Shown here: one piece after another, positions 1 to 49,079 of the stretch
Layout: each line of letters opens with the position of its first letter
Position numbering within the stretch: the first letter of the stretch is position 1
Origin: a virus
Direction: 5' to 3' (one strand)
Length of the DNA: 49,079 bases
Virus record (IMG/VR): IMGVR_UViG_3300025816_000018
Location: 1-49,079 of that record
Position numbers and translations under genes: made by a program
The notes under the pieces: generated by a model
What the model was told of the DNA's origin: nothing
The model's database searches: none
The model's input: the letters and a program-made list of their open reading frames with translations, nothing else

Positions 1-3000
1 GTTAAATTTTGTAGTAGTAAATGCGTCAGTTACACTTGTAATTACACCATCGTCTTTTGGACGCCACGAACCACTTATAAAATTGTTGGTGTTGTTGTCT
101 TTACGATTTACTACACTAAGAGTACCGTGTTGTTTATGTAGTAAAGATACAGGTGTTTGTGATTTATCTGTAATTGCTTCATCATCAACTAAAACATTAG
201 AATTATTCGTGTACGAAGTATCAGGAAAGTTAAATCTAAACCAAGCCATAGGATGTTTAGACCCAGCTCCACCTGCACCTGAATCATCTATAGTAGATGA
301 ATTTACAAATGATGATGATACGGTATTATAATAATTACCAACATTAGGGTCTCTTCTTTGACTCGGAATCATAGCAACTCGAGCAGTCGGCGCTTGTCCT
401 AATTTTAAATCACCACTTGAAGATAAATGAAAATTGCTTGCACTTATTTCTAACTTTGCTTCTGAGCCACTAACAAATGAGCTATTTATATCTCCGAGTA
501 TAAATGAAGGTGTTTCTAATTTAATATTAGAACCTGATAAGAAAGCAACTTCACTCATTATACCAAATCCTGTAAATCCTGATGGTACGTTTCGTGAGCC
601 TGCTACACCACTTAAATCTCCAACTCTTGTTTTTAATTCTACATCATAAATATTACTACCTGTTCTTTCAACAATGTCCATATATGGAGTTGCTTCATTA
701 TTAGGATTAGCATTTAATCTTATATAACCTGTTCCTACTTTACCTGTAGATACTACTACTTGGCCTGGCTCATATTGTTGAGCTCCGCCAACACCATCAC
801 CGACTGAAGCACTTAAACTACTTGATGTTGAAGTTAAAGCTCTTTGTACATATATTCTTCCATGTAACTCATCTTTTGATAAATCACCATCTAAAGATGC
901 ACTATTAATTTTTACATATTCTGTATTAAATCCTGTATTAGTAACTTTTTTTATTTGTAAAATTTCACCATTAGCAAATCCTGAAGCATTTACAACACTC
1001 ATCGTAGTTGCTGCAGTAGTAATTACTGAACCTGTTATAGCTGTTGAGTTTGCTATAAATAATTGACCACCAACTGCATTTACTGATTCTTTCTCAAATG
1101 TTGTTGTTGAAAGTGTTCCGCGTATCTTAGCATTTTCAAATTCTGCGAATCCATTATCTTGTGAAGATATTAACCAACCCTTTACATCAGATTGATAATC
1201 TGCGCTTTTTATATCACCTGCTTTGTCTAAAATTAAATTTCCGCCTGTTAAAGTTTCATTTCCTATAGTCCACCCACCAACTTTTCCACCATCAAATAAT
1301 ACATCAGAACCTGTTATATCACCACCGGCTTTTACATTGAATTTAGATGATGATATAAAAAAACTTCGTGCACTTTCAACAGACGAACTAATAAAAAATG
1401 AATTACCGGCTGTGAAAGCATCATCTGATAAAGTAAACGAAGCTATCTTACCGCCTGTAAATAAAACGGTCGAGCCTGTTATTTGACCTGATGCAGACAT
1501 TACAAGACTCTTATCAGCACTATGTATCGCTACAGGATTAACTACGAATCCTGCTATAGACGCAGATTTAAAACTTGCAAATCCTTGCGCGTCAATACTT
1601 GAAGAAGCGTTAGAAGTAGTAGAAGTTGAACCACCTATAGTTGCTGGTGTTCTTAATGAGTCTACAGCAATGTCACCTTGAACCGTAAGTGTAGAACCAG
1701 CAAATTGTAAAAAATTACCGCCGGCTTTGTCACCTAATAACATTTCACTTGCAGTAACATTACCTTCAGGTGTAAGATGAAATTCTGATGATGATATTTC
1801 TATGTTTCCTTCAGCACCACTTATAAACTGAATTGATTCTCTTCCTACAAAAAATGAATCAGCTCTAACATCAAATACAGATGGGTTTGTTCTAAATTTT
1901 AATGAACCGCTTTGACCAACTAACTCTAAACCGACACCTAAATAATCATCACCACTATCAGGTAATACAGAACCACTATAAATCATAAATCCAAACTTAC
2001 CGCCTAAACTCTGATTAGATGCACTTGTAAATCCTGTGTAACCAACAGACCTCATAAATCCTGAACCTGCGGCACCAGGCCCTCCTGTTTCAGGTAATTT
2101 AGATGATACCCCACCTAAGTGCATACCACTCGCTGTACTTTCGCCTCCTATAAATAAATTACTTTCAAGAACGTTATCTTCACCTGTGATAACCATGTTA
2201 GAACCTTTAAATTCAGAACCGGTTGCGGTGAATGTAAACGCATCTGCTTGATTATTATTTACATCATAAAACTCTGCAAGAAATTCATAAGTTTCAGGTC
2301 TAACTTCATTTGATGGCATCGGTGCAGTGAAAGTAAATAAGTCAGGAGAAAATCCTGTTTCAGTTGCTGGTCGTACACTTATATCAGCTATATAAAATTG
2401 ACCAGCATTTACTTTAAATGTTAAAATACAATTTTCACTTTTAGAAGTTGACTCGAAGTCACCTGTCGTAATTCCAAAATCTTTCTTTTCTGAACCATCG
2501 TCAACTCTTAATACTCCTAACTTAGCACCAAAATTTTCATTTCCTTGTTGTGCGGGAATATTAGAACCACTGATGAATACTTCTAACTCTGCTTTAACTT
2601 TCTCTTCTGTGCCACCTGTTTCTAAATTAACAATCTTAGGTGCTGTCGTACCATATATCTCAGCTGAAAAATCATAGTTTACATCTTTTTCGAGAGTAAA
2701 CGAATAAGTCTTATTTAAATTAAATCTTACATATTCATCTGCTTGTTTATTAGACCCTGAAATATGAATTGAATCCATTTGTGTATCAATATTATACTTA
2801 GCAGATGCCGTAGCTGCATTACCTGTCAATCCTGATAAACTTTGACTAACTTCCCAATAATTAACAGCGTCTGATTGGCTTACAAAATAACCTGTTCTCT
2901 CAAGTCCTGTTCCTTCTGTTGTATTTAGTAGTAACTCACTTGATTCTAAAGGCAAGTCTGCGAATAACTCATAATCTGAAATACTTTCTTCTGATTTACG

Positions 3001-4332
3001 ATATATCTTTGTTCTAAAAACATCACCTGAAAAAGTTCTTATATTAGAAACTCGAACATCAGCATAACTTCTAAAATTTGTTATAGATATAGAACGTGTT
3101 ACTTCAGGGTCAAATTCTATGCTAAATGGAGAAGATTCTATCGGCACATCTACACTCTGTGCTAATTGTCTATCGTAAATTCTGAAAGGTTTATCAGGTA
3201 TTACCGTTGAACTATTTTTTACTTTTAAAACTTCAAATGAGCCTGTAGTAGGTATAGTGTATCGAGAACTTGGATATTGAGTTGAATTAATAGAAGGAGT
3301 ATTTAACTCTATTTTAGCACCAACGTGTTTAGACTCGAAATTAAAAGATGGAGAACTGAAAGAATAGTTATCTACTTCAGGCGAAGCTCTTCGTGTAATT
3401 CTTTTTCTCTTACTAAGACCGCCTTTACCTGCAAATTTTTTAAATTTTCTCTTTCGCCTAAACGTATTTAAAGTAGCACCAAAATTATCTAACGCAGAAA
3501 CTGCTCCTTGTGTATCATTTATTACTTGGCCTGATAACGAACCTGAAACAACAATCGAACCTGATGCGGCTATGTTAGATACGAAAGGTTTGAATATTTC
3601 AAATACTTTAACTCTTGGCTCTTGATAAAATAAAATTTTCTCTGTATTAGTAGCTGTAGGTACAACTTGTAACTTTATTGATTGTAAAAAATTATATTGG
3701 TCTGATATATCAGATGTTGTGCCTCTTCGTCTTTTACCATTCCTTCTTTTAAATCTTGAATCATTTTCAGGTGGTGGTTTGAAATTAGGATTAATCGTAA
3801 ATCCGGCACCAGCACCAAATCTCATTATATCTTCAAAAGAAGGCATCCCTATCTTTTGTTTATTAAATTTTCTTGTCTTTCTTTTCTTTTTTCTTCGTTT
3901 ACCTTTTAAACTCAATGGTTGAGGATTGGGATAATTAGTTACATCTGTTCCTGTTTCATCTTCCCATTCTTCAGGGTCTACTTGTGCTAAAATATATAAT
4001 GTAGCAGGACCTGGAGGTGTATCATCGTAAACTTCCATAGAAACTCTACGAGCATTTCCTTCAAGATAATTAGCGACAGGTTCGGTATAAATAACACCAC
4101 CTTCACTATCGATGATTTCTACTTTTACTTCTACTTTATTTCTTAATAATTCAGTACCTGCTATAAGAAACGATGATTTTCCTTGTGGTAAAGGATTGGG
4201 TATTTCTGATATTGTGAATAAAGGTGAATTTGGACCATCGTGTGTAAACGGAATCGAGCCTGATATTCGATTTGTTACAATGCCTGATGCGGCGAGGTCT
4301 TGTAATTTATTTTGTCTTCTTTTTATTGCCAT
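1..4332 (-). CDS. Tail-fibre-like structural protein, C-terminus cut by window edge
   Basis: The frame is open from ATG at 4332 to base 1, giving about 1444 residues with no stop. The start MAIKRRQNKL follows a GGAGG ribosome site. The N-terminal quarter holds Lys/Arg-rich patches (RKRKFKKF, SKRKRITRR) between beta-rich segments. The C-terminal half repeats a motif of the type TGSxVLFxGGKxxxxTI(G/S)xxxLxxGN, seen at least three times, typical of phage fibre and spike shafts that build beta-prisms. Near the window edge the chain turns into a MAWFRFNFPD segment that could open a lectin-like jelly roll. The protein probably binds the host surface. Exact receptor and true length cannot be seen here. 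Confidence 0.8.
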   Translation of the reverse strand, partial: MAIKRRQNKLQDLAASGIVTNRISGSIPFTHDGPNSPLFTISEIPNPLPQGKSSFLIAGTELLRNKVEVKVEIIDSEGGVIYTEPVANYLEGNARRVSMEVYDDTPPGPATLYILAQVDPEEWEDETGTDVTNYPNPQPLSLKGKRRKKKRKTRKFNKQKIGMPSFEDIMRFGAGAGFTINPNFKPPPENDSRFKRRNGKRRRGTTSDISDQYNFLQSIKLQVVPTATNTEKILFYQEPRVKVFEIFKPFVSNIAASGSIVVSGSLSGQVINDTQGAVSALDNFGATLNTFRRKRKFKKFAGKGGLSKRKRITRRASPEVDNYSFSSPSFNFESKHVGAKIELNTPSINSTQYPSSRYTIPTTGSFEVLKVKNSSTVIPDKPFRIYDRQLAQSVDVPIESSPFSIEFDPEVTRSISITNFRSYADVRVSNIRTFSGDVFRTKIYRKSEESISDYELFADLPLESSELLLNTTEGTGLERTGYFVSQSDAVNYWEVSQSLSGLTGNAATASAKYNIDTQMDSIHISGSNKQADEYVRFNLNKTYSFTLEKDVNYDFSAEIYGTTAPKIVNLETGGTEEKVKAELEVFISGSNIPAQQGNENFGAKLGVLRVDDGSEKKDFGITTGDFESTSKSENCILTFKVNAGQFYIADISVRPATETGFSPDLFTFTAPMPSNEVRPETYEFLAEFYDVNNNQADAFTFTATGSEFKGSNMVITGEDNVLESNLFIGGESTASGMHLGGVSSKLPETGGPGAAGSGFMRSVGYTGFTSASNQSLGGKFGFMIYSGSVLPDSGDDYLGVGLELVGQSGSLKFRTNPSVFDVRADSFFVGRESIQFISGAEGNIEISSSEFHLTPEGNVTASEMLLGDKAGGNFLQFAGSTLTVQGDIAVDSLRTPATIGGSTSTTSNASSSIDAQGFASFKSASIAGFVVNPVAIHSADKSLVMSASGQITGSTVLFTGGKIASFTLSDDAFTAGNSFFISSSVESARSFFISSSKFNVKAGGDITGSDVLFDGGKVGGWTIGNETLTGGNLILDKAGDIKSADYQSDVKGWLISSQDNGFAEFENAKIRGTLSTTTFEKESVNAVGGQLFIANSTAITGSVITTAATTMSVVNASGFANGEILQIKKVTNTGFNTEYVKINSASLDGDLSKDELHGRIYVQRALTSTSSSLSASVGDGVGGAQQYEPGQVVVSTGKVGTGYIRLNANPNNEATPYMDIVERTGSNIYDVELKTRVGDLSGVAGSRNVPSGFTGFGIMSEVAFLSGSNIKLETPSFILGDINSSFVSGSEAKLEISASNFHLSSSGDLKLGQAPTARVAMIPSQRRDPNVGNYYNTVSSSFVNSSTIDDSGAGGAGSKHPMAWFRFNFPDTSYTNNSNVLVDDEAITDKSQTPVSLLHKQHGTLSVVNRKDNNTNNFISGSWRPKDDGVITSVTDAFTTTKFN

Positions 4333-4387
4333 AATATTTTAACGTTTTCCTCCCGAAGGGTACTCTTCGTTTTATATAAATATAAGG
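4333..4387 (-). promoter_or_regulatory. Leader with hairpin and strong RBS before the tail-fibre gene
   Basis: The 55-base gap between the SbcDC fusion and the fibre gene holds, in minus-strand order, an AT stretch TTATATTTATATAAAA, a small hairpin (CGAAG, loop AGTACC, CTTCG; bases 4354-4369) and then GGAGG upstream of the ATG. A late promoter is expected here, because an early-type gene is followed by a structural gene. The AT stretch is the only candidate, and no exact T4 late box TATAAATA lies on this strand. The hairpin could end the upstream transcript or protect the leader. Confidence 0.4.
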
Positions 4388-7300
4388 CTATGAAGAAACC
4401 GAACTAAATCCGTCTACTTTTTTAATATCAAGTAATGTATCTACAGCATCTCTCATAGTATCTATATGTGAGATAATCATAGTAAATTTAAATTGTGACT
4501 TCAAGAATTGAAATAAATTATATACTGAGTTTAAGTTCTCACTATCCATTGTTCCCCACCCCTCGTCAATAGCGAGAAAGTTTGAAGCAGGTAAACTACT
4601 TACATTAATTAAACCTACACGAATAGCAAGTGATGATATAAATCGTTCCATACCTGATGATAATTCTAATGGCCAAATATTATCTTCATCATATACAATG
4701 TGACAATTAATATTTTTACCATCCATTTCAAATAGTATTTGAAAATCAACAATTTGAGCGAGTATATCATTTACCGCACCTTCAACAACAGGCAATGCTT
4801 TAGTTATTAATTCGTAAGGTACGCCATCTCGTTGAACTGCTTCAATGAAGTATTTATATGCGGCATATCGTGATTCTAATTTTTGTATCTTCTTAACATT
4901 CTCATCGATTGTTTCTTTCTTAGAATCTAAACGCGCTAAAGCACTTGTCATATCAGATTTTCCTGATAAAAGTATTTTTATACTTTTTCTCCAATTATCT
5001 AAATCACGTTCTGCATCTTCAATCTTTATGTGTAACTTTTCATTGAAAACCATATCACTTTCAAGTTTATAATACTTTTCAATTTTTTCATCTAATACTT
5101 CTTTAACTCCTGAAAGGGATGTTATTCTTTCTGATAAAATAGAAACTTTATTTTCTAAGTCTTTTGAAGAATCTTTGAACTGATTAAGTTCAATAACTAT
5201 TTTATCTAAAGAATCTTTTTTGTCTTCATATCGTGTAAGTTCATCAATTTGTTTTGATACATCATCAAATTTTTTGACTAACTCATCACTAATTTGTTTA
5301 TCAGTTTGTAATCCGTCTTGAGTCTTAATAGCATCTCGTACAAAAACATTATCCATACAATAATCACATTCAGGGTCATATTGTAAATCACCTAACTTTT
5401 TTATTTTGTCAAGTTTATTTTGTACATCTATTTTTAATTTATCTATCTCAACTTTTATTTCGTGTTTTTCAGATTTCAAGTTAGATAATTTATTAAATTG
5501 ATTTTCTACTTCATCAGGGCTCATATTTTCTAAATCAGATTCAAGATTATCAATAGTATTATCAACCCACTCTATCTTATCGTTTGCTGTAGTGTGTTCT
5601 TCGTCTACTTTATCTAATTCATCTGATACTTCTTGGTATTCTACTTCTAATTGTTTTATATCTAAAGTTTCATCAATGTTTTTTAATTGTTTAGTAAAAG
5701 ATAGTAACTCTTGTTCTTTGTCTGTTAAATCTTTTTCTAAATCTTCAATACCTTGATTAACTTCAATTAAATCTTTATTGTAACGTTTTGTTTCTTTGTC
5801 AATCTCACTTAACTCAACATCATAATCTGATTTCTCAAACTCTTTTAATATTGCTTGTATTTCATTTACTTCTTGATTTGCTAAAATATATAATTCATCA
5901 AAAACACCGAGACCCATAAATTGTGCCATTAACTCTTTTCTTTCTTTTTGAGTTTTATCAATAAAAACGGTGTTGTTGTTTTGTAGTGACATAGCAGTTA
6001 AAATAAAGTCTTCATAAGTGCCGATATATTTTCTTATATTAGCATCTGTAGTTCTTCTTTGTTCATCATTCAAACTTATTTTTTCACCACCATTGTCTAA
6101 TGTCCAAAAGTCAACATCTACTTTTACGTGTTGTGTTCTTTTTATAAGTTTTGCTTTTCTTTCGATAAAAAATGATTTACCATCAATCTCTAATTCTGCT
6201 TTACAATGAAATGTTTCTTTCTTATTGTTTAAAACATTTTTAGCTCGAGGTGCTCTACTTGATTTGTCATATAAACAAAATGTTAAAGCATCTAATAAAG
6301 AAGATTTACCTGAAGCATTTAATGCGAACAATCCTACAATACCATTTAGTTTACTAAAGTCAACAGAATTATCCTCACCATAACTAAACATATTTGAAAA
6401 TTCAAACTTTTTAAGTTTCCATCTAAGATTTCGTGTAACATCACTTGACTTTAAAAAGTCTTGAAGATATTCATTAATTTTACGAACACCAACAGAAGTA
6501 TCATCATCAATCATAAAATTATTTTTTAGATACTCATCTATTAAAGAAAATCTATAATCTTCATCGTGTACATCACCTATATTAATAGCATCACTTCTAA
6601 CTTTATCTTCATCTAATAATCTGTCAGTTCGTGTTACGGTCATTTCTTCAATGCCATATATGTCACGAATTTCTTTCATAGCTTTTTTAAGTTTAGTACT
6701 TGTCGTGTCTTTTACACGAAGTCTTAGTCTTGCTTTCTTAGGCATATCTGTCACATCGGGAACTACACCTTTATCAATATCTAAAGTATAATAACCATAA
6801 TCATTCGGCACTTCAACATATGTAGATTTTCGAGTAGGTACATCCCATCTTAGATATCCGTGACCTAATTCTTCACCGTGATTTTGTTGAACTAAAGAAC
6901 CACAATAAGCAATTGTTTTTTCTTTATTCATAAACTGCCTCTTATGAATATCGCCAAGTAACACAAGGTCGTATCCTTTCATTTGAGACATCTTAACATC
7001 TGATGGTAATTTAAATCCTAAATCAGTTTCAGATTTATCAACCGTTCCGTGAAACAATAATATTTTATTATCTCCGGGTACATCTTTTGCTTGTAAATAT
7101 TTTGTAGAGTCTTCCCAAACATCCCATACAACAAAGTTAACATCAGCATAAGGATAAATGCCACTTTTCTTATAATAAAGTAAATTAGGATGTTTTAAAT
7201 TGTCAACGATAGGAGTCAGTACATCTAAACGATTTAAATTATTTAAATTACAATCGTGATTACCTGCAATCAAAATAGTAGGACATATATCTGCGAGATT

Positions 7301-7510
7301 GACAAATAAATCTGATAACATTTTTACCAACTCAGGACTCATATCAGTTTTACTATGTGCTATATCACCGCCAATATAAACAACTGCATCATCTTTGTAC
7401 TTTTCAATTTCTCTGTAAGTACGTTCAAATACTTCGTTAAATTCTTTATGTCTTTTTAGATTTCTGATTTGAATATCAGATATGTGATGTATGTATTTTA
7501 ATTTATCCAT
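4388..7510 (-). CDS. Fused SbcD-SbcC (Mre11-Rad50, T4 gp47-gp46) nuclease-ATPase
   Basis: One 1040-residue chain joins two normally separate subunits. Residues 1 to about 350 are a metallophosphoesterase: D12 in SDIQIRN, GGDIAH (D49, H52), GNHD (83-86), and GDIH (186-189). Residues about 365-1040 are an SMC-type ABC ATPase: Walker A GLFALNASGKSS (393-404), long coiled coils, zinc-hook Cys715-x2-Cys718, signature LSSG (950-953), Walker B with D982-E983 and H-loop H1015. The family processes DNA ends for recombination-dependent replication. Motif I is D-x-Q instead of the usual D-x-H metal ligand. The start overlaps the primase stop by 8 bases, suggesting coupled translation. Confidence 0.93.
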   Translation of the reverse strand: MDKLKYIHHISDIQIRNLKRHKEFNEVFERTYREIEKYKDDAVVYIGGDIAHSKTDMSPELVKMLSDLFVNLADICPTILIAGNHDCNLNNLNRLDVLTPIVDNLKHPNLLYYKKSGIYPYADVNFVVWDVWEDSTKYLQAKDVPGDNKILLFHGTVDKSETDLGFKLPSDVKMSQMKGYDLVLLGDIHKRQFMNKEKTIAYCGSLVQQNHGEELGHGYLRWDVPTRKSTYVEVPNDYGYYTLDIDKGVVPDVTDMPKKARLRLRVKDTTSTKLKKAMKEIRDIYGIEEMTVTRTDRLLDEDKVRSDAINIGDVHDEDYRFSLIDEYLKNNFMIDDDTSVGVRKINEYLQDFLKSSDVTRNLRWKLKKFEFSNMFSYGEDNSVDFSKLNGIVGLFALNASGKSSLLDALTFCLYDKSSRAPRAKNVLNNKKETFHCKAELEIDGKSFFIERKAKLIKRTQHVKVDVDFWTLDNGGEKISLNDEQRRTTDANIRKYIGTYEDFILTAMSLQNNNTVFIDKTQKERKELMAQFMGLGVFDELYILANQEVNEIQAILKEFEKSDYDVELSEIDKETKRYNKDLIEVNQGIEDLEKDLTDKEQELLSFTKQLKNIDETLDIKQLEVEYQEVSDELDKVDEEHTTANDKIEWVDNTIDNLESDLENMSPDEVENQFNKLSNLKSEKHEIKVEIDKLKIDVQNKLDKIKKLGDLQYDPECDYCMDNVFVRDAIKTQDGLQTDKQISDELVKKFDDVSKQIDELTRYEDKKDSLDKIVIELNQFKDSSKDLENKVSILSERITSLSGVKEVLDEKIEKYYKLESDMVFNEKLHIKIEDAERDLDNWRKSIKILLSGKSDMTSALARLDSKKETIDENVKKIQKLESRYAAYKYFIEAVQRDGVPYELITKALPVVEGAVNDILAQIVDFQILFEMDGKNINCHIVYDEDNIWPLELSSGMERFISSLAIRVGLINVSSLPASNFLAIDEGWGTMDSENLNSVYNLFQFLKSQFKFTMIISHIDTMRDAVDTLLDIKKVDGFSSVSS

Positions 7511-8411
7511 ATAACCTGTGTTTTATAAAGTCTGCAAATGTTGTTTGATTCGTAGAATGTATAACATCCCAAACTTTGTTAAATCCTAATTCATTAGGGT
7601 CTTTGTCTTGTAATTGTACAAAATACGCTTTTATGCCATCTTTCATTAATTTATCAACTAACTTAATACTATCTTTTCTTGCGTCTTCGTCTAATACGAT
7701 GTATATTTCTTTTACGTTTTTTGTATAAATCTTTTTTAATAATTCTGTAGGTATTGTCTTACCAAATAATGGTATTGCATTTCTTTTAATACTCAAAGCA
7801 TCAAATGGGCCTTCACATAAAATTATCGGTTCATTCCAATTAACAAAAAATTCAAATCCTATTACATCTTTACTAACAGGAGGGTTTTTGTATTTGTAAT
7901 TTGAACCTGTAAAAGAACGTGCTGTAAAATAATTTAAGATACCATCGTTATCATAACTTGGGATTATTATTCTCTCAGAATAAGGCCCGTCTGTACAATA
8001 TCCAATTCCATATCTCGCAATCTCTGTAGCATCAACTCCTCTATCTTTTAAAAACTTTACAGCTTGTTTATAATATATTGTACTGCCTGGGTCGGTCATA
8101 AAATTTTTAAATTCTTTAGGTAAGTATAAAGTTTGTTGTTCTTCAACTTTGTTTCTTTTATACTTAGGTTTATATTCACGTACTTCATCTATTAATGCTT
8201 TAGGAGCTCTGATAAGTTTTAATAGTGTATAAAGTGAACGACCTTTTTTATCACATACCCAACAATGCCACTTTTGTGACAACAAACTAATTTGTAACTT
8301 AGGCTTATGGTGGTGGCAAAAAGGACAATGATAAATTACTTCTTGTCCTTGTTTAGCTTTCTTATAACGACTCCCTAAAGCACGAGTCAATACACTTATA
8401 ACATCAATCAT
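7503..8411 (-). CDS. DNA primase, zinc-ribbon plus TOPRIM (T4 gp61/DnaG-like)
   Basis: The 302-residue protein starts with a zinc ribbon (Cys29, Cys32, then Cys50 and Cys53 in WHCWVC) that in this family reads the template. A TOPRIM core follows: E200 in CEGPFDA and D241-E-D243 in VLDEDAR, which bind the catalytic metals. It should make RNA primers for lagging-strand synthesis. There is no helicase domain, so it resembles T4 gp61, which works with a separate gp41-type helicase not found in this window. It lies 3 bases from the nuclease gene and overlaps the SbcDC fusion, forming a replication-recombination operon. Confidence 0.9.
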   Translation of the reverse strand: MIDVISVLTRALGSRYKKAKQGQEVIYHCPFCHHHKPKLQISLLSQKWHCWVCDKKGRSLYTLLKLIRAPKALIDEVREYKPKYKRNKVEEQQTLYLPKEFKNFMTDPGSTIYYKQAVKFLKDRGVDATEIARYGIGYCTDGPYSERIIIPSYDNDGILNYFTARSFTGSNYKYKNPPVSKDVIGFEFFVNWNEPIILCEGPFDALSIKRNAIPLFGKTIPTELLKKIYTKNVKEIYIVLDEDARKDSIKLVDKLMKDGIKAYFVQLQDKDPNELGFNKVWDVIHSTNQTTFADFIKHRLYG

Positions 8412-8414
8412 ATA

Positions 8415-8744
8415 TTAGAGTATGTCTAAAAAATCCTCAAGTGATAACGTAACGTATGTCTTTGAACGATTACGTTTAAATATTAATAATGGTTTATAGT
8501 CACCGCAATTTTCTTCGGCTTGTTCTAACGATGACCAAATGTTTAATTTTTCTTGATTTTTACATTCAACAGAAAACGGAAACTTCTGTCTTGCTCCATG
8601 AGCCATTTTTATATCTTCTCCTGATTCTCCCATAATTGCAGTCTTTATATCATCAGGATGGATGTCAAATTTTTCTATTAAAAGTTCTCGGACTTTGTTT
8701 TGTAAACGACGGCCTTTAGCCTTTCGTGCGGATGTTGAAATCAT
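8415..8744 (-). CDS. Small PD-(D/E)XK nuclease, possibly a Holliday junction resolvase
   Basis: The 109-residue protein has the small-nuclease layout: KGRRLQNKV helix, GESGEDI with D44, then the strand FSVECKNQ with E60-x-K62, and a following WSSLEQAEENC helix. This spacing fits the PD-(D/E)XK fold found in many phage genes annotated as putative resolvases or endonucleases. It is the first gene of the primase-SbcDC operon, so a role in resolving or trimming recombination intermediates is likely. The exact substrate is not readable from sequence. It could equally be a restriction-like host-DNA nuclease. Confidence 0.75.
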   Translation of the reverse strand: MISTSARKAKGRRLQNKVRELLIEKFDIHPDDIKTAIMGESGEDIKMAHGARQKFPFSVECKNQEKLNIWSSLEQAEENCGDYKPLLIFKRNRSKTYVTLSLEDFLDIL

Positions 8745-8960
8745 AAACTTTAGTTTAGTTAAGTTAATAGTTTTAAACTATTATAGTTTCTTTAAGTTAT
8801 TAGTTATTAAGTTATAATAGTTATTTGTTAAGTAAAATTTATTAATTGTAAATTGTAATATGTTAGTATATGTCCATAAAGATATTATAAGGTTTAAATG
8901 AAACCTTTTTTTGAGACAATGTATATAACGTTATTACAATAATAAGTAGTGGTTAAAATT
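8745..8960. other. AT-rich intergenic region upstream of the nuclease-primase operon
   Basis: This 216-base stretch has no plausible ORF. It contains many short AT repeats built on TTAGTTA and TTAAGTTAT, which form overlapping direct and inverted copies between about 8753 and 8835. A terminator-like hairpin lies at 8889-8907. Minus-strand TATAAT follows that hairpin at about 8888 and might be a -10 box, but no well-spaced -35 was found. It probably carries the promoter for the downstream operon. An origin of replication is possible from the AT repeats but is not supported otherwise. Confidence 0.4.
8889..8912 (+). terminator. Rho-independent terminator shape, plus-strand orientation
   Basis: On the plus strand AAGGTTT, loop AAATG and AAACCTT form a perfect 7-bp stem, with an unbroken run of seven T (8906-8912) covering the stem's last two bases and five beyond. 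This is a textbook intrinsic terminator in the plus direction, although no plus-strand gene is supported here. Read on the minus strand, the stem follows the metallopeptidase gene by about 50 bases but lacks a T-run. It may block antisense transcription or act weakly in both directions. Confidence 0.5.
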
Positions 8961-9992
8961 CTAAAAATTCAATTTATTTTTAATCTTTTTAAATTGACTT
9001 ATAGCCCATTTCTCAGCACGTTCTTCCCATTTATTATCATCGTGAGGGTCTAATCCTTTGTACTGAGCCATTGTACCTGCCTGAGCATATTTCTTTATAA
9101 ATTTTCTTACTCCGAGTTGTTTAGCATCAAGAGCGTGTTTAATTTCGTGTAAAACGGTTATGATAAATTCTTTCATATTAGGATAAGAAGTTCTGATTTT
9201 TATAGTATCAGTTTCAGGTATATAATCACCAAAGTCTTTGCCTTTACTGAATCTAACTTTAGATTTGAGTCCGTATGCTTTAACTATTTCAGTAGCTATA
9301 TGAAGATAGTCTACTCTTTCTTGTAAAACATTTTCTTTTACATATTTTTCCCAAGATGTATCTTCAGAATCAAGTTGTGCTTCTACATCATCTATATATG
9401 CTTTTTTTATTACAGAAAACTCTTCTTTTTCACCTTTACCATAAATGTAATCAGCTTTAGGAAAAACCATTTGTTTATAATCACCTCTGTTAAACCATAA
9501 TTCAGGTTTACCTTTTAAAGTACCTAAAGTTCGTACATTATCTCCAGCTAAAAATCCTGTATCAGGTTCACCGTCATCAGCACCATATGTTTTTGTAGCT
9601 GATTCTACAGAATACTTTTTTGTACTTGATTTAAAATTCTTTTTTCTCATAACCGTTTTTGATATCATATCTATTTCTTGATTTCTTTTGTCATATCTTA
9701 ATACTACAGGTACATTAATATCTGATTGCATATCTTTAAATAAAACATTTACACCATCAGGTAAAGAAGCTATATGTTTACCAAACTTTCTATACACAAG
9801 TCTAAATATCTTTATTACTTCAGCAGATGATATAGGTTTACCATTTCTTGTATCATTTACTCTGTCGTGAAAATGTCTTGTAAACTCTACATCAATACCT
9901 ACTTTAGCCCAAATCTTGTCAAGATGTTTTTCAACTTGACTAAGTTGACTTGGAGAGATATATTCATTTATTATATGTGTTAATTTAATCAT
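8961..9992 (-). CDS. Zincin-like metallopeptidase with N-terminal phage domain
   Basis: In the 343-residue protein, residues about 25-125 form a domain often seen in marine T4-like phages (FTRHFHDRVND, later QSDINVPVVLRYD and MRKKNFKSS); its role is unknown. Residues about 220-343 are a zinc peptidase-like domain with H282-E-I-K-H286 and a possible third ligand in WEERAE. The N-terminus MIKLTHIINE matches the L/I-x-E cleavage rule of T4-type prohead proteases and resembles the starts of the next two genes. It may be packaged in the capsid and injected to cut a host protein, which is inference. Confidence 0.7.
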   Translation of the reverse strand: MIKLTHIINEYISPSQLSQVEKHLDKIWAKVGIDVEFTRHFHDRVNDTRNGKPISSAEVIKIFRLVYRKFGKHIASLPDGVNVLFKDMQSDINVPVVLRYDKRNQEIDMISKTVMRKKNFKSSTKKYSVESATKTYGADDGEPDTGFLAGDNVRTLGTLKGKPELWFNRGDYKQMVFPKADYIYGKGEKEEFSVIKKAYIDDVEAQLDSEDTSWEKYVKENVLQERVDYLHIATEIVKAYGLKSKVRFSKGKDFGDYIPETDTIKIRTSYPNMKEFIITVLHEIKHALDAKQLGVRKFIKKYAQAGTMAQYKGLDPHDDNKWEERAEKWAISQFKKIKNKLNF

Positions 9993-10015
9993 AATTTATC
10001 ATAAAGTCAAGCATT

Positions 10016-10921
10016 TTAATCATCTAAAATACCTTCTCTCGCATTATACCATTTACGAAATTGTGCTGGTGTTCCTATCGAAACTTTACTCTCAGGTACA
10101 AACTTAAATAAGTCTTTTTTGTATGAGTCTTGTTTATAATCATCATATCCTGAATCTTTTTGAAAATAATAATCATCCCAAACTCGTTTCAAAACAAATA
10201 CATCTATAACTTTTATTCCATACACAAGAACTTCATTCCACCAAGCAGAACCTTTATCTGCAGGTGTTCTTAGATTTTTGATTAACTCTTTTTTGTGTTG
10301 TTTTAAATATTTAGTTGAAGCATCAATATGTTTTTTAATTAATTTATTTGCTTTTGCATTCATTTCTGTTTTTACTAATCCGTTTAATTCTTTCCAATTT
10401 AAATCTTTGTTCCCAGGTTTATTTTTAATTTTATCTTGTAACTCCCACTCTTCATCTCTCCACGTAGAAGTATCAGGTATACCTTGTTTTGTTAGATAGT
10501 TTTTAAAATGTAATCTATCTTGTGTGAGATAATGAACATCTACCCATCTCATACCTTTCTTATCAGGAACCGTGTCGAAATCCATATAATTTCTCGCTAA
10601 CATAGTACCTTCTAAATAAAATATAACACCACCGCTTCCTGTTTGAACTCCACGACCTTTTGCAAGTTGTGAGCCTTTATTAGCACGTGTAAAAGTAGAT
10701 ATAGATTTTTTCTTACCTATCAATTCTCCAACATTCTTTATTGTACCAGGACCTGTAACGTGAAATGAATTTACTTGTTGTTTACCGACAAGTGATTCCA
10801 TTTGTTTTGGGTATAATGGTAAGTATTGTTTCATCGTTACCCAATTAATTGCTTGTTTTGTATGTGCGGGATAAAACTTATCGTTTTCTAATAGTAAATC
10901 TTTTAATTTAATTATCTGCAT
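10016..10921 (-). CDS. Unknown protein, possible injected enzyme with ADP-ribosyltransferase-like traits
   Basis: This 301-residue protein was not assigned to a family with certainty. It starts MQIIKLKDLLLE, a T4-like capsid-targeting pattern with an L-x-E site. Residues about 50-125 contain NSFHVTGPGT, KKKSISTFTRA and GGVIFYLEG. A His near an early strand and an STF-type strand weakly recall ADP-ribosyltransferases such as T4 Alt, which is also packaged, but no convincing ExE pair was found. The C-terminal half is Lys-rich and helical. It overlaps its upstream neighbour by 14 bases, so the two are co-translated. Confidence 0.5.
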   Translation of the reverse strand: MQIIKLKDLLLENDKFYPAHTKQAINWVTMKQYLPLYPKQMESLVGKQQVNSFHVTGPGTIKNVGELIGKKKSISTFTRANKGSQLAKGRGVQTGSGGVIFYLEGTMLARNYMDFDTVPDKKGMRWVDVHYLTQDRLHFKNYLTKQGIPDTSTWRDEEWELQDKIKNKPGNKDLNWKELNGLVKTEMNAKANKLIKKHIDASTKYLKQHKKELIKNLRTPADKGSAWWNEVLVYGIKVIDVFVLKRVWDDYYFQKDSGYDDYKQDSYKKDLFKFVPESKVSIGTPAQFRKWYNAREGILDD

Positions 10922-11357
10922 TTTTCATTAACTCAACAATTTTTTGCTTTATAGATTCTTTTACAGACTTTAACTTTGCTAATTTCTTCTCAGCATCTTT
11001 TATATCTTGTTGAATAAATTTTATATACTTTTTATACTTTGGATGTTTTTTAGCTAAAACTTTTGCATTGGATAATTCTTTATTTAAATCTATGATATAA
11101 AGAGCCATATCATTTCTATCTTTTTGTACACCCTCAATAAATTTTACTAATTTCTTTTTATTCATAATATTCTCTTCTTTGTTTTTCACAATACGAAATG
11201 TAGTAACTTTTCTACCATTAATAGTAGGCATTCCGTGTTGGTCAGTTTCAATAGAATTTACTTTAGTCTTTTTATTCTTGAATCTTCCTGTAAGAATAGT
11301 ATCACCAATCTCAACATCGATAGTAATTTTTTCGTTTAATATGTCTTTTAGTTTCAT
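10908..11357 (-). CDS. Small conserved phage protein with beta domain and Lys-rich helix
   Basis: The 149-residue protein opens with MKLKDILNE, again matching the L-x-E prohead-protease site. A short beta domain follows (VEIGDTILTGRFKNKK, HGMPTINGRKV, TTFRIVK), a pattern seen in many marine phage proteins of unknown role. Residues about 65-149 are a highly charged helix with Lys clusters, likely coiled coil. The small size, basic character and N-terminal motif fit an internal head protein. No catalytic residues were recognised. Confidence 0.6.
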   Translation of the reverse strand: MKLKDILNEKITIDVEIGDTILTGRFKNKKTKVNSIETDQHGMPTINGRKVTTFRIVKNKEENIMNKKKLVKFIEGVQKDRNDMALYIIDLNKELSNAKVLAKKHPKYKKYIKFIQQDIKDAEKKLAKLKSVKESIKQKIVELMKNADN

Positions 11358-11365
11358 ATCTATAA

Positions 11366-12424
11366 TTATGAGTTAACATCAAATTTAACAACAAATCCAA
11401 GAGCTAACTCATCATCGTTCTTAATCGCTCTGCCTAATTTAGCAACAGCCAACAGCTGATTTTGGTCGTTATAAAGACCAATTTGGGTGATATACGGTGC
11501 GAACGTTGAGTGGGTGACAAATGTGTTTATCTTATCTGTTGCAGTATATTTTCTTTCACCATACGAACTTGCACTCTTGGTATTTAAACCGTGTGTAGGT
11601 GCATTTCCTGGCGGGAAGAACTTATATGCAGAACCACTTTCAGGTACGGTTATAGAACCACTTCGTTGAAAAGTAGTTGTTATATTTGTAGATTTATTAA
11701 ATTTAAATTCAGGAACATCGAGAAAATATTCGTATTCTAAGTTTTTTACAGACGATTGAAAATCTAATTCCCAACCATTACTACCTGAATCAACACCTAC
11801 ATTTTTGTATAAACTTCCTGTATCTGTAATTGCAATTATTCCATCAGTATAAAATACGTTTCCTACAACTCCTCCTAATAACTGAGGTCCTCCTGAACCT
11901 GTAGCAGTTAGTTTAGTAGAGTCATATGATGAAGATTGATACGCGGCAAAAGAAGCAGAATAAGCATGGTCATATAAATTACCAAAACCATCATCTTTTA
12001 AAGTCACCGTTAAATGTGAAGGACTATTATCTGTTAGATTAATACTGAATGGCTTTATTTTCTCACCATAATATACAGAAGGTATAGATATTATATTTAA
12101 TTGATTGTGTAAAGTAAGATTAGTATAAACATTAGAGCCACCAAAATTATTAAATGGTCCTATTGTTCTATCTGTAAAAGAATTATAATATCTGTTACGT
12201 GCCCAAAAGTATGATGGCTTTTTATAATAGTATTGAGTTGTACCCTCACTCGAAGTCGGTGCAAAAGAAACCGCATCACTTTCACTCACATAATTCCAAG
12301 TAGAAGATGATACTGCTTTATAACCATACACTCCTGAGCCTGAATCTACGTGTGTAAAAGAAAACGCTTTGTGGCTCTGAAAAGGAGTTACACTAACATC
12401 TTTTGGGTCTATTCTTCTGAACAC
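11366..12424 (-). CDS. Structural protein, tail or baseplate module
   Basis: The 352-residue protein is rich in Ser, Gly, Tyr and Phe and looks all-beta. It begins with GTG (FRRIDPKDVSV) after the strong site AAGGAGGG six bases upstream, which supports this start. Its last 45 residues (YITQIGLYNDQNQLLAVAKL) closely match the C-terminus of the next upstream gene, so the two share a terminal domain. Position after the baseplate genes points to a virion component, perhaps a tail-end or fibre-connecting protein. No named family could be assigned. Confidence 0.7.
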   Translation of the reverse strand: MFRRIDPKDVSVTPFQSHKAFSFTHVDSGSGVYGYKAVSSSTWNYVSESDAVSFAPTSSEGTTQYYYKKPSYFWARNRYYNSFTDRTIGPFNNFGGSNVYTNLTLHNQLNIISIPSVYYGEKIKPFSINLTDNSPSHLTVTLKDDGFGNLYDHAYSASFAAYQSSSYDSTKLTATGSGGPQLLGGVVGNVFYTDGIIAITDTGSLYKNVGVDSGSNGWELDFQSSVKNLEYEYFLDVPEFKFNKSTNITTTFQRSGSITVPESGSAYKFFPPGNAPTHGLNTKSASSYGERKYTATDKINTFVTHSTFAPYITQIGLYNDQNQLLAVAKLGRAIKNDDELALGFVVKFDVNS

Positions 12425-12439
12425 CCTAAACCCTCCTTA

Positions 12440-13480
12440 TTAAAAATCGAGTTTTACTTTTACGATAGCTTCTCTTGCAAATGATTTTAATAGAGGCTTA
12501 CTTAACTTAGCAATTGCTAATAATTCGTTAGCATCGTTATATAGTCCAACTTGTGTTATGTAAGATTTAGGATTCTTAAAAAACGTAGGTTGTGTAAACG
12601 AACCGTCTGAAGCAGTAAAGTAAGTCGGGTTACTTGAAAAGTTAAATTTCTTATTACCAACTCTACAAAAATAATGTGTAGAACTTATTACTTCTTCTCT
12701 ACGAGCTGTAAAGTAATTTGAAGAACTTATTGCATTAAAGAACTTCACGGTATTCCCGCCGTTAGAATTACTACCTGTTGAAAATCCAAGATGTGTTGTT
12801 GCTTGTCCTTTAAGATAATGTGGATTAAAAACTAACACACCTAAGTCAGGATAAAATAGTCCTACACTACCACTTGCTGTTTCAAGTGCGGCTGTCTTAT
12901 GTATTGTCGCAGTACCACCTGAGATAGAACCACTAACAATATTAAAAACTCTTCCACCTTGATTCACCGTAGGGTCTGTAGTAGCACCTGAATCATCTAT
13001 AAATTTTACCGTATTGTTTGAACCGGACATATGTAGTTCCCAATTACCTGGGTCCATCTTTTCACGTAATCTTGCTCTTTGTAAAGCTATAAAATATGCG
13101 TGATTAAGAACTTTACCATCTCCCATAACAAATTTATCTTCGCCTGGTCCTAATAATATGTTAGACATCTGACCATATATCGCCGCAGCTGCTCTATTTC
13201 CTGCTATACCTCTACCGCCTATAGAGCCACTACCATTGAAGTGACCATAAGCTACACTAAACTGAATTTCAGCTGTAGTATCAGTAGCCGGACTTGTTGA
13301 ATATACATCTAAGTAATATGCACCTGTCGAGCCTGATTGTGTAGAAGATGAATAAAATGATTGGAGAGTGCCTGAACCACCTGTCCACATACCTGAAGAT
13401 ATAACATCTCTAATTCCTGATAGTACATCAGGATTATCAGGGTTATCTGCTTCAGTTTGAAATCTTTCGTAAATTGCCAT
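12440..13480 (-). CDS. Structural protein sharing a C-terminal domain with its neighbour
   Basis: The 346-residue protein MAIYERFQTEADNPDNPDV is Ser/Gly-rich and predicted beta-rich, with SGSIGGRGIAGNRAAA near residue 90. The C-terminal motif YITQVGLYNDANELLAIAKL matches the same region of the downstream 352-residue protein, while the rest differs. That suggests duplication of one docking or assembly domain. The start has AGGAGG nine bases upstream. It lies 16 bases from the next gene in one structural operon. Confidence 0.7.
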   Translation of the reverse strand: MAIYERFQTEADNPDNPDVLSGIRDVISSGMWTGGSGTLQSFYSSSTQSGSTGAYYLDVYSTSPATDTTAEIQFSVAYGHFNGSGSIGGRGIAGNRAAAAIYGQMSNILLGPGEDKFVMGDGKVLNHAYFIALQRARLREKMDPGNWELHMSGSNNTVKFIDDSGATTDPTVNQGGRVFNIVSGSISGGTATIHKTAALETASGSVGLFYPDLGVLVFNPHYLKGQATTHLGFSTGSNSNGGNTVKFFNAISSSNYFTARREEVISSTHYFCRVGNKKFNFSSNPTYFTASDGSFTQPTFFKNPKSYITQVGLYNDANELLAIAKLSKPLLKSFAREAIVKVKLDF

Positions 13481-13499
13481 TAGTCATTCCTCCTATGGT

Positions 13500-14180
13500 C
13501 TATGGTAGAAAACCTGATGGTGGATTAGCTGCTGAAGCTACACCAAAAGTTCTATTACGATTAACGGTTAAGTTGATTGTAGTAGTCGCTGCGGTTTCAT
13601 TACCAACAATAGTTAATTGTGTGGTCTGTGTTCTTGTTAATCTTTTAGGTCTAATCTCTACACTCTTACCAACTACAGAAATGCTGTTTGGTAAATCATC
13701 TTCATCTAAGAAGAAAGGTACCGTTGTACCGCCTGCAGAGACTTGTGCACCTGCTCTAACTCTAAGTCTTGCTACTGATTGATTATGAAGAATAAAAGTA
13801 TATCCTAAAGTATCATCAGACCCGTTTTGTGTACTTGGATTGATTATACTTACGGAATTCAATCTTCTCAAAGTAACTGCACTTTGTGCTACTTCAAGTA
13901 TAGGCATCGCTTGAGTTGATTTAGGTAGAGTTACTAACTTATATCGCATTACGTGATTTTCATCAGGAAACGCTTCGAGTAACGGCATATTTTCAATTAC
14001 CGTCCCATAGTAATCACTACCATTAGGATGTGTTACATCCCATAAGCGATAATCTACTTCGTCATCTGCTAAAGCAAATTTTGTTATGTTGAACTGATTC
14101 TCACCCTTAGCAAGAAGTTCTCTACCCTTTTTAGTGAGTACAGCATCAACGGTTATATTTGTATTATTTAAAAATCCCAT
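13500..14180 (-). CDS. Structural protein of a family common in marine myoviruses
   Basis: The 226-residue protein starts MGFLNNTNITVDAVLTKKGR and continues LLAKGENQFNITKFALADDE, a conserved N-terminal signature seen beside baseplate genes of marine phages and usually left as a hypothetical structural protein. The C-terminal third (about 140-215) is a run of short strands with alternating Thr and Val, resembling an immunoglobulin-like domain that could decorate the virion. AGGAGC lies upstream of the ATG. It follows the giant baseplate protein by 76 bases. Confidence 0.75.
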   Translation of the reverse strand: MGFLNNTNITVDAVLTKKGRELLAKGENQFNITKFALADDEVDYRLWDVTHPNGSDYYGTVIENMPLLEAFPDENHVMRYKLVTLPKSTQAMPILEVAQSAVTLRRLNSVSIINPSTQNGSDDTLGYTFILHNQSVARLRVRAGAQVSAGGTTVPFFLDEDDLPNSISVVGKSVEIRPKRLTRTQTTQLTIVGNETAATTTINLTVNRNRTFGVASAANPPSGFLP

Positions 14181-14256
14181 CTTAAAGCTCCTAAGATAAT
14201 ATGAAATTATAGACTATTCTTCTATATTAAATATTGGTTTATTAAGTTTTTATTCA

Positions 14257-17200
14257 TTATTCGATGTCAAGTTTCGAATCTCCTGGCTCTTTTGTTATGA
14301 TTCTTGTCGGTGAAGTTAATTTTACTATTACAGGTTCGAGCTTATCTGTTGTAGTAAGTTTAGTATTTTTTACTCCTTCAAAAAATAATCTTCTCATAGC
14401 AGTAGATGAGTCCGCAGGAACATTTACTTCTGCTGGTTCATAAGAAAAACTTGATGGCATATGCATCGATGCACTTAACCAACCAAATTTTCCACTACCA
14501 CTATAAAATAAATTAATTTTACTTCGTTTTGGATTTAAACGAGAACTTGAGTAAAATGCTTGTAAAGGTTGTTGGTCTTTAAATGCGTCTCCAAAAGTAA
14601 CAGACGCGCTTACATAGTCTCCTGGAGTACCTTGTACTTCGTATATAGAATGTTCAAAGTTTTCTAATCTACTCTGTGATAGTACTCCTTGATAATATGT
14701 TGATTCGCCTCGAATCACTAAAGCACTTGAACTCGGGTCATTCGTATAAAATTGTATTGCTTGATTTATGTCATCAAAACTTGTATCAGTAGACGGTGCG
14801 TATGGTTGACCAAACATTTTGTAGTCAGCAGATTCACTATACTCGTTATCCATCTTAATAGTTTTACTATAAAATCTTTCAGTAAATGTTGGTCGTTTTC
14901 CTAAAACTTCTTTACTACGTTCAAGTAAATTAGGTTCTATTAAAATACCGAATCTTGCATTAGCACGTGCTGGAAGTAATTTCTTTAATTGTGGAAATAT
15001 ACTTTGGTCGTATGTTTTTAGTAATTTTAGATACTGCCAAAAGTTAAAAGGTGCATTATATTTTTGCCAATATTTATCTTGTGCTAATGATAAACCACGA
15101 TATGTTTCTTTATTAGAATCACGAGCGTCACCAAGATAGTTATCAAAATTTATATTAGCTAATGATTCAATTATATCTTGATTTATTGCATCTGATGGTG
15201 AAAAATATATGCCAACTCTATTACTATCATTCGGTGCGAAATCATATCTACCTCGACCAATCGGAACTTCAGATTGTAATTCAATATATCTACCATCACT
15301 ACCACTTACAAATTTAAACTCAGGTCTGATTTCATCATTTTCTACACGCATCTTGTTAGAAGACACTTTTGATGGACCTAAATTAGGTATTAAACTTTTT
15401 GTTCTATCTACTACATCGTGAAAAGAATTTCTTGTAAATCCGTTAGCTGTAGCGTTTACTAAATCAGTTGTTTTAGCAGAGACATCTGCTATACTCGTGT
15501 CGGAACTTAAATCTTTATTATCATCAAAAGAATATCTTGTTGCGATAGATTCATATGAAGACGAAATACTATTACCATCATATGCTTTTGGATTGCTAAC
15601 GTGATTATCAAACGAGCCTGTATTTAATACTTCTGTCCAAACACGATATTCCATTAATGAACCTGAAAATCTTTGTACGGTTCGACCTCCAAAATTTAAT
15701 GAACCTGTTGCAGCACCACTAAATGTTCCATCACCACCTATAGAAGCTGTAGCATTAGCATCCCAAGACGCATTATAAGATTGTGATGCGGCATTCGCAC
15801 CATTAACATTTAAAGTAGTAGATGATACATATTGAAATCTGTCGATACCCGCATCATATTTCTTTACAACTAAATTATAGTTTACGTTACTTGTCAAAGA
15901 TGCACTTGCAGGACTTCTACGAATCATAGCACTATAAAATTCATTATCGTAAATAGGCATATCAGAAGACGAAACAACTTTGTATTTGTTAGCGCCTGAA
16001 CCTGATATAAAAAATAATAGACTACCGATATTATCAGCACCACCATTATCTTTCATTATTACACCCATTTGATTGTTACCTTTTTCCCAAATAAATTGGT
16101 CTTGACTAAATGGTGCTTTAAATCTAAACTCAAACGTATCAGGTGATTGTGATTTATTCTCAGCATTTATTCTGTTCTCTGAAACAAACGATACTTTTTG
16201 ACTACCATCAAACCCAAGAGCTTTAGTGAATTTTCTATCAACAGCATAATTAATAGAACTTGGAGTATCAGGTCCGCCATATTCACGAACTCTTAAAATT
16301 GAACTCGGTATACCATAACAATTAATTAAACCTTTTAATGCTCTTACGGTACCTTTTGTTTTTAAAAAGTACGGCATATTAGAAATCAATCTTGACCATA
16401 TCTCTCGTGAAATATCTTGTTCAGTTCTTTCTATTTCTTCAAATGTTCCTACAGAACCACTTGCTCGTTGACCTAAAATATAATTAGGTAAATCGATTAA
16501 ATCTTTACCATCGTGTAAACTCCATCCAAGACTTTTAGCTACAGAATAGTATAATTGTTTTGAAAGACCTTCAGTTACACTTTCTCTTCTATCATTAATC
16601 TTACCCATATGTTTTGTAAACAACCAAATCTTATCAAAGAAGTGACCGGTCATTTTCATAAAATCTAAGTATGCTTGATTATCTTGTGTATTTAAAAACT
16701 CAGGTGTATTGTTTATTAAATAATTTCCGTTTTTAGTATCATATAAAGAAGAACTTGTTATTTGTCTATCATACCAATTTACTGCTACTGATTCTGAAAT
16801 AGAATATAACACATAAGGATTATTTCCACTGCCATTACCACTTTTCTTTGGCCACGAATTATCATAAAATTGACCCATTGAAGATGTAGCGTTTGAACTT
16901 GATTGAAAGTACATATAAGATTCGAAACCATCAAAACTATTTTTAACATCACGTATTCTATTATGCCAAACATCACTTTCTTTTCTGTTTGTATCATAAG
17001 ATGCTTGAGTCAATGAAGCAGCACTCGCAGATTCAACATTATAAGTTTCTATTAAATTTAATTTATGTTTAAAGTTACTGATTCTTTTTTCCGCAGAAGA
17101 AAAATGTACAAATTCTTCAAATCCTTTAGAATATTCTACGTTTAGTTCAGCGTTATCTAAAGAGCCTGATAAAACTTTATCTTGTAACGCTTCTTTAATA

Positions 17201-20200
17201 AAATCATTTGAAGTCAGTATATCATCTTCTTTTTTGAAAGTAGTAGGTCTTGCTCTAACAGGACCATCTGTATCTTCAAGTTTAGGACTTAATAAAACCG
17301 TACCATTTATTGGTTGTGGAACATAATCAATTAAGTCTATAGAATCTTCATATGGCTCTAACATTTCTTTTACAATTTTCACACCATCAAATTCAGATAC
17401 ATCACTTTGTAATGGTTCATATAATTTATAAACTATACCATGTGGATAATCTACTTCACTTATAGTGTCTATTTTAAAATTTGTTGTAAGATATTTTTGT
17501 CCTCGTACTTCTAAATATGTTCTTAATTCTTCATCATCATTTACACGATAACGTATTTCAAAATTGTTAAAAGCTTTTGTTACATCTCCTGGAAGTCCTT
17601 GTCTTGTTACTGAAGTTCTTCCTGTATTAGAAGGCGTTTGTAATGCACCAACTTGTTGCCCTACTTCATCAAAACTCTTATCAAGTTTTACAATATCAGT
17701 TCCTTCTACATTTACTATATTACCAATATAATCAGCATATAAATTTTGTTGTGAAGTTTGTCCTGGTTTTTCAAATCTTAAATCAAAATCATCAACCCAT
17801 ACGATACCTTGAGAAGAATTTCCTAATACACCGCCTACACGATGACCTTCAACTACAAGTTCCATAGGCTCGTTTAATAAAATATTATTCGGTATTAATG
17901 CTTTACCTTCAGCAGATTTCCAAACATTAGAAGTCTCATTTAGTACAGAGTTTTCATCATCAGTTCCTACTAAATCTGCGTATCCATAAGTTACAGAAGC
18001 AGGTGAATCTCCTTGAAATTCCCAAGTAGCATCAGGACCATTCCATTTCCATTTACCTGAAGGCGAAAGTGTGCCGTCTCGTAACGGGTCATTACTAACT
18101 GAAAAGTCACAATTACCACCATCGATATTAGGAGCTCCAAAACTTCTTAACATACTGATAGTCGGCTGTTGTAATGTATTTTGAAGAGACTCTTTAGTTC
18201 TTATGTTATGAGGTCTACCTTGGATTATATTTCGATTTTGGTTTGATGTTCCTACTTCAACGAATGATGTAGAATAGACAGGCCAAGGTATTACAGCACC
18301 TATCTCTGAATTTTCTATGTTATCTTTTGCTGTTTGTATAGGATTTTCGCCTACATCTTCTTGAGGAGAATCAGCTGAATCACCTTCACTAATTTGTCCA
18401 TAGTTATTTGCATATGGATTAGCACATCCATATTTTACATATAAATCTTTAACACCTACTCCTGGATACGCATCAGATATAGGCTTAGGGTATCCTGGTA
18501 AAAACGATGTTATAGAACTACCCACAGAATTTTCTGTAGCAAACACTTGGTCTCCTGAAATACCTATTACTTTATCTGCGCTTTCATCACCAAATATTGC
18601 ATCGTAAGAACCTAAGTTACCCATCCAAACAGGAAAATAATCTTCATCAGTTCTGTATTGGTCTAATATACCTGAACCACCTTCTGCTTTTGCTCTTTCG
18701 GGTGGACCTGTAGTACTCAATAGCCAATGTCTTGGCCCAGCACCACTTTCTCCATTATCTTCCATTACAGAATGTCTAAACTCATCCATATTTCCTATAG
18801 ATGCGTCACCTTGAACTTCTTTTGACCAAGTTTCAATTTCCTGTACTCCTCTATAAGATTTGTCATTTGAACCTATCTCCATTATACAACCCTGTTCTTG
18901 GTCGTCTATAGCACCTTTTTCTTTTAAGAAATCTCTGTAGTCTTGATTAAATGTTACAAATACTAATAAAACTTTTTTCTTACCACCGCCATCGTTACCC
19001 GGCTTATCATAAAATGTTATATCTTTTATCCTACCAAAATCTTTCATTAATGCAATAGCACCTGGATTGTCTTGGTTTACTGCACTACTTATTTTATTAT
19101 TTTGAGTTTTCGCTACTTGTACAGAACTATCTCCTAATGTATGAACGCTTTCTTGCTTCATATTAGAAAAGAGTGTCATTATTCCATAAGAATAATTTAC
19201 TTGACTTTCAGAACCTCCAAGTTTTGTTTGCCAAATATGATAGTCACCTAAAGTTTCATCATATTTCATAAAAAAAGTAGAGTAGCTTCCGTTAAATTCA
19301 ACCCACGGACTATGCGTACTCTGAAAAAACTCTTGATGTCTAATTCTAAATACTACATCAAAATCACTCGGTGATGCAAGAACTGATTGTTGATATATAC
19401 AAGAGCCTTCTAAAAATTCAGTTGCATAACTTTGAAAGTTTAATGCTCGAGCGTCATTACATCCTGCTATGTTTGGAGGATTTTTAGGTGTCCAAGTTAC
19501 TCCTCGCCAAATCCACGTTGTTTCAGGTGCACCTGAACCCGGGTCTTCTATTCCTACTTTTCGTATGCCTAAAGGTAAAGTATTATCAGTACCATCAGAT
19601 AAATTATATTTATCGTAATTAGGTTCCCATACATATAATCCACTTTGTATAGAACTAACAAACCATTGTTTTCCAGGTGACAAATCATCTTCACCTATAC
19701 CATCTACTAATTGTGTTGAAGGCATAGCTTCTGCTGGTTCTGCTAAATAACCCTCAGGCGCATTTAATGGTGAATCATTTAATTGTTCATCTGAACCAGG
19801 TAGATGATATCCCGCCGGCGGTTCAATTGGTCTTGGTTCACCTATTCCGAATCCTGTAGCATATTTAATTCTTATAGTAGCGCCTTTATTTATATTAGAA
19901 CTCTTTTGATAAAATTTCAAGAAAAATAAATCTTCACCTGGTGTAACACCAAAGTTTGAAATAGAAGGTAATGAAGTAGTAATAACTAATGGTCTATGTA
20001 TACTCGCACCTGCGGGCCATAAAGAATCATTTCTATATATAGCATTTGTATCAACAAACTTTATACAAGAACCACCATTACGACCTTCATTTTGTACCCA
20101 CTTAGCGTGACTACCTACAGCAGCTGTTCCGTAATGTTCATCTAACGTACTTTGAAAAGGTATAATACCATCTGACCAAGCTTCTACGGTAATAGCATCT

Positions 20201-21126
20201 GTGTGTAACTCTGTATCATAAACACCTGATGGAGATAAAGGATTAAGCGCATCATCAAATACTATCGTATCACCGCCCGGGTTAGTTAAAATATTTCGGT
20301 CTGTAATTAATGTAGTCTCTACTTCACCAATAACATAAGCATTTTTTATTCGTATAGAAGCACCATCCATTAAATCTTTAAAATAAAATTGACCACCATC
20401 CTCTAAAATTATATGAGAAGCCGTAGGGTCGTCATCAACGGGCGGGTGGCCTGTACCCGCATTAAATCCTGCATTAGCAGTTGAAGACATATTAGGATTA
20501 AATGGATTATAAAATCTTAATTTAGGTTCTTCATTTCTTTTTAATCTATAATCTTCATCAATTACAACATTTTTAAAAGCAAACGCCCTATCGTATAAGT
20601 CGTCTTTATAAACTTCGTCATTTATATTTCTCGCACGTATTCTAATTTCATCACTATTAGAACTTATTTCAGATACTTCATAGTTCATCTTTAAAGGTTG
20701 TAATTCAACTTGAGTGCCTGTATCTTGTCCAGGAGCTCCTGAGTAATATTCACCTTTAGGATTTATAAAGTATGGACCATCATATATTTCACCTGCTTGT
20801 TGTTGTTTTGTATTGACTAAAACTATTTTATCACTACCTGCTAATGTTCTGAAAAATTCATACTTAAAATTAAATCTTCCTGATACAAAACCCATTTCTC
20901 TTATATCAATTCCAGGCTTTACAATTACTCTATCACCTTCTGTTGTAGGTTCAAGTTCTTTTGTTAAAATTACTCTATCGGTTGAAGGTTCTATTATAGA
21001 TAATAAAGCGTAATCTCTATCTTCACCATTACCATAAACACCGCCTTCATACTTTCGTGTACCGGGAGTAAATGTACCGCCGGCTTTTAATAAAATCTTA
21101 TCTCTATCTGATAGTTTACTTGACAT
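14257..21126 (-). CDS. Giant baseplate-associated structural protein with LamG-like domain
   Basis: The 2289-residue protein directly follows gp25-like and gp6-like genes, the place of gp7 in T4, so a wedge role is plausible, although it is over twice the length of T4 gp7. A LamG/concanavalin-like jelly roll spans about residues 1620-1850 (ALGFDGSQKVSF, then SGSLMEYRVWTE). Just before it is a helical stretch with PYFLKTKGTVRALKGLINCY, known from phage baseplate proteins. Two short Cys motifs lie at about 556-576 and 898, of the marine 'C..P.A.NY' style. It probably combines wedge assembly with glycan binding. Confidence 0.8.
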   Translation of the reverse strand: MSSKLSDRDKILLKAGGTFTPGTRKYEGGVYGNGEDRDYALLSIIEPSTDRVILTKELEPTTEGDRVIVKPGIDIREMGFVSGRFNFKYEFFRTLAGSDKIVLVNTKQQQAGEIYDGPYFINPKGEYYSGAPGQDTGTQVELQPLKMNYEVSEISSNSDEIRIRARNINDEVYKDDLYDRAFAFKNVVIDEDYRLKRNEEPKLRFYNPFNPNMSSTANAGFNAGTGHPPVDDDPTASHIILEDGGQFYFKDLMDGASIRIKNAYVIGEVETTLITDRNILTNPGGDTIVFDDALNPLSPSGVYDTELHTDAITVEAWSDGIIPFQSTLDEHYGTAAVGSHAKWVQNEGRNGGSCIKFVDTNAIYRNDSLWPAGASIHRPLVITTSLPSISNFGVTPGEDLFFLKFYQKSSNINKGATIRIKYATGFGIGEPRPIEPPAGYHLPGSDEQLNDSPLNAPEGYLAEPAEAMPSTQLVDGIGEDDLSPGKQWFVSSIQSGLYVWEPNYDKYNLSDGTDNTLPLGIRKVGIEDPGSGAPETTWIWRGVTWTPKNPPNIAGCNDARALNFQSYATEFLEGSCIYQQSVLASPSDFDVVFRIRHQEFFQSTHSPWVEFNGSYSTFFMKYDETLGDYHIWQTKLGGSESQVNYSYGIMTLFSNMKQESVHTLGDSSVQVAKTQNNKISSAVNQDNPGAIALMKDFGRIKDITFYDKPGNDGGGKKKVLLVFVTFNQDYRDFLKEKGAIDDQEQGCIMEIGSNDKSYRGVQEIETWSKEVQGDASIGNMDEFRHSVMEDNGESGAGPRHWLLSTTGPPERAKAEGGSGILDQYRTDEDYFPVWMGNLGSYDAIFGDESADKVIGISGDQVFATENSVGSSITSFLPGYPKPISDAYPGVGVKDLYVKYGCANPYANNYGQISEGDSADSPQEDVGENPIQTAKDNIENSEIGAVIPWPVYSTSFVEVGTSNQNRNIIQGRPHNIRTKESLQNTLQQPTISMLRSFGAPNIDGGNCDFSVSNDPLRDGTLSPSGKWKWNGPDATWEFQGDSPASVTYGYADLVGTDDENSVLNETSNVWKSAEGKALIPNNILLNEPMELVVEGHRVGGVLGNSSQGIVWVDDFDLRFEKPGQTSQQNLYADYIGNIVNVEGTDIVKLDKSFDEVGQQVGALQTPSNTGRTSVTRQGLPGDVTKAFNNFEIRYRVNDDEELRTYLEVRGQKYLTTNFKIDTISEVDYPHGIVYKLYEPLQSDVSEFDGVKIVKEMLEPYEDSIDLIDYVPQPINGTVLLSPKLEDTDGPVRARPTTFKKEDDILTSNDFIKEALQDKVLSGSLDNAELNVEYSKGFEEFVHFSSAEKRISNFKHKLNLIETYNVESASAASLTQASYDTNRKESDVWHNRIRDVKNSFDGFESYMYFQSSSNATSSMGQFYDNSWPKKSGNGSGNNPYVLYSISESVAVNWYDRQITSSSLYDTKNGNYLINNTPEFLNTQDNQAYLDFMKMTGHFFDKIWLFTKHMGKINDRRESVTEGLSKQLYYSVAKSLGWSLHDGKDLIDLPNYILGQRASGSVGTFEEIERTEQDISREIWSRLISNMPYFLKTKGTVRALKGLINCYGIPSSILRVREYGGPDTPSSINYAVDRKFTKALGFDGSQKVSFVSENRINAENKSQSPDTFEFRFKAPFSQDQFIWEKGNNQMGVIMKDNGGADNIGSLLFFISGSGANKYKVVSSSDMPIYDNEFYSAMIRRSPASASLTSNVNYNLVVKKYDAGIDRFQYVSSTTLNVNGANAASQSYNASWDANATASIGGDGTFSGAATGSLNFGGRTVQRFSGSLMEYRVWTEVLNTGSFDNHVSNPKAYDGNSISSSYESIATRYSFDDNKDLSSDTSIADVSAKTTDLVNATANGFTRNSFHDVVDRTKSLIPNLGPSKVSSNKMRVENDEIRPEFKFVSGSDGRYIELQSEVPIGRGRYDFAPNDSNRVGIYFSPSDAINQDIIESLANINFDNYLGDARDSNKETYRGLSLAQDKYWQKYNAPFNFWQYLKLLKTYDQSIFPQLKKLLPARANARFGILIEPNLLERSKEVLGKRPTFTERFYSKTIKMDNEYSESADYKMFGQPYAPSTDTSFDDINQAIQFYTNDPSSSALVIRGESTYYQGVLSQSRLENFEHSIYEVQGTPGDYVSASVTFGDAFKDQQPLQAFYSSSRLNPKRSKINLFYSGSGKFGWLSASMHMPSSFSYEPAEVNVPADSSTAMRRLFFEGVKNTKLTTTDKLEPVIVKLTSPTRIITKEPGDSKLDIE

Positions 21127-21440
21127 TATAACTCTTCAAATTCTCTGTTAATTATTTCGTTTAATTTTTCACCACGTACTAACTTAGTTTGTTTTCTTGA
21201 AAGTTTTACCCAGGTAGTAGGACTATTGTCCGCAGCACCCGTTTCAGGATTCTCATAACTCTGAATAGGGGCTGTAGGAATATTATTTAATCTCATAACT
21301 TGATTATTATCGTCTAAAGAAGAAGATGCTTCAAACTCAGCAATAGAAAGTTGTCTCTCTTCTTCATATTCACGGATGTTTTCAAGTTTTAAATTTTGAA
21401 AATATTCGTTGTTTTCAAGTTGTTCTTTTGTATAAGGCAT
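21126..21440 (-). CDS. Small hypothetical protein in the baseplate operon
   Basis: The 104-residue protein is acidic and Glu/Asn-rich, with a helical N-terminus (KEQLENNEYFQNLKLENI) and a second helix near the C-terminus. No domain was recognised. It joins both neighbours without spacing: its stop shares a base with the start of the giant protein, and its ATG shares a base with the previous stop. That tight coupling suggests a baseplate assembly partner or chaperone, which is inference from position only. Confidence 0.6.
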   Translation of the reverse strand: MPYTKEQLENNEYFQNLKLENIREYEEERQLSIAEFEASSSLDDNNQVMRLNNIPTAPIQSYENPETGAADNSPTTWVKLSRKQTKLVRGEKLNEIINREFEEL

Positions 21441-22558
21441 TATTTTATGAAAAATGTAAATTTATTATCTATAACTTCTGTGTCTGTTCCATTGCTACCT
21501 GCAAAAGAACCACTTATTACTTTTATTAATAATTTATATTCTCTCTGAACTTGCAACCCTGAAGTGTTTAAATCAATAAAGTTTCCACGTGAGTCACACG
21601 ATATGTACGAGCCTGTACCATATGGTATAACAACATCATCTGAGTAATTATCTAATACAGAATATTGAGAACCTGTTGGTAAGTACTTTACTACACTATA
21701 TGCAGATGCTGTAGGAGAATTACTTAATGTTGGATTATTAGTTCTACCTACAATTCGTATTTTACCATCAAACTCATTTGAATATCTTGATTTTAAATTA
21801 GTACTATAAATTTGTAAATCTTCTAAATCACTCGCATCTAACTTCTGAAGACTACCTGTATTCCAAACGTGTGAGTTCCAAACTGCTTCTAATCTCGGAG
21901 AGTATATAGTATGTGTATCTCGTGAAAAGAATTTAAAATTACCTAATTGTGTACTTGAACCTTCATCTAATAGTACATTATTATTTCCAATAGAACCTGA
22001 ACGTTTAACCATAAATCCGTTATTAGTAATATTATTACTAAACCATTTATTAACAATATCAGTAACATCCATTCTCATATCAAGTTCAGTATCTGTATGT
22101 ATAAAACTTTGAGATGCTTCATATCCTGAACCACTAATCCAAGCACCGCCTGTGTCTTTTATATCTGCTTTAGTCCAATACGTTTCTTCATTCTGCCCTG
22201 TTCTATAAGCCCAACTACACCCTTCTGTTTCCGCAGGACTATAAGTAGTTTTGCCTCTTCCCATATTCCAACTACCACTTGTAGGATAAGCATACAAACT
22301 TTGTGAAGTAGTTAAATTATCACTACCAGCATCATACATATTTAAATAATATTTAGCAGTCGCACCTGCGTTAGCTCTAACTACACTTTGACTCATAGCT
22401 TGTAAATCAAAACGTGCTAAAATTCTTGAAACATTGACAGACACACCAGCATCATCAACATCTTTTCGTACTTCAATTATTTCATCTAATCCAAAATTAT
22501 TAGATTCAGATGCTTCGTATAAAACCGTATCTTCTGTTGCGAATGTAAAAAAGTGCAT
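21440..22558 (-). CDS. DNRLRE-like beta-sandwich structural protein
   Basis: The 372-residue protein has the layout of DNRLRE-type carbohydrate-binding domains: an early LARFDL strand, Trp-rich central strands (SWNMGRGKTTYSP, GCSWAYRTG), and the helix MDVTDIVNKWFSN followed by NNGFMVKRSGSIG. Residues about 240-372 form a second beta-rich domain. In other proteins such folds bind polysaccharide or build surface structures. Next to the baseplate wedge it may be a tail tip or fibre adaptor that contacts the host envelope. Confidence 0.7.
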   Translation of the reverse strand: MHFFTFATEDTVLYEASESNNFGLDEIIEVRKDVDDAGVSVNVSRILARFDLQAMSQSVVRANAGATAKYYLNMYDAGSDNLTTSQSLYAYPTSGSWNMGRGKTTYSPAETEGCSWAYRTGQNEETYWTKADIKDTGGAWISGSGYEASQSFIHTDTELDMRMDVTDIVNKWFSNNITNNGFMVKRSGSIGNNNVLLDEGSSTQLGNFKFFSRDTHTIYSPRLEAVWNSHVWNTGSLQKLDASDLEDLQIYSTNLKSRYSNEFDGKIRIVGRTNNPTLSNSPTASAYSVVKYLPTGSQYSVLDNYSDDVVIPYGTGSYISCDSRGNFIDLNTSGLQVQREYKLLIKVISGSFAGSNGTDTEVIDNKFTFFIK

Positions 22559-22568
22559 TACTTACTCC

Positions 22569-24542
22569 TTAGTACCCGGCGCCACTTGATGAATCGCCTA
22601 TACAATTACCTTCTATATCTTTATTCGGAAATTTTAATTCAAAGATACTTGGGTCGATTGAAGGATAAATTACACCATCTTTAGTTGCTGAACCGATGTC
22701 ATAAATGTTACCTGAATAATTTGAACCCTTTTCATAACGATTATAAATTATTACCTGAGACTTATCAGGATTATCTTCGAGAGGAGGAACTACTGATGCA
22801 ACTCCATCTACTAATGCTATTTCTCTAACTAAATCAGCAACAACAATTGGTTGATTGATTTGCCAATCGTCAGGTCTAAAAAAGAATTTTATAGCATTTA
22901 TACATCTTAACAAAACTTCATCTTTGTTAAATCCTACTCTTGCTATAATACTAAATCTAACTCCTAAATTAATTATGTAAGCGTCTTTAATATTTACAGC
23001 ATCTGTTACAGGACGATATTCACTTAAATATGTAGCAAGATTTCTCTTCACAACATCATTACAAACTACTAATTTTTTAGCAGGTGTATATCCTAAAACA
23101 TACATATTAAGTGCTAATGGATTTGCTACTCGTGTATTAGTATTAGGTAAGTTTGCTTTTGTTTTACCATCTGTACCACTATCTAATGATTTACCTTCTT
23201 GTAATTGTTCATCTTGAACAATATAAACTTTTGCCATACTACCATATCTACCTGGCATAGTCATAGCTCTCATCATATAGTCTTCTTTAGTTATTGTTCT
23301 TTGTTGTGCTTGAAAATATGCAAGAGAATTATTCTTCACTTCAATTACAGATTCACGACCTTTTCCTCCCATTGCAGGTAATGCGTTATTACAAGCAACA
23401 CTTGCTTTTGCAGTTGCTATTAAAGAACTATTAACACCTGGCTTATTCGGGCCGTATAAAGCACCTACTACTTTATTAATTGTATTAGATGGTACGTTAT
23501 GTGAAAGTCCACCACCGTATCTATATGTTATAGTTAATGTAGTATTTCCAGGTGCGAGTCCGTATGCTTTTGTATTTAAAAAATTACTTGGGTCAAAAGC
23601 AGTATCTAAACCTGATACACCGGAAGGTAAACTTGAACCAACATTATCAGGATTAGGAATAATTTCTTCATCAGGATTTGAACTATTTCCTGCACCGAAT
23701 CTTAACTCTACCAATCCGTCTTCAGTTATATAAGTGTAGAATCTTCTTGATGTCTTTTTTAATTTTAATAGATATGGAGCTTTATCAGAAAATTGAGAAT
23801 CTTGTGGACTTAAATCTGCTGTATTGTTTGATTCAATGAATACCGTATCTTGTGCTAAGTATGGAACTTGACTCCACTCGTTACCATCACTATCTTTACA
23901 AGAAATTATTTCAGTTACGCCACTTTGTTTTAATCTTATTTTGTCATATCGTTTAGCAGCACCGAAAACAAAACGTTCTGTTTTTTGTTGACCTGAAGTT
24001 GCTGATGCAGATTTTTTTAGTAGATATGTAGTAGGTTCTCCTCCTGCACTTTCATACACACTAACATCTATCTTAGATGCACTACCTGAATATTGAAAAT
24101 TAACATCTTCGTTTAAGAAAAAATCAGGGCCACTTGAAGATTTTAAATTAGAACCTCCTTTTAATACTAAACCGTAATTTAAATCAGGTCTGTTTGCCGC
24201 ACCTGAACCAATAGAAGGCACCGTTTGAAAGATATCTACATCTGCAGACGCTGCGGTAACAATTTTAGGTTTATAACCCATTGATTGCGCAATCTGATAA
24301 ACGTTTTTAGTTTCTTCAGCATATGCTAATAAACTTTCTTTAAATTGATTATCTATATAGTAAGAAAGAACATCACCAACATATGCGGCCATTTCAATAA
24401 ACATCATACCAGGAGAAGTTTCATTAAAATCATTGTATGCAGAAGGAAAGTATGTCTTTGCGTGTTCCATCAAAGAATCTTTAAGTTGATTAAAGTCTTT
24501 ATTTAAATACTTAACTTCTTTTTGCTTTACTGCTTGAGCCAT
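22569..24542 (-). CDS. Baseplate wedge protein, gp6/baseplate-J-like
   Basis: The 657-residue protein is the expected size of T4 gp6. The N-terminus carries FNQLKDSLMEHAKTYFPSAY and the conserved helix MMFIEMAAYVGDVLSYYIDN, strongly characteristic of gp6-type wedge proteins. The central region includes RYGGGLSHNVPSNTINKV, the usual baseplate-J core, and the C-terminal third has the YLSEYRPVTDAVNIKDA region. gp6 forms the inner ring linking wedges around the hub. The gene lies directly after gp25, as in T4. Confidence 0.9.
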   Translation of the reverse strand: MAQAVKQKEVKYLNKDFNQLKDSLMEHAKTYFPSAYNDFNETSPGMMFIEMAAYVGDVLSYYIDNQFKESLLAYAEETKNVYQIAQSMGYKPKIVTAASADVDIFQTVPSIGSGAANRPDLNYGLVLKGGSNLKSSSGPDFFLNEDVNFQYSGSASKIDVSVYESAGGEPTTYLLKKSASATSGQQKTERFVFGAAKRYDKIRLKQSGVTEIISCKDSDGNEWSQVPYLAQDTVFIESNNTADLSPQDSQFSDKAPYLLKLKKTSRRFYTYITEDGLVELRFGAGNSSNPDEEIIPNPDNVGSSLPSGVSGLDTAFDPSNFLNTKAYGLAPGNTTLTITYRYGGGLSHNVPSNTINKVVGALYGPNKPGVNSSLIATAKASVACNNALPAMGGKGRESVIEVKNNSLAYFQAQQRTITKEDYMMRAMTMPGRYGSMAKVYIVQDEQLQEGKSLDSGTDGKTKANLPNTNTRVANPLALNMYVLGYTPAKKLVVCNDVVKRNLATYLSEYRPVTDAVNIKDAYIINLGVRFSIIARVGFNKDEVLLRCINAIKFFFRPDDWQINQPIVVADLVREIALVDGVASVVPPLEDNPDKSQVIIYNRYEKGSNYSGNIYDIGSATKDGVIYPSIDPSIFELKFPNKDIEGNCIGDSSSGAGY

Positions 24543-24558
24543 TTCCTTCTCCTAAATA

Positions 24559-24978
24559 TTAATACTCACTAAAGTCCGCACCCGGCATATCTAAAGATAC
24601 AATTATTTCGTCATTAAATTCGGTACTAAATTTTGCTAATATATTTAAAGTATTCCCGTTGTCTATAAGTTCAGTTTTAACTAAACTAACAAAAGGTAAA
24701 AATAAATCTAACGCTTCTTTTATAGATTCTTCAACTTGCGGTTTTAGTATAGCTGGGTCGTTTTGTTCAAAAACAATTTCTGATAAACGACATCCAAATT
24801 CAGGTATCGCTGGTCGTTCTCCTACCTTTGTTAACAATAAATTTTTTATATTATCTTGTATCTGTTCGTAATAACTATAGTTAGTTTTGAAAAAGCCATA
24901 AGTCTCTCTGTTGTAATTTAACGGAAAGCCTATTCCAAAGGCTTTGTCAGGGTCTAAGTCTATATCTCTTACGCTCAT
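24559..24978 (-). CDS. Baseplate wedge protein gp25-like
   Basis: The 139-residue protein fits the GPW/gp25 family in length and pattern: IGFPLNYN near the start, then NIKNLLLTKVGERPAIPEFG and CRLSEIVFEQND, and the ending strand IIVSLDMPG. gp25 caps sheath polymerisation at the baseplate inner ring and binds gp6, which is the next gene. The start overlaps the preceding stop by 4 bases (ATGA). No signs of damage are visible. Confidence 0.92.
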   Translation of the reverse strand: MSVRDIDLDPDKAFGIGFPLNYNRETYGFFKTNYSYYEQIQDNIKNLLLTKVGERPAIPEFGCRLSEIVFEQNDPAILKPQVEESIKEALDLFLPFVSLVKTELIDNGNTLNILAKFSTEFNDEIIVSLDMPGADFSEY

Positions 24979-25331
24979 TTATTATTCATTTTATTCATAA
25001 GTTCACGATAATCTTTAGTGATAGCTTTTTGTACATCAGGGTCAACTTGGTCAGGTGAAACTCCTGCTTTTTGTGCTATTTCTGCTACACCTGCATTTGT
25101 CATACCGCCTCCATTAGATTTCATATCACCATAGCCTAATAAGTCAGCCATATCGTTTGTACCAAATGTTTTTCCACCCATTGTCGGATATTCTTCTTTT
25201 GTCTTAACAGACTCTTGAATTGGCGTAGACCTTTTAGACTTAATTTCATTAATAAATATCTCGCCGAGTTGTTTTTTGACTTCTTCATTGACTAATCTAC
25301 CGATTATTTTTTTTAACTCGTTTGCCTTCAT
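24975..25331 (-). CDS. Small hypothetical baseplate-operon protein
   Basis: The 118-residue protein has a charged N-terminal helix, MKANELKKIIGRLVNEEVKK, which loosely resembles the targeting motif of the 9-11 kb genes (L-V-N-E). A Gly/Met-rich linker and an AEIAQKAGVSPDQVDPDVQK helix-turn segment follow. No known domain was recognised. It sits between the hub-side genes and gp25 with ATGA coupling, so it probably serves tail assembly or is packaged in the virion. Confidence 0.6.
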   Translation of the reverse strand: MKANELKKIIGRLVNEEVKKQLGEIFINEIKSKRSTPIQESVKTKEEYPTMGGKTFGTNDMADLLGYGDMKSNGGGMTNAGVAEIAQKAGVSPDQVDPDVQKAITKDYRELMNKMNNK

Positions 25332-25346
25332 AATACCTCCTAAGTA

Positions 25347-26000
25347 TTAATATCCACCGCCACCGGTACTTGTTGAAGTTCCCGTTGCAGTAGTAGTTGT
25401 TGTTATTGTTGTTACACCGTCACCGCCATTGCCATCATTATTTTGATTAGATTCTTCAGCTTCAGATAAAGCAACTAATGAATCTAATTCTTGTTGTGTT
25501 GATTCCAAATCATCGTCACCTGTATCTTTGCCGTTTCCTTTTCCATTAGCTAAACTTGCAAGTTTTATTGCTAATAAAGCTATTATAGTTTCTACAGCTA
25601 AAGCTTTTAATTGTTTAATTAAAAAATCTGTATTTTTTAATGCGGCTGATGCATCTGAAATTTCTTCTTTTACTTTTTCTATAATTTTATCTTGTAGAAC
25701 ACCTGCAGCTGCAACAGGAGGAACTAAAGCAGAACCTATCTTACCCGCATCAGCGGCCGCTCCTGCTATTGCTTTAGCAACTTTAATTCCTGCTATTGTA
25801 TTTCGTATTGCCTTTAATGTAGGTTCTACACTTTCTGCTAATTTTTTTATCTTTTTTATTTTTTCTATATCTTTAGGTAAATTTTCCGGCATTTCACCTT
25901 GTGATGCTTTACCTTGATATAAAGGTATCTTTCGGTCTTTGTACCCTCTTAAAAAATCGATAGGCGCAGACATCTTATCATTTATCACTTTAGTTATCAT
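25347..26000 (-). CDS. Hypothetical protein with amphipathic helices and Thr/Gly-rich tail
   Basis: The 217-residue protein starts MITKVINDKMSAPIDFLRGY. It is helical from about 40 to 150, including an Ala-rich block (AGIKVAKAIAGAAADAGKIG) and the hydrophobic helix TIIALLAIKLASLA. The last 60 residues are acidic and then Thr/Gly-rich low complexity. It could be a membrane-active tail protein or a tape-measure-side component, but neither is shown. It overlaps its upstream hub-like gene by 4 bases. Confidence 0.6.
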   Translation of the reverse strand: MITKVINDKMSAPIDFLRGYKDRKIPLYQGKASQGEMPENLPKDIEKIKKIKKLAESVEPTLKAIRNTIAGIKVAKAIAGAAADAGKIGSALVPPVAAAGVLQDKIIEKVKEEISDASAALKNTDFLIKQLKALAVETIIALLAIKLASLANGKGNGKDTGDDDLESTQQELDSLVALSEAEESNQNNDGNGGDGVTTITTTTTATGTSTSTGGGGY

Positions 26001-27280
26001 TCTACAAATACCTTCTTACTAACATCACCTGTCCATACTGATATTCCGTCTGCTTCGATTTGTGTACCTAATATTTTATTATGTAAACTTTTAATACTAT
26101 CTTTTATAGGTTTAGATATAGCACTAATATCACTTTTCGATACACCGTTTCCATCAACAGCAATCCCACCATTAGCTAAATTATCTAATGCATCAGTTAA
26201 GTTTTTCAATATTCCTAACACACTTCCATCTCCTAATTTAGCTCCTTCAGTATCACTCGCTTTTGAAATTCCTACCATAGTATTTAAATAATTTAATCCT
26301 CTTACTGCTGGTTGCATTGGCGAGTTTGGAAGTAATCCACGATTCTCACTTGTACCTATATAAATAAAACCACTTTTCTCATCTTCATCTACTGCAGGTG
26401 TAGTTATAAAAATATTCTTCATAGAATTTAAACTTAAATGTCCTGAAGATAGTACACTTATATTATGATTGTTATAGTTAGCACCCTTAGTATAAATAAA
26501 TATACTATTAGAAGAAAGTAACATCTTATCGTTAACAGATTTATTTTGCGCAAACGTAGCACCTACCGGTGACGATAATACTTTCTTTTCGTAATCTACA
26601 ATTCTTTCTGTTCCGTTTAGTTTTGCTTCAGTTTTTAAATCTATACCAGGAGAAGAATTTTTCAAAAGATAAATAGAACTACCATCTACATTCGGGTCAA
26701 AGAAATTAGGTATAGATGCGTTAGAGTTTTGTGCTGAATTTAATTCAGAAGAAAACTCATCTGCATTAAATACTTCAACATCAGAAGCGTCTCGTGAACG
26801 AAATCCGTTTCCTATTCTTATTGTTGGTCTACTTTCTTTATCACTTAATACTATAGCGTGTCCATATCTACCTTGAACAGCTACATCTCCTGGAGTTATT
26901 TGTATAGGAGAAACACCAAAGTCAGGCTTATACTCGCTCGTAGCAGTAGGAACAAGTTGTGCTGAATTTGTTATCGAATCATATATAGGAAGAGGAGGCC
27001 CATAAAATCTACTACTATCATATGCAAAAACAGGAACCATTTCGTTTATTACAGGTGACGATATGAAGTGCATAGAAGAAGGCTTCATATTATTCATCTG
27101 AGAGTCTTCTGTAAACGTAGAAATTTTTTGTTGATTGTCAGCCGGATTGACACTACTTATAACTTTAGCAGATGGTATCTTAAATGCTATTCGTATAGCA
27201 TCTACAGCCTCATTTACCTCTTGTTTGATAAAATGATAAGCTTTACTAAAATTTAATAAACCGCCTGTATCTTTATCCAT
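25997..27280 (-). CDS. Baseplate hub/spike-like protein (gp5 N-terminal type)
   Basis: The 427-residue protein contains GDVAVQGRYGHAIVLSDKES near residue 135, a signature seen in the OB-fold region of gp5-like hub proteins of marine myoviruses. A beta-rich region follows, with repeated 'LSSNSIFIYTKG' and 'SGHLSLNSMKNIFI' strands. No lysozyme catalytic domain or VgrG needle repeat is present. It likely sits at the baseplate centre, consistent with its position two genes before gp25. The hub assignment rests on motif memory and gene order. Confidence 0.65.
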   Translation of the reverse strand: MDKDTGGLLNFSKAYHFIKQEVNEAVDAIRIAFKIPSAKVISSVNPADNQQKISTFTEDSQMNNMKPSSMHFISSPVINEMVPVFAYDSSRFYGPPLPIYDSITNSAQLVPTATSEYKPDFGVSPIQITPGDVAVQGRYGHAIVLSDKESRPTIRIGNGFRSRDASDVEVFNADEFSSELNSAQNSNASIPNFFDPNVDGSSIYLLKNSSPGIDLKTEAKLNGTERIVDYEKKVLSSPVGATFAQNKSVNDKMLLSSNSIFIYTKGANYNNHNISVLSSGHLSLNSMKNIFITTPAVDEDEKSGFIYIGTSENRGLLPNSPMQPAVRGLNYLNTMVGISKASDTEGAKLGDGSVLGILKNLTDALDNLANGGIAVDGNGVSKSDISAISKPIKDSIKSLHNKILGTQIEADGISVWTGDVSKKVFVE

Positions 27281-27282
27281 TG

Positions 27283-27690
27283 TTAACTCTCAGGAAAAGC
27301 AGTAGAAGTTTTTTTAGTTTCTATATCTTCGTTTATCCTATCACTTTCGCTCTGTATTTCTTGAATAGAATCTGATAACCCGGACATTAATTGTTCTTTT
27401 TCAAGTTCACTTAATCCAAATTCACTATCAGAACCTTTAGCTTCAGCTGAAGCAAGTTTTTGTACAATAGCCGCTACTTTAATTAATTGTTCGTCATTCT
27501 TTACTGCTACATCAAGATAATCCTTTAATATAGGTACAAGTGCTACTGCAGATGCGGTATCTGTGACAAACTTCAAGAGGTCCTTCATCAGAACCTCTAT
27601 CTGTTGTTTGTTATTCTCTGAGTTTTTGTAGATATCTTTGAAAACATCTGATAACGTTTTGCCTTCAAAGACTTCAAAAGAGTCCGACAT
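27283..27690 (-). CDS. Hypothetical tail-module protein, first gene of the structural operon
   Basis: The 135-residue acidic protein starts MSDSFEVFEGKTLSDVFKDI and is predicted mostly helical with coiled-coil stretches. The same opening is found in conserved proteins beside baseplate genes of marine T4-like phages, with no known role. It begins the baseplate operon 53 bases from the sigma-factor gene. The gap holds AT-rich TTTATATATATTTATTATT (minus strand), a possible but unproven late promoter, then AAGGAAG as ribosome site. Confidence 0.65.
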   Translation of the reverse strand: MSDSFEVFEGKTLSDVFKDIYKNSENNKQQIEVLMKDLLKFVTDTASAVALVPILKDYLDVAVKNDEQLIKVAAIVQKLASAEAKGSDSEFGLSELEKEQLMSGLSDSIQEIQSESDRINEDIETKKTSTAFPES

Positions 27691-27743
27691 ATATATCTTC
27701 CTTAATTAATAATAAATATATATAAATCAAGAAAGATACGATT

Positions 27744-28502
27744 TTAAGTGAATACTGAGCCGGTTACATTGTTTTTGAATGATATTCCCTTATCTCTGAA
27801 GTCAGTAACTAAAGAATTTTGTTTACGTTTCATTACATTTATAACTCGTGTTATATGTTGAGTATTAGAACCACTCATTTCACGAATTAAGATATAAAGT
27901 GCTTTCTTATTAAAGTTTTCAATACTTTTATTATTTCTCATTAAATAAAGAAGAGCATCAACTACAGCAATATCTTTCTTTTTCTTAAAAATTTTAAAAA
28001 TATTATCTTCCCAATAGAATAACATTTGTTTAAAGACTTCTAATTTAAAGTCTAAAACGTTAGCAGAACTTGATTCACCATCAGTATCTCTGTTATAATC
28101 CATAACATCTATTTGGTCGTGTATTTTACCCATCTTATAATTTTTATTATTATTTAAAATAAGATAGTTTTTAGCAACAACTGAAAAATAACTAAATGCT
28201 TTGCCTTTACCTTGTACATACTTGTGCATATTAATTACCATATTAGAGACTACTTCTTCAATTACTTGTTCTGTAGGCTCATCAAAATAGTAAAACTTAT
28301 AAGTATGAATTAAGTTTTCAGATATTTTTCTGATAGGGAGATAAATACTTTCAGCAAAAAGTCTATTTCTTTCAGGGTCACCTGGTTCCATAGAATTATA
28401 CTTTACGATTGCATCTTCAGTTTTTTGTCCAAAGTACATTTTACTTTTCTTTCTTCGTTTGATTTTTTTTCTAACCGGTAAGTTACTTGCTGGTGTTGCC
28501 AT
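27744..28502 (-). CDS. Late-transcription sigma factor, gp55-like
   Basis: The 252-residue protein has a basic N-terminus (RKKIKRRKKSKMYFGQ) and a sigma region-2-like core: VIEEVVSNMVINMHKYVQGK then AFSYFSVVAKNYLILNNNKN, matching the helix set that contacts RNA polymerase and the -10 element. T4 gp55 (185 aa) is shorter and acts with gp33 and gp45. A helical C-terminal extension with an SNTQHITRVINVMKRKQ segment could give extra DNA contact, like region 4. It should redirect host polymerase to late promoters. It lies immediately before the structural genes. Confidence 0.8.
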   Translation of the reverse strand: MATPASNLPVRKKIKRRKKSKMYFGQKTEDAIVKYNSMEPGDPERNRLFAESIYLPIRKISENLIHTYKFYYFDEPTEQVIEEVVSNMVINMHKYVQGKGKAFSYFSVVAKNYLILNNNKNYKMGKIHDQIDVMDYNRDTDGESSSANVLDFKLEVFKQMLFYWEDNIFKIFKKKKDIAVVDALLYLMRNNKSIENFNKKALYILIREMSGSNTQHITRVINVMKRKQNSLVTDFRDKGISFKNNVTGSVFT

Positions 28503-28752
28503 CTTCTTCTACTCCTGTGTATTTTTGTATTTTATTTAAACTAAGTTTTAGACGCTCAAACGTATCACCGACTTCATCGTCTGATTCAAACATTTTCTTT
28601 TCATCGATTATTAAAAATTCTTTCTGAACTTTATCTAAATCACTTGACATATCTTCGAACCAAGTTTCTAACGTTTCTTGTCTTTTTAATTGAATTATAT
28701 TAGCACTTATACTTGTAAGTAGTAATATACCTAATATTATTTCTATAATCAT
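28483..28752 (-). CDS. Small single-pass membrane protein with coiled coil
   Basis: The 89-residue protein has one N-terminal membrane helix (about residues 3-20) followed by a long charged helix, probably cytoplasmic coiled coil (about 25-80). Such proteins are common in T4-like marine phages without known role. It overlaps the HD-hydrolase gene by 4 bases and the sigma-factor gene by 20, so it belongs to this operon. No catalytic motif was seen. Confidence 0.6.
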   Translation of the reverse strand: MIIEIILGILLLTSISANIIQLKRQETLETWFEDMSSDLDKVQKEFLIIDEKKMFESDDEVGDTFERLKLSLNKIQKYTGVEEDGNTSK

Positions 28753-29564
28753 TTTTTATCTCCAAACAAATCATCAAATAGTTGATTCTTATAATCTTTA
28801 TCTACTTTAGGTTTTGTTTTTTTAGATTTCGGTTGACTTTGTCCTAAATCCGCACTAGGACGAACCTCCTCAACCTCATCTTTTTCAACACCTAAAATAT
28901 CAGAATAAGGTATGTTAGCATCTTCACTAAACATATAACGTTCCATCTCAAAACGAGTAGCAACCATATCTGCTTGATGAACTAACTGAGCAATATTTGA
29001 TTTTATCTTTTTGCCTTCACCAAAACCCATTAGATAAGTTTTGTTAGCTTCTTCATACATACCATCAGCAAGTCTTAATCCTAAATACTCTTGTTCAGAA
29101 TATGTAACACCAAATTGACTTAACGTATAAACTGCTCTGTCAGTAACGGTCATATTATGTAAGTTAGGATTTACTTCATACATTTTACCTTGATTGATTC
29201 TATGCCATTCAGATGGATTAGGTTTATAATAATCTTCTTCGAGACTACCAAGTTTTCCTAAGTCGTGATGCATTGTACAAAATACTACATCATCAACGGT
29301 ATATGTTAACTTGAATCCAAAGTCTTCATAAAGTTTAAATAACTTTTTACCTGCCTCTGTTATATTCATAACGTGGTCAATATAACCTCCGGGCCACGAG
29401 TTGTGAAAATGGTCAGTAGATGAAGCTGGTGCTAACATCATACGTTCTTCAAAATGGTCATACATTTTATTTAACTTATTAGCACGTTCTTCGGAATTAT
29501 GTTCTTTAACATTATCACGAATATACTGCATACGTTCTTGTAAATCTTCTATTTTTAGTTTCAT
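28749..29564 (-). CDS. HD-domain phosphohydrolase
   Basis: With ATG at 29564 the protein has 271 residues; AAGGA lies seven bases upstream, better than the TTG at 29582. It has HD-superfamily metal ligands: H64 in YIDHVM, H100-D101 in HHDLGKLG, and D199 in HQADMVAT. Such enzymes cut phosphomonoesters or phosphodiesters of nucleotides, so possible targets are dNTPs or signalling nucleotides. The C-terminal 50 residues are a Lys/Asp linker ending in a small helix, perhaps a partner-binding tail. Substrate is unknown. Confidence 0.8.
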   Translation of the reverse strand: MKLKIEDLQERMQYIRDNVKEHNSEERANKLNKMYDHFEERMMLAPASSTDHFHNSWPGGYIDHVMNITEAGKKLFKLYEDFGFKLTYTVDDVVFCTMHHDLGKLGSLEEDYYKPNPSEWHRINQGKMYEVNPNLHNMTVTDRAVYTLSQFGVTYSEQEYLGLRLADGMYEEANKTYLMGFGEGKKIKSNIAQLVHQADMVATRFEMERYMFSEDANIPYSDILGVEKDEVEEVRPSADLGQSQPKSKKTKPKVDKDYKNQLFDDLFGDKK

Positions 29565-29574
29565 TTTTATTTCC

Positions 29575-30789
29575 TTATCCAAAAAAGTTATTTTCTTTTA
29601 CAACAAGACTTTTCTTTACATTAGAAAGTTTATTGTAATCTTTTGCGTATTTCTCAAATACTTCACGAGGTTTATCTGATTTAACCATTTCATCAATCGA
29701 CCTTAATACTTTAGCTAAATCTTTATTTATCATTTGTTCTAAGTTGTGTCTGATACCATATATTGATTGTTCAATCAATTCAATCGTATCTAAAAACAAA
29801 TAAAAATTGTGTAGTCTCATTCTAAATTGACCATCCCAATTCCATTCACAAACATCTCTCATATCAGCCCACTTCTCAATGAATCTATCAAAATCATTTA
29901 CACCGATTAAGTTTTGTGTTTTGATTTTATCTAACATCTCAGGCATCTCAGGAAGATGTTTTTCTCTTGGCATATTAAATGCTTCGAATCTCGCATCTTT
30001 AAATGAGAACGAAGTATAATATAAACCAAACACAACTGCTCTGTCAGGAGTAGATGAATCAGTAGTAACCGTTATGTTAGAACCTACATCTTCAAGTGAC
30101 TTTTGTAATTGTAACAACATAAAGAAATCTTGAATACGTGATGTACCTAAAATATGTAGATACTCATTTGATTTCTTTTCGTGTTCTCTACCTTCTAATA
30201 AAGTACATACACTTGCCATAAATCTAAATACATCACCTGCTGTACCACCAATAGACCAACCTTGAAAGTCAAAATCTTTTACTGCAGTATACCATTCTTT
30301 GTAAGTCGTATCATCTTCACCTTGTAATACATTTAAGAATTTAGTTCTACCTGTTTGTTTCTCATTAAAGTATTTAAAGTTTTCCATTGAGATATCAAAA
30401 CATTCTTTAAATTTTCCTGTGTATTTTAACCTCGGCGGGATATCAAGATTCATAGCAATATCAGAGTTGTTTTCTAACCAATCAAAAACTACCGTCTTTA
30501 GTTCAGGCTTCCATTTTATCGCTCCTGATGCTATCTGATATCCACCTGAGTCACCCATAATTAAATTAGTATCACGTTTGAATCCTAATTCATTATAAAA
30601 ATCTTTACGTGATTTATGTGCACCTGCTGTGATTAAAAAATCCGTATATCTAAATTCTTCAGGAAACTCTTCTGTATAAAATCTACAAGTTAGTTCATCT
30701 TTAAATTTATGATTTTTTAATAATCCGTGTCCAAACTCACCTGCTGAGAAAGACGGAAAGTATTTAAATTTACCTATCTTTTTATTCAT
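29575..30789 (-). CDS. dpdA: 7-deazaguanine DNA transglycosylase, DpdA/TGT-like
   Basis: The 404-residue protein has the TGT fold signatures: D80 in MGDSGGYQ (base recognition), D116 in LDIPPR, GWSIGG, the LGTSRIQDFF loop, and D244 in TTDSSTPDR at the place of the TGT nucleophile. TGTs exchange guanine for a 7-deazaguanine in tRNA; phage DpdA does this in DNA. The tRNA-type CxCxxC zinc site is missing: only one Cys (VCEWNWD) and the His of LHNFYLF remain. Together with FolE, QueD and QueE downstream, this points to modified phage DNA. Confidence 0.85.
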   Translation of the reverse strand: MNKKIGKFKYFPSFSAGEFGHGLLKNHKFKDELTCRFYTEEFPEEFRYTDFLITAGAHKSRKDFYNELGFKRDTNLIMGDSGGYQIASGAIKWKPELKTVVFDWLENNSDIAMNLDIPPRLKYTGKFKECFDISMENFKYFNEKQTGRTKFLNVLQGEDDTTYKEWYTAVKDFDFQGWSIGGTAGDVFRFMASVCTLLEGREHEKKSNEYLHILGTSRIQDFFMLLQLQKSLEDVGSNITVTTDSSTPDRAVVFGLYYTSFSFKDARFEAFNMPREKHLPEMPEMLDKIKTQNLIGVNDFDRFIEKWADMRDVCEWNWDGQFRMRLHNFYLFLDTIELIEQSIYGIRHNLEQMINKDLAKVLRSIDEMVKSDKPREVFEKYAKDYNKLSNVKKSLVVKENNFFG

Positions 30790-31934
30790 TATAAAACTCC
30801 TTTATCTTTAAGAAATGCTTCGTAATATTCTGATTCATTCCAAATGTTAACTTCTCTATCTATTCCATTCTTAATAATATAAGCATCCATTAAACAACCT
30901 AAAGAAGATAACTTAGGTATATTAAAGTGAGAATGTAGTTCTTTTATAGAAGACTCTAAAACTTTAAGAGCGCTATTTACATCAAACGGGTCATACAACC
31001 TATCTGCCGGAATACATTCAGGAAAACTTTTGAATCTTGGATAAACTATATCACAACCATATGAAGTAGCTTCTAAAACCGTAAAACTAACATAATCTTG
31101 TAATGCACTATTAAACTGAATAGATGCACGATTTAGTAAATCGTAATAACCATCTTTAGTCATATTAGTTTTAACAATAAAACGTTCTTCTGTTCTATCT
31201 AATTCATTTATAGCATCGACTATAAATTGGTCGTTACTTCTCAATTCTTTAGCACTTGAAGTAAACACCCACTTCCAATCTTTATGTTTAGCAAGAAACT
31301 CTTTTGCTACTTTCATCATAAACATAGGATTCTTTTCCCAATCTAAACGAGAAGAAGAGATTACCATTTTTTCTTCCCAAGCCATTGTAGGATGATAACT
31401 TCTTATCTCATCAAAATTAATCGGTAATGATGTTACGTGTATAGGTGTTTTAAATCCTGCGGCTTTAAGTTCATCACGATTTATAGTACTACCGACAAAT
31501 ATACCTGATAGTCTTTCATCTAATCCCAACTCATAATGTCTCATCCAATTTCTCATATTATATGTGAAATCAAATTCATCTACAGATTGAGCCCAACATC
31601 TTGCATAGAACTTAGGAGTAATTTTATATAAATCACAAGCATAAAAAATAGATTCGATACCGGGTGTCCAATAATCTTGAAGATATATTGTTGATTCACT
31701 TGTAACTTCACCATCTCTAATACGTTCTAATAAATCTGAACATTGATTCATACTATAGATACCACGACCAACTGCATCTAATACCATACCAACTTTTACA
31801 TCGCCTTGTTCATACTTACCATCAACAGATACAAACTCTGCACCAACTTGTTCAAACGCCTTAGGCATCCACTCAGTAGATAACTGATGAGTATATCTTG
31901 ACTTTAAACTTTCTAACGGAAAATAATATATCAT
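30789..31934 (-). CDS. GT-B glycosyltransferase (GT4-like)
   Basis: The 381-residue protein shows a GT-B C-terminal domain: SSRLDWEKNPMFMMKVA near residue 195 and the donor-site region FTVLEATSYGCDIVYPRF near 305. The N-terminal half is less conserved, as usual for the acceptor domain. It lies between DpdA (TAATG junction) and the phosphoribosyltransferase, in one operon with the deazaguanine genes. It may glycosylate modified phage DNA, as T4 glucosyltransferases do on hydroxymethylcytosine, or may act on host surface sugars. The first idea rests on context. Confidence 0.75.
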   Translation of the reverse strand: MIYYFPLESLKSRYTHQLSTEWMPKAFEQVGAEFVSVDGKYEQGDVKVGMVLDAVGRGIYSMNQCSDLLERIRDGEVTSESTIYLQDYWTPGIESIFYACDLYKITPKFYARCWAQSVDEFDFTYNMRNWMRHYELGLDERLSGIFVGSTINRDELKAAGFKTPIHVTSLPINFDEIRSYHPTMAWEEKMVISSSRLDWEKNPMFMMKVAKEFLAKHKDWKWVFTSSAKELRSNDQFIVDAINELDRTEERFIVKTNMTKDGYYDLLNRASIQFNSALQDYVSFTVLEATSYGCDIVYPRFKSFPECIPADRLYDPFDVNSALKVLESSIKELHSHFNIPKLSSLGCLMDAYIIKNGIDREVNIWNESEYYEAFLKDKGVL

Positions 31935-32335
31935 TTTGTCTCCTTTAAATAATCTTGTATTTCTTCACTATTTTTTCTTTCCCACGGATACACAATCCAT
32001 CTATCGCCTTTTTTGTTTGCCCAATAATCAGGCACAACAGAAGATTGTTCGTGATAATGTAATGTAGCTGTATCAGCATTTTTAAATATTTCTGCTTTCA
32101 TTTTTTCTAATGTTACTCCTGTATCTGCTATATCATCTACAATTAAAAACTTTTTACCATACCAAGATTGTAATCTGTCTATCAAAGGCAATCCTAATTT
32201 GTGACTCATCATAACTCCTATACACAACCCGCCTCGAGGTATTGCATAAATTCCTTCATAAACTCCTTCGGGAATCATATCACATAATTCATCTACCATT
32301 AATTCTAATTCATCCCAACTAATGTACTTCTTCAT
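31931..32335 (-). CDS. Purine-type phosphoribosyltransferase
   Basis: The 134-residue protein carries the PRPP-binding signature FLIVDDIADTGVT (D67-D68) and the early loop YAIPRGGLCIGV. VYPWE near the end is typical of xanthine-guanine phosphoribosyltransferase-like proteins. It is shorter than E. coli Gpt (152 aa). It probably salvages guanine or a related base; next to DpdA it could deal with free guanine released by base exchange, or with a deazapurine. Both neighbours overlap it by 4 bases. Confidence 0.8.
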   Translation of the reverse strand: MKKYISWDELELMVDELCDMIPEGVYEGIYAIPRGGLCIGVMMSHKLGLPLIDRLQSWYGKKFLIVDDIADTGVTLEKMKAEIFKNADTATLHYHEQSSVVPDYWANKKGDRWIVYPWERKNSEEIQDYLKETK

Positions 32336-33183
32336 CTTTTCTCCTGTTGTTCTTTTGTAGGTTCATAACGTAAAAGAATTGGCTCAAACTTTCTGTAAGG
32401 CCTTTCTAAAATCTCTCCTGAGGAATTTGTTTGAAAGTTTAAAGACTCTTTACTGAGTACACCTTTCTTAATCATACCGCCTATATTATTTATGTGAACT
32501 ACATTCATATTAACCGCAAATCTTACATTATCTGTGTTATTTTGATATTTATGAAGTGGTGTATATTTACCAGCATCATCTAAACGACCGTCAAATCTCA
32601 TTTCTGTTACTTCTTGTCTACGTTTTTTATCACAATTCATAAATAAAAGACCGCGATTATGTTTCCACACAACATCTAATTCATTTCTGCTTGATTTTAA
32701 AGTAGTTCCATTACCGCCTTTACCTATATAAACTACGCCTGTAAAAGTTTTGTAAGTTATATCTACGTGAAAATTATAATCTAATTGAGGCGGGTAGATA
32801 TTAAGTTCTAAAAAACAAAAGTAATCTTTTCGTCTAATATCGTTATTACGTTCCCATGGATAAATTTTTGATGCTTCTTTCCAAATGTCATCTATAACTT
32901 CTATGTATCGTTCTGTACTCCAAAATGGTACAAATACACTAAACCCATTTGTAGCAGTGTTTGGAGTTATTATTCTATGTTTGTGTGCTTCTTCTTGTAG
33001 TTTTAAGCCAGGTAACATATTTCCATCTTTATCAAAAAGAGGCCAATATTTTTTTCTTAGCTCTTTTAATCCATATTCAAAGTAACCTTCTACCCATTTT
33101 AATTCTTTTTCAGAAAAGAAATTATTTATAATTCTATGTGGCCACGAAATAAGTGGAGAACTTTTTATTACTTTAGGTTTCAA
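32332..33183 (-). CDS. 2OG-Fe(II) oxygenase-like protein
   Basis: The 283-residue protein has a double-stranded beta-helix pattern with possible iron ligands H139-V-D141 (YNFHVDITYK) and H211 in TPLHKYQ, plus R221 in VRFAVNMN as a 2-oxoglutarate anchor. The segment GVVYIGKGGNGTTL supports the cupin-like fold. The start is a TTG inside TTGA that overlaps the previous TGA, matching the ATGA overlaps elsewhere. Such phage enzymes hydroxylate DNA bases, proteins or lipids. Its place inside the deazaguanine cluster suggests a base-modifying step, unproven. Confidence 0.65.
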   Translation of the reverse strand: MKPKVIKSSPLISWPHRIINNFFSEKELKWVEGYFEYGLKELRKKYWPLFDKDGNMLPGLKLQEEAHKHRIITPNTATNGFSVFVPFWSTERYIEVIDDIWKEASKIYPWERNNDIRRKDYFCFLELNIYPPQLDYNFHVDITYKTFTGVVYIGKGGNGTTLKSSRNELDVVWKHNRGLLFMNCDKKRRQEVTEMRFDGRLDDAGKYTPLHKYQNNTDNVRFAVNMNVVHINNIGGMIKKGVLSKESLNFQTNSSGEILERPYRKFEPILLRYEPTKEQQEKR

Positions 33184-33527
33184 TATACTTCAGCTCCGTT
33201 TTCATTATCTTCATAAACAGCACAATAACATAAATCAAATTTTTTATATAATTCTTCAGCAATCATTTCACAAGATTGAGAACCAAAATCACATAAATCT
33301 AATTCAGAAGTATAATACATTTCTCTCAAGTATCTGTTTATTTGTCTTTTAAACATTATAAATTCAACATCTCTATCATCGTGCATAACTTCTTTACGAG
33401 CATCAATATGAAACATATGTCTATGTCTATATTCTAAATAATGCATCTCTGCACCTGCACCATCTGTAGCATCGGGCCAATTATGAGTACCTTCAACTTG
33501 TAGTTTTACTATTATATTTGTTTGCAT
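33180..33527 (-). CDS. Diverged QueD-like (T-fold) protein
   Basis: The 115-residue protein resembles 6-carboxytetrahydropterin synthase in layout: H15 in VEGTHNW, H35-x-H37 in EYRHRHMFHI, a CEMIAEEL helix where QueD has its AE helix, and an ending NENGAEVY like the ETxxxxAEY close of QueD. Catalytic Cys placement is unclear. This type is common in phages and often left hypothetical. It is distinct from the clearer QueD downstream, so it may have another role in the same cluster. It starts at a TAATG junction after the methyltransferase. Confidence 0.55.
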   Translation of the reverse strand: MQTNIIVKLQVEGTHNWPDATDGAGAEMHYLEYRHRHMFHIDARKEVMHDDRDVEFIMFKRQINRYLREMYYTSELDLCDFGSQSCEMIAEELYKKFDLCYCAVYEDNENGAEVY

Positions 33528-34075
33528 TATTTCCTTCCTTTGTTTTGCACATACAATCGTAATTGATGTTTATTTCTGTAGATATAATGTTCTTCAAGAA
33601 TTGTAAATCTTTCTTCTATCTTTGCCATCCACCATTCACGCGGTTTTACTATTAAGTGTGCATTTCTTCCGTCAGGTAAATGTAACAATGCTTTTGCGCA
33701 CGATATAGTAAGAAATGCTCTACGTGAAGTAATTCTTTTTAAGTCATCCAATACATTATCTATGTACTCAGGCTCAACGTGTTCTAAAACATCTACACAC
33801 ACTACATAGTCTTGTGGGTCAGGACTTTTGCTTTTACTTTTTATAGCAGGTTCATATTCTATTACATTACATTCATCTTTAAGAGCCCACTTGAGACTTC
33901 TCTCTTCACCTTCTATATTTCCTGAACCATAATCTATTAAAGTAGTTGCTTGTTGCCATCCAATGTGGTCTCTGATAGTAGCTAATATTCGAGGCTTTGT
34001 AGACTCACCGCCCCACTTGCCTATTGAATGTAGTTCAGAAATTAATTCTCTATATTCTTCAGATATTAACTTCAT
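33527..34075 (-). CDS. Class I SAM-dependent methyltransferase-like protein
   Basis: The 182-residue protein has a Rossmann motif I (TTLIDYGSGN near residue 68) and the post-motif VCVDVLEHVEPEYIDNVL, characteristic of class I methyltransferases. The following FLTISCAKALLHLPDGRNAH and KPREWW are seen in a group of phage methyltransferases of unknown target. It is short, with no clear target-recognition domain. Because it sits between FolE and the QueD-like gene, it may modify a deazaguanine intermediate or DNA. A small-molecule or sugar target is also possible. Confidence 0.7.
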   Translation of the reverse strand: MKLISEEYRELISELHSIGKWGGESTKPRILATIRDHIGWQQATTLIDYGSGNIEGEERSLKWALKDECNVIEYEPAIKSKSKSPDPQDYVVCVDVLEHVEPEYIDNVLDDLKRITSRRAFLTISCAKALLHLPDGRNAHLIVKPREWWMAKIEERFTILEEHYIYRNKHQLRLYVQNKGRK

Positions 34076-34707
34076 TTCATATCCTTTACAAAGTTATAAA
34101 ATTCTTGTCGTACTGAATAATCACCATCAATAAAAGCACCACTCAATTTAGATGTTTTCATTTCAGAGTGAGGATGTTTAACACCACGTAAACACGCACA
34201 TAAATGTTTAGCACTTACCATTACAGCGATACCACCATGAACTTCTAATACTTTATCTAAATGTTCGTGTATTTGCATTGTAAGATTTTCTTGTACTTGA
34301 GGTCTACGTGAATAAAATTCAACCGTACGATTTAATTTAGAAAGGCCAATAATCTTACCTTCAGGTTTAGCAAGATATGCTACGTGAGCAACACCAAAGA
34401 AAGGTAAGTGATGATGTGAACACATTGAATGTACTTGAATATTACCTTCAAATACCATACCATCGTAACTATCAACATTATCAAATGCTGTAATCTTAGG
34501 AGGTTTGTTAAAACAACCTTCTGCTAAATCATTTACCCAAGCTTTAGCAACTCTCATAGGAGTCTCAGAAGCATTAGGGTCTGTAGACCATTCAAACCCA
34601 AGTGAAGACATAAACTTACCATAATGTTCAGCCGCATTTTCTATTGTGCTTTGTTTTTGTTCTTCTGTTAAAGGTTTGTTTCCGTTTGATTTCATTATAT
34701 CTCCCAT
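34072..34707 (-). CDS. folE: GTP cyclohydrolase I
   Basis: The 211-residue protein is a full-length FolE. Zinc ligands are C96 and H99 in SMCSHHHLPFFG and C170 in KHLCACLRG; GLSKLNR and ETPMRVAKAW are the other family marks. It converts GTP to 7,8-dihydroneopterin triphosphate, the first step toward 7-deazaguanine (and folate). With QueD, QueE and DpdA on the same transcript, the deazaguanine route is the likely use. It overlaps the upstream nuclease-like gene by 13 bases. Confidence 0.95.
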   Translation of the reverse strand: MGDIMKSNGNKPLTEEQKQSTIENAAEHYGKFMSSLGFEWSTDPNASETPMRVAKAWVNDLAEGCFNKPPKITAFDNVDSYDGMVFEGNIQVHSMCSHHHLPFFGVAHVAYLAKPEGKIIGLSKLNRTVEFYSRRPQVQENLTMQIHEHLDKVLEVHGGIAVMVSAKHLCACLRGVKHPHSEMKTSKLSGAFIDGDYSVRQEFYNFVKDMK

Positions 34708-35282
34708 TTTCTTATGTAGGGTTTAAATTTTTCTTCAGACATTCTAACCGGAATAATTTGAGTATAATCACCCATCTTACCTGATATGTAAGAAAGTTTT
34801 CGTATCCAACTATCTTCAGATTTGTCCCACTCTCTATAAATAAAATTTCTCATCTCGTGTAAATCATAATAAACATAGCGTCCTGTAGCAAATCCGTCTG
34901 TTACTTCTGTATGATATATCCTATCACTTTTTGAATCTTGAACCCAACCATCTTCTTCTTCACGTTTATGTTCATTCTTTTTAGAATGATGCCACTTCAA
35001 ATATTCTATTCCAAATTCCCAATCATTTTGATACTCACTATAATATAAGTTTGATTTAACATCAGTAGTTATTTCATTAGACCAATTTTTGTTTTTGAAT
35101 CCAAAATCTATTCCCATCTTTTGAGTTTCTTTCCACATATCAAAATTAGTGTAATCATATACTTCATCCCAATGTTGTCGAGCCATATCAAGAAACCAAG
35201 CCTCACCAATTCTACCTTTAGAAAGTTGTTTTTTAAATATTGCTTTAGACACCTTTACTCCATTGTTTCCATCCATACACAT
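34695..35282 (-). CDS. PD-(D/E)XK-like endonuclease candidate
   Basis: The 195-residue protein shows SKGRIGEAWFLDMARQHWDE, then KMGIDFGFKN and EITTDVKSNLYY, which fits a restriction-like active site with D in MGID and D-x-K in TDVK. The rest is charged and aromatic, ending in KPYIRKWEI. AGGAATG precedes the ATG at 35282; an in-frame ATG at 35276 is an alternative. It might cut unmodified host DNA while the phage genome is protected by deazaguanine, an attractive but untested pairing. Confidence 0.6.
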   Translation of the reverse strand: MCMDGNNGVKVSKAIFKKQLSKGRIGEAWFLDMARQHWDEVYDYTNFDMWKETQKMGIDFGFKNKNWSNEITTDVKSNLYYSEYQNDWEFGIEYLKWHHSKKNEHKREEEDGWVQDSKSDRIYHTEVTDGFATGRYVYYDLHEMRNFIYREWDKSEDSWIRKLSYISGKMGDYTQIIPVRMSEEKFKPYIRKWEI

Positions 35283-35487
35283 TCATTCCTAATACAAAGA
35301 TACTCATTGCTACTTGGGGCATGGCTTGTATAAGTAAAGCGTATATTAAAAAGAAAATATTGCCAACGCCCCATATATAGAAACAGAAGATTTTCTGTTG
35401 TGCATTATAGTAGTAGCCGAAGAGTATTAATACAAATCCTAACCAACCTATTATTTCAATTAAATTATGTTCCACGTTTATCTCCAT
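35245..35487 (-). CDS. Three-helix membrane protein, PnuC-like fragment or relative
   Basis: The 80-residue protein is almost entirely membrane-embedded, with helices at about 10-25, 33-52 and 56-72, and ends in NVYGWKQWSKG. The GYYYNA and YGWKQW pattern recalls small PnuC/NMN-transporter-like or SWEET-like membrane proteins, though it has only about one third of a PnuC. It overlaps QueE by 23 bases from the ATG; a GTG at 35475 with GGAG seven bases upstream is an equally good start. Role unknown. Confidence 0.55.
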   Translation of the reverse strand: MEINVEHNLIEIIGWLGFVLILFGYYYNAQQKIFCFYIWGVGNIFFLIYALLIQAMPQVAMSIFVLGMNVYGWKQWSKGV

Positions 35488-36205
35488 AAGTTATAATGTG
35501 AAGTCTATCTGTAAAATTATATCCTTCTTCGATACAAATTTCTGATAGCCATTGTCTACGCCTTGTAAGTTGTTCTCTGTTCAAACCTTCAGGCATAAGA
35601 TACACATTTTCATTCTTAACACTTAATATGTTTTGTAATTCTTTAAACTCTTCTAAATCTGTTTTATTACTGATAACAGGCTTGAGTTGATGAAAGTCGT
35701 GATAATCTAATAATTGTTTCATAGCATCATAATTAGTACGCCACTTCTCGTGTTGTCTTTTATTTGCTTCTGTAACTTCTTTTCCTGTGTAAGGATTCAT
35801 TGTACCCGGTCTCGGTGTACTATTAGATAACTTAGGCGACAATGAAATAAAGTCAGCTTCAGTTTCTACAAATTCAGAACCTTCTGTTTCAATAGTAATC
35901 CAATGGTCGTAATAGGCACCTATCTTACATAGTTCAATTAGTAAGTCAGCGTGTGCTGTAGGGCCACCACCTGTAATCATTGTATATTTTATTTGAGGAT
36001 ATTTTTTATAAAACGTATGAACATCCTCTAAAGTGAATTTACCTTTCTCAGGAGCCCAACTTGCAAAAGGAGTATCACAAAACGATTCAGCAAATTGACA
36101 TCTCAATTTACATCCCGAAACTCTTATCAACAAATGAGGAATACCAATAAACTTGCCTTCACCTTGTAAGCAAGGATACATTTCTCCTATTGCTACTTTA
36201 CCCAA
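35465..36205 (-). CDS. queE: 7-carboxy-7-deazaguanine synthase, radical SAM
   Basis: The 246-residue protein has the QueE opening EMYPCLQGEGKFIG, the cluster-binding Cys32-x3-Cys36, and GGGPTAH. The third Cys lies six residues on (Cys43, SFCDTPFASW) rather than two, so the cluster loop has a four-residue insertion. It turns 6-carboxytetrahydropterin into 7-carboxy-7-deazaguanine. The start is TTG at 36205 with GGAG five bases upstream, overlapping the QueD stop by 13 bases. Confidence 0.9.
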   Translation of the reverse strand: MGKVAIGEMYPCLQGEGKFIGIPHLLIRVSGCKLRCQFAESFCDTPFASWAPEKGKFTLEDVHTFYKKYPQIKYTMITGGGPTAHADLLIELCKIGAYYDHWITIETEGSEFVETEADFISLSPKLSNSTPRPGTMNPYTGKEVTEANKRQHEKWRTNYDAMKQLLDYHDFHQLKPVISNKTDLEEFKELQNILSVKNENVYLMPEGLNREQLTRRRQWLSEICIEEGYNFTDRLHIITYGDKRGT

Positions 36206-36639
36206 ACATACTCCGCGTAATTATTATCGTGTTCCCAAACCCTAACTCGTTCTAACCAAACTCTACCATCTGTTTGACTAATAACAATAGGATTCGCATA
36301 ATCAAATACAAATCTACAACTATCTTCTATACCAGGCCCGTAATTTGCGTGCATTACATTTAATTTTACAATGTCTTCTTTTTCTAATTCTTTTAATCTT
36401 AATAATGCAGGGTCATCGTGTGCTATTAATAGTTTGTGGTCCCATTGTTCTTCTATCCAAGTCTTGAACCACTTTAAATTTCCAAAGTCATACACCCATC
36501 CCTTTTCATCTCTGTAATCACAAGCAAATTTAAGTTCTACATAACGACCATAACCATGAATCCAACGGCAATGTCCATTATCTTTATATTGTCTATGTCC
36601 TGTTGAAATAGGACCTATTCGTTTATATGAATTATACAT
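36193..36639 (-). CDS. queD: 6-carboxytetrahydropterin synthase
   Basis: The 148-residue protein matches the QueD/PTPS family: H15 (STGHRQYK), C24, H28 in CRWIHGYGRYVELKF, then WVYDFGNLKWFKTW, WDHKLLIAHDDPAL and the ending VRVWEHDNNYAEY. The third zinc His of the usual HGH is Tyr here (HGY), as in a known HGY-type subgroup. It converts dihydroneopterin triphosphate from FolE into the substrate of QueE, the next gene. It is the first gene after a possible promoter at 36647-36675. Confidence 0.9.
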   Translation of the reverse strand: MYNSYKRIGPISTGHRQYKDNGHCRWIHGYGRYVELKFACDYRDEKGWVYDFGNLKWFKTWIEEQWDHKLLIAHDDPALLRLKELEKEDIVKLNVMHANYGPGIEDSCRFVFDYANPIVISQTDGRVWLERVRVWEHDNNYAEYVWVK

Positions 36640-36646
36640 AGTGCTA

Positions 36647-36675
36647 ATTTAACTCCATTTTATTATACAAGTCAA
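36647..36675 (-). promoter_or_regulatory. Possible sigma70-type promoter before queD
   Basis: On the minus strand TTGACT and TTAAAT are separated by 17 bases, similar to the five promoters at 40.8-43.1 kb. With this -10 the transcript would start at the queD ATG, nearly leaderless. A TATAAT at about 36661-36666 would allow a 15-base leader with GGAG instead, but has no clear -35. It is weaker evidence than for the other five. Confidence 0.45.
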
Positions 36676-36676
36676 C

Positions 36677-36952
36677 CTAAAAATTTAATTTTTTTAATTC
36701 TTCGTCAAGTTTTTCGAATTGTTTCATAACATCTGTTGTTTTATGTTTTTCAAACATAGAAGGAAGTATATCTACAGGCAAGTCTGATTTTAAGATTCTC
36801 CATAAAAAGTGTCCTATACATACTTCTAAATAGGTGAGGTTAGGTAAAATATTAAGAAAAAATTTCAACGAACCGTAAATAATTAAACTAACAACTAAAA
36901 ACGTTGCGAACCAAAGACATTGTCCTAATACCCAAATTGTTCTTTGTGTCAT
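36677..36952 (-). CDS. Small membrane protein
   Basis: The 91-residue protein has one or two hydrophobic helices (about 5-33, and a weaker one about 40-52) and ends in a charged helix MKQFEKLDEELKKLNF that may be a coiled coil. It is part of a run of four short membrane or small proteins between queD and the 51-residue gene, with one base to the next upstream stop. No family recognised. Such clusters in phages often include envelope or superinfection-exclusion proteins. Confidence 0.5.
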   Translation of the reverse strand: MTQRTIWVLGQCLWFATFLVVSLIIYGSLKFFLNILPNLTYLEVCIGHFLWRILKSDLPVDILPSMFEKHKTTDVMKQFEKLDEELKKLNF

Positions 36953-36953
36953 T

Positions 36954-37151
36954 TCATACTCCTAAATATTCATCGTCATTTTCATATTTTACTTCTTTGT
37001 GTTTATCATAATTCATAGAATTAGAAGAATTAGAAAACAACATACGTATGCCTTTAGCAATGAACCACAGAATCTCACTAACTACCAACATTATCGAAAG
37101 AAAAACAATGTTATTAGAAATATACTCTTTTATCTTTTTAATATCTATCAT
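36954..37151 (-). CDS. Small single-pass membrane protein
   Basis: The 65-residue protein has one membrane helix at about residues 13-36 and a charged Asn/Lys/Glu tail ending EYLGV. Its ATG overlaps the previous stop by 4 bases, supporting expression. No known family or active residues were recognised; it may pair with the adjacent membrane proteins. Confidence 0.5.
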   Translation of the reverse strand: MIDIKKIKEYISNNIVFLSIMLVVSEILWFIAKGIRMLFSNSSNSMNYDKHKEVKYENDDEYLGV

Positions 37152-37471
37152 TTTATTTGTAACTCCTTAAACCACTTAGGAACATTTTCTTCCATATAAT
37201 GTTGTATAACAAATGCTTCTGCTATATGAGAAAAGAACCAAAAGAATGTAAGTATTGGAACATATATTCTGAAATCTAATTCCAATACAGAAACTCCTAA
37301 CCACGTAAAGAATATCATACCCATAGATTTAGTTAAAAAACTTATTCCACTAAATCCTAAACTGAGTGTGTTACCTCTCGCTACTACTATGTAGATATTT
37401 AACACTAAGTGTATTAAATTTAAAAATGATGGAGCAATAACTCCCATTAAAAAATACATTGCAAATTCCAT
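37148..37471 (-). CDS. Multi-pass small membrane protein
   Basis: The 107-residue protein has three to four predicted membrane helices (about 2-28, 38-58, 66-95) with a short polar C-terminus KWFKELQIK. It joins both neighbours by overlaps (TAATG upstream, ATGA downstream). The family is not recognised. It could anchor a small complex together with the two following membrane proteins. Confidence 0.55.
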   Translation of the reverse strand: MEFAMYFLMGVIAPSFLNLIHLVLNIYIVVARGNTLSLGFSGISFLTKSMGMIFFTWLGVSVLELDFRIYVPILTFFWFFSHIAEAFVIQHYMEENVPKWFKELQIK

Positions 37472-37725
37472 TATTTGTTCCTTTTTATTTCATTCATATC
37501 AAAGTAATAAGGACCGCCATCTTCATCTACCTTATTATTGTCACTACTCCACACCTCTCTGATATCAGGCTCTATAGAATCTTTCCAAAACCATTTTTCA
37601 GAGTGATAGACTATCCAACTAATTATCGTTTGATAGAGGCTTATTATTTTTTTCTTTATTCTTTTCAACTTTATCTTTTTTACCAAAAATCTTTTCCCAA
37701 TTATCAGCATATTTCTTTTTATCAA
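37471..37725 (-). CDS. Small hypothetical protein, start uncertain
   Basis: The open frame gives up to 84 residues, but its first third overlaps, in another frame, the well-supported 51-residue gene that ends at 37619. The credible part is the last 45 residues (WIVYHSEKWFWKDSIEPD onward), which look like protein-coding sequence and end at a TAATG junction with the next gene. No in-frame ATG, GTG or TTG was found just after 37619, so either the long overlap is real or a rare start codon is used. Confidence 0.35.
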   Translation of the reverse strand: MIKRNMLIIGKRFLVKKIKLKRIKKKIISLYQTIISWIVYHSEKWFWKDSIEPDIREVWSSDNNKVDEDGGPYYFDMNEIKRNK

Positions 37726-37774
37726 TTATTCGGCTCTTATCACCCTTACCCGCATTTGAATATTTTTTACTCAT
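37619..37774 (-). CDS. Small conserved phage protein, GKGDK type (51 aa)
   Basis: ATG at 37774 opens 51 codons, MSKKYSNAGKGDKSRIIDKK followed by YADNWEKIFGKKDK, then a Lys/Asn-rich tail. This 'NAGKGDK..R....(Y)..NW..IFG' pattern is a common small phage protein of unknown role. The ATG overlaps the TGA of the preceding gene as ATGA (37771-37774). It is too short for a usual ORF cutoff but is well supported by motif and coupling. Confidence 0.75.
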   Translation of the reverse strand: MSKKYSNAGKGDKSRIIDKKKYADNWEKIFGKKDKVEKNKEKNNKPLSNDN

Positions 37775-37968
37775 TTAAATTCTTTACGTTTTACTACTTT
37801 AAGAGGTATCGGCCATTCTTTATAAGACTTTGTAGATGCTAATCCGGAATAGTTACAAGTCATTTCAGCTTCATATTCGTTAACATATTGTCTAACAAGT
37901 TCACCTAATTGCATATTGTTAGGATTTGATTGTACTAATTCTTTAATTACTTTATAAAACTTTTCCAT
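37771..37968 (-). CDS. Small hypothetical protein (65 aa)
   Basis: The 65-residue protein is helical at the N-terminus (MEKFYKVIKELVQSNPNNM) with GELVRQYVNEYE in the middle and two Cys-free ends. No family recognised. It starts three bases after the glycosyltransferase stop region and ends in an ATGA overlap with the 51-residue gene, so it is co-transcribed with both. Confidence 0.5.
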   Translation of the reverse strand: MEKFYKVIKELVQSNPNNMQLGELVRQYVNEYEAEMTCNYSGLASTKSYKEWPIPLKVVKRKEFK

Positions 37969-37970
37969 GT

Positions 37971-38807
37971 TTATCTCCTGTATTTTTTAACAGATGGTTG
38001 CCACGTTACCGTATTGCCTAAATTTACTTTTATATAAATTCTTGATTCGACCGGCGGAACATATTTATTTAATTTTACTTCTGTACCATCTTTCTTTATC
38101 CCGCCTGTTATATTACGCCCAAGATTTATATTATTAGCGTTATATTTTTCTAAAAACGATTTACCTTCAGAAGGATGATTTACTCTCGCTGAAACTTTAT
38201 TTATAGTAGACATAGATAATCCATGATACGCTTTTATTGAATCAAAAACTGCTAAGTTATTATTTTTGTGTATCATATTACTTATATAATTATCCCAACA
38301 ATTTCCTGTAATAGTATCAGAAAATGTGTGTTTAACTTTTTTAAGCGCCTCTCTACTAAATATATGAGCTGAACATTCAACATAGTTAGAATATCTTAAT
38401 ATGTAGTTAGGGTCGTTTACTAAGATATCTACATAGTGCATCCCGTCTTCATCAAACGATGGTGTACCTAAATCTATATCATAGTCTTCCATCATTCTAA
38501 ACATTTCATTTATGTCTTCTGTAAACATAAACATATCATCATCGACTATCCAAACATAATCATATTGCTCTAAGTGTTTAGGATAAAATGATGCATAGTG
38601 TGAAAAGTTTTGAAACTTAGTACCTTTACGTTGTACCCACAAATTAGATTTGTCTTTCCCGATATTACTATCGTCATAACAATATGTTACTAAATCAAAA
38701 TCTTTTAAATCTTTAGTCCACGTATCAAAAGGGCTACCGTTAATAGGCCTATTATTCTTATCTCTAAATTTACGTTGGCCAGCAGATGTGAAAACTAAAT
38801 TTTTCAC
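37971..38807 (-). CDS. GT-A-fold glycosyltransferase candidate with DxD motif
   Basis: The 278-residue protein has YDYVWIVDDDMFMFTED with D89-D90-D91, the metal- and donor-binding motif of GT-A glycosyltransferases, and an upstream CYDDSN strand in a DUF707-like layout. ECSAHIFSREALKK and CWDNYISNMI fit the later acceptor and catalytic region. The start is GTG at 38807 inside GTGA overlapping the MazG stop. It may glycosylate phage DNA, virion protein or host surface; nothing in sequence decides. Confidence 0.7.
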   Translation of the reverse strand: MKNLVFTSAGQRKFRDKNNRPINGSPFDTWTKDLKDFDLVTYCYDDSNIGKDKSNLWVQRKGTKFQNFSHYASFYPKHLEQYDYVWIVDDDMFMFTEDINEMFRMMEDYDIDLGTPSFDEDGMHYVDILVNDPNYILRYSNYVECSAHIFSREALKKVKHTFSDTITGNCWDNYISNMIHKNNNLAVFDSIKAYHGLSMSTINKVSARVNHPSEGKSFLEKYNANNINLGRNITGGIKKDGTEVKLNKYVPPVESRIYIKVNLGNTVTWQPSVKKYRR

Positions 38808-39070
38808 TTAATCAAATTACTCCACTTCATTAGTTTCATCTTTTTTACTTGTATACGATTGTTAAGTTCTCGGTCATTTAATATGCCCCTATCTTTCATT
38901 AATTCAATCATACATAAAACATCACCCGCTTCTTCTGTCAATCTATCAATAGTATAATCTTCAGAACGTACAGCTTTTGAACAAGCCTCAACAAGTTCAC
39001 CACATTCTTCCATAGTGATTAACATTAGTTCTGTATTATAATCTAACTTTTTATTTATTTTTTTCTCCAT
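38804..39070 (-). CDS. MazG-like nucleotide pyrophosphohydrolase
   Basis: The 88-residue protein has the all-alpha NTP pyrophosphatase motif: E21-E22-x2-E25 in MEECGELVEAC and E47-x2-D50 in EEAGDVLCMIE. The short length fits single-domain phage MazG proteins. It hydrolyses (d)NTPs to monophosphates, either cleaning unusual nucleotides or altering host alarmone balance. In a phage that makes modified bases it could remove damaged or unwanted dNTPs, which is inference. Confidence 0.85.
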   Translation of the reverse strand: MEKKINKKLDYNTELMLITMEECGELVEACSKAVRSEDYTIDRLTEEAGDVLCMIELMKDRGILNDRELNNRIQVKKMKLMKWSNLIK

Positions 39071-39252
39071 GAAGCTCCTTCTTTAGGTGCTACCGTTTTA
39101 CCGATATAATGTTCTGTACATCGAATTGTTCTGCCATATGCTAATTCTATAGTATACATTTTATCATCTTTAGTAGGCAATCCTGTTATCGTACCTTCAC
39201 GAAGTGAAAGTGCTTTAAGTTCAACTTTACTATTTAATTTTAATTTCTTCAT
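39055..39252 (-). CDS. Small hypothetical protein with beta-barrel-like pattern
   Basis: Starting at ATG 39252 (ATGA overlap with the deformylase stop), the protein has 65 residues; an ATG at 39264 would add four. Alternating strands (KVELKALSLREGTITGLPTK, YTIELAYGRTIRC) suggest a small SH3-like barrel, followed by TEHYIGKTVAPKEG. It overlaps the MazG gene. Such barrels often bind nucleic acid or protein, but no function is assigned. Confidence 0.55.
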   Translation of the reverse strand: MKKLKLNSKVELKALSLREGTITGLPTKDDKMYTIELAYGRTIRCTEHYIGKTVAPKEGASWRKK

Positions 39253-39887
39253 TGTATTATCCATTCTTGATTTAAAAATTTTTGTGCTTTTTTATATTTT
39301 AAAACTTTTACAGCATCACCTTTTTTAATAGTAACCAAATGATTACGGCCTATTTTTGTTTCTGCTTTATATGTAGTAACTAATTTTCTATCGTGAATTG
39401 TGATACCCATCAAATGGTCTATCTCGTGTTGAACACAAATTGATTCTAATAATCTCAGAGCTTGTTTGTTTTTACTCTCATCAGATTCCCAACTACCTTT
39501 GCCTTCTTCATTTGTTTCAACTCCACTAAATATCCAAGTGCTTTCGTTTTGTTCTGTTTTTACTTGTACCGTTTCGTATCTCTGAGTACGTACTCCTTTG
39601 TTAGGGTAAGATAAACAACCCTCATAATAACTTATCTCGTTTTCTTTTGAGACGATTTTCGGGTTAATGAGAACCAAAGGTTCACGAACATTGACCACGG
39701 CCACTTGTGCATCAATTCCCACTTGATTCGCCGCGAGGCCAATCCCGTCTTTTCTTTTGTTAAGTATCTGAAATAATTCTGTTGCGATAGCCATTCCTTC
39801 TTCAACTGATACCTCTTTTAGTTTTTTATTAATAACCGGATTATTATCTTTATAGCAATTTATAACTTTTTTAGAAATTTCTCTCAT
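39249..39887 (-). CDS. def: Peptide deformylase
   Basis: With ATG at 39887 the protein has 212 residues. AGGAG lies four bases upstream and the ATG overlaps the previous TAA (TAATG), which favours it over a GTG at 39908. Motifs are GIGLAANQ (48-55), EGCLS with C91, and HEIDH (154-158), the complete metal site. A 30-residue insert precedes the last helix. The enzyme removes formyl groups from new proteins; marine phages carry it to support translation of, for example, photosystem or virion proteins. Confidence 0.93.
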   Translation of the reverse strand: MREISKKVINCYKDNNPVINKKLKEVSVEEGMAIATELFQILNKRKDGIGLAANQVGIDAQVAVVNVREPLVLINPKIVSKENEISYYEGCLSYPNKGVRTQRYETVQVKTEQNESTWIFSGVETNEEGKGSWESDESKNKQALRLLESICVQHEIDHLMGITIHDRKLVTTYKAETKIGRNHLVTIKKGDAVKVLKYKKAQKFLNQEWIIQ

Positions 39888-40054
39888 TATACTCCTGGCT
39901 TTTTCCACGCAGTAGCTCCAACTTTCTTTATGTATAGTTGAGCGTCTTCATCATCTTTAGCTAAGAACTTTACAGGTTTAGCATCTTTACCTTTACCTTC
40001 AAGGTAAGTGTACTCTCCGTATCCACCCCAATTTTTCTTCTTAGTTTTTTTCAT
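39887..40054 (-). CDS. Small hypothetical protein (55 aa)
   Basis: ATG at 40054 opens 55 codons ending in TAA at 39887. The protein begins MKKTKKKNWGGYGEYTYLEG and ends KKVGATAWKKPGV. It is basic, with a short helix (DDEDAQLYIKK). It overlaps the upstream 61-residue gene by 14 bases and the deformylase ATG as TAATG, which supports it as a real gene. No family recognised. Confidence 0.6.
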   Translation of the reverse strand: MKKTKKKNWGGYGEYTYLEGKGKDAKPVKFLAKDDEDAQLYIKKVGATAWKKPGV

Positions 40055-40226
40055 TCAAAGACTCCTTTTTTAGTTTCCACATTTCGTTAATATCTTTTTT
40101 AGAACCGCCTTGTTTGACAAAGGCCTTTTCTCTTGTCATTATTGTCATTGGAACATCAGCTAACGATGGTGGTCTACCCCACTCATCTACCATAACCTTT
40201 TCCGATAACCATTCTTTTTTAGTCAT
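40041..40226 (-). CDS. Small hypothetical protein (61 aa)
   Basis: The 61-residue protein MTKKEWLSEKVMVDEWGRPP is charged and probably helical at both ends. It starts at a TAATG junction with the zinc-ribbon gene and overlaps the 55-residue gene. No domain recognised; the overlaps on both sides are the main support. Confidence 0.5.
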   Translation of the reverse strand: MTKKEWLSEKVMVDEWGRPPSLADVPMTIMTREKAFVKQGGSKKDINEMWKLKKESLNEKN

Positions 40227-40639
40227 TAGATTTCACCTAACTTGTGATTAATAAAATCTCTCTGTTGTTTTACAGCCGCTTTAAGAGCCGCTTTTTTCTC
40301 TTTATCACGAGCCAAAAGAATCTCTTGTTTACTTCTACGTTTAACTTTCTTTTTAGGTGGTTTAACTTTAGTAGGTTCGAGTGTGCCAAACAACTTAGGT
40401 TGTTCTTTACCTTTATGAAAAACGTTTCCATCTTTATCTACAAACTCTGCCATAAAGTGCCATCCCGCAGGTCTTCCTGATGGTTTAGGTTTCTTCTTCT
40501 CTTCAGGAAAGCCTACTGCTACCATTGTACATATAGAACAAATAACTGATTTAGCCGAATCGCCACAATTAGTGACCAATCTACTACACTTCTTACAATT
40601 AAGTGATTTATATGATTTCATTCTTGTTGTTGTTCTCAT
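40226..40639 (-). CDS. Zinc-ribbon protein with basic tail
   Basis: The 137-residue protein carries a zinc ribbon of C15-x2-C18, C25 and C34-x2-C37, then GRPAGWHFMAEFVDKDGNVF with HKGKEQPKLFG, and a strongly basic C-terminus (KVKPPKKKVKRRSKQ onward). The middle segment is shared by many marine phage proteins of unknown role. DNA or RNA binding, or interaction with the host translation or transcription machinery, is plausible. A site AGGAG lies eight bases upstream of the ATG. Confidence 0.6.
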   Translation of the reverse strand: MRTTTRMKSYKSLNCKKCSRLVTNCGDSAKSVICSICTMVAVGFPEEKKKPKPSGRPAGWHFMAEFVDKDGNVFHKGKEQPKLFGTLEPTKVKPPKKKVKRRSKQEILLARDKEKKAALKAAVKQQRDFINHKLGEI

Positions 40640-40654
40640 ACTACTCTCCTTTTG

Positions 40655-40810
40655 TTATAACAAATCTTCACAAAATTTATCCATTGAACATTGTTGTTCT
40701 TTCGCATCTAAATAATCTTGAAATGATATTTCTTCTTTAGAACCATCAGCATAAATTCTATGTGTTGGTGTCGTATAAATTAAAATTGAATTAGGATTTG
40801 CATCAAACAT
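40655..40810 (-). CDS. Small hypothetical early protein (51 aa)
   Basis: ATG at 40810 opens 51 codons, MFDANPNSILIYTTPTHRIY then ADGSKEEISFQDYLDAKE, ending in TAA at 40655. It has two Cys near the C-terminus. A clear sigma70-type promoter ends 28 bases upstream and an AGAGAG ribosome site precedes the ATG, so it is likely expressed early. No family recognised. Confidence 0.6.
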   Translation of the reverse strand: MFDANPNSILIYTTPTHRIYADGSKEEISFQDYLDAKEQQCSMDKFCEDLL

Positions 40811-40837
40811 ATTTTATCTCTCTTTGTTTACAACTAA

Positions 40838-40866
40838 ATATAATACCAAAAAACAATACAGGACAA
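40838..40866 (-). promoter_or_regulatory. Early sigma70-type promoter
   Basis: Minus strand: TTGTCC, 17 bases, TTATAT, followed by TTAG. The predicted start is near 40831, giving a 21-base leader to the 51-residue gene. The -35, spacer length, TGTATTG after the -35 and TTAGTTG after the -10 are shared with the promoter at 43038-43066 and, in part, with the three between. Confidence 0.8.
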
Positions 40867-40886
40867 CCTTTATTTTAAATAGTGAG

Positions 40887-40916
40887 GCGGTTTTTTATTA
40901 TAAGGCTAAAAACCGC
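40887..40916 (-). terminator. Inverted repeat ending the 41170-41445 operon
   Basis: GCGGTTTTT and AAAAACCGC form a 9-bp stem with a 12-base loop, 56 bases after the stop of the 65-residue acidic gene and just before the next promoter. The T-rich half lies in the stem rather than after it, so it may be an intrinsic terminator of unusual form or a boundary element. The rest of the 161-base gap shows no gene. Confidence 0.45.
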
Positions 40917-40971
40917 TTTGAAAAAACGCCTTGTCTATTTCCGTTATTTTGAGTGGATGTAGACGCAACCA

Positions 40972-41169
40972 CTATATGTAATCCGGATGTCCATTAATTG
41001 CCGAATTGAAATCAGGATTTGCTTCACAATAAGCATCGAAATCAAAGTCATCCTCATTTTCCGGAATGTCGTTTGCCGGGTCGTATTCGATAGGATTAGG
41101 AACATCTCTGTCTAAGTCTATTTCAGAATCATAAGATGCCATTGTTATTTCATCAATAAAACTATTCAT
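40972..41169 (-). CDS. Small acidic hypothetical protein
   Basis: The 65-residue protein is strongly acidic (PENEDDFDFDAYCEANPDF) with no basic patch, and follows the 91-residue gene as TAAATG. No domain recognised. Such acidic early proteins can mimic DNA or bind host proteins, which is speculative here. It is the second gene of a two-gene operon read from the promoter at 41477-41505. Confidence 0.5.
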   Translation of the reverse strand: MNSFIDEITMASYDSEIDLDRDVPNPIEYDPANDIPENEDDFDFDAYCEANPDFNSAINGHPDYI

Positions 41170-41445
41170 TTATGCCTCCGCTAATATGTGATTTGTTATT
41201 ACATCAACTTCATCAACATCAACAGGAATATCAGCATAATCACCTGTTTTACACATCCTATCTTCCATGTCATTTTCTAACTTGGCTAATAAAGTTGTTC
41301 TTCCAAAATCACTCATCCAATTCAATCGATGAAACTTTCCATCAACTTGCATCTCTACAACCTTTAAAGAATCAGTAACAGAAGAGTGGACATATTCCAC
41401 AACTACTTCTTTACCACCTATTTTTGTTTCGTACACATAAGTCAT
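41170..41445 (-). CDS. Small hypothetical early protein (91 aa)
   Basis: The 91-residue protein appears alpha/beta: MTYVYETKIGGKEVVVEYVH forms an early beta hairpin, followed by a helix around WMSDFGRTTLLAKLENDMED. No catalytic pattern seen. AAAGGAG lies six bases before the ATG and a strong promoter starts 32 bases upstream, giving high early expression. Family unknown. Confidence 0.6.
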   Translation of the reverse strand: MTYVYETKIGGKEVVVEYVHSSVTDSLKVVEMQVDGKFHRLNWMSDFGRTTLLAKLENDMEDRMCKTGDYADIPVDVDEVDVITNHILAEA

Positions 41446-41476
41446 TCAGACTCCTTTTCTTTTTGTTTACACCTAA

Positions 41477-41505
41477 ATATAATAACAAATTGCTATACCG
41501 GTCAA
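41477..41505 (-). promoter_or_regulatory. Early sigma70-type promoter
   Basis: Minus strand: TTGACC, 17 bases, TTATAT, then TTAGGTG. The predicted start is near 41470, giving a 25-base leader before the 91-residue gene. It lies immediately downstream of the stop of the 38-residue gene, so each small operon here has its own promoter. Confidence 0.85.
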
Positions 41506-41514
41506 GCATTTTTT

Positions 41515-41631
41515 TTAATTATTTTCTTCATCTTCGTCTTCGTCTTCCCAAACATCACAATGGTCTAAACAATCTGAACATAAATCGTAATCATCATAGA
41601 CTACCGCTCCACAACATTCACTTCTTAACAT
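41515..41631 (-). CDS. 38-residue zinc-finger-like peptide
   Basis: ATG at 41631 opens 38 codons: MLRSECCGAVVYDDYDLCSD then CLDHCDVWEDEDEDEENN. Six Cys and one His in a CC-x11-CxxC-xxHC arrangement suggest a single zinc knuckle, followed by an acidic tail. The ATG overlaps the preceding TAA (TAATG). Small Cys-rich phage peptides of this type are common, but function is unknown. Confidence 0.6.
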   Translation of the reverse strand: MLRSECCGAVVYDDYDLCSDCLDHCDVWEDEDEDEENN

Positions 41632-41801
41632 TACTTAATTCCTTTTTTTCTATTAAACAAAAAATCTAAAATATCATTAGCAGTTTCGTTCTCTTCAACT
41701 ATCTCATTGAGATTATCAAATAGATTTAACTGATTCTTGTGATTACCATAATCAGTTCTTTCAACTAAATCACCAAAAGCGTTTTCAACTAAGTTCTTCA
41801 T
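41631..41801 (-). CDS. Small hypothetical early protein (56 aa)
   Basis: The ATG at 41801 (MKNLVENAFGDLVERTDYGN) is chosen because earlier in-frame starts fall at or before the predicted transcript start near 41819; AGAGAG lies six bases before it. The acidic protein of 56 residues is helical, ending NDILDFLFNRKKGIK. It is read from the promoter at 41826-41854 and precedes the Cys-rich peptide. Family unknown. Confidence 0.6.
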   Translation of the reverse strand: MKNLVENAFGDLVERTDYGNHKNQLNLFDNLNEIVEENETANDILDFLFNRKKGIK

Positions 41802-41825
41802 ATTTTCTCTCTTTATCATATATGA

Positions 41826-41854
41826 ATATAACACTAAATACCACCGGAGGTCAA
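41826..41854 (-). promoter_or_regulatory. Early sigma70-type promoter overlapping the SWIM-protein 3' end
   Basis: Minus strand: TTGACC, 17 bases, TTATAT. It lies across the last codons and stop of the upstream SWIM-type gene, so promoter and coding sequence share bases. The predicted start is near 41819. Match to the other four promoters is full at both hexamers. Confidence 0.8.
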
Positions 41855-42079
41855 CCGGTTTCTTAAATTATTTTTAAATTGTTCACTAACGTGGGTAATG
41901 TGTCTACAAGATTTTCTGAAAGCATAACCTTTACATCCACAACTATAATGTTTATGAAATGGATGCCACTCTACCCAATAATGATTTCCTTTAGAACCAT
42001 CAACACGCCACTTGTTATCTTCTATAATTTCACCATCAAACTTCTCAATGAGTAAATCTATTAAAGCTTGATTACGCAT
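41834..42079 (-). CDS. SWIM-type zinc-finger protein
   Basis: The 81-residue protein has C47-x-C49-x8-C58-x-H60 in YSCGCKGYAFRKSCRH, the CxCxnCxH layout of SWIM zinc fingers, which bind DNA or protein. The segment HYWVEWHPFHKHYSC before it is also typical. It overlaps the upstream gene by 8 bases. The phage role is unknown, perhaps DNA binding during takeover. Confidence 0.65.
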   Translation of the reverse strand: MRNQALIDLLIEKFDGEIIEDNKWRVDGSKGNHYWVEWHPFHKHYSCGCKGYAFRKSCRHITHVSEQFKNNLRNRLTSGGI

Positions 42080-42314
42080 CTGAGTACATATTATGTGGTG
42101 AAGAAAATCTTAACTCTTCTCTCCATTCGTCAATGTCGCTATCACCATAACCAATCTCACCCATAGCTTTACCTACTTTTATACAATCTTCAGTACACAA
42201 GTCAGGACCTTTATCAAGCGCACATAACGCTTGATAGTAAAGTATCCAAATATACTTACCATTATTAAAGTAAATGTCTTCACCTTTGATTTCAGTAATT
42301 CTAAGCATTGTAGA
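42072..42314 (-). CDS. Small hypothetical early protein
   Basis: The open frame extends to 42368, but the upstream gene ends at 42301, so ATG at 42314 (MSTMLRITEIKGEDIYFNNG, 80 aa) or 42308 is likely. It has IWILYYQALCALDKG and a CTEDCIKVGK segment, and ends SSPHNMYSDA. No family recognised. Neither ATG has a good ribosome site, so translation is probably coupled to the gene before. Confidence 0.5.
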   Translation of the reverse strand, partial: STMLRITEIKGEDIYFNNGKYIWILYYQALCALDKGPDLCTEDCIKVGKAMGEIGYGDSDIDEWREELRFSSPHNMYSDA

Positions 42315-42648
42315 CATAAGGTTTATCATATCTTCCAAGATTAACAGAGATATACCAACCAACATCAAAGTAATCTGTCATAATATCTGAATTATCGTGA
42401 TTTCCATTATTCATCGCAGGAATAACTTCTGATAAGAAAGCAAGTGCTTCAGGATTATCTGCGAAGTGGTCTTGATACCAATACTCATTGATATTATCAG
42501 TACCAAAATCAATCGACCCTGATTGAAGAGTCAATCTCAATGATGAATAGTTATCAACTGAAAGTGAACCTTTCATATTGTGTTTTTTTAATACTTCTTT
42601 AATCTTGGGAGCAAGATTCTTTTTTTTCTCTTGATTCATATAAGCCAT
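42301..42648 (-). CDS. LPD29-like small protein
   Basis: The 115-residue protein MAYMNQEKKKNLAPKIKEVL then SLSVDNYSSLRLTLQSGSID resembles the 'LPD29' domain associated with large polyvalent phage proteins, including DIMTDYFDVGWYISVNLGRY at the end. The domain's activity is unknown. AAGGAG lies seven bases upstream and a strong promoter (42687-42715) sits 39 bases upstream. Likely early expressed. Confidence 0.65.
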   Translation of the reverse strand: MAYMNQEKKKNLAPKIKEVLKKHNMKGSLSVDNYSSLRLTLQSGSIDFGTDNINEYWYQDHFADNPEALAFLSEVIPAMNNGNHDNSDIMTDYFDVGWYISVNLGRYDKPYVYNA

Positions 42649-42686
42649 TTAGAAACTCCTTATTTTTTCTCTTTAACTAACATATA

Positions 42687-42715
42687 AATATACGAAATAA
42701 ACCAATACAGGACAA
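42687..42715 (-). promoter_or_regulatory. Early sigma70-type promoter
   Basis: Minus strand: TTGTCC, 17 bases, TATATT. Its -35 and following TGTATTGGTTT match the promoter at 43038-43066 closely. The predicted start is near 42680, giving a 32-base leader to the LPD29-like gene. It directly follows the structured RNA region. Confidence 0.75.
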
Positions 42716-42739
42716 CCGTTATTTTAATTTTTTTTGGGA

Positions 42740-43031
42740 TTCTATTCGAGACTCTTAGTAGAAAGAGTCTCGAAAATGTCTTTCAGCACCCTTTGTGCCT
42801 ATCAATATGATAATCACTTATCAAAACATTTTTAAGAGGACAATTGGTCTCCCTCCTCTCAAGCCGGAGGACGCCGGCCATGTTGACAGAGGTTCAAGTA
42901 GTCTCAATGAGGTCTTGACTCACTCTATTCAAATCCAAATTTTCAAGAAACAGAAGACAGGAGAACAACCTCTTCAAGGTTGATTTTTAATGCCTTCTCA
43001 GCAAATTAGAACAAACTCCTGTCTCAATAAC
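42740..43031 (-). ncRNA. Putative structured non-coding RNA of about 290 bases
   Basis: The 425-base gap 42649-43073 has no credible ORF but a clear promoter at 43038-43066 pointing into it. The minus strand folds as: an 8-bp stem GACAGGAG/CTCCTGTC (43016-43023 with 42956-42963) enclosing a 6-bp hairpin (42966-42982); a GC hairpin GCCGG/CCGGC (42863-42878) whose loop can pair with AGGA downstream; GATAA-GTGA-TTATC with a GNRA loop (42809-42822); GCAC/GTGC (42786-42798); and a perfect 12-bp hairpin TTCGAGACTCTT (42745-42774). No tRNA, tmRNA or RNase P landmarks seen. No T-run follows, so the 3' end is estimated. Confidence 0.65.
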
Positions 43032-43037
43032 AACTAA

Positions 43038-43066
43038 ATATAACACGGAAAACCAATATAGGTCAA
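43038..43066 (-). promoter_or_regulatory. Sigma70-type promoter facing the gene-free RNA region
   Basis: Minus strand: TTGACC, 17 bases, TTATAT, then TTAGTTG; the predicted start is G at about 43031. It is the best consensus match of the five, yet the next protein start is about 380 bases away beyond another promoter. This suggests its product is an RNA. It starts just after the stop of the 200-residue exported protein. Confidence 0.85.
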
Positions 43067-43073
43067 CCTTTTT

Positions 43074-43676
43074 TTAAGTATTTTTCATTTTTATTTTTAA
43101 TTGAGATAAAAGATTATTTATCTTTTTAAGGGAAGGGTGTTTCGGGTCAATCTTGATAAGGTTTTCTTTTTTGATTGTTAATTTACCATATGCTTTTTGT
43201 AAGTCTATCATTGCGATACCACGCATACTTCGTCTATAATATAAAAGAGCTAATGCTTCATCTTCTGCTTCAGCTCCACGAACTCCCGCAACTGCTGTGA
43301 TTTGTTCTACTTCTCCATATACTTCTGTTACATCTTCTATTTCTTGCCATACCGTATTTTCCCACATAACATCTAAATCTAAATCTACAGATTCTAATTC
43401 TACCATATCAATACTATCTTGAATTGCTTTTTGTCTTTGTCTTTCTTTTGACCTAAGAGCAAACTCAGCATTTAATCGTGTTGTACGGATTGAATCACAT
43501 TCAGATATCCATCCACCATAACCTTTCCAAGCAGGTGAACCTTTATAATCTCTGTATTCTGTATCATCACAATCTATTCCATATGCAACATCTCTTTTAA
43601 ATTCAGATGTTCTTTTTATGTTTTGAGAAAATGTAACACTTATTAATAATACGATTGATAAGTATTTTATTGTCAT
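43074..43676 (-). CDS. Exported hypothetical protein, last gene of the pilin cassette
   Basis: The 200-residue protein has a signal peptide (MTIKYLSIVLLISVTFSQ, cleavage near Gln18) and a mature part with three Cys (GIDCDD, ISECDS), a YKGSPAWKGYGGW segment and long helices. No domain recognised. The signal style is typical of FCB-group bacteria. It overlaps the membrane-anchored gene upstream by 4 bases. It may act in the periplasm with the pilin-like proteins. Confidence 0.6.
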   Translation of the reverse strand: MTIKYLSIVLLISVTFSQNIKRTSEFKRDVAYGIDCDDTEYRDYKGSPAWKGYGGWISECDSIRTTRLNAEFALRSKERQRQKAIQDSIDMVELESVDLDLDVMWENTVWQEIEDVTEVYGEVEQITAVAGVRGAEAEDEALALLYYRRSMRGIAMIDLQKAYGKLTIKKENLIKIDPKHPSLKKINNLLSQLKIKMKNT

Positions 43677-44116
43677 AGTACATCAACTTTTATTGACAAA
43701 TTTGATTTACTTGGTCGTCTATCGTGGTCTGTTCCTACTATTACAAGATATTCACCGGGTGATATTTTATCTGTCCATTCTGTACGATATAGTTTCCATA
43801 CATAAGTTTCTATTCTATCTTCACCTTTTCTTGGACTCAAAGATATCGGTTGCATATGTACTCTAACTCCTTCAGAGTTTATCATAATCAAACGAGTATT
43901 TGGTTTGGTGACCATATATCTAATCTTCATACAATCCCCACCTTGTAAGTCTGTGGTCTGCCACGCTTGTAGTGGGAACTCATAAAAGTCATCAATAGTA
44001 GGTTCTTTTTGTATTTTAGTAGGTTCGCTATCTCTAAAAAATACGAACCCTAAAGTAACCATTATTAACCCGCCTATCGTAAGTTCTAAAATATCGTCTG
44101 TGAGTTTAAATCTCAT
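43673..44116 (-). CDS. Membrane-anchored beta-domain protein
   Basis: The 147-residue protein has one N-terminal membrane helix (about 9-28) and an extracytoplasmic domain with alternating strands (KIRYMVTKPNTRLIMIN, TYVWKLYRTEWTDKISPGEY, LVIVGTDHD), resembling an immunoglobulin- or FlgD-like sandwich. It follows the pilin gene after a small hairpin. It might be a minor assembly or anchoring factor for the pilin; function is not shown. Confidence 0.55.
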   Translation of the reverse strand: MRFKLTDDILELTIGGLIMVTLGFVFFRDSEPTKIQKEPTIDDFYEFPLQAWQTTDLQGGDCMKIRYMVTKPNTRLIMINSEGVRVHMQPISLSPRKGEDRIETYVWKLYRTEWTDKISPGEYLVIVGTDHDRRPSKSNLSIKVDVL

Positions 44117-44137
44117 AATACCTCTTTATAATAAATA

Positions 44138-44160
44138 GGGGAAATCGTTGTTAATTCCCC
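44138..44160 (-). terminator. Hairpin after the pilin gene, possible attenuator
   Basis: GGGGAA and TTCCCC form a 6-bp GC-rich stem with an 11-base loop seven bases after the pilin stop, followed by TATTTATTATAAAG on the minus strand. This looks like a partial terminator that would make the pilin transcript more abundant than the two genes downstream. AGAGG then precedes the next ATG. Confidence 0.4.
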
Positions 44161-44166
44161 CATAAA

Positions 44167-44607
44167 TTATTCGTTTGTATAAAGTGTAGGATTTTCGTCT
44201 AACTCAAAAGTTAATGAATCATACTTGTAGTAGTAGATTTCATCATTTCTTCTATGATGAAAGATTGCCGGTTCACCAGCTGCATCTACACTAAACTGCC
44301 ATTCATTATCTTCATCGGGTACACCTTCAAACAATGTAACTGATATGTTACGACTTCTACCAATAGTAGTTAGTGGATTATATGGCCACGCTTCAAGTCC
44401 GGTCTCAGTTATTCTTTCAGAAGCTTCTTGTTCACATCCTGCCCATACCATATCTACGAATGTTTTTTCTGCTGTTTCTTCTGCGTTATCAACCGTTTGT
44501 TGATATCTTGGAATTGCCACAGCCGCTAAGATTCCTAATATGATTGTGACCATCACAAGTTCAATCAAAGTAAAACCTTTATTTGTGCTTTTTAATATGT
44601 TCTTCAT
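44167..44607 (-). CDS. Type IV pilin-like protein with canonical prepilin site
   Basis: The 146-residue protein has the class III signal NKG|FTLIELVMVTIILGILAA with cleavage after G11 and Glu at +5 (E16), followed by AIPRYQQTVDNAEETAEK, the standard start of PilA/GspG-type pilins. The globular part has a single Cys (WAGCEQE) and a GEPAIFHHRRNDE region. Assembly would require a host prepilin peptidase and pilus machinery, none of which is in the window. Pilin genes are rarely seen in lytic phage genomes. Confidence 0.88.
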   Translation of the reverse strand: MKNILKSTNKGFTLIELVMVTIILGILAAVAIPRYQQTVDNAEETAEKTFVDMVWAGCEQEASERITETGLEAWPYNPLTTIGRSRNISVTLFEGVPDEDNEWQFSVDAAGEPAIFHHRRNDEIYYYKYDSLTFELDENPTLYTNE

Positions 44608-44647
44608 TGTGTTTGCCTTTCGTTACAATTTACGTAAACTTAATTGT

Positions 44648-45307
44648 TTACGGTACTAAAGTTTTAAATAACATTCCCGGATTCTCTGTATCGATTACGA
44701 CAAGAGCAGGTGCTTGAGCATCTGTTCCGCTACCACTTCCTGGTATTACTAAGTAAGCATACGAGCCATCCTGAAACGGTGATTTGATTCCTTTGTTACC
44801 AAAGTCTTTTTTGAAGTCAAGTGCTCCGCCTGAATTAAAACCAACAGATGTTTCTAAGTTCATCCATTCATCTTGTAAAGCGTCATCATCATCAGAAGCC
44901 GTTGAGAATACATAAACAAACTCACCTAATTCAGATTCATATGATTGTTTTTGTTCAAGTATAGTTTCAATATATGCTTCAAGAGTTTCATCAGTATATG
45001 CTCCATCTGATAAGTCAATTCCACCTACAGGTTGGTCATACTTTGATTGTCCAGGAAATCTTCCTTTACCTTCTTCAGATACTTGTTGGTTGTAGTAGTT
45101 GTTAGCTACGGTTAAAATCTTATCAATGTTAGCGATAGATTTTTTCTCTTTAGCAGCAGCACCGACATTACCAAACTTTGGTGCGGCAGTTGTAGCTAAT
45201 GTAGCCATCATAGCAGTAGTAACAGCAAATTCAGCTAATGAATTACCTGTGTTACTCTTCATTTTCTTATTTAGTTTTTTGAAAAATCTTTTTATTGTTT
45301 CGAACAT
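44648..45307 (-). CDS. Second prepilin-like protein (GNSLAEF type)
   Basis: The 219-residue protein has a basic leader (MFETIKRFFKKLNKKMKSNT) and then G21|NSLAEFAVTTAMMATLATTA with Glu26 at +5, a prepilin-like cleavage and helix. APKFGNVGAAAKEKKSIANI continues as in pseudopilins. The C-terminal domain is Asp/Gly-rich with the ending LVVIDTENPGMLFKTLVP. It lies 40 bases before the canonical pilin, and the pair may form one fibre or pseudopilus. AAGGAG precedes the ATG. Confidence 0.75.
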   Translation of the reverse strand: MFETIKRFFKKLNKKMKSNTGNSLAEFAVTTAMMATLATTAAPKFGNVGAAAKEKKSIANIDKILTVANNYYNQQVSEEGKGRFPGQSKYDQPVGGIDLSDGAYTDETLEAYIETILEQKQSYESELGEFVYVFSTASDDDDALQDEWMNLETSVGFNSGGALDFKKDFGNKGIKSPFQDGSYAYLVIPGSGSGTDAQAPALVVIDTENPGMLFKTLVP

Positions 45308-45373
45308 TACGTTCTCCTTAATGTTTAATGTAGACTTTATTCGTTTAATTGTGTCTTATACTATATATAATAC

Positions 45374-45393
45374 AAAAACCGTACTAAACGGCC
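45374..45393 (-). terminator. Weak intrinsic terminator candidate
   Basis: Minus strand CCGT, loop TTAGT, ACGG, then TTTTTGT, with a flanking G-T pair. The stem is only 4-5 bp, so strength is doubtful. It lies 133 bases after the cyclic-nucleotide-fold gene and just upstream of the second -10-like element of the pilin region. Confidence 0.35.
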
Positions 45394-45475
45394 TCATTTT
45401 AAAAAAATAAATAAAAAAAAATTTAAGTTGTTTTATATGTTAGTTTACAGAGGTGTATAAAGTAAACGTTTAAGG

Positions 45476-45510
45476 GTAACAAAATATTACACCTGTAACA
45501 AGTGTAACAA
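45476..45510. repeat. Three GTAACAA iterons with overlapping inverted repeat
   Basis: GTAACAA occurs at 45476, 45495 and 45504 (spacings 19 and 9). TTACAC/GTGTAA (45487-45507) forms a 21-base inverted repeat across two of them. The first copy overlaps the -35 of the candidate promoter. This is the layout of an operator for a dimeric regulator, though which protein binds it is unknown. Confidence 0.6.
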
Positions 45511-45525
45511 TATGTTATGAATAGT

Positions 45526-46176
45526 CTATTTGTGTGATTTTACAAGTTTATCAGAGACTTGTGCTGATAAAACAGATTGTATAGTGAAGTATAATGATGG
45601 ATTACGTTTTAATAATTCTTTAAATTCTCTTTGTTTCCAAACTAAACATTGTGATTCGTGTTTAACCTTACAAGTAGCAGTAGCTACTTTCTCTGTAAGA
45701 AACGACATTTCACCAACAAACTCTCCATCTTTTAATTGAGCTACATTATCATTGTCAACTAAAACATCTACGGTTCCGTTATATATAAGATATAAATCAG
45801 GTACAGGCATACCTTGAGTTATAACTCGTTGACCAGGTTTTAGAGTTTCCCAAGTTGCGGCTCTACTAATCTTTAGATATTCTACAGGAGTCATATCTTT
45901 AAATAATGTTTGATATAACTCTTCGTTTTTATCATCCATCTTTACTGCACGTTTCTCATATAAGATAACTCCTATATGATACAGATTTACAATTATAAAA
46001 ATAATATTCCAATTAACGGCTAACCACATAGGTTCAGCCGGTATTGTGTAGTTATAAAATACTGAGAATAAACTTGCTATTATAGAAACGATTCTTAGCC
46101 AAAATATATCTTTGACTAAAAAAGAAAAGGCAATTAGTCCAAATGCTAAGTGCCCTGCTAACGTTGCGACATTCAT
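45526..46176 (-). CDS. Popeye-like membrane protein with cyclic-nucleotide-binding fold
   Basis: The 216-residue protein has three membrane helices (about 5-22, 28-45, 50-73) and a CRP-type beta-barrel domain (about 88-205). The arrangement matches Popeye-domain proteins. The phosphate-binding cassette reads GEMSFLTEKVATATC: G155-E156 are kept, but the Arg that binds the cyclic phosphate is Val164, so cAMP binding is doubtful. It may sense another ligand or act as a scaffold. The ATG is joined to the H1-like gene stop as TAATG. Confidence 0.75.
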   Translation of the reverse strand: MNVATLAGHLAFGLIAFSFLVKDIFWLRIVSIIASLFSVFYNYTIPAEPMWLAVNWNIIFIIVNLYHIGVILYEKRAVKMDDKNEELYQTLFKDMTPVEYLKISRAATWETLKPGQRVITQGMPVPDLYLIYNGTVDVLVDNDNVAQLKDGEFVGEMSFLTEKVATATCKVKHESQCLVWKQREFKELLKRNPSLYFTIQSVLSAQVSDKLVKSHK

Positions 46177-46355
46177 TATTTACATTCTGAAACTGATGCC
46201 TTCCTATATTCAGTAACAAGTTTTTTGATTTCACCTACAGCTTTTCTTGCACGTCCTGCTGCGGCTTTATTACCTTTTTCTTCGAAAATATTATGGTTAG
46301 AATCAAAGTCTTCCCAAAGTTTTTTTATTTCATTATATAATTCAGTACTATTCAT
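46176..46355 (-). CDS. Histone H1-like small protein (59 aa)
   Basis: ATG at 46355 opens 59 codons. NIFEEKGNKAAAGRARKAVG then EIKKLVTEYRKASVSECK matches the core of bacterial histone H1-like (Hc1) proteins, which have 'GNKAAGTRARK..LELEKL.KEFRK.SV'. The basic Lys/Ala/Pro tail of Hc1 is absent. In bacteria these proteins bind and compact DNA. A phage copy could bind host or phage DNA. The stop TAA overlaps the next ATG. No other gene is seen in 46177-46355. Confidence 0.75.
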   Translation of the reverse strand: MNSTELYNEIKKLWEDFDSNHNIFEEKGNKAAAGRARKAVGEIKKLVTEYRKASVSECK

Positions 46356-46364
46356 CGTAATCTC

Positions 46365-46742
46365 CTAAAATACATCTTCTGCTAAAACATCGTCTATAGC
46401 ATTTTTGATGTCTTTGTTATCTATATCTAATTCACCATCCATATCTGCTTTCCAAGTTTCTTTTTTAGAACCATCATAGAAAAGAGCCATAGAAGGAAAA
46501 TTTCTAAATCTTAATTTTTTTACTACTTTTTTTGCTTGTTCACTTTCAACATAAATTATCTCACAATCTTGATATCCTTTTACACCTTTAACTATGTCTT
46601 TATCAAAAGGTTGTTCTTGCCATTCTGATGTGAATATTGCTACTACTAATCCACCATTGATACTTGATTTAAAATTCTTATCGTTTACTTGACCAACAAG
46701 TATAGTGGATAATAATAGTAATAAACTTAGTAACTTTCTCAT
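46365..46742 (-). CDS. Exported thioredoxin-fold protein lacking the CxxC motif
   Basis: The 125-residue protein has a signal peptide (MRKLLSLLLLLSTILVGQ) and a thioredoxin-like fold: GLVVAIFTSEWQEQPFDK, EIIYVESEQ, then LRFRNFPSMALFYDG with the cis-Pro. At the active site W-Q-E-Q-P replaces W-C-x-P-C, so it cannot do disulfide exchange; the only Cys is outside. It may be a periplasmic binding or chaperone protein for the cassette. It lies nine bases from the H1-like gene. Confidence 0.65.
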   Translation of the reverse strand: MRKLLSLLLLLSTILVGQVNDKNFKSSINGGLVVAIFTSEWQEQPFDKDIVKGVKGYQDCEIIYVESEQAKKVVKKLRFRNFPSMALFYDGSKKETWKADMDGELDIDNKDIKNAIDDVLAEDVF

Positions 46743-46751
46743 ATATAACTC

Positions 46752-47432
46752 CTACTTATCCTTCTTCTTAGCAACTTCTACTCGTAGATTTGAAACGAGT
46801 TTTTCAAGGTCTGCAATTTGTTCTTCATACTCATCTATTATTTCATAGACAGCATCCATATCTTCTTGTAAACCACCTACTTGTGATTTGTATTGTTCAT
46901 AAGAACGAGGCCAATTATGACCATCGGGTTTTGAAGGATATTCATCTCCAAATATAGATTCTATTGATGGTGGTTCAGGTAAATTTTTTGCTTCTTCTAT
47001 TTCTTGTAGTAACATATAGTAACCACCGACTCCTGCGGCTATTACACTAATCAATGCGCCTAATGTTTGTAAGGACATTGTAAATTTTGTACCCATAACT
47101 TTTTCTTCTGAAAGTTCTACAGGTTCTTCTACTTTCGGTTCCTCTACTACAGGTTGCGGTGTAGGTTGAACTACAGGTTGTTGTACGGGTTGTGGTATAG
47201 GTTCTTTGTGAATCTCTTCGTGTTTCTCTTCGTGTTTTTGTGTATCAGAAGAATGATTCATCATAGCATCGGTGATGTCTTCAAATGAGCAAACACCCAT
47301 ATCTACAAGAATCTCACCAAGTGTACCTTTCTTACCTTTGACTTGTTCTTGTAAGGCTTTACTTAGTTGTCTCTTTGTGATAACATCTGCATCACATAAC
47401 AACTGACCTAATTTGATTCCGTTTTCACTCAC
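46752..47432 (-). CDS. MshEN-domain membrane protein with coiled coil
   Basis: The 226-residue protein begins with an MshEN/GspE-N-like domain (KLGQLLCDADVITKRQLSKA then GTLGEILVDMGVCSFEDITD), the part of type II secretion and type IV pilus ATPases that binds c-di-GMP in some members. No ATPase follows; instead there is a Pro/Gln/Glu linker, a membrane helix (about 122-143), and a periplasmic coiled coil ending EVAKKKDK. It begins with GTG overlapping the previous TAG. It may plug or regulate the host pilus/secretion ATPase apparatus. Confidence 0.7.
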   Translation of the reverse strand: MSENGIKLGQLLCDADVITKRQLSKALQEQVKGKKGTLGEILVDMGVCSFEDITDAMMNHSSDTQKHEEKHEEIHKEPIPQPVQQPVVQPTPQPVVEEPKVEEPVELSEEKVMGTKFTMSLQTLGALISVIAAGVGGYYMLLQEIEEAKNLPEPPSIESIFGDEYPSKPDGHNWPRSYEQYKSQVGGLQEDMDAVYEIIDEYEEQIADLEKLVSNLRVEVAKKKDK

Positions 47433-48043
47433 TAATATACACCTTGATAAAATGTAGCTTCAGGGTCTGTACCCACTTCTAAGTTATCAAAAATAATTAT
47501 ACCATGTTGCATTTCGTCTCTGTAAGGATTGAAAAAGTACCCATCTGCGATACCACTAACTTTACCATCTTCATACTTTTGTATTGAGCCTTGTGCAAAT
47601 TCAGCATAATCAGATAAACCTACAATCTCTAATGTGATTCTACCACTTGTAGTTTCAAGTAGTAATGAATCCATTTGTGTACCACCTAAGTATAGTTTTG
47701 TATCTATTAGTTGACCATTATCTTGTCCATTGTTATCATACATAATCAAAGCATAATGTTCTTTTTCAGGCGTAACTCTACCATCTTCTCTTTGAAAGTG
47801 TAGTACAAATATCTTTTTTATAGAACCATCTTCTTGTACTGATGATGCTCCGTATGTGGTTATACTTTCGTAATACTCACGAACATTAAACTCTGAGCCA
47901 TTTACCCACATCTCAATACTTTCTTCTAATGGTTCTTCGTTTCTATCGTCTCCACAACTAAATGTACTCACACCTATTAACAATAGAATAATCCAAATTA
48001 ATGGATTAATAATTTTTTCTTTTATATCAAATAATTTCTTCAT
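47432..48043 (-). CDS. Putative lipoprotein
   Basis: The 203-residue protein has an N-terminal hydrophobic segment followed by Cys (IWIILLLIGVSTFSCGDD), a loose lipobox with C30, so lipid attachment is likely. The mature part is acidic and beta-rich (EMWVNGSEFNVREY, then KIFVLHFQREDGRV) with a TSGRITLEIVGLSDYAEF segment. No family recognised. It sits between the MshEN protein and two membrane proteins, suggesting an envelope complex. Confidence 0.6.
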   Translation of the reverse strand: MKKLFDIKEKIINPLIWIILLLIGVSTFSCGDDRNEEPLEESIEMWVNGSEFNVREYYESITTYGASSVQEDGSIKKIFVLHFQREDGRVTPEKEHYALIMYDNNGQDNGQLIDTKLYLGGTQMDSLLLETTSGRITLEIVGLSDYAEFAQGSIQKYEDGKVSGIADGYFFNPYRDEMQHGIIIFDNLEVGTDPEATFYQGVY

Positions 48044-48477
48044 ATTAGTATTCCGTAAATTAATACTGCTAACCCTGTAGCAGGTAATATGTAAATCTTT
48101 TTACCACCCCACCAAGGAATATCATATCCCAAGATGTGCCATTTGTAATCTATTGGTTTGTAAATTGTTCCTTTGTTAACGTGATTAAGAGCGGCTTCAT
48201 AACAAAATGTTCCTATGAACCAACTGCCAACACCTAACCAAAAGAATTTAGCAAACGATGCTTCAATAAAAAATGCTACAATTACAGCACCCCATATTCC
48301 TACATTCTCTAATATTCTCCACATATGATAATCAAATATACCATTCTTATGATTGTTAGGATGTATAAGTTTGTTAGTCTCTTTTCTTTTTTTAGTAGAC
48401 CAAGTCCAACCTTCAGTTACACCTTCACTAAACCAATATAAGATTATCAGTAAACAAAATAAAATTTGTAATATCAT
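48040..48477 (-). CDS. Multi-pass membrane protein
   Basis: The 145-residue protein has about four membrane helices (2-20, 57-75, 82-97, 125-143) and aromatic-rich loops, with WSEGVTEGWTWS-like and WWGGKKIYILPATG segments. No transporter or enzyme signature was recognised. It overlaps the lipoprotein gene by 4 bases and follows the next membrane gene by nine bases. Likely part of the same envelope cassette. Confidence 0.55.
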   Translation of the reverse strand: MILQILFCLLIILYWFSEGVTEGWTWSTKKRKETNKLIHPNNHKNGIFDYHMWRILENVGIWGAVIVAFFIEASFAKFFWLGVGSWFIGTFCYEAALNHVNKGTIYKPIDYKWHILGYDIPWWGGKKIYILPATGLAVLIYGILI

Positions 48478-48486
48478 TTTCTTCTC

Positions 48487-48780
48487 CTATAGAACCATCC
48501 ACCATGCAGCGGCGATTTCTACAAATAAGTCAGCGCCTGTATTATACGCCCATCTTTTCTTTGTGCCATAAGTTTCTTCTGTACCTTCTACATACACTTC
48601 GAAGATTTCCCAAGCGACACCGATAATGGCAACCCACAACACAGCCCATAAATCAGAACAACCTAACCATTGTGCAATCTTTGCTATAAACAAACCTGCT
48701 GCTAAATGATAAGATGTCCAACCATCTAATGCTCCTGATGAGACTTGCCATTGATAAAACTTTGCTATCGGATTATTCAT
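48487..48780 (-). CDS. Small membrane protein with VanZ-like pattern
   Basis: The 97-residue protein has two to three membrane helices (about 22-40, 44-60, 82-97) and the motif AWEIFEVYVEG followed by YNTGADLFVEIAAAWW, which recalls the W-E..E..N..D-L..D spacing of VanZ-like membrane proteins. The match is partial. It may be an envelope protein of the cassette; function unknown. Confidence 0.5.
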   Translation of the reverse strand: MNNPIAKFYQWQVSSGALDGWTSYHLAAGLFIAKIAQWLGCSDLWAVLWVAIIGVAWEIFEVYVEGTEETYGTKKRWAYNTGADLFVEIAAAWWMVL

Positions 48781-48791
48781 TGTTTCCTTTC

Positions 48792-48986
48792 TTACTTGCT
48801 TCCAAACATTTTAGAAAAGAAGCCTTTCTTCTTTCCCTTCTTGCCTTTCTGCATTTTCTTACCCTTCTTCTTTTTCTTCTTTTTGACTTCTTCCATATTA
48901 TCCATCTTCATATCTGAAGCATTTAGATTTGGAACAGCTCCAAAGAATATAAAAAGAGAAAGTATTCCTGTTAGTATTGTTTTCAT
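48792..48986 (-). CDS. Small exported Lys-rich protein
   Basis: The 64-residue protein has a signal peptide (MKTILTGILSLFIFFGAVPN, cleavage near NAS|D at about 24) and a mature peptide that is nearly half Lys (VKKKKKKKGKKMQKGKKG), ending GFFSKMFGSK. Strong positive charge in the periplasm could bind lipopolysaccharide, DNA or the envelope, or act as a membrane-active peptide. AAGGAG lies seven bases upstream. No family assigned. Confidence 0.55.
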   Translation of the reverse strand: MKTILTGILSLFIFFGAVPNLNASDMKMDNMEEVKKKKKKKGKKMQKGKKGKKKGFFSKMFGSK

Positions 48987-49027
48987 TATTCGCTCCTTGC
49001 GTTGTCTATTAATAAAAATCTTGTTTG

Positions 49028-49078
49028 TTATTTATTTTTTTTCTTCTTCCACTTGGATTTCCAAGAACCCCACTTTGA
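49028..49078 (-). CDS. Possible C-terminal end of a gene entering from the right
   Basis: In one minus frame the window edge reads SKWGSWKSKWKKKKNK then a stop. The regular Trp spacing and Lys-rich end look protein-like and resemble the Lys-rich neighbour, but 16 codons are too few to prove a gene. Forty bases of apparent leader then precede the next ATG. Confidence 0.25.
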   Translation of the reverse strand, partial: SKWGSWKSKWKKKKNK

Positions 49079-49079
49079 G

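Follow-up and report, generated by a model that had tools for sequence, protein, structure and literature searches.

What is transcribed when a phage promoter faces no gene? The window analysed here, the complete 49,079-base IMG/VR record of a T4-like myovirus, contains a gene-free gap of 425 bases between the end of one gene at 43074 and the start of the next at 42648, and a promoter points into this gap. The locus might encode a free RNA, the leader of the next gene, a very small protein or a DNA element, or it might be a spacer that folds by chance. The features discussed below are collected in Table 1.

Genomic setting and promoters

The nearest named relatives of the phage, judged by its baseplate protein, are Microcystis phage Mel-JY01 and the Flavobacterium phages vB_FspM_immuto (38-46% identity). 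The genes surrounding the locus lie on the minus strand throughout. Only short ORFs occur in the gap, none of them credible, and these have no homologues in Pfam, PHROGs or phage records; a plus-strand ORF scanned as a protein also gave no match. Elsewhere on the minus strand the phage encodes a prepilin-type N-methylation protein (PF07963) and a second, pilin-like-looking protein (44167-44607 and 44648-45307), as well as a cyclic-nucleotide-binding / POPDC-like protein (45526-46176; PF00027, PF04831).

A previous sequence-only reading of this DNA had described a TTGACC-17-TTATAT promoter directed into the ORF-free stretch, with promoters of the same type before nearby genes, and both observations hold. 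Five near-identical minus-strand promoters lie within 2.2 kb (40.8-43.1 kb), at 40866, 41505, 41854, 42715 and 43066. Four are positioned 3-36 nt ahead of a gene start, the exception being the strong promoter at 43066. All five are long promoters (GGTTGWCCTRTATTGGTTT..TATATTTAG) in which the spacer is conserved in addition to the hexamers. The further proposal that the promoter at 43066 serves the RNA alone gains plausibility from the separate promoter of the next gene, but it is unproven because no terminator is found 3' of the RNA.

Comparison with known RNA families

Rfam 15 at gathering scores gave no match over the whole window, and at E values up to 5 nothing credible was returned for the 551-nt region. 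The best weak match was to BTnc231 (RF04180), a Bacteroides sRNA, which scored 19.2 bits (E 0.15) where the cut-off is 80.4; this is chance level, and the window RNA is not a member of that family. Thus the covariance-model search called for by the earlier reading matched no known family. Neither ARAGORN nor Rfam detected a tRNA or tmRNA, in line with the reported lack of such landmarks.

DNA similarity to annotated phages consisted of short chance matches only. Related phages were gathered through neighbouring proteins. As a DNA query the window RNA had no match in 89 related records or in the first 471 loci, and single-sequence covariance models (R1 and R2) gave no hits among the relatives, of which 48 records were tested. 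About 115 related phage records, searched by sequence and covariance, gave no relative of the window RNA, and patterns for the outer stem and the GC hairpin matched mostly unrelated contigs, without homologues.

Fold of the predicted RNA

The RNA strand (292 nt) has a minimum free energy of -88.5 kcal/mol (z -3.14), a value equalled by one of 200 dinucleotide shuffles, and the pair probabilities are 0.8-0.99 for most helices. The stems that had been described from the sequence were all found: the outer stem, which is formed from 9 base pairs and contains nested hairpins, the GC hairpin (S1), the GUGA-capped hairpin and the 12-bp hairpin. The last two, put forward as a GNRA hairpin and a terminal hairpin, fold in the window but are not conserved in the homologue L495 described below. 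No homologue of the 5' domain and the interrupted hairpin (42883-43024) has been found so far.

Folding energy alone is no proof of an RNA, since other stretches of this genome not uncommonly reach comparable local z-scores; when 150-nt segments were scanned along the entire window, the RNA region was unexceptional (best z -2.5), with values down to -4.9 elsewhere. The plus strand folds about equally well when compared with its own shuffles (z -3.96). The RNA strand is therefore assigned from the promoter and the homologue rather than from folding energy. An intrinsic terminator, consisting of a GC-rich hairpin and a U-run, was not found at the 3' end. The 12-bp hairpin is followed on the RNA strand by A-rich sequence (UAGAAUCCCAAAAAAAA) and so is not such a terminator, and the lack of a U-run leaves the 3' end of the RNA undefined.

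Table 1. Positions of the RNA locus, its helices, the flanking genes and related elements in other phages. Positions without a locus name refer to the window.
Feature	Position	Strand	Remarks
Upstream gene	43074..43676	-	200 aa; in many relatives manA RNA is next, directly or past a small gene
Promoter, predicted to drive the RNA	43038..43066	-	TTGACC-17-TTATAT; motif common to four other promoters
Inferred RNA gene	42740..43031	-	about 292 nt; 5' end inferred from promoter, 3' end uncertain
5' domain	42955..43024	-	9-bp stem AGACAGGAG/CUCCUGUCU and two nested hairpins; z -3.0
Interrupted hairpin	42883..42932	-	UUGA-UAGAG-UCAAG / CUUGA-CUCUG-UCAA
Module A, conserved core	42773..42884	-	~110 bases; L495:894-986(-), 76% over 68 nt and 91% over 32 nt
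Helix S1	42862..42879	-	GGCCGG/CCGGCU, invariant in both copies
Helix S2	42833..42861	-	UGAGAGGA/UCCUCUUA; L495 UUCGU-GGGGA/UCCUC-(UU)-GCGGA, same place, other sequence
Helix S3	42773..42832	-	AAAAUGUUUU/AAGACAUUUU, encloses S5 and GUGA hairpin
GUGA hairpin	42809..42822	-	GATAA-GUGA-UUAUC, within 19-nt insertion missing from L495
Hairpin S5	42785..42799	-	GGCAC-AAAGG-GUGCU, then conserved GAAAG
12-bp hairpin	42745..42774	-	perfect; L495 has module B here; no U-run after
Next promoter	42687..42715	-	TTGTCC..TATATTT, serves 115-aa gene
Downstream gene	42301..42648	-	115 aa, widespread among T4-like phages
Module B copies	L003:929-1010, 1016-1071; L007:668-744, 749-804; L005:2201-2259; L012:4757-4821; L025:3464-3519; L093:2974-3038; L128:7052-7123; L148:6902-6964; L150:5821-5896; L500:1445-1498; L495:826-896(-)		
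Third RNA stretch	L495:653-820(-), L500:1500-1770(+), L499:1300-1700(-)		three related copies
Same slot in 126-kb relative	L084:6658-6830 (= L015:5755-5927)		sequence unrelated to window RNA
manA units	L083:6642-7102, L094:7094-7559, L093:1572-2027		also G008, G004, G053, G065, G015

A conserved core in a second phage

Scanning IMG/VR with the core motif GCACNAAGGGTGCTGAAA returned four contigs, comprising one true homologue, L495, and three chance matches inside genes. Matches to the core pattern in L494, L496, L497 and L536 were rejected as chance matches within genes. L495 derives from record IMGVR_UViG_3300038714_000317 (G090), a phage of the same clade in which window 48487-48780 has a homologue of 82% identity and the surrounding gene types are alike. 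Outside the seed the similarity is collinear, lies on the same strand and includes ACATGGCCGGCGTyCTCCGGCTT within the 68-nt block. The match is significant by blastn (E 2.7e-8 for the four hit loci; E 3e-6 for 4.0 Mb), by nhmmer (E 7e-8, 4.0 Mb) and with the single-sequence covariance model R1 (E 5e-6). This conserved core, termed module A, occupies a different genomic place in the two phages. In L495 it likewise follows a TTGAC promoter, and in both phages the next gene's own promoter lies directly past the RNA. No third member was found.

Folded alone, each copy gives the same layout, in which S1 and S2 are followed by S3 enclosing S5, with zero-length linkers. The signature GGCCGG(N6)CCGGCU - S2 hairpin - AAAUGUUUU..AGGCAC(N5)GUGCUGAAAG..UUU, with abutting helices, is present in window 42884-42773 and in L495:894-986. 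S1 and S5 are unchanged between the copies. S2 is rebuilt, both arms of its lower part differing while pairing is retained in each copy. In S3 two pairs have changed on one side from U-A to U-G, which preserves pairing on the RNA strand but would break it on the opposite strand, and one end pair is lost. The L495 fold is similarly strand-specific, with z -2.0 on the RNA strand against -0.3 on the other. MAFFT misaligned S2 of the two copies, and the pairs were checked on a hand alignment and by independent folding.

The helix changes come from two sequences, and the covariation suggested by this alignment is consistent but limited. The search for homologues and covariation proposed earlier has accordingly yielded one homologue in which helix changes keep pairing. 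The locus had been read as a non-coding structured RNA, possibly of a new class. The first part is borne out by the absence of an Rfam match and by L495, where the sequence of the core, its fold and its position close to a promoter are all retained; as for the second, the family is new to Rfam but has two members so far.

Module B and other RNAs of the clade

The L495 RNA continues beyond module A directly into module B (GGGACTAGGGTTCAGAGCCACTG..CTGGCGTCCC), and past this lies a third stretch, which has a tRNA-like T-arm at its end (GGGGGGTTCGAGTCCCCCC). Module B is a compact three-helix motif formed from P1, a mini-hairpin (GGUU-NAG-AGCC) and P3, which contains a conserved CACYG..CUGG. A covariance model detects 14 copies in 12 of 50 related records; by pattern the motif occurs in 10 of the 50, and the reversed control pattern in none. 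Across 13 copies, standard pairs occupy 99.0% of cells (82.7% in shuffles) and the covariation score reaches 0.524 (0.191 in shuffles); 8 of 15 pairs are changed on both sides. This covariation is lost when the partners are slid. Module B has no Rfam match, and its model (R3) has none in the window (best E 1.5). It is sited in leaders before uvsX/RecA-like genes, as read from the translated start, and before other genes, as well as inside longer RNAs; L003 and L007 contain tandem pairs. Module B is a candidate riboswitch or protein operator.

The third stretch has its T-arm-like end (GGKTTCGANTCC) after a conserved GAGTAGTCCGYTAGTA-GGCTG, and is recognised by neither ARAGORN nor Rfam.

Possible function of the RNA and alternative explanations

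The promoter, the absence of a gene and the fold are observed in the window, and the core and its fold are conserved in a second phage. It is therefore very probable that the locus encodes a real structured RNA, the core of which is most likely under selection in the two phages; it is probably a new phage RNA, matching no known family. Whether it is also a free-standing, early-expressed non-coding RNA of a T4-like marine phage, founding a family of its own, is an evenly balanced matter, although this is the reading preferred here. A host-type RNA polymerase would start at the 43066-43038 promoter and produce an RNA of about 290 nt, the 3' end of which would arise through processing or Rho instead of an intrinsic terminator. 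The transcript would fold into the 5' domain, the interrupted hairpin, the module A core and a phage-specific 3' hairpin. As a stable RNA it could act in trans; most likely module A would bind a protein of the host or the phage, the RNA serving as scaffold, decoy or regulator. Two observations speak for such binding rather than for antisense pairing: the conserved positions are located within and next to helices, and no antisense match of a useful length turned up elsewhere in the 49 kb.

Action in trans has about an even chance of being correct. Three points favour it: in both phages a separate promoter serves the next gene, most relatives express the 115-aa gene in the absence of any such RNA, and the RNA that relatives carry at or close to this slot has a terminator of its own. 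Against the preferred reading as a whole, two of the three domains of the window RNA (42883-43024) are without a homologue, and there are two members in all. The L495 core is moreover fused to modules absent from the window, and a shared function is an assumption.

The main alternative is that the RNA acts in cis. Transcription from 43066 would then continue into the 115-aa gene, and the RNA, as a long and structured 5' UTR that is riboswitch-like or a protein operator, would control expression of this gene beside the second, proximal promoter. With no intrinsic terminator past the 12-bp hairpin, such read-through is possible. Leader RNAs are also common in the clade, as illustrated by module B in front of uvsX-like and other genes, and L084 has the same arrangement of promoter, about 160 nt of non-coding sequence, promoter and 115-aa gene. 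However, a separate promoter 3' of the RNA serves the 115-aa gene, most relatives express this gene from such a promoter without any RNA, and in L495 module A precedes an unrelated, AAA ATPase-like gene which again has its own promoter. A leader function is thus possible but rather doubtful.

Module A could instead be a decayed or tiny protein gene, its peptide (MAGVLRL..NVLIGTKGAER) being intact in L495 and frame-shifted in the window. Both copies begin ATGGCCGGCGTyCTCCGGCTT, and the differences before the 19-nt insertion fit one frame. This insertion breaks the frame in the window, though; there is no Shine-Dalgarno sequence, no homologue occurs in phages, Pfam or PHROGs, and the L495 frame continues into module B, a non-coding motif in other phages. 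As the fold also accounts for each nucleotide change, a protein gene is improbable.

In phage T4, the promoter of oriF fires into a non-coding stretch and the origin is primed by an R-loop. A DNA element of this kind would explain a promoter facing a gene-free stretch, but GC skew is unchanged near 43 kb (the origin scan was negative), the fold conservation in L495 is strand-specific, and module A stands there elsewhere in the genome beside other genes; such an element is very improbable. Equally improbable is chance folding of an AT-rich intergenic spacer without RNA function, which would suit the unexceptional 150-nt windows and the absence of homologues among about 115 related records, but not the sequence and fold kept in L495 or a promoter without a gene.

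The window RNA may tentatively be placed in an undescribed set of composite phage RNAs in which module A, module B and the third, T-arm-like module are shuffled behind early promoters. If true, these marine phages would possess a modular RNA toolkit, to be deployed against their hosts or within them. The sea is rich in T4-like phages, and few phage structured RNAs beyond tRNAs have a known role. The module A core, found in two phages and absent from Rfam, and the covarying module B are testable units for how these phages use RNA, and the main interest of the locus is as a handle on this wider set of structured RNAs in T4-like marine phages.

Comparison with known phage RNAs

Phage T4 itself encodes the stable RNAs C and D, which are promoter-driven and structured; their likeness to the window RNA is a functional analogy only. 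A closer parallel in setting is manA RNA (Rfam RF01745), which is similarly a structured RNA of T4-like marine phages. In relatives manA, with a promoter of its own, lies at or close to the slot that follows the 200-aa gene; in several of them it comes directly, in others past one or more small genes. The slot therefore often holds an RNA, and the window holds a different one. The RF01745 model, which requires 55.2 bits, did not match the window, not even when E values up to 5 were allowed over 551 nt, and gave no candidates in G000. Unlike the window RNA, manA is a conserved unit of ~450 nt that ends in an intrinsic terminator; several records contain two adjacent, tandem manA matches. A cis-regulatory role has been proposed for manA (PMC2864571), but in these phages it resembles a free RNA more than a 5' UTR element, with its own promoter and intrinsic terminator in L083 and L094. 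Finally, GOLLD and ROOL are large, ornate, multi-domain RNAs associated with phages (PMC12286853). They are much larger than the window RNA, which has no Rfam match, but the RNA of L495 resembles them in being multi-domain too.
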